Origin: a virus
Length of the DNA: 21,007 nt
Reading direction: 5' to 3' (one strand)
Virus record (IMG/VR): IMGVR_UViG_3300001450_000209
Coordinates: 4,635-25,641 of that record
Position 1 is the stretch's first letter. Every line of letters starts with the position of its first letter. Below, piece by piece: positions 1 through 21,007 of this stretch. The notes beneath the pieces were generated by a model that did no database searches, was not told where the DNA came from, and saw only the letters and a program-made list of their open reading frames with translations. Both the position numbers and the translations under genes were made by a program.

Positions 1-912
1 CATTCAAAGAATGGATGTAATCAATGTCTATGCGGTCATAAAATCGTCTATCACTTTGAGATTATGAATGAAAAGACGGGAGTAAGAGAGTGTGTTGGTA
101 GCGACCACATCAACTCCTATCTAATTCTAAATGAGATTAAAAATCGGACAGGTCTAAGAGAAGACCAAATTACTGATGCTATGATTGAAGAATGGATAAA
201 TGTTAAGATTAAATCCATGAAGAGTGAAAAATGGTGGGAGGAATTTGGTGATGATTTCATTGATAAGTTTGAAGACATTAGGGAATTAGACTTGAGAATC
301 AATGTTAATGAGAAAGGAACATATTGGGATAATCAACTAGGGATGTATAGACCTAGAACAGTCATCCGTAAGCGTTCTAGTGGTGGTAACATGGCTTCTA
401 TTGTATGGAGATGGAATCACCCCGACAACAGAAGAAACCAACAAGAAGTGCATGGTTATCCAAACAAAAAACTACTTGATGATTTAGACGAGTTTCATGA
501 AATGTCAGCCCCTCTTCTTGAAAAACTACAGAAAGAAGACCAAATATTTGCTGATAGAATCAAGATGATAAATTCAAACAAGAATACATTGGTTCGACGG
601 ACTGATGATGATGCAATAAATGATATGGTTGAGTTTTATGACTTGAAGAATTTCAATGAGTTCAGTAGTAGTTATTTGAGTGATTGGGAAAATACCTTTT
701 TCACTAGTATTAAACAACAACTTTCTAAGTTCAAGACACTATCCAATAACCAATTAGAAACATTACAGAAACTTTTAGTTCCTGCTACAGAAAAACAAAT
801 TAACTATTTGATTGCACTAGGCTTTGAAGGCGATACAACATTATCAAAGCGACAAGCATCAAACGCAATAAACGAGATAAAAACAGATGGCTTAAATAGT
901 CATAGGACATGA
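1..912 (+). CDS. Zinc-binding viral protein of unknown function, 5' end outside the window
   Basis: The frame is open from base 1, so the ATG at 64 is probably internal and the true start lies to the left. At least 303 residues are present. The first residues carry a Cys cluster (C6, C9, C11 counted from the window edge, then Gly), followed by a beta-rich stretch ending in VGSDHI. This layout looks like the small CxCG zinc-knuckle domains found in many viral DNA-processing proteins. The middle is charged and helical. The last 45 residues (TEKQINYLIALGF, a GD, then KRQASNAI) look like a small helical module often seen at the C-terminus of phage proteins. That comparison is from memory, and I do not recognise the enzyme. 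It ends 24 bases before the next start. Confidence 0.7.
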   Translation, partial: HSKNGCNQCLCGHKIVYHFEIMNEKTGVRECVGSDHINSYLILNEIKNRTGLREDQITDAMIEEWINVKIKSMKSEKWWEEFGDDFIDKFEDIRELDLRINVNEKGTYWDNQLGMYRPRTVIRKRSSGGNMASIVWRWNHPDNRRNQQEVHGYPNKKLLDDLDEFHEMSAPLLEKLQKEDQIFADRIKMINSNKNTLVRRTDDDAINDMVEFYDLKNFNEFSSSYLSDWENTFFTSIKQQLSKFKTLSNNQLETLQKLLVPATEKQINYLIALGFEGDTTLSKRQASNAINEIKTDGLNSHRT

Positions 913-936
913 GGAAAAATAGACAAGGTGAAAATT

Positions 937-1143
937 ATGGTAACACTAAGAATTTTAAACGAAACAGGACACACGCAATTAGAGATGGCTTCATCCGAAG
1001 TTATTGAACAGATAGACCAACACCCGACCCATTGGCTTTTCGTTGATGGTGAAATGGTAAGTCGAAGCGAAGTAAATGAGATTAACTGGGATGAAGTTGC
1101 TGATGTAACATTGACTCCCGCAATTGTTGGAGGAAACTACTAA
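937..1143 (+). CDS. Ubiquitin-like (beta-grasp, MoaD/ThiS-like) protein ending in GG-NY
   Basis: This 68-residue protein has the size and order of a ubiquitin-like modifier: a first strand (VTLRIL), a turn, a second strand (TQLEM), a helix (SEVIEQI), a WLFVDGEMV strand pair, and a last strand VTLTPAIVGG. The ending matches the MoaD/Ubl pattern of a hydrophobic strand, Pro and a terminal di-glycine. Here G65-G66 are followed by N67-Y68, so a peptidase would have to expose the di-glycine. I chose the ATG at 937, preceded by GGTGA, over the GTG at 928. An E1-like enzyme, an E2-like candidate and a JAMM peptidase follow within 5 kb, which supports a protein-tagging role. Sulfur carriage for a cofactor is the alternative. 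Confidence 0.68.
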   Translation: MVTLRILNETGHTQLEMASSEVIEQIDQHPTHWLFVDGEMVSRSEVNEINWDEVADVTLTPAIVGGNY

Positions 1144-1182
1144 GTTTCTTGATAGTCCTAAGATTATCTCAAGGTGTATTCT

Positions 1183-1461
1183 ATGGCCCTTTTTCGGGAT
1201 TTCAATGAGTGTAAGGGAATCGTCTCTCTTATGCTCAAAGACTTCTCGGAAGAGGGCCAAAAGCGTATAGAAGACACTATCAAATATTGCGAGCATCTAG
1301 AAGATGATGCCGACAAACGCTTTGCATTAACACATTCCGTAAAAAAAGAATTATGGGATATTCCTATAGCAGTAGATACAGGCTTTGTAAAGTATCTAAT
1401 CAACAGGGTGAATGAATTGAAAATACTTATTGAATACAAAAAGGTGAACGACGATGAATAA
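1183..1461 (+). CDS. Hypothetical protein, mostly helical
   Basis: This encodes 92 residues with alternating charged and hydrophobic positions that suggest a helical bundle. It has only two cysteines (in NECKG and KYCEH), not arranged as a metal site. The ATG at 1183 follows AAGGTG at a good distance, so I prefer it to the in-frame GTG at 1174. The 3' end overlaps the next small gene by 8 bases, which implies translation coupling. Its place between the Ubl and the E2-like gene makes it a possible accessory part of that system, but nothing in the sequence assigns a function. Confidence 0.6.
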   Translation: MALFRDFNECKGIVSLMLKDFSEEGQKRIEDTIKYCEHLEDDADKRFALTHSVKKELWDIPIAVDTGFVKYLINRVNELKILIEYKKVNDDE

Positions 1462-1609
1462 TCCCGAATATGTTCCTAATACTAGAGGAAAACCAATAGC
1501 AACTCGATGCCGAATATGTGGAGGGCAATTAACAACACCACAGGAATTTAAAATAGAGGCACATGAAAGATGTGTTAAAAATTACAAATCAAAAAAATAC
1601 ATGATGTGA
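1454..1609 (+). CDS. Small zinc-finger protein
   Basis: The ORF encodes 51 residues with C19-x2-C22 and then H37-x2-C40, a C-C-H-C zinc-finger layout, followed by a Lys-rich tail. It overlaps the end of the preceding gene by 8 bases, and its stop codon overlaps the possible GTG start of the next gene. Small fingers of this type are scattered through the window and probably bind nucleic acid or act as adaptors. The specific role is unknown. Confidence 0.6.
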   Translation: MNNPEYVPNTRGKPIATRCRICGGQLTTPQEFKIEAHERCVKNYKSKKYMM

Positions 1610-1614
1610 ATAAA

Positions 1615-2976
1615 ATGAATATTATAATTAGAAGAACAGGAGAAATAAACGAAGAAATAAAAATTAACGGATTCTTTTTCGATGTAGTGAATAATAAAAT
1701 CCGTATGCCAAAATACATAAACTTAGGTGGAGATTGGCAATCTATAGAAGAAGACCATGTTTGGGATGAATCAAATATTTATCGTTATTCTCAATATTTG
1801 AGAAACGAATTACTAGGAAGTGGTTTTAGAGTTGCTGTTGGAGATGGTAATTTAGGAAGTGCCGATGCTATCACATCAAACTTAGCAAAAACTATTTCTA
1901 AAAAAATACAGAGATATTTTATTGAGGAAACCCTCGATACTGAAGTTGTTTTAGTCATTGGCGGTAATGAAATATGGATAGAAAAACCATACGCCATCAA
2001 TGGAATAAAAATGTCCTTGAAAGAATTATCATTTAAGTTGAGTAGAATTATTCAAGCCTATGGTAATATATTTAATAGACACGAAAGTGAAGAACATAAA
2101 TCCGAAACAAAGAAAGCAATACGGAGAATAATGAAAACTCCCGAAGACATCCTTTATTGTTTGGAAAATAGAGTTCCCTTCTACTTTTTCACCATAGGAA
2201 AAAAAGAAAATGTTCGATTAAATCTTAAACAAATAGGAACATCAAATTACGCTCTTGAAATATCCGATGGTAAATGGGGTGAAATAAAAGAAAGTGATTT
2301 AACTACATATCTAGGTCATTATTTGCATGGTCATAAAAGAGGTAGTTGGAAGTTCTTAAGTCCTTCAAAACTTTATTCTAGAATCATGGGTAAAGACCCA
2401 ATGGAATCTCAACTAAAAGTAATGATTGCTTTTCTTCAACAGAATAGAACTCAAGATATTGTTGAGAAGAGAGCCAAAGAACTGATTGAAGATATGGCTA
2501 TACAGTTCAAAGATAGAATTTTAGTCATTCCTCCGATAGAATCCGAAGAAGGTTTAAGAGATAGTAACGGAGTAGTAAGAACACCAATGAAAGTCTTAGT
2601 CAAAGGTCAAAAAACAGATTGGCTTTTGGTAGAAAATATCTACAATTATAGCCATCGAAATAACCCTCAAAGAGTTCACACTCATTGTTTAATGACAGAA
2701 ATTGAAAATCAAGGAGAAGAAGATGAACATAAAGTGACTCGTTGGAATGGCCCAATATGTATTAACACGGGTGGGAAAAATCCATCGTTGGGCGACCAAT
2801 TCGCATCTAGAATATTTTCACTAATGAATGACTCTTCTATATCAAAGAGAGTTAATACGATAGGTGGCTACATGTTAAACCAAGAAAATAGAATAAGAAT
2901 ACCACTAAAGGAGTGTTTTACAAATGAAAAGAAACAATACAAATACGATGAAATGCTTGGAATGTCAATCCAATGA
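1615..2976 (+). CDS. Large protein with a candidate E2-like (UBC-fold) C-terminal segment
   Basis: The product is 453 residues from the ATG at 1615; a GTG at 1606 in the same frame would add three. Residues 1-300 are not recognised. From about 300 on, a strand-rich part is followed by VHTHC (354-358), then WNGPICIN around C382, then a helix with FASRIFSLMND. E2 enzymes have the order strand, N-G-x-I-C-L around the catalytic Cys, a Pro-containing loop, and a helix ending in SLL-x-DP, so C382 is a plausible thioester cysteine. The usual HPN just before the Cys is not obvious, although HTHC lies upstream. The link to E2 rests on this motif similarity and on the nearby Ubl, E1-like and JAMM genes. 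The gene overlaps the TFB gene by 53 bases. Confidence 0.45.
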   Translation: MNIIIRRTGEINEEIKINGFFFDVVNNKIRMPKYINLGGDWQSIEEDHVWDESNIYRYSQYLRNELLGSGFRVAVGDGNLGSADAITSNLAKTISKKIQRYFIEETLDTEVVLVIGGNEIWIEKPYAINGIKMSLKELSFKLSRIIQAYGNIFNRHESEEHKSETKKAIRRIMKTPEDILYCLENRVPFYFFTIGKKENVRLNLKQIGTSNYALEISDGKWGEIKESDLTTYLGHYLHGHKRGSWKFLSPSKLYSRIMGKDPMESQLKVMIAFLQQNRTQDIVEKRAKELIEDMAIQFKDRILVIPPIESEEGLRDSNGVVRTPMKVLVKGQKTDWLLVENIYNYSHRNNPQRVHTHCLMTEIENQGEEDEHKVTRWNGPICINTGGKNPSLGDQFASRIFSLMNDSSISKRVNTIGGYMLNQENRIRIPLKECFTNEKKQYKYDEMLGMSIQ

Positions 2977-3772
2977 CTTTAGCCTAGATACAAGGCTAGG
3001 CGAATTGGTTTGTAATGAATGTGGTTTGGTTTTAGTTACCGAACCCTTTGAGCAAACCTCCTATGCCTATGACGCTAATGGTGAAAGAATTAGAGAGGCT
3101 TGGAAAAACAACCCAACTCTTGTCAAAGGAATGAGACAGTGGGGTAGAAGTGATAGAGCAATACACACAGGAATTACAATGTGTAAAGTATTACTTTCAT
3201 CACTGAACAGTGCCAAGTCTTTATCGGATAGAGTAGACCAACTTTACAGGTCGCTGTATCGAAAGCATGTCTTCACTACAACTATTCTAGAAGACAGGGC
3301 GGCGGCAGTAGTATATTATATTCTCAAAGAAGCAAACCTGCCTTTCACTTTGAAAGAAGTGTGTAAGGAATATGATTGTGTTGAGAGAAGAGTATTCAAA
3401 CTCGCTAAGAAGATAGCAAATGAATTAAACAATACATCAGTATTTCTAATGAGAGATAGTAGTCCTTTCGCAGAGAAATACGCAGTGGGTCTTGGCAACC
3501 AAACATTTGTTTCAAAGGTTGGCCGAGTAGCAAACCACTATGATAACTTAGTAAAATTAACAGGAGATAATTTGCGGCCATCGTCGCCGGTAGCATTCTG
3601 TTGGATTGTTTCGTTATTAGAAAATATGGGTATAACCCAAAAGGTTATTTCCGAACACACAGGTTTCACGACAAGAGCGATTTACGATGAAACCAAAAGA
3701 CTACTAAAAATAAAAAACACAAATAAAGAAGAAATAGAAGGGAGAGGAATAGAATGGATAGAAACATATTGA
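2924..3772 (+). CDS. tfb: Transcription initiation factor TFB (TFIIB family)
   Basis: This 282-residue protein carries an N-terminal zinc ribbon (C11-x2-C14 and C30-x2-C33), with GELVCNECGLVL matching the TFIIB ribbon closely. A linker with the charged B-reader-like stretch follows, and then two cyclin-like helical repeats at about 95-180 and 195-270. The second repeat contains a clear helix-turn-helix (VISEHTGFTTRAIYDETKRLL). TFB recruits RNA polymerase to TATA/BRE promoters, so a viral copy could redirect host transcription to viral genes. The ATG at 2924 lies inside the end of the upstream gene; ATG 2948, just before the first CxxC, is a possible later start. The 3' end overlaps the E1-like gene by 19 bases, so the two are probably co-expressed. 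Confidence 0.88.
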   Translation: MKRNNTNTMKCLECQSNDFSLDTRLGELVCNECGLVLVTEPFEQTSYAYDANGERIREAWKNNPTLVKGMRQWGRSDRAIHTGITMCKVLLSSLNSAKSLSDRVDQLYRSLYRKHVFTTTILEDRAAAVVYYILKEANLPFTLKEVCKEYDCVERRVFKLAKKIANELNNTSVFLMRDSSPFAEKYAVGLGNQTFVSKVGRVANHYDNLVKLTGDNLRPSSPVAFCWIVSLLENMGITQKVISEHTGFTTRAIYDETKRLLKIKNTNKEEIEGRGIEWIETY

Positions 3773-4332
3773 TTATAGGCGCAGGGGGAATTGGGAGTCA
3801 TTTGATTCGCATTCTTGAAAGTGTTGTTGGAGACGGAACGAAAGAAAGATTGTATAACATCAATGTTTCCGACCCCGACACTGTAGAATTAAAGAATTTA
3901 ACATACCAAGACTTCAAGAGAGAAGACATAGGTAGAAAGAAAGTCACCTGTATGAAAAAACACAGTCAAGTAAATGGTGCAAACCCATACCCAATATTGA
4001 CTGAAACGCAGTTGAAAGGATATGACTTAGTAGTATGTTGTGTAGATAATTTAGACGCTAGAAGGCTCTTGTATCGCTCACAGGTTAAGTGGCTAGACCT
4101 TCGCTCTCAAGGGCGTAATGCGGCCTTTATTTCATACAAGGCTGACCCATCAATGTATGATACTATGTTGGCAGGGCCGGACGGTTCTTTCAGTTGTCAA
4201 GGTGATTCTTGGGATGGTTCTAGTAAAGGACTACATTTCATGCACATAGCAATTGCAGGTATGGCGGCTGAATGGATTCAGCGTTGGTTTAATGGTGAAT
4301 CAGTTAATGACTTTATGGTGGTGAATGTATGA
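3754..4332 (+). CDS. ThiF/E1-like adenylating enzyme
   Basis: The family activates the C-terminal glycine of a ubiquitin-like protein by adenylation. Visible motifs are the nucleotide loop G9-A-G-G-I-G14, the acidic strand end D40-P-D42 leading to NLTYQ (48-52), DIGRKKV with K62/K63, and VVCCVDN with D98, which would hold Mg-ATP. C148 in SFSCQGD is a candidate thioester cysteine; C95 and C96 are also present. Two points are unusual. The protein is only 192 residues (ThiF/MoeB proteins are usually about 240-270) and lacks paired CxxC zinc sites. The Arg expected in the NLxRQ motif is Tyr. The gene overlaps TFB by 19 bases at its start and the next gene by ATGA. The Ubl at 937 is the natural substrate candidate. 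Confidence 0.82.
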   Translation: MDRNILIIGAGGIGSHLIRILESVVGDGTKERLYNINVSDPDTVELKNLTYQDFKREDIGRKKVTCMKKHSQVNGANPYPILTETQLKGYDLVVCCVDNLDARRLLYRSQVKWLDLRSQGRNAAFISYKADPSMYDTMLAGPDGSFSCQGDSWDGSSKGLHFMHIAIAGMAAEWIQRWFNGESVNDFMVVNV

Positions 4333-4460
4333 AAACAATTGAAATAATTAAAAAGTGGGAGGATGCCTTCGATACTGCGTTTTTAGGAGATGCAGATAAC
4401 TTTGAACATATAGAAATATTGATAGAGGCTTTAGAAAAACTACGGAGTGAAGAAGAATGA
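4329..4460 (+). CDS. Very small acidic protein
   Basis: A 43-residue ORF starts in an ATGA overlap with the E1-like gene and ends in an ATGA overlap with the next gene. The tight coupling on both sides supports it as real. The product is helical and acidic (ends RSEEE) and has no Cys. I do not recognise it. Confidence 0.55.
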   Translation: MKTIEIIKKWEDAFDTAFLGDADNFEHIEILIEALEKLRSEEE

Positions 4461-4723
4461 AGTGCGATGTTTGTCATGGTAAAATAGACGAGCATAGTCA
4501 CAACGGTAAAGTTTACTGGACTGAGGGACATAATGCCGAACCTTTAGTTAGTGGTCGTTGTTGTGATGCGTGTAATAGTTTAGTTATTGGATTTAGAATG
4601 TTTGCCTATTCCAAGCACCCCCACTCAATTCATTACAGGCTAGAAATTGAAAAACAAAGAGAGATACAACTAAAAGTTGCAGTTATGCAAAGAGTAGATA
4701 GAGAAAGAGGTGAAGAAGAATGA
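4457..4723 (+). CDS. Small zinc-binding protein
   Basis: This 88-residue protein begins MKCDVCHGKI and later has GRCCDACNS, giving two Cys pairs (C3/C6 and C36/C39) about 30 residues apart with several His between. This is a treble-clef-like or zinc-ribbon arrangement. The second half is a charged helix ending in EEE. It starts in an ATGA overlap with the gene before it and ends in an ATGA overlap with the gene after it. It may bind nucleic acid or act as an adaptor in the surrounding operon. No family is recognised. Confidence 0.65.
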   Translation: MKCDVCHGKIDEHSHNGKVYWTEGHNAEPLVSGRCCDACNSLVIGFRMFAYSKHPHSIHYRLEIEKQREIQLKVAVMQRVDRERGEEE

Positions 4724-5313
4724 ATATATTTGCACTATCAAAAGACCCCGTAGAATCAGCCCAACAAATGCTAGACAAACATGTAGTTAAAATGCCAACT
4801 GAAAGTTGTCAAATGCTACACACTAATTCCCTTTACTTTTTGTTTTGGGAATCTCATGGTAGAGAGCCTTCTTTGAGAGAACTGAAAGAGTTTCATAAAG
4901 AGTCGCACTTCAAATACTTGATGAAACCTGCTATGCTTAATCACCCTAGCACTATTTGGGCTAGACAAACTAAAGCAAATTACATGTGGCTATACAATCA
5001 TGCTATGGCCCTTTGTAAAGAATATACATTTAGATACGGTAAAGTTCACGGAACAGAAAAAAGAGTTAAAGATAGTTTTACTTTCTCTTATGAAGAAGAT
5101 GACTTAACTCCTGTATCTATTGCTATGGATGACATGTATAGACTACCTAAAGAAAAACATTGTTGGGATTTTGTAATAAGGTCTTATCAACATTATTACT
5201 TGAGAGGTAAATGGGATTTTGCCTTTTGGAGTAAAAGAAAAGAACCGGACTGGTGGCCCGAAAATCACCGATACAATATGATAAAAAATAGAAAACCATT
5301 TGGAGGAATATAA
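4720..5313 (+). CDS. Conserved viral protein of the DKHVVKM type
   Basis: The 197-residue product starts with a beta strand (MNIFAL), a KDP turn, a helix and then DKHVVKMPTESCQML, later NHPSTIWARQTKANYMWLY and CKEYTFRYGK. I know this pattern from proteins widespread in phages of aquatic bacteria. Those are sometimes annotated as related to pyrimidine-dimer DNA glycosylases, but I am not aware of a proven function. It is rich in His, Trp and Tyr and has no signal peptide or membrane segment. The start is fixed by the ATGA overlap with the preceding gene, and the next gene begins immediately after the stop. Confidence 0.65.
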   Translation: MNIFALSKDPVESAQQMLDKHVVKMPTESCQMLHTNSLYFLFWESHGREPSLRELKEFHKESHFKYLMKPAMLNHPSTIWARQTKANYMWLYNHAMALCKEYTFRYGKVHGTEKRVKDSFTFSYEEDDLTPVSIAMDDMYRLPKEKHCWDFVIRSYQHYYLRGKWDFAFWSKRKEPDWWPENHRYNMIKNRKPFGGI

Positions 5314-5532
5314 ATGAAATATACAGAGAAAGACTTAGGAAATAAAATAGATTATGATGACGATAGCGGCTCTTACTATGATGAAAGAATTGTAGAAGTG
5401 TTTTGCGGTATTTGCAGTGCTAGATTTGTTGGCCCAATTAGACAAGCCGGTGGATTTATTGCAGGGCATGAATCGTTTCACGCATGGGAATTTAAAATCG
5501 CTATGAATGCCGAAGATGGGATGGTGGCTTAA
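5314..5532 (+). CDS. Small C2H2-like zinc-finger protein
   Basis: The ORF encodes 72 residues. The N-terminal third is acidic (DYDDDSGSYYDE). It is followed by VFCGICSARF and, after a Gly-rich turn, H52-x3-H56 (GHESFHAW). The C-x2-C ... H-x3-H order with phenylalanine spacing is that of a classical C2H2 finger. It lies between the DKHVVKM-type gene and the JAMM peptidase with no gap on either side, so it is probably co-translated. It could be a DNA-binding or protein-adaptor finger. Confidence 0.65.
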   Translation: MKYTEKDLGNKIDYDDDSGSYYDERIVEVFCGICSARFVGPIRQAGGFIAGHESFHAWEFKIAMNAEDGMVA

Positions 5533-6081
5533 ATGGGTAAAAGCGGAGAATGGTTTGCTAGAGAAGAAGAAAAAAGTATTAGAGAAGCAGAAGAGTATTG
5601 GGAATACCAAGAAACAATTTCTAGTGCTAGAAGTGAAATAATTCCTTTCTTACAGGGAGTTTGGGTCAATCTACATCAAGAATGGGGAGACGACGCAATA
5701 CACACTAAAGCACTACAAGATGCAATATGGAAAGCCTCTACTGAAATGCTACCATGTCTTGAAGTTCAAGTAGTAATTGATGCTAATAACAGAGCGCACA
5801 TTTCATCCGGTTCATCGGGATATGTAAGTTTCAAAGTAGAACCAAAGAAGATGAAATTACCTATCAAGTGTTGGTTTCATACTCATCCATTTGGTTCAGC
5901 ATACTTTAGTGGAACTGATTGGACTACTGTTGCTATTTGGGAACCTGTAATGAAAACTGCCTATGTTATTGGTGGAGACGACCACTACGGTTTTTGGGAG
6001 AATACTAAACCTAAGCAATTAGAGATTAAGCAAAAGGATGGTAATTATAGAATACAGATTAGAGCAGGTGAAGAAGAATGA
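5533..6081 (+). CDS. JAMM/JAB (MPN+) metallopeptidase
   Basis: This 182-residue protein contains the zinc-site signature H116-T-H118-P followed by S126-G-T-D129, matching the HxHP-x(7)-S-x2-D pattern of active JAMM enzymes. Upstream strands (EVQVVID, GYVSFKV) supply the usual beta core, and E71 or E77 could be the catalytic Glu. JAMM enzymes cut after the di-glycine of ubiquitin-like proteins. The Ubl at 937-1143 carries two extra residues after its GG, so maturation of that protein and removal from targets are both plausible. The first 60 residues are helical and charged. The gene starts directly after the stop of the zinc-finger gene and ends in an ATGA overlap. In tailed phages JAB domains also occur in tail assembly proteins, but no NlpC domain or tail gene is visible here. 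Confidence 0.8.
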   Translation: MGKSGEWFAREEEKSIREAEEYWEYQETISSARSEIIPFLQGVWVNLHQEWGDDAIHTKALQDAIWKASTEMLPCLEVQVVIDANNRAHISSGSSGYVSFKVEPKKMKLPIKCWFHTHPFGSAYFSGTDWTTVAIWEPVMKTAYVIGGDDHYGFWENTKPKQLEIKQKDGNYRIQIRAGEEE

Positions 6082-6182
6082 TTGACACAGACAAATACGA
6101 AGAATTAGATTGCGGTTGTTGCCCGAAAATAGGATGCGGTATTGATTGCGGAGTTGAGAAGAATGATTGACACAGACAAATA
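6072..6182 (+). repeat. 26-bp direct repeat across two start codons
   Basis: The same 26 bases occur at 6072-6097 and 6157-6182, 85 bases apart. Each copy covers the Shine-Dalgarno-like AGAAGA, the ATG and the codons for MIDTDK plus the first bases of the Tyr codon. The repeat gives two consecutive genes the same N-terminus. A local duplication is the simplest cause. Confidence 0.85.
6078..6170 (+). CDS. Cys-rich mini-protein
   Basis: A 30-residue ORF begins in an ATGA overlap with the JAMM gene. After MIDTDKYEEL it has five cysteines in 13 residues (C12, C14, C15, C20, C24). The first seven residues are identical to those of the next gene, because the start region is duplicated. It may be a metal-binding peptide, or just a by-product of that duplication. 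Confidence 0.4.
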   Translation: MIDTDKYEELDCGCCPKIGCGIDCGVEKND

Positions 6183-6444
6183 TATTGAAGATGGTTTAAA
6201 TACTCATAACTTAGATGATAAAAACATGAAGTCGGTTGGAACATGGGTAGTAATTAAGAAAGACAAGACAACAAGTGCATCCGGTATTATTTCTATTGGA
6301 GATAATATTGGAGTAGTGCATGATTGTTCTGTTGATAAAACTTTGATAGGAAAGAAGGTTGTATTCAATGCAGAAGACAAGCACTTTACTTATGGAGAAT
6401 ATACTTTTGTAGATTATTCTAGAGTGTATGGGGTGGTTCCTTGA
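6163..6444 (+). CDS. GroES-like co-chaperonin
   Basis: The product has 93 residues. From residue 26 on it follows the GroES order: strand GTWVVIKK, a loop containing SASGIIS at the place of the GroES mobile loop (GGIVL in bacteria), a strand GVVHD, GKKVVFN, and a final YTFVDYSRVYGVVP matching the terminal strands. The first 25 residues are not GroES-like. It lies immediately upstream of a GroEL-type gene, with its stop overlapping the TTG start of that gene, as in groES-groEL operons. T4 phage gp31 is a known viral analogue. The ATG at 6163 lies in the second copy of the direct repeat; the TTG at 6142 is an unlikely alternative. The match is by pattern only, since GroES sequences diverge strongly. 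Confidence 0.6.
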   Translation: MIDTDKYIEDGLNTHNLDDKNMKSVGTWVVIKKDKTTSASGIISIGDNIGVVHDCSVDKTLIGKKVVFNAEDKHFTYGEYTFVDYSRVYGVVP

Positions 6445-7952
6445 TTCTACACGGTGAAGAAGCACGAAAGAAAATCCTTGAAGGTATCAATCTAGTGGCT
6501 GATACAGTCAAGCCAACTCTAGGGCCACAGGCTAGAACAGCAATACTTCAAGGCAATCCTCCGGTTGTTATCAATGACGGAGTTACTATCTCTAAGTATG
6601 TATCTAGCACAGACCCTTATGTTCAAATGGGTGTTCAACTTGTTCAAAACTTAGCGAGTAAAGCACAGTCTAAAGCAGGTGACGGAACAACTACAGCATG
6701 TGTTCTAGCACAGGCTCTTTGTAATAACATGTCCGAAGAAGCACTACAAAACATAACAAGAACTAGAGGTTTGCTCACAGCATCAAGAGACTCGATTCTC
6801 AACAACTTAGATAAATTATCCAAACCTGTAGAAGATGAAGACATTGGTAAAATAGCCACGATTGCATCGAACAATGACGAGGAACTTGGTAAAATTATTG
6901 CCGAGGTTTTTGAAGCAGTTGGTCGTGATGGAGTAATTAGTGTTGAAGAAAGTCATGGTCTTTATACAGAATATGAAATTAGAGAAGGTCTAGAATTAGA
7001 TAAAGGATTTATTACACATCTTTTTGCTAACCAAGACAACGGCGATTGTTTGCTAGAGAAGCCTTTAGTGTTTGTAACAAATAAAGTAATAAGAAAGTTT
7101 CAAGATATTCTACCTGCGTGTGAATTTGCGGCTAGGGAGGGCAGACCTTTGTTCTTAATTTGCAGAGACTTACAAAATCTAGCACTACAAAATGTTCTAG
7201 CCAATGTAATTCAAGGTAGATTAAACATCGGAGTAATTCAAGCACCTAATTACGGCGATAGTCAATTAGATGAACTTAAAGACATTACAGCAGTAATTGG
7301 CGGTCGAGTCTATTCCGATGAGGCCGATGATGACTTGAGGATTGTTAATGAAGAATCCTTTGGTTCATGTGACCGAGTAGTAATAGACCAACTAAAAACA
7401 ACGATTGTTGGTGGAGAAGGAGGCAATATAGAAGAGAGAATAGGAACTCTAAAAACATTATACGAATTAGGTTCTAATGAATGGGTGAAAGAAAGTATCT
7501 CTAATCGAATTAGTAAATTGAAAGGTGGAGTTGCAGTGATTAAGGTTGGTGCAGGTTCAGCAGTTGAAATGCGAGAAACTAAAGAAAGACTTGACGATGC
7601 CCTAAACGCAACTAAAGCCGCACTTGACGGGGGTTATATTGTTGGGGGAGGCTTGTCTTTAATCAAAGCAACCAAAGATTTGTCCGAACCTAATTGGATA
7701 AAGGCAACAATGTTCGCACCTCTAAAAGCACTACTAGAAAACAGCAGTGTGGATGTGGATGAAGTCTTTGGAGATATGATACATGAAATACAACAAGATA
7801 TTGGTTTCAATGCACAGAATGGTAAAAAAGAAAATCTACTTGATGCGGGAATCATTGACCCAACAAATGTAACAAAGAGTAGTCTAAGTGCGGCCTTCTC
7901 TATTGCGCTAATGTTTTTAACTACAGAAGTCGCAGTTCTCATTGAGGAATAA
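6441..7952 (+). CDS. groL: Group I chaperonin (GroEL/HSP60 type)
   Basis: The 503-residue protein matches bacterial GroEL along its whole length: GEEARKKILEGINLVADTVK at the N-terminus, VINDGVTI, the ATP motif GDGTTT at 80-85, ATIASNNDEELGKIIAE, DGVISVEE, GGVAVIKVG, DDALNATKAAL with the ATPase Asp, GGG, and AGIIDPTNVTKSSL near the end. These are group I rather than thermosome features. It is about 45 residues shorter than E. coli GroEL and lacks the Gly-Gly-Met tail. A stop codon lies seven codons upstream, so TTG 6441 is the only usable start. It overlaps the GroES-like stop as TTGA and follows a GGGGTGG Shine-Dalgarno, so translation is coupled. Probable role: folding of viral proteins with the upstream co-chaperonin. 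Confidence 0.93.
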   Translation: MILHGEEARKKILEGINLVADTVKPTLGPQARTAILQGNPPVVINDGVTISKYVSSTDPYVQMGVQLVQNLASKAQSKAGDGTTTACVLAQALCNNMSEEALQNITRTRGLLTASRDSILNNLDKLSKPVEDEDIGKIATIASNNDEELGKIIAEVFEAVGRDGVISVEESHGLYTEYEIREGLELDKGFITHLFANQDNGDCLLEKPLVFVTNKVIRKFQDILPACEFAAREGRPLFLICRDLQNLALQNVLANVIQGRLNIGVIQAPNYGDSQLDELKDITAVIGGRVYSDEADDDLRIVNEESFGSCDRVVIDQLKTTIVGGEGGNIEERIGTLKTLYELGSNEWVKESISNRISKLKGGVAVIKVGAGSAVEMRETKERLDDALNATKAALDGGYIVGGGLSLIKATKDLSEPNWIKATMFAPLKALLENSSVDVDEVFGDMIHEIQQDIGFNAQNGKKENLLDAGIIDPTNVTKSSLSAAFSIALMFLTTEVAVLIEE

Positions 7953-7954
7953 TT

Positions 7955-8353
7955 ATGAAAAGAGCCGTCACAGTAACACTACCTGCCCCTTATGCGGCAG
8001 AGATTGTATGTCCTATATGTGATGGCAATAAATGTAGAGTGTGTGAAATGGCAGGAAAATTAAAAATAAAGGTAGCACCTAAAATACCTATTCAAAGAGC
8101 GCACATTATAAAATATGTAGTGGATAACTTGGCTGATGTTGCATCCGAAATGACTCGGATGTATGGCCTTGTTCCCGAAATAAATACCAAAGAAGTAATT
8201 CAAGTGAATACTTCTCAATATGAAGTCGTTCAAATATCAAGTTTAGGTGGGGCTTGTTGGGTAGTTAATTGCTTGACAGAACTAGAAATTCCTAGATATT
8301 TTATGAATAGACATGATTTAAGTAGATTCAAGGAGGGGAACTTTGTTGAGTGA
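7955..8353 (+). CDS. Zinc-binding protein, unknown function
   Basis: The ORF encodes 132 residues. The N-terminal third holds C19-x2-C22 and C27-x2-C30 (CPICDGNKCRVC), a compact zinc knuckle in which both pairs lie only four residues apart, like half of a DnaJ-type CxxCxG repeat. The rest is a mixed alpha/beta region with two more Cys (GACWVVNC). Lying right after the chaperonin genes, a co-chaperone role is possible but not shown. The stop overlaps the next gene, whose Shine-Dalgarno (AGGAGGGG) lies inside this one. Confidence 0.6.
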   Translation: MKRAVTVTLPAPYAAEIVCPICDGNKCRVCEMAGKLKIKVAPKIPIQRAHIIKYVVDNLADVASEMTRMYGLVPEINTKEVIQVNTSQYEVVQISSLGGACWVVNCLTELEIPRYFMNRHDLSRFKEGNFVE

Positions 8354-8549
8354 AGGTTTAAAGTTTAATAATCAAATTGTCCGTAATGAAATAGATGCGG
8401 TCAAGATTCATTCGGGAGAATACTATTCAATAGAAGTAGTAGACATCCGTTGGTATAAAGACGATAAACCAACTAGAAAGGGTATTCGTCTAAATAAAAA
8501 AGAAGCAAAGATTCTCTTGAATGTTCTTGAGGAAATATTAGGTGAATAA
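8343..8549 (+). CDS. PC4-like single-stranded DNA-binding / transcription coactivator protein
   Basis: This 68-residue protein matches the PC4/YdbC fold pattern: strands IVRNEIDAVKI and YYSIEVVDIRWY, then DDKPTRKGIRL and a C-terminal helix EAKILLNVLEEIL. The vDIRxWY and PTxKGIxL segments are the conserved core of PC4, which binds single-stranded or melted DNA as a dimer. A role at replication forks or promoters fits the adjacent replication genes and the viral TFB. Start: TTG 8343 (or TTG 8346) follows AGGAGGGG at 8331-8338; no ATG or GTG is available in this frame before the conserved core. Confidence 0.72.
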   Translation: MLSEGLKFNNQIVRNEIDAVKIHSGEYYSIEVVDIRWYKDDKPTRKGIRLNKKEAKILLNVLEEILGE

Positions 8550-8550
8550 A

Positions 8551-8901
8551 ATGAAGCAATTTAAAAAGAAACTAAGCCCAAAGCACTTTGCTAATTGGTG
8601 CATAACAACAGAAAAGAAAATACCCGAAGTCCATAGAGAAGCCTTCAAGGAGATATGGCCCACTATTCAAAATACAAACGATGTAGTGAGGGGTTCGTTT
8701 ATTACTCATTGGAGTATGGTTATGGGTGGAGATATGAATGAAGTGGCTATGCCTATTACAATAGGAACGCTGACATATCTACAATTAGCGGCACATCATG
8801 TTGGTAGAGGTGACTTAGTAGAAACCTTGAACAGTATGATTGCCAACATCCCTAGAATCCGACATGAAATTGAAGGAGGAATGATGGATGAAGAAGAATG
8901 A
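8551..8901 (+). CDS. Hypothetical helical protein
   Basis: The product has 116 residues. ATG 8551 follows GGTGAATAAA, the Shine-Dalgarno layout also seen before the genes at 15488 and 19385, so I prefer it to GTG 8542. It is largely helical (VREAFKEIW-like and TLTYLQLAAHHVGRGDLVETL) with an acidic end (MMDEEE). No motif is recognised. It overlaps the next gene by 14 bases. Confidence 0.62.
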   Translation: MKQFKKKLSPKHFANWCITTEKKIPEVHREAFKEIWPTIQNTNDVVRGSFITHWSMVMGGDMNEVAMPITIGTLTYLQLAAHHVGRGDLVETLNSMIANIPRIRHEIEGGMMDEEE

Positions 8902-9103
8902 ATGGGATGAACTTTCTAAGTATTTATGGAAAATATCTATGATGAAAAGTAAGTATTCTCAACCACTTAAAGATTTAGTGGTTATGGTAAATACAGAAAT
9001 ATATACAAACAAAGAGATGATTGATAATGACAATAAGCAGACTAGCACGACTAATGGAAACAATACAAGACTTGACCCCGACCGGACAAATAGCAGTGAT
9101 TGA
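8888..9103 (+). CDS. Hypothetical small protein
   Basis: A 71-residue ORF. The first 45 residues look like a normal small helical protein. The last 25 (Asn-, Thr- and Asp-rich) lie inside the ligase gene in another frame and look like overlap-driven sequence. The overlap of 77 bases with the ligase is long for this window, so the ORF is less certain than its neighbours. Confidence 0.45.
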   Translation: MKKNEWDELSKYLWKISMMKSKYSQPLKDLVVMVNTEIYTNKEMIDNDNKQTSTTNGNNTRLDPDRTNSSD

Positions 9104-10589
9104 TAGAGCATGGGATAATTTTGACCCAATACTACTAAGTAAAATACTGACCTTAGAACTACGCAATAATAATATTGGAATGGTTAAGGGTAAAAAATGG
9201 ATTGCGAAAGCATTCGATATATTCGATGAAGAATTAGAGGGCTTGTATTCTACCTTTGAAGACATAGGAACAGCAACTCAATACTTAGAAAGTGACAAAG
9301 AAAAAGACCAAGACTACACACTAAAACAAATAGTGACTCTACTTGAGTATGATTGCATGTCTCACGCTGATTCTTTCCTTGTAATAAAGGACATACTACT
9401 TTCTCTTTCTTCACTTGAAAGAAAATGGTTTGTTCGTTATTGGTTAAGAAATCCGAACAACGGAATAGGTTTAGGACAAGTTACTAAGTCTATTGCTAGC
9501 CACTACAGCAAAACTGTAAGTGAAGTAAAGAAAGACATGTCAATGAACAGCATTGAAGTTATTCTCACATTCTATGAGAAGGGAGAAAAACCCCCACTCA
9601 ATTTAACACATGGTAACTTTGTAAAGCCCATGTTGGCTAAAGAAGTGCCTATGGATAAGTGGCCCGATGAAAGAATAGTGGATTACAAATATGACGGAAA
9701 CAGGTATCAAATCCATTTAAATTATACTATTCTCGGCCCATCTGTAATTATTTTTAACAGAAGTGGGAAAGTAGTGACGAATCAATTCCCCGATGTAGTT
9801 AAAAAAGTTACAGACTACAACAGAGAAAACGACTATCCAACAGGATTCAATTGCATTCTTGACGGTGAAATCTACCCTATCAATAACGACGACTCACCCG
9901 CACCACATAAGTTAATGGCTACAAGAGTCCACTCAAAGAATAAAGAAGAAGCAGTAAGGAAGGTTGCCGTTAAATGGGTAATATTCGATTGTCTAAAGTT
10001 TGATAGCAAAGTAATTATGGATTTACCATACAAAGAAAGACTTGAAGTTTTCAAAGATTTACCCGACCAAGCACATAGAATGCCCGAAGGCAGTAACACT
10101 ATTGCATTCTACAACCAAGCAATAAGTGATGGTTTTGAAGGCATCATTGTCAAGGATGCTAATATGAAATACGAACCGGCAAAGCGTTCAGCAGGTTGGG
10201 CTAAATACAAACCTCCTAGAATTGAATTAGATGTAGTTATTCTAGGTGCTTGTTATGGAGAAAATTCTAAGTCTTCTGTATTCAGTAGTTTTGATATTGC
10301 AGTAAAAGATGGTGATGGTTTTGTATCTCTAGGAAGAGTTGGTAATGGTTTTACTGATGCTGAATTAGTTTCTTTGACTTCTACATTAAGAAAAATAGTA
10401 GACGGACATGAAAATAATATGTATCGTTTTCTACCTAGAAAGGTAATTACCGTTACTGCTGATTTAGTATCTCAAAACAAAGATGGGTCTTTAGGACTTA
10501 GGTTCCCTAGAAAGACTAGGCTAAGAGATGACAAGTATGTTCAAGACATTGATACTTTAGAAACAGTAGAGAAACTAATATTCGGGTGA
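9027..10589 (+). CDS. lig: ATP-dependent DNA ligase
   Basis: The 520-residue protein has the archaeal/eukaryotic ligase layout. A helical DNA-binding domain covers about 1-195. The adenylation domain carries the nucleotide lysine K221 in KYDGNR (motif I), LDGEIYP with E281 (motif III), FEGIIVK (motif IV) and WAKYKP (motif V). A C-terminal OB domain follows (VSLGRVGNGF), with RFPRKTRLRDDK near the end. It joins nicks using ATP, for example between Okazaki fragments. I chose ATG 9027; TTG 9021 would add two residues. It opens the replication block that continues to the polymerase and ends in an overlap of GTGA with a possible early start of the next gene. Confidence 0.92.
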   Translation: MTISRLARLMETIQDLTPTGQIAVIDRAWDNFDPILLSKILTLELRNNNIGMVKGKKWIAKAFDIFDEELEGLYSTFEDIGTATQYLESDKEKDQDYTLKQIVTLLEYDCMSHADSFLVIKDILLSLSSLERKWFVRYWLRNPNNGIGLGQVTKSIASHYSKTVSEVKKDMSMNSIEVILTFYEKGEKPPLNLTHGNFVKPMLAKEVPMDKWPDERIVDYKYDGNRYQIHLNYTILGPSVIIFNRSGKVVTNQFPDVVKKVTDYNRENDYPTGFNCILDGEIYPINNDDSPAPHKLMATRVHSKNKEEAVRKVAVKWVIFDCLKFDSKVIMDLPYKERLEVFKDLPDQAHRMPEGSNTIAFYNQAISDGFEGIIVKDANMKYEPAKRSAGWAKYKPPRIELDVVILGACYGENSKSSVFSSFDIAVKDGDGFVSLGRVGNGFTDAELVSLTSTLRKIVDGHENNMYRFLPRKVITVTADLVSQNKDGSLGLRFPRKTRLRDDKYVQDIDTLETVEKLIFG

Positions 10590-10594
10590 AAGAT

Positions 10595-10912
10595 ATGAGA
10601 GAAACGGCCAACAAATACATAGAAAGGTTTGGGGCCGCAACAACACTCATGTTTCAATTATTTGATGAAGTAAATGATGGAGATATTTGGCAAATGAAAT
10701 ATGTTAATGGATTGATGTTGGCTAAGAAAGGAGTCAATACTTTACAAGAAGTGTATGTAGAAACTGGTATTCGTGATGATGTCTTTTTAAAAATAGTTTT
10801 AGCAGGTAATCAATCCGAACAAGAAAACAACATCTACAGAAACATAATGATGGGACTTACTCTTTTCAGTGTAGACCATTCTTACATAGGGATGGTTGTT
10901 GATGTTTCCTAA
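10595..10912 (+). CDS. Hypothetical protein after ligase
   Basis: The ORF encodes 105 residues from ATG 10595, which follows GGGTGA; GTG 10586 overlaps the ligase stop and is the alternative. The product is helical, with ETANKYIERFGAATTLMFQLFDEV at the N-terminus and a hydrophobic C-terminal third that is not long enough for a clear membrane span. It overlaps the following gene by 11 bases. No family is recognised. Confidence 0.55.
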   Translation: MRETANKYIERFGAATTLMFQLFDEVNDGDIWQMKYVNGLMLAKKGVNTLQEVYVETGIRDDVFLKIVLAGNQSEQENNIYRNIMMGLTLFSVDHSYIGMVVDVS

Positions 10913-11318
10913 ACAAGTTTTGATTGGTATTTTTATTTCAAAGGCTGTATTTGAAATACGGTTTTCTAGAAGTGATGAATCTAAAATAGGATATTCAGTG
11001 TTGCCTTCAATATGTATTAGGGGTGATGAACAGTTTCTACTTGACATCCAAAGAAGCCTATATCAACATCAAGTAAAGTCGCTTGTTAAGAAACAAGAGA
11101 GCAAACAAAGACCAAAACCGATTATGAGAATATCGGGCATCAAGAATACAAATAAAGTTATTCAAATGATACCCGATTCATACTCCGACGCAAATAGTAG
11201 TCTTAGTGCCTATAAGGGAATTATACTAAGACTTGTAAATAAAGAACACCTTACTCTAGAAGGTTTAGAATCAATAATGAAAATAAGAGGAATTTTAAAT
11301 GGGATTGACAACGATTAA
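10902..11318 (+). CDS. LAGLIDADG-like fold protein with degenerate catalytic motif
   Basis: The product has 138 residues. It starts with a helix-to-strand stretch, GIFISKAVFEIRFSR, then GYSVLPSICIRGDEQFLLDIQRSL, KPIMRISGIKNTNKVI and a C-terminal helical tail. This is the order of a single LAGLIDADG homing-endonuclease domain (helix with GxFDADG, strands, then LLxxIxxxL). In the place where the active enzymes have the catalytic acid (D-A-D/E-G), this protein reads F-I-S-K-A, so cleavage activity is doubtful. A DNA-binding role is more likely. ATG 10902 is preferred over TTG 10896. The assignment is by pattern only. Confidence 0.45.
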   Translation: MFPKQVLIGIFISKAVFEIRFSRSDESKIGYSVLPSICIRGDEQFLLDIQRSLYQHQVKSLVKKQESKQRPKPIMRISGIKNTNKVIQMIPDSYSDANSSLSAYKGIILRLVNKEHLTLEGLESIMKIRGILNGIDND

Positions 11319-12144
11319 AAAAGAACGAGCCATAATAATTACCGGCAAACATGGCACAGGTAAAACAACAAAGGCATTAGAAATTATTCCTAATGCTATT
11401 ATTTGCTATGCTAATGTCATGGATATTAAAGACCCGTCATCATTACCAATAGATAACGGAATAATAATAGAAGACTTACATTACAAACCTAAGAAAGATG
11501 TCATACTAGATGTTCTTAGAAAATATAGAGGCAAAGTAGTAATGACAAGTATCAACCAAAAGTCTGTTCCTAGTGAAATAAAAAATATGATTAAGTTTAA
11601 GAGAGCAGGTAGTGTTTCTCATTTGAGAGATTCTATCAAAGAATTAGCACCAAGAAGCGAAACTCCATATTCATTTGAAAGAGATATGTTTTCTTTAGTG
11701 GATGACTACCTAAAAGAGATGAACAGGGAAAAAATATTATTACTACTCAAGTATAATAATCCACCCGACACTCAAATTATTAACTGGTTGGCTGAAAACC
11801 AACACCCTAATAAATTAGTTTTCATTGATAGTGTTGTTAAGCGGAGATGGAACAAGGACTATTTTTTTGAAATGTTGGCCTATAATCATGGAGGTAGAAA
11901 GTTTGGAAGACCTAGTATGCCCCACCGTAGAGCCTATTCAAAAGTTCCTTCTATATGTAGAAGGCTTGGGATTAAGTCGGGCGGTCATAGAATATTGAAA
12001 CAATTGATTGAAGATGACGACTTTAAAGAATACGCAAAGAAAAAACTAAACAATGGAGATTGTAGACTTATTGGATTAGGTGAAAAAAGAAAACCAAAAC
12101 CAAGAGTCAAGAAGATTAAACAAATGAACTTAGGTGATTTTTAA
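11299..12144 (+). CDS. Small P-loop (AAA+-like) ATPase with C-terminal PIP box
   Basis: The 281-residue protein has Walker A G16-K-H-G-T-G-K22-T-T, a Walker B-like GIIIED (E58, D59), and KVVMTSINQ resembling sensor 1. The C-terminal half is basic and ends in Q275-M-N-L278-G-D-F281, which fits the PCNA-binding consensus Qxx(L/I/M)xxF at the very C-terminus. RFC large subunits carry a PIP box in that position. A clamp-loader partner for the RFC small subunit at 12821, or another PCNA-tethered ATPase, is therefore plausible. The lid region and SRC motif of RFC are not visible. It overlaps the previous gene by 20 bases and the next as TAATG. Confidence 0.68.
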   Translation: MGLTTIKKERAIIITGKHGTGKTTKALEIIPNAIICYANVMDIKDPSSLPIDNGIIIEDLHYKPKKDVILDVLRKYRGKVVMTSINQKSVPSEIKNMIKFKRAGSVSHLRDSIKELAPRSETPYSFERDMFSLVDDYLKEMNREKILLLLKYNNPPDTQIINWLAENQHPNKLVFIDSVVKRRWNKDYFFEMLAYNHGGRKFGRPSMPHRRAYSKVPSICRRLGIKSGGHRILKQLIEDDDFKEYAKKKLNNGDCRLIGLGEKRKPKPRVKKIKQMNLGDF

Positions 12145-12386
12145 TGGCGGCAAATGTAGTAGCAATTAGAAAGATGAAAGCCTTCTTGAAAGGTGGGCCT
12201 AAGTCTACAGACCAAGTTTATAATCACTTAAATGATGAAATGAAATGGGGAGTTTCGATGTCGGAATTAGGAAGACTTCTAGCGAACCACGCTGAATTAG
12301 CGGGAATACAAAACAATACAGGGTATTGGAGGAATAAAAATGAAACACAAGAGAACACAGGCAGTAATAATAAAAATATTAGATGA
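12144..12386 (+). CDS. Small winged-helix-like protein
   Basis: This 80-residue protein has a helix (AIRKMKAFL), a turn GGPKSTDQVYNHL, a recognition-helix-like SMSELGRLLANH and a short wing ending GYWRN. It is the layout of a DNA-binding winged helix. The last 20 residues (Asn/Thr/Glu-rich) overlap the next gene. The ATG overlaps the stop of the ATPase gene as TAATG. Confidence 0.5.
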   Translation: MAANVVAIRKMKAFLKGGPKSTDQVYNHLNDEMKWGVSMSELGRLLANHAELAGIQNNTGYWRNKNETQENTGSNNKNIR

Positions 12387-12606
12387 AGAAAAAGAATTAA
12401 CGACAGGTGAAATCTATGATAGATTGGTGGCATACAAAGCCACCACTTCTAATAGAAGACTAAAGAATAGCCACATAAATGTGACTATGAATTCTTTAGG
12501 TAATATAATGAAAAGAAAGACCTTTCAAAAGGTTGGTTTCACTAATAGAAACCCAACAGGACATAAGAATAGCCGACAGGCCGTATGGTCTAATAAGGAG
12601 GAATAA
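12340..12606 (+). CDS. Small winged-helix-like protein
   Basis: This encodes 88 residues: RTQAVIIKILDEE, LTTGEIYDRLV, NVTMNSLGNIMKRK and a wing ending AVWSNKEE. It has the same helix-turn-helix plus wing plan as the gene before it, so the two may be diverged copies. Both resemble HARE/winged-helix modules in which xTxxEIYxRL forms the second helix. GGAGG at 12328-12332 lies inside the previous gene at the right distance from ATG 12340, which supports the 47-base overlap. Confidence 0.52.
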   Translation: MKHKRTQAVIIKILDEEKELTTGEIYDRLVAYKATTSNRRLKNSHINVTMNSLGNIMKRKTFQKVGFTNRNPTGHKNSRQAVWSNKEE

Positions 12607-12608
12607 AT

Positions 12609-12821
12609 ATGAAAGCATCGGAAAGGATAAAAGAAATAGAAAATAGACTAATACAATACAAAGAACTACACGAAAATCTCATTGATATAGAAATGATTTA
12701 TGATAACTTAGATTGGGTTGATATTTACAAACCTCATCATATAGATATTGAATTGCCTAGAGCAATTAACGAAGTTGAATCTAAAATAGAAGAAATAGAA
12801 TCTAAGTTGGAGAGGATATAA
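12609..12821 (+). CDS. Small coiled-coil protein
   Basis: This 70-residue protein has heptad-like helices at both ends (RIKEIENRLIQYKEL and ESKIEEIESKLERI) separated by an aromatic stretch (DWVDIYKPHH). That suggests an antiparallel coiled-coil hairpin. The stop overlaps the RFC start as TAATG, so it may be translated in step with RFC. Confidence 0.6.
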   Translation: MKASERIKEIENRLIQYKELHENLIDIEMIYDNLDWVDIYKPHHIDIELPRAINEVESKIEEIESKLERI

Positions 12822-13726
12822 TGCTATGGACTGAAAAATATAGACCACAGAGACTAAGCGAAGTTGTCGGACAAGAACACTTTGTAATGGATGCAACGAA
12901 TTGGGCCGTCAATAAAGAGATGCCTAATGTATTGATTTACGGTGGTTCCGGCACAGGAAAAACTACTGTAGCACTCGCACTCGCAACAAGTATGCTAGGA
13001 AAAGATACTGCTAGTAACTTCTTTGAAGTTAATGCTTCGGATGATAGAAGATTAGAAAATGTAAGAACTAGAATCAAAGAGATTGCTCAAAGTGGCAGTA
13101 TTGGTAATGTTCCTTTCCGAATTATTCTTTTGGATGAGATGGATGGAATGACTAATGATGCTCAAGCGGCACTAAAAAGAATGATGGAACGGTATGCTGA
13201 TAATATCCGATTCATTATTACATGCAACAATAGAAATAAAATAATCTACGCATTACAATCTAGGTGTGCGAATTATCACTTCAAGAGAATCACTTTTGAA
13301 TTAGTCGAAGAAGTAGTTACAACTATTCTCAAGAGTGAAGGCCACCCTATTCCCGAAGAATTAAGAGCGTTTATATATGCTTTCGACGGTGACTTAAGAC
13401 GGACAATCACCGAACTCCAAGCGTCAATCGCTACAGGTAGTCGGCTGAATGTTCAAGTCGAAAAAGGGCTGAAACAATACGAGAAAATAATTATCGAAAT
13501 AACAAATAAGAATCCAAACGAAGTATTAACAAATCTACATAATCTAATCTATGACGGATTTTCTATCAAGGAAATCTGTATAGGTCTACATGACTTTGTT
13601 ATTGCATCCGAAATGGATAACAATACAAAATTAAAATTCCTGCGAGTAATTGGTGAAGGTGAATGGCGTTCCCACAACATGACCCCGAAACTACTCGCTT
13701 CATGGATGGTGGGAAATCTCATATAA
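12821..13726 (+). CDS. rfcS: Replication factor C small subunit (clamp loader)
   Basis: The 301-residue product begins with the RFC box WTEKYRPQRLSEVVGQ. It carries Walker A G41-G-S-G-T-G-K47-T-T, Walker B LLDEMD with D105-E106, sensor 1 FIITCNN and the SRC arginine-finger motif S147-R148-C149. A sensor 2/lid region follows (GDLRRTITELQ). RFC loads the sliding clamp onto primer-template junctions. Archaeal RfcS proteins are usually a little longer (about 320 residues), so the C-terminal collar may be short. PCNA lies 2.8 kb downstream and a PIP-box ATPase just upstream. Together they could form the viral clamp loader. Confidence 0.95.
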   Translation: MLWTEKYRPQRLSEVVGQEHFVMDATNWAVNKEMPNVLIYGGSGTGKTTVALALATSMLGKDTASNFFEVNASDDRRLENVRTRIKEIAQSGSIGNVPFRIILLDEMDGMTNDAQAALKRMMERYADNIRFIITCNNRNKIIYALQSRCANYHFKRITFELVEEVVTTILKSEGHPIPEELRAFIYAFDGDLRRTITELQASIATGSRLNVQVEKGLKQYEKIIIEITNKNPNEVLTNLHNLIYDGFSIKEICIGLHDFVIASEMDNNTKLKFLRVIGEGEWRSHNMTPKLLASWMVGNLI

Positions 13727-13732
13727 GGAGGT
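13725..13732 (+). promoter_or_regulatory. Strong Shine-Dalgarno for the SSB-like gene
   Basis: AAGGAGGT lies 8 bases before the ATG at 13741, starting within the last codons of rfcS. Most genes here have only GGTGA, so this near-full match suggests strong translation. Confidence 0.7.
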
Positions 13733-13740
13733 AAAAAAAT

Positions 13741-14955
13741 ATGCAAAACGAAATAAGTAAAGCGGCAGAGAAGTTGGGTATCAGTATTACTGATGCTCAA
13801 TCGAAATTTGAAAATATATGTGAAGAGAATAAGGTGTCTACGGACTCCCCTCTAGCGAAAGGCTTGTGGCGAAGTTACGCTTCTCAACAATTGAGAATGA
13901 TGCGAACTGATAACACGACCGGAAATACAGAAAAGAAAGGTGGCTTCGGTGACGATGCTTTCGGATTCTTTATTTCCCTTGAAGAACCTAGAGACATGAT
14001 GGCTTACAACAGAAAGCGAGCGATTGATGAGTGGAACCGTGACCCATTTAATGCACACCAAACAGGGCTAGTAGCAACAGCCGAGAAGAATGAACAAGGA
14101 CAATATGTTGTCTCTCGCTATTATGATGGTGAAGAACAAATGAGAACTATGAATAAATTGTCGGATGGGGCAGAATACCTAGAATATGGCAGTATTATTA
14201 TTCCTCTTGATTCACAGCAACGCTATCAAAACGGCGGAGAAAACAAGAACTACGGAAAGCCTTTGGCTAGAGAACTAATGCGACGAAGTGGAGTATTCAT
14301 TGGTAAAGTCGGTGAAGACACAGACTACAACCTCTACTACTTTTCATACAAGAATGACGGAGGAATGCAATTCTCTCCATCTACTTTTGAATGGATTAAC
14401 ATGACAGTAATTAAGGATTCAAACAGAGAAGGCTACATCTACGGCTATTCAATGAAGACTCTTGGTAGTCTTTCTTTGAACAGTGAACAAGACCCCGAAG
14501 GAGACTTGTTCCGAGATGTTTCTTCTGTTAATGTGTTTGACTTGGCTAGTGGATTAGCGGCTGAAAATGTTGCATCATTGACACTACTTGATGCTAAACA
14601 TCTTGAATTGCGTGAAAGAGTTGCAGTAGATAGATTCGTTATTACTATGGGAACTGTTTGTAATATGAACATGACTCCAACTTCTAATGGAAACCGTATT
14701 TTGAATCTTACTGATTTGAATGCAGACTTCGATTATGACACTGATGGAATGACTACTTGTTGGGTTCCTTCTCACATTAACATTGACTTTGGTATTGGTT
14801 CCGAAGTTGTTGTAGTGGGTAGAACCTCTCAACGAGAAGGGGAAGACGGATATGAACCGGCTACAATCAACCTTTCGGGAATCTATGTTACTGAAAGAAA
14901 AGGACAAGTAGAGGAAATTGGTGAGGCTAAAGAAGAAGACCTTGATTGGTTTTGA
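13741..14955 (+). CDS. Candidate single-stranded DNA-binding protein (RPA/SSB-like)
   Basis: The product has 404 residues. The N-terminal 35 residues are helical (KAAEKLGISITDAQSKFENI). The middle is long and Gly/Asn-rich. The C-terminal third has strands (EVVVVGRTSQREG, then ATINLSGIYVTE) that resemble an RPA-type OB fold. The protein ends in a very acidic tail closing with EEDLDWF, like the acidic tip of bacterial and phage SSBs (DDDIPF type) that recruits partner proteins. Its place between RFC and the RecA-like gene and its strong Shine-Dalgarno fit a protein needed in quantity. The function is inferred; a different abundant DNA-binding protein is possible. Confidence 0.6.
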   Translation: MQNEISKAAEKLGISITDAQSKFENICEENKVSTDSPLAKGLWRSYASQQLRMMRTDNTTGNTEKKGGFGDDAFGFFISLEEPRDMMAYNRKRAIDEWNRDPFNAHQTGLVATAEKNEQGQYVVSRYYDGEEQMRTMNKLSDGAEYLEYGSIIIPLDSQQRYQNGGENKNYGKPLARELMRRSGVFIGKVGEDTDYNLYYFSYKNDGGMQFSPSTFEWINMTVIKDSNREGYIYGYSMKTLGSLSLNSEQDPEGDLFRDVSSVNVFDLASGLAAENVASLTLLDAKHLELRERVAVDRFVITMGTVCNMNMTPTSNGNRILNLTDLNADFDYDTDGMTTCWVPSHINIDFGIGSEVVVVGRTSQREGEDGYEPATINLSGIYVTERKGQVEEIGEAKEEDLDWF

Positions 14956-15039
14956 TTGAGTAATACTCATGCCGTGTAAGTGTGGCGGTTGAATGACACT
15001 CAAATAGGTGCGAAGCCTATACTCTTAGGAGGTAAAAAT
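14956..15039 (+). other. Structured intergenic region, possible regulatory RNA
   Basis: This is the longest non-coding stretch in the window. Hairpin A is TGAGT (14957-14961) / ACTCA (14965-14969) with a 3-base loop; the same TTGAGT can instead pair with ACTCAA at 14998-15003. Hairpin B is ATAGG (15004-15008) / CCTAT (15016-15020) around the 7-base loop TGCGAAG, similar in shape to a tRNA T-arm. The Shine-Dalgarno AGGAGGT (15027-15033) follows at once. A translation-control element or a processing/termination structure are both possible. Confidence 0.45.
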
Positions 15040-15267
15040 ATGTTAAGCGTAGCAGATAAAATGATAACAACAGACAGAGCGACAATACCGATAGACAGAT
15101 TACAACATGTGTCTTATCAGTATTTGACAAACATTGACGGAAAAAAAGAAGTAGAAGTTAAATTATACACAGCACATCCTAGTGTAGTGATACAAACTTG
15201 TAGTGCTAAATCTCTAGAAGATTTTCTACATTTCTTAAAATTAGAAAAGATGGGGTTGAGCGATTGA
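15040..15267 (+). CDS. Small beta-rich protein, unknown function
   Basis: This encodes 75 residues. The start is set by AGGAGGT at 15027-15033, seven to twelve bases before ATG 15040; the longer frame from 14980 has no ribosome site and would cover the structured region. The order is strand-strand-strand (ATIPIDRLQHVSYQYL, EVEVKLYT, SVVIQTC) and then a helix LEDFLHFLKL. This is similar in plan to the next gene and suggests a PH-like or related fold. It overlaps the next gene as TTGA. Confidence 0.62.
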   Translation: MLSVADKMITTDRATIPIDRLQHVSYQYLTNIDGKKEVEVKLYTAHPSVVIQTCSAKSLEDFLHFLKLEKMGLSD

Positions 15268-15485
15268 GCGATTCAATTACAATTACTAATTCTTTCGTTG
15301 AGAAAGAAGGAACATGGGTAGTGGCTTTTGGTGATGTGGACTTTATTACATGGAAAGAAAACTATGATGATAATACCTATTTCATTAAATTGCACATAGG
15401 AACAAAAGAAACAAGACTACATTTAGACTTTGAAGAAGAAGTAGAAGAATTAGTCTCCGCATGGAAAAAATACAAAGGTGAATAA
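15264..15485 (+). CDS. Small beta-rich protein, possible paralogue of the gene before it
   Basis: The 73-residue product starts at a TTG that overlaps the preceding stop (TTGA). The strands WVVAFGDVDFITW, TYFIKLHIG and TRLHLDF are followed by a helix EVEELVSAWKKY. The order of strands and the final amphipathic helix match the preceding protein, so duplication followed by divergence is likely. No function is recognised. GGTGAATAAAA at its end supplies the ribosome site for the RecA-like gene. Confidence 0.58.
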   Translation: MSDSITITNSFVEKEGTWVVAFGDVDFITWKENYDDNTYFIKLHIGTKETRLHLDFEEEVEELVSAWKKYKGE

Positions 15486-15487
15486 AA

Positions 15488-16273
15488 ATGGATAAAAAAA
15501 TACAAACGCAAATAGATATTGAAGGGCTTAGAAAGAAACTTCTAAAACAGACTGAACAGCATAAGAATGCGCCTAAAAGAATTAAGGTTGGAATTGAAGG
15601 TGATGCTAAAACAGGTAAAACTGGATTGGCTATGGATATGACTAAGAAAACATTCTACTTAGATGTTGATAATGGTTCTCGCCCAACTTGGAAAGCGAAT
15701 CATAATTCTACAGACCGCATTATTATTTACAATCCGGCGGCTACTGATGAAGAAACAGGAGAGTTTCTACCATACCAAACTCAAGGAAACATTCGTTCCT
15801 TTATTGCATTGGCTAAAGAAACAGCAAAGACAGAAGAAATTGTTTTTGTTTGGGATGGAGTAGATACATGGCTAGACTATTGCACACTTTACATGACAGG
15901 AATGGAAACATCAAGAATGCGACCAATGAAAACTGCCAAACAGCAGGACTGGTTTCATAGAAACCAACCATTTAGAGAAGTAATGAAAGAAGTAGAAGCA
16001 ATTGACTGCGACCAAATCTACATTACTCACACTAAACCTCCGTTTAGAGACGAAACTCCACAGCCCATATGGAATCGTTGGGATTCTCACCTTTGGACTG
16101 TTCTACAAACAACTCAAAGAAATACACAGAAAGGCATGGAATACTTTGTTACTGTTAAAAGTAGTAAATACAATCCTTCTCTTCTTGGTAAAAGAGTTTC
16201 TTTCCTTTCAGTTAATCGAACAGGAGAAGTAATTTGGACTGGATTTAAAGAACTTAAAGAGGGAAATGTATGA
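15488..16273 (+). CDS. RecA-like P-loop ATPase (Sak4/RadA-like recombinase)
   Basis: The product has 261 residues. Walker A is G38-D-A-K-T-G43-K44-T45, preceded by the strand IKVGIE. A FYLDVDNGSRPTW segment follows, and Walker B is EIVFVWD with D123. YITHTKPPF corresponds to the strand after Walker B, and a C-terminal strand pair follows. The compact single-domain build, without the N-terminal DNA-binding domain of RadA, is that of Sak4-type viral single-strand annealing or recombination ATPases. It sits in the replication operon between the SSB candidate and PCNA, the usual company for a recombinase. ATG 15488 follows GGTGAATAAAA. Another RecA-fold ATPase role is possible. Confidence 0.72.
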   Translation: MDKKIQTQIDIEGLRKKLLKQTEQHKNAPKRIKVGIEGDAKTGKTGLAMDMTKKTFYLDVDNGSRPTWKANHNSTDRIIIYNPAATDEETGEFLPYQTQGNIRSFIALAKETAKTEEIVFVWDGVDTWLDYCTLYMTGMETSRMRPMKTAKQQDWFHRNQPFREVMKEVEAIDCDQIYITHTKPPFRDETPQPIWNRWDSHLWTVLQTTQRNTQKGMEYFVTVKSSKYNPSLLGKRVSFLSVNRTGEVIWTGFKELKEGNV

Positions 16274-16515
16274 ATAAACAACTCAAAAAATTGCCTAAGC
16301 ATGGTGGATTAGGAGATATTGTATTCACTGAACCCGAAGAAGGAACGGGAGATATTATGTTCTATAGACCTTGTTTGTATCGTTGGAGTGAAAAAAGCCA
16401 AGAAGAATATGAGGCTGAAAACGATAGAAGCCATTTTGGATGGTGTGTTTATGGTGCTAATCCTATTTATGGTGCTATGGCTTGGATAGTCAAAGAACAA
16501 CAGGAGGAAGAATAA
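16270..16515 (+). CDS. Hypothetical small protein
   Basis: This encodes 81 residues, starting in an ATGA overlap with the RecA-like gene. It is rich in Gly, Trp and Tyr (GLGDIVFTEP, FGWCVYGANPIYGAMAWIV) and ends in an acidic EEE stretch. The hydrophobic GAMAWIV segment is too short for a membrane span. The next gene starts directly after the stop. No family is recognised. Confidence 0.6.
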   Translation: MNKQLKKLPKHGGLGDIVFTEPEEGTGDIMFYRPCLYRWSEKSQEEYEAENDRSHFGWCVYGANPIYGAMAWIVKEQQEEE

Positions 16516-17301
16516 ATGAAATTTACAATAGATGCAAAGGAGTTTAGAACAGGATTAGAAGACATTATGGGTAGTGGTAAATATGCTCAAAGTGGTGGAG
16601 TAAAGTCGGGGGTATTAAGTGAATACACTTACTTAGATTTGAAAGACAATCCTAGCAATACTGCGTTTGGGCTATTGGCACTATGGAATGGTGATGGTAG
16701 TTACATCAACAAAATAGTTCTTGATGTAACAATACTAGACGACTCTACACATAATGCAACAGTGAACATCAAATCACTACTGCCTTTCTTGAAGAAAATG
16801 TCGGGTGAAATAGAAATAGCAATCCGTGATAGAGTGACTATTTCTTCCGATAATACTGTAATTACTTTGCCTAGAGTTAATCAACATCCACACCACGAAG
16901 TTATTCAAAGACTATATTTAATGGACTTAAACTTAGATGGTGAAATGCCTCAATTTAATGGTAAAGAATTTGAGGGTTCTTTTGACATGTCTACTGCCGA
17001 TTTCAAAGAAGTAATTAACCAATGTGAATTGATAGGAACAGGTGTCTATAAATTAGATTTTGATTTTGATGAAAATGACTTAGGAAAAGTTAAGATTTCT
17101 TCAACAGTAGTTGGAGTTAAACAATATACCACTACAGTAAATGTAGAAAACGGAAAGGGTTATTCAGCAACGGTGGCTTTTACAGGCCCACTTCATAAGT
17201 TCTTCAAAGGAGATACAATTACCTTCTATGTTAAAGATGAGTTCCCTATACTACTAGTTGGAGAAGACCGACTACTAGTTAAGGTTCCTCATATGGAATA
17301 G
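16516..17301 (+). CDS. pcn: PCNA-like DNA sliding clamp
   Basis: The 261-residue protein is close to the usual clamp length (about 245-260) and has the two-domain repeat of short helices and long strands. The end is diagnostic: GYSATVAFTGPLHKFFKG, then TITFYVKDEFPILLVGEDRLLVKVPHME, which matches the closing strands of PCNA (L/F-x-F/Y-x3-D-x-P-I/L-x-L ... L-x-P-R/H-x-E). It would tether PolB, ligase and the PIP-box protein at 11299-12144 to DNA. It is loaded by RFC encoded upstream. The gene ends one base before or in the possible GTG start of the polymerase, and it is preceded by AGGAGGAAGAA. Confidence 0.85.
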   Translation: MKFTIDAKEFRTGLEDIMGSGKYAQSGGVKSGVLSEYTYLDLKDNPSNTAFGLLALWNGDGSYINKIVLDVTILDDSTHNATVNIKSLLPFLKKMSGEIEIAIRDRVTISSDNTVITLPRVNQHPHHEVIQRLYLMDLNLDGEMPQFNGKEFEGSFDMSTADFKEVINQCELIGTGVYKLDFDFDENDLGKVKISSTVVGVKQYTTTVNVENGKGYSATVAFTGPLHKFFKGDTITFYVKDEFPILLVGEDRLLVKVPHME

Positions 17302-17309
17302 TGATTATA

Positions 17310-19052
17310 ATGATAATAACAAATAACAATAATAATATTTATCTCTCTTGGAGAGACATCAACGGAAACAAAGTGATTAAGAATGATACTTACAAGCCTT
17401 ATTTTTATATTAAAGAAACTGCTAGAGAACCTGCCACTTACAAGGTAACTAAAACAATAACTAGAAACTATGAATATGAACATGGTGATTGGGTTAATCT
17501 AGATGGTGAACAGTTAAAGAAAGTCTATGTGGATATGCCTAAAGATATCTACAAAGCAAAAGAAAACTTTTCCCAAACCTATGAAGCCGATGTTCCTTTT
17601 CACTATCGTTATGCTATAGATGAATTAGATTCAATACCGGAATACAATATGCGTAAATGGTATTGGGATATGGAGTGGCAACAAGGTGGAGAACATGATA
17701 ACAAAATTACTGCTATTGTTTGCTATGATAATTTTGATAGTCAATTCTATACTTGGACTTGGCAACCCGAAGAAAACAAAGATATTGTAGAACCTAAAGT
17801 AGAAGGCTACAATTCTATTTTCTTTATCGAAGATAGTGAAGAAGAAATGATTCGGCAATTCTTAATCTCTATGGAACACTGCGACCCCGATATGCTAATT
17901 GCATGGTTTGGTTTAAAGTTCGATTTACCTAAATTACTAGAACGATGTTGTGCATTAGATATTAACCCATTAGGAATGTCACCATTAGGTGTTATTGATG
18001 GAGTCTATCTAAAAAACGAATCTTGGGTCTTTACTAAAGGTGACGGATACAACCCAACTGCTCAACCAATAAAAGGTAGAATTACTCTCAACTTAGACTT
18101 GGCCTTTGAAAGACAATGGAATGATGCTCAAAGAGGGACATTACCTAGTCTATCATTAGACTATGTTTCAAAGACTTTATTCGGTGAAGGAAAACATACC
18201 GAGACTAAGTTTGAAGACCCTAATGAGTTTTACCGTAGAGCATGGATAGAAGATGCCTCGGCATATCTACAGTATGCAATTATAGATGTAGAATTACTTA
18301 GAAGAATTGATGAAGAGAACTTTACCTCCGAGGCAATTCTATCTCTACAGCGATTACTAGTAGCACCATTCGACGCTTGTTTCTTTGCATCTAATATGGG
18401 TTCAATGTATTTTATGCGTAATGCTTGGTGGAAAGCCCCAACAGGTAGTAAGCCTAAACATAAAGTGTGTGATTCATGCGGCTACAAAAACCCTAATGAT
18501 AAGAAACTAAAGACCTGTAAGAAGTGCAAAGCGAGTCTTTCTTATTCGGGTGCTATGGTTTACAATCCATTAGATGAAGGAACAAACGGATTACATTACA
18601 ATGTAGCGGCGTTTGATTTTGCAGGTCTTTATCCTAGTATGATTATTGCTAGGAATATTTCATTTGAAACAAAGAGTGATGTTGAAACAGTATTTGGTGC
18701 TGATTTAAACACACCTCAAAACTTGAGAGAAGAAGAGTATGAGAGAAAAATGCTATACTACAAAACAGATAAACTTGGTCTATTGCCTAAGTCTCTGTTG
18801 GCTTTGAAAGACTTGAGAAACGAATACAAGGCTAATATGAAAGAGGCTAGGAATAGTAACGACAAAGAGCAAACTGCTAAGTGGAATAATAATCAAATGG
18901 CAGTCAAGCGACTCATGGCATCCTTCTACGGAATCCTCGCATACAAGGGGTTCGGTTGGGCTGATGTTGATTTAGCGGCTAGTATTACTGCTAGTGCGAG
19001 AGAGGCGATTAGACTAGCGGCATTTAAAGCGAAGGAGATGAAAGGATGTTGA
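17310..19052 (+). CDS. polB1: Family B DNA polymerase, N-terminal half (split gene)
   Basis: The product has 580 residues. Exonuclease motifs: Exo I D120-M-E122; Exo II with D205, although the usual Asn is Phe (AWFGLKFD); Exo III Y322-x3-D326. Motif A is DFAGLYPS (D436). Motif B is KRLMASFYG, with Ala in place of the usual Asn of Kx3NSxYG. A zinc ribbon (C387, C390, C403, C406) is inserted just before motif A. The protein stops after ASAREAIRLAAFKAKEMKGC, the helix that normally precedes motif C. Motif C starts a separate gene at 20384. I take ATG 17310; GTG 17301 would add three residues. The two chains probably assemble into one enzyme. Confidence 0.93.
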   Translation: MIITNNNNNIYLSWRDINGNKVIKNDTYKPYFYIKETAREPATYKVTKTITRNYEYEHGDWVNLDGEQLKKVYVDMPKDIYKAKENFSQTYEADVPFHYRYAIDELDSIPEYNMRKWYWDMEWQQGGEHDNKITAIVCYDNFDSQFYTWTWQPEENKDIVEPKVEGYNSIFFIEDSEEEMIRQFLISMEHCDPDMLIAWFGLKFDLPKLLERCCALDINPLGMSPLGVIDGVYLKNESWVFTKGDGYNPTAQPIKGRITLNLDLAFERQWNDAQRGTLPSLSLDYVSKTLFGEGKHTETKFEDPNEFYRRAWIEDASAYLQYAIIDVELLRRIDEENFTSEAILSLQRLLVAPFDACFFASNMGSMYFMRNAWWKAPTGSKPKHKVCDSCGYKNPNDKKLKTCKKCKASLSYSGAMVYNPLDEGTNGLHYNVAAFDFAGLYPSMIIARNISFETKSDVETVFGADLNTPQNLREEEYERKMLYYKTDKLGLLPKSLLALKDLRNEYKANMKEARNSNDKEQTAKWNNNQMAVKRLMASFYGILAYKGFGWADVDLAASITASAREAIRLAAFKAKEMKGC

Positions 19053-19210
19053 AGAAAGATTATGAACAAATGACGGAGGCTTTAGTTAGATACTTGAAAG
19101 GATTTGAAGGTAGTTGCACAGGTTATGTCCCTACACAAAGAGCGAAAGAGGAAGTAATAAACCGAGTGCGAAAAATTATGAAAGCGTATGGCGTGGAGAT
19201 GAAAGTATGA
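19046..19210 (+). CDS. Hypothetical small protein between polymerase halves
   Basis: This encodes 54 residues. It overlaps the last codons of the polymerase N-terminal gene by 7 bases and ends in an ATGA overlap with the next gene. The sequence is helical and charged (DYEQMTEALVRYLKGF, then RAKEEVINRVRKIMKAYGVEM). Position and coupling support it as a gene; no family is recognised. Confidence 0.5.
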   Translation: MLKKDYEQMTEALVRYLKGFEGSCTGYVPTQRAKEEVINRVRKIMKAYGVEMKV

Positions 19211-19383
19211 AAGAAAAAAGAATAGAATTTAGATGGATTCAAACAAGCGGAACAGGAATAAGTGGTTCTTTTAAATGTAAAAAACCACTAAAACACAACC
19301 CTCAATTTGAAGGAAAGCACCATTGTAAACTATGTGAGCAAGAAGCAAAAGAAGACGCATACAAATACTTAGGCGGTGAATAG
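19207..19383 (+). CDS. Small zinc-ribbon-like protein
   Basis: The product has 58 residues from the ATG in the ATGA overlap at 19207; the longer in-frame start at 19114 lies inside the previous gene and has no ribosome site. It contains C24 and then C40-x2-C43 with two His (GKHHCKLCEQEA), a possible zinc site with one ligand less regular than usual. Many Lys suggest nucleic-acid contact. Confidence 0.52.
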   Translation: MKEKRIEFRWIQTSGTGISGSFKCKKPLKHNPQFEGKHHCKLCEQEAKEDAYKYLGGE

Positions 19384-19384
19384 A

Positions 19385-19729
19385 ATGGGTAGAGGAAAAA
19401 CCAAAAAATTAAACTCCGAAGTTATGCGAGAAGCAATAATAAGAACATTAGAGGAATTAGAGGTGAACAAAGAATATATAAAGATAAAACTTTATGATAA
19501 GGTTATTGTATTATACCAAGAGATATACAAAGACAAATATGGAAAATATAATTCTCAACTTAGCCATAGAAGTAGTAATCCTAAAAGGAGAATATCGCAA
19601 TTCTTTAAGGAAAAAACTTGTAATGAATATGGTTGGAAAACAGTGTATAAAAAGAGAGTCGGTTTTAAGGATGGTGTTAAAATAAGTTATTTAAATACCC
19701 CATATCTAGTGAGGATTAAAAATGAATAA
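19385..19729 (+). CDS. Basic hypothetical protein
   Basis: This encodes 114 residues from ATG 19385, which follows GGTGAATAG; GTG 19376 is the alternative. It is strongly basic (MGRGKTKKLN, SNPKRRISQFF, YKKRVGFKDG) with two predicted helices at the start and strands near the end. This is consistent with a winged-helix-like nucleic-acid binder. It overlaps the next gene by 8 bases. The function is unknown. Confidence 0.58.
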   Translation: MGRGKTKKLNSEVMREAIIRTLEELEVNKEYIKIKLYDKVIVLYQEIYKDKYGKYNSQLSHRSSNPKRRISQFFKEKTCNEYGWKTVYKKRVGFKDGVKISYLNTPYLVRIKNE

Positions 19730-19952
19730 GTATTTTGAAAAGTGGATTGTTGAAGAGATTCAAAAAACTACAGATGTTTTTACTGCGAGAGAAGTTCTAG
19801 ATAAAGTGATAGAAAGTCGAGGTAGTTCACCCCATATCGGTGATGCTTATTCGGCCACATGGATTTGTAAGAAACATTCAAAGAGAGTGAGTCGTGGGCG
19901 GTTCATAAAGGAGGTGAAAGCATGTATTGTAATACCTGCAATAAAACAGTAA
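19722..19952 (+). CDS. Small winged-helix-like protein
   Basis: The product has 76 residues: helix YFEKWIVEEIQK, then TAREVLDKVIES and SATWICKKHSKRVSRGRFIK, a helix-turn-helix with a basic recognition region. It resembles in plan the small winged-helix genes at 12144 and 12340. Its last 31 bases overlap the next gene, whose strong Shine-Dalgarno lies inside this one. Confidence 0.52.
   Translation: MNKYFEKWIVEEIQKTTDVFTAREVLDKVIESRGSSPHIGDAYSATWICKKHSKRVSRGRFIKEVKACIVIPAIKQ
19908..19917 (+). promoter_or_regulatory. Near-perfect Shine-Dalgarno inside the preceding gene
   Basis: AAGGAGGTGA matches the whole expected anti-Shine-Dalgarno of archaeal 16S rRNA and lies four bases before ATG 19922. 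It is the strongest ribosome site in the window and argues that the 37-residue ORF behind it is expressed. Confidence 0.7.
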
Positions 19953-20035
19953 GGATTCTACATCCTAATATAAAAGAATGCCACAGGTGCATATCTTGGA
20001 AAAACAGTAGAAACAGGAGAAATAAAAATGTTTAA
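19922..20035 (+). CDS. 37-residue zinc-ribbon mini-protein
   Basis: The sequence contains C3-x2-C6 and C20-H-R-C23, two CxxC knuckles thirteen residues apart, then a Lys/Arg/Asn-rich tail. This is a complete minimal zinc ribbon. An exceptionally strong Shine-Dalgarno supports expression. It overlaps the next gene by 8 bases. Confidence 0.62.
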   Translation: MYCNTCNKTVRILHPNIKECHRCISWKNSRNRRNKNV

Positions 20036-20183
20036 TTTAGATGAATTGATAGAAGTGCAAAGAACAACCAACGATACTTTACAAGAATTGTTGGATAATG
20101 TGAAAAGAAGTAATAAGATTTTAATGATGGTTAATGCTGTTAATATCGCTACAATACTTACACTGTTGTTGGTGGTATTATGA
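20028..20183 (+). CDS. Small tail-anchored membrane protein
   Basis: This 51-residue protein has an amphipathic N-terminal helix (residues 1-28, acidic and polar). It is followed by a hydrophobic segment from about 31 to 51 (ILMMVNAVNIATILTLLLVVL) that ends the protein. This is a single C-terminal membrane anchor. It overlaps the next gene, which also has a hydrophobic segment, by ATGA, so the two may act as a pair. Confidence 0.6.
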   Translation: MFNLDELIEVQRTTNDTLQELLDNVKRSNKILMMVNAVNIATILTLLLVVL

Positions 20184-20383
20184 AGTGGCCTTTGTATGAG
20201 CCTTTTTATAATTTAATAAAAAGCCAAGTAGATGCCCCTGTTTTATATCCCTATGTAGAGCCTTTTTGCACATTTGTTTATTGGCTCTATGTAGTAGCAA
20301 TAAGTAAGCAGATTTTTTCTTTTATGTTAAAACCAAAAAGAAAAGAAAACTTTTGGGAACAATACAACACGGGAGGTATTTGA
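20180..20383 (+). CDS. Small membrane protein
   Basis: This 67-residue protein is rich in Pro and aromatic residues, with a hydrophobic stretch at about 26-50 (FCTFVYWLYVVAISKQIFSFML) followed by the positive tail KPKRKENF. One membrane span with a cytoplasmic C-terminus is likely by the positive-inside rule. A holin-like or membrane-anchoring role cannot be told apart from sequence. Its stop lies immediately before the polymerase C-terminal gene, whose Shine-Dalgarno it contains. Confidence 0.58.
   Translation: MKWPLYEPFYNLIKSQVDAPVLYPYVEPFCTFVYWLYVVAISKQIFSFMLKPKRKENFWEQYNTGGI
20371..20377 (+). promoter_or_regulatory. Shine-Dalgarno of the polymerase C-terminal gene
   Basis: GGGAGGT lies six bases before ATG 20384. 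A dedicated strong ribosome site at the first codon of the second polymerase half shows that the split is a true gene boundary and not a sequencing error. Confidence 0.75.
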
Positions 20384-21007
20384 ATGGAAGTAGTCTACGG
20401 ACATACAGACTCTATCTACATCAAAGTAGAGTCTATAGAACAAGCACATGAAAGCCTAAAAGAGATTAACGACTATGTAAGAGAGTCATTCCCCAACACA
20501 TTAGGGTTGGATGAACACCCCGTAGTTCTAGAGTTTGAAAAGTATTTTTCTTCTCTAGGTGTTGGCATAACTAAGAATCGAAATGCAGGTTTAATCTCAT
20601 GGGAGGATGGGGTCTTTTTAGAAGAACCAAAGTTCACCATGACAGGATTTACGGCTAAGAGAATATCCGAAACTCCACTAGCAAAGAGAATACAGACTAC
20701 TGTATTAGAAATGTGGGTAGAAGGAAAAAGTGAAGATGACATAGTAGATTACTGCCGAGAAGAATACTTGAAAACATTGAATGGCGAAAACCCAATTACA
20801 GATGTTGTCAAAAGAAGTCGCTTGAAAGAAAGCAGGTTTTCTCTAAAGTGTTCATGTAACAAAAAGTATAACTTACTTGAGATATACGATGTAGAGTATT
20901 GTTCTAAGTGCGCTAAACTGAAAAAACACTTCACTACTTTAGACGGTAAAAGGCCGAGCATAGGTTCCGGTATTGCAGGTATGCTTTACGGACATGAAGA
21001 ATTGGGT
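20384..21007 (+). CDS. polB2: Family B DNA polymerase, C-terminal half (split gene, truncated by window end)
   Basis: The frame is open for 208 codons to the window edge. It starts almost directly at motif C, Y5-G-H-T-D9-S; the usual YGDTDS has His at the first Asp, while the catalytic metal-binding Asp D9 is kept. The position of the KKRY motif reads TKNRNAG (63-69), a weakened version. MTGFTAKRISETPLAKRIQ is the thumb-side segment following it in B-family enzymes. A second zinc ribbon (C156, C158, C173, C176) lies in what should be the thumb. Joined to the gene ending at 19052, the chain is continuous with no visible loss. The usual C-terminal PIP box would be beyond the window. Confidence 0.92.
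   Translation, partial: MEVVYGHTDSIYIKVESIEQAHESLKEINDYVRESFPNTLGLDEHPVVLEFEKYFSSLGVGITKNRNAGLISWEDGVFLEEPKFTMTGFTAKRISETPLAKRIQTTVLEMWVEGKSEDDIVDYCREEYLKTLNGENPITDVVKRSRLKESRFSLKCSCNKKYNLLEIYDVEYCSKCAKLKKHFTTLDGKRPSIGSGIAGMLYGHEELG

Follow-up and report, generated by a model that had tools for sequence, protein, structure and literature searches.

Cassettes of class 6d unite a ubiquitin-like protein (Ubl), a JAB peptidase, an E1 and an E2 (Iyer et al. 2006; PMC1779556). The PRTRC genes of bacterial plasmids belong to this class, with protein C as Ubl, protein B (Prok-E2_D) as E2, protein A as JAB and ThiF as E1 (PMC1779556). Borgs, which are archaeal extrachromosomal elements, carry JAMM deSAMPylases (PMC12660748). 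An earlier paper has flagged ThiF in archaeal viruses. Genes of this kind usually receive the annotation of MoeB/ThiF "auxiliary metabolic genes" (PMC8276007). Here, we describe a cassette of magrovirus-like contigs that combines a Ubl, an E1, a JAMM peptidase and a candidate E2 with transcription factor B (TFB). No report of the whole cassette was found in the open-access literature searched.

Layout and recurrence of the cassette

The cassette spans positions 937 to 6081 of the window, i.e., of the whole 21,007-nucleotide stretch of viral DNA analysed, and the ORF list of the window places all its genes on the plus strand. The first-pass annotation, made from the sequence alone, had proposed a Ubl, an E2-like protein, an E1 and a JAMM peptidase on one strand with some overlapping frames; the corresponding ORFs are all present on that strand, at the positions it gave. 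The candidate E2 (hereafter E2c) shares 53 nt with TFB, and TFB shares 19 nt with E1. The TFB gene (2924 to 3772, +; Pfam TFIIB zinc ribbon, 6.1e-9) encodes a viral copy of the archaeal factor and does lie mid-cassette, between the NGPIC-containing E2c and E1. A pyrimidine-dimer glycosylase, orf88 and orf72 also fall within the span; they were excluded from the system because they are shifted or absent in relatives.

According to the ORF list, the cassette lies in the replication half of the genome, with TFB, chaperonin, ligase, clamp loader and PolB as its neighbours. The Magrovirales gene set (TFB, RFC-S, PolB-NTD/CTD, chaperonin pair and ligase) is present on one strand; this assignment holds at order level, with TFB identified by profile and the other ORFs by eye against the ICTV description. 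The gene content thereby agrees with the archaeal virus named in the first-pass annotation and points to Poseidoniales archaea as the host.

Among IMG/VR loci with sufficient flank, the five-gene set of Ubl, cysteine protein (E2c), TFB, E1 and JAMM was complete in 48/48 E1-anchored, 70/70 Ubl-anchored and 49/49 JAMM-anchored loci, these three sets overlapping, and TFB stood between E2c and E1 in every one of the 48, 70 and 49. With the clamp loader as an independent anchor, JAMM was found in 26/26 loci. Synteny had been suggested as a check, and no adequately flanked related genome has the E1 without the Ubl and JAMM genes. All related contigs that are long enough carry these genes together on a single strand, so their shared occurrence is far from chance. 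The cassette is a core module of magrovirus-like contigs. Its constant presence across the lineages sampled indicates that the viruses do not carry it as an optional accessory, and its near-universal presence among the relatives examined suggests that it is probably central to infection.

Mean pairwise identity is 63% for the Ubl, the highest of the set, followed by 61% for E1, 51% for the chaperonin and 44% for JAMM. The top conservation of the Ubl matches the expectation for a modifier with several partners. A search of INPHARED for relatives of Ubl, E2c and JAMM returned none, and no cellular or plasmid home of the cassette was found. Recent capture from a host was considered and rejected, as an E1 scan of GTDB genomes yielded just three contigs. 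These are assigned to bacterial MAGs (Maricaulis, Altibacter), and we read them as mis-binned magrovirus pieces.

Conserved residues and predicted folds

The Ubl (937 to 1143, +; ATG start) has 68 residues and a C-terminus reading AIVGG-NY. Searches with its sequence of Pfam, PHROGs, NCBIfam, PADLOC and PDB gave no meaningful match. Its AF2 model (pLDDT 80) shows strand-strand-helix-strand-strand-helix-strand followed by a flexible tail, and its Foldseek neighbours, though weak (best E 0.086 in PDB and 1.4e-3 in BFVD), are mostly ubiquitin- or ThiS-like. The predicted fold is therefore a ubiquitin/ThiS-like beta-grasp, as the first reading of this 68-residue protein had claimed; the non-beta-grasp outcome did not occur. 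The C-terminal GG is kept in 88/88 distinct Ubls (100% in 89 alignment rows). The proteins end in A[IV]VGG plus 0 to 9 residues, with 0 to 2 extra in nearly all, and 19/88 terminate directly in GG.

The E1 (3754 to 4332, +; 192 aa) bears out the proposed ThiF/E1-like assignment: besides GAGGIG, it matches Pfam ThiF at E = 3.7e-16 (59.4 bits against a cut-off of 28.1). Among 118 distinct sequences, the GxGGxG, DxD, N, K and Mg-ATP Asp motifs are 100% conserved. Activity is nevertheless not assured, as the ATP-binding Arg of NLxRQ is replaced by Tyr (Y51, NLTYQ) in all 118. This Arg is missing too in crAss and one plasmid relative. The best NCBIfam match is PRTRC_ThiF (1.3e-12); in the tree, the viral E1 groups with PRTRC/crAss E1s, apart from ThiF/MoeB (96/96).

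The JAMM/JAB metallo-isopeptidase (5533 to 6081, +; 182 aa) carries the HTHP...SGTD motif on which its identification had rested, and its Pfam Prok-JAB match (E = 1.9e-4, 21.7 bits) falls slightly below the cut-off of 25. The identification stands: E77, H116, H118, S126 and D129, which form a Glu + HxH-x7-S-xx-D metal site, are 100% conserved in 124 distinct sequences. Furthermore, the family profile retrieved AMSH-type (AMSH/STAMBP) JAMM deubiquitinases from PDB at E = 0.001.

E2c (1615 to 2976, +; about 450 aa) has a possible start at 1606, which gives 456 aa and from which its residues are numbered. Members are just 34% identical overall, yet the region of Cys385 (NGPIC, within GPICIDN) in the C-terminal domain is invariant. 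C385, D397, Q398, R402, N408 and D409 are 100% conserved in 112 distinct sequences, and C385, the sole invariant cysteine, may have a catalytic role. A weak model (pTM 0.54) orders the elements around it as helix-four strands-Cys-helix. Sequence searches of Pfam, PHROGs, NCBIfam, PADLOC and PDB gave nothing meaningful, and Foldseek with the full-length model had no meaningful match among the best 50. HMM and profile-profile comparisons with E2 families found none, a test that lacks power, as PRTRC B likewise misses E2_A/E2_B. The alignments have no conserved Asn of the HPN type about eight residues before the Cys. Separately, a fusion of PRTRC F and B was ruled out as the origin of E2c, there being no similarity. 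For the earlier suggestion that the NGPIC protein is E2-like, the cysteine is invariant and the modelled order of elements fits, but neither sequence searches nor Foldseek linked the protein to E2s. The E2 assignment is thus unproven, with topology and cysteine compatible with it.

Two small ORFs follow the Ubl. The first, of 95 aa (1174 to 1461, +), gave no family match in a Pfam search and has homologues in most loci (61/70 Ubl loci and 48/49 JAMM loci). The second, Zn51 (1454 to 1609, +), is a 51-aa zinc-finger protein with C-x2-C-x14-H-x2-C, whose C19, C22, H37 and C40 are 100% conserved in 91 distinct sequences. It is present in 70/70 Ubl-, 49/49 JAMM- and 43/48 E1-anchored loci. One homologue gave sub-threshold RING-type matches, and Zn51 could, speculatively, be an adaptor or E3-like partner.

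A proposed conjugation system and alternative readings

We favor, with somewhat better than even confidence, a self-contained and reversible Ubl conjugation system encoded by magroviruses. The analysis itself shows the presence of the genes, their co-occurrence, the residue conservation and the predicted Ubl fold; the catalysis at each step, the function of E2c as an E2 and the choice of targets are what we infer. JAMM would trim the one or two residues that most Ubl copies carry after GG. E1 with ATP would then adenylate the GG terminus and load the Ubl onto Cys148, from which it could be handed to Cys385 of E2c. E2c, perhaps assisted by Zn51 as adaptor, would couple it to target-protein lysines, and JAMM would also strip the Ubl from targets. 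The position of the module among the TFB/replisome/chaperonin genes suggests that it acts early and modifies transcription-replication proteins of the host or the virus rather than the virion.

To our knowledge, archaeal SAMP tagging requires no E2. The cassette could likewise tag by E1 alone, as in SAMPylation by UbaA, with E2c acting as a different kind of cysteine enzyme, as a scaffold or as the principal substrate. For archaeal SAMPs, tagging with E1 and JAMM is known (e.g., PMC4443979), and no E2 similarity was detected in E2c. However, E2c is present wherever Ubl and E1 occur with adequate flank, and its model sets the invariant cysteine in the helix-four-strand-Cys-helix order. We consider tagging by E1 alone unlikely.

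We consider it somewhat less probable still that the Ubl is a sulfur carrier, donating a thiocarboxylate as ThiS, MoaD, CysO and TtuB do, with the product freed by JAMM, as in cysteine synthesis or tRNA thiolation. E1 Cys148, the crossover-loop cysteine and 100% conserved, aligns with E. coli ThiF Cys184, a residue that serves sulfur transfer (PMC1779556), the Foldseek neighbours of the Ubl include ThiS, and sulfur pathways also have Ubl-E1-JAB trios (PMC1779556). On the other hand, 20 near-genome-length magrovirus records (80-96 kb) contained no rhodanese, cysteine desulfurase-type (Aminotran_5), TtuA/Ncs6-type (ATP_bind_3) or CysM-type (PALP) genes, steps that host enzymes could supply. Sulfur transfer would also leave a third protein with an invariant cysteine, E2c, unexplained, and the E1 lies outside the ThiF/MoeB group. 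Finally, a role of the Ubl in virion assembly, as a processed factor or structural-protein tag, is very improbable: a Ubl-JAB pair (TAPI/TAPK) serves in lambdoid phage tail regions (PMC1779556) and tip attachment proteins are among the weak neighbours of the Ubl, but the cassette sits in the replication half and includes an E1 of its own, an enzyme that tail Ubls do not require.

Returning to conjugation, we tentatively propose, at slightly under even confidence, that the viruses of an entire order, abundant in the sea and infecting archaea, have their own modifier, E1, new E2 family and deconjugase. This core early function would reprogram host proteins and be coupled to the viral TFB. If true, genes labelled as MoeB/ThiF auxiliary metabolic genes would gain a function, and viruses of prokaryotes would bear a complete conjugation pathway. 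Viruses of the ubiquitous ocean Poseidoniales would parallel the ubiquitin hijacking of eukaryotic viruses while relying on a complete system that they encode themselves, representing a new, very divergent branch of ubiquitin-type systems with a new candidate E2 family. The small proteins (68, 192 and 182 aa) make expression and testing simple.

Comparison with known systems

The first-pass annotation had likened the cassette to bacterial operons. Bil and CBASS type II (Cap2/Cap3), which it named, share E1 and JAB chemistry and the phage context, but they are host defence systems with recognisable E2 domains. They are not close: PADLOC gave partial E1 matches on the cassette and no E2 or JAB match, no E1-E2 fusion is present in the cassette, and no CD-NTase was seen beside it. 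The likeness to PRTRC held, mainly via E1.

Among elements of archaea, Borgs carry peptidases that are mostly multicopy, whereas magroviruses have one JAMM with their own Ubl and E1. The archaeal SAMP/UbaA/HvJAMM set likewise has a GG-ended Ubl, an E1 and a JAMM. In contrast to the viral cassette, it is chromosomal, with a MoeB-type E1 and no E2, and we know of no SAMP system arranged as one cassette. The viral E1 matches the UbaA model at 1.7e-6, with 27.6 of 450 bits.

The crAss-like phages (crAss001 gp77 JAB and gp76 ThiF) have adjacent, virus-borne JAB and E1 genes as magroviruses do, and the E1s of both share the outer branch of the tree. The crAss-like phages differ in their bacterial hosts, their far longer proteins and in that no Ubl is recognised beside JAB/ThiF.

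PRTRC shares with the magrovirus cassette its component types, single-strand arrangement and extrachromosomal setting. Both have the Ubl upstream of the E2-position gene and E1 and JAB last, in the order E1-JAB in magroviruses and JAB-E1 in PRTRC. The magrovirus Ubl ends in GG and that of PRTRC mostly in KG. TFB takes part in the viral cassette, whereas PRTRC has ParB/E/F genes instead; none of ParB (sought by Pfam in ten cassette ORFs) and PRTRC proteins E and F is among the cassette proteins. The viral Ubl and E2c lack similarity to PRTRC C and B (no NCBIfam match, hhalign probability <1%), and JAMM has only a short local match to the PRTRC JAB. The E1 scores below the PRTRC ThiF cut-off (TIGR03736; 47.6 against 144.75 bits), with 16/16 members matching the model. 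However, its profile similarity to PRTRC ThiF is 99.3%, and every plasmid match that spans >90% of the viral E1 is a PRTRC ThiF. The plasmid PRTRC/class-6d cassette is the nearest known kind, the clear likeness lying in E1 only.

Linkage of the cassette genes

The cassette (window 937-6081, + strand) is best read as a reversible conjugation module, in which the E1 would activate the ubiquitin-like protein (Ubl), the E2 candidate would attach it, and the JAMM peptidase would both trim and deconjugate it. Scans of IMG/VR found 157 E1, 188 Ubl, 315 JAMM, and 196 E2 candidate relatives, and the best 80 loci were used per scan. Wherever the flank was sufficient, no locus lacked Ubl, E2 candidate, TFB, E1, or JAMM, whether the anchor was E1 (48/48), Ubl (70/70), or JAMM (49/49). 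These sets are non-independent, as they have contigs in common, and remoter relatives may differ since each scan covered the best 80 matches only. With the clamp loader, which lies outside the cassette, as the anchor, JAMM was found in 26/26 loci and E1 in 21. The JAMM gene was <1.5 kb from the locus edge in all five loci without E1; therefore, E1 would fall outside the fetched piece. Three E2 candidate loci lacked E1, being short or terminating close to the candidate. The order Ubl, zinc finger, E2 candidate, TFB, E1, JAMM was constant across the locus set, while the pyrimidine-dimer glycosylase shifts position. Mean pairwise identity was highest for Ubl (0.63) and E1 (0.61), followed by JAMM (0.44), E2 candidate (0.34), and TFB (0.28). 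Its position beside TFB and the replisome genes suggests that the cassette may act early.

Components of the cassette

Invariant residues given here refer to 88-124 distinct sequences per family. Ubl (68 aa, 937-1143), whose GG is invariant, had no family hit. Its AlphaFold2 model (14 homologues, pLDDT 80) is strand-strand-helix-strand-strand-helix-strand with a disordered C-terminal tail. In the PDB, most Foldseek neighbors had ubiquitin-like, ThiS, SUMO-like, ferredoxin, or GB1 grasp folds; E-values there were weak (0.086 at best). BFVD ranked an uncultured phage protein first (E=1.4e-3, probability 1.00, TM 0.56), ahead of ubiquitin/SUMO-like viral proteins and tail tip proteins. Such a protein could instead be a sulfur carrier, with host enzymes perhaps providing the sulfur-transfer steps; we consider this unlikely, as 20 records of 80-96 kb held no rhodanese, Aminotran_5, ATP_bind_3, or PALP gene.

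E1 (192 aa, 3754-4332) belongs clearly to the ThiF family (E=3.7e-16). Its GxGGxG, D40, D42, N48, K63, D98, N99, R103, and C148 are invariant, and C148 aligns with C184 of E. coli ThiF. Every viral member has Tyr where the ThiF motif NLxRQ has Arg. JAMM (5533-6081) matched Prok-JAB weakly (21.7 bits, below the cut-off of 25), and its family profile found AMSH-type deubiquitinases; E77, H116, H118, S126, and D129 are invariant.

The E2 candidate (1606/1615-2976, numbered from 1606) had no family hit, and neither sequence searches nor the 50 best Foldseek hits of a mediocre query model gave an E2 match. PRTRC B, a known E2 family, also fails to find Prok-E2_A/B by the identical profile method; thus, the negative profile result has little weight. 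The modeled C-terminal domain runs helix, strands, C385, helix, with C385, D397, Q398, R402, N408, and D409 invariant. Its GPICIDN is similar to GxxICLD in classical E2s, and the HPN-type Asn is absent. An E2 role is likely. The adjoining 51-aa zinc-finger protein (1454-1609), with an invariant C-x2-C-x14-H-x2-C site (C19, C22, H37, C40), could be a minimal E3-like adaptor; one homologue had sub-threshold RING-type matches.

Viral identity and prior reports

The source is a 27.5-kb IMG/VR virus record (window = its 4635-25641), and nearly all window ORFs lie on the same strand. In order, they are Ubl, a 95-aa ORF, the 51-aa zinc finger, the 456-aa E2 candidate, TFB, and E1, then an 88-aa ORF, pyrimidine-dimer glycosylase, a 72-aa ORF, JAMM, GroES-like, GroEL-like, ligase, clamp loader, and split PolB. 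The chaperonin, ligase, clamp loader, and polymerase were identified by reading the sequences rather than via family hits. This content matches the ICTV magrovirus description, which lists TFB, RFC-S, PolB-NTD/CTD, GroEL, and GroES (PMC10768690); its map legend gives PolB-NTD/CTD separately.

PolB (17301-19052 and 20384-21007) is split immediately upstream of motif C, which reads YGHTDS in place of YGDTDS. All 37 distinct magrovirus PolB fragments found carry YGHTDS, and in 34 of these the motif lies no more than 15 aa from where the ORF starts; we found no mention of this His. Three magrovirus contigs (L091, L092, L093) lie inside GTDB genomes labelled Maricaulis and Altibacter MAGs, probably mis-binned.

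Ubiquitin, ThiF, and JAB go unmentioned in the magrovirus papers searched, PMC10160649, PMC5628999, PMC7318539, and PMC8651126, and likewise in two ICTV profiles, one being PMC10768690. For archaeal virus genomes, RaFAH (PMC8276007) already counted a MoeB/ThiF gene as one of the auxiliary genes of highest prevalence and linked it to ubiquitination. The Ubl, the JAMM peptidase, and the conserved-cysteine E2 candidate appear to be new, as does their constant linkage; Philosof 2017, the original magrovirus paper, or Prabhu 2025, both outside the literature searched, may mention the cassette.

Comparison with PRTRC and other E1/JAB systems

Annotated plasmid PRTRC cassettes, ordered ParB, E, C (Ubl), F, B (E2), A (JAB), ThiF, served for comparison. 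In profile comparison, viral E1 and PRTRC ThiF scored 99.3%, and JAMM and PRTRC A 14.5% across the HxH...FSxTD stretch, whereas Ubl with PRTRC C and the E2 candidate with PRTRC B both gave <1%. A maximum-likelihood tree built from 35 E1s placed the viral ones in a single clade (100/99). It grouped them with those of PRTRC, crAss, and two JAB-paired plasmids, away from the ThiF/MoeB rows (96/96), but with long branches and only a midpoint root. Profile comparison and tree thus make the viral E1 PRTRC-like.

Two crAss-like phages (L272 1256-4466, L273 1225-4408) encode a JAB protein (Prok-JAB, 4.9e-4 and 1.1e-6, respectively) adjacent to a ThiF/E1 protein, plus a third, unassigned protein. These genes may form a further Ubl-type system of phages, one in which no Ubl is recognized. 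A Chlorohelix plasmid (L274 4-3270) carries Prok-E2_D (2.7e-25), JAB, and ThiF genes without the PRTRC name, and a Deinococcus proteolyticus plasmid (L103 4971-9084) appears to have two tandem PRTRC B + ThiF pairs. The magrovirus cassette, while not classed as PRTRC, would function in the manner of class 6d systems (PMC1779556).
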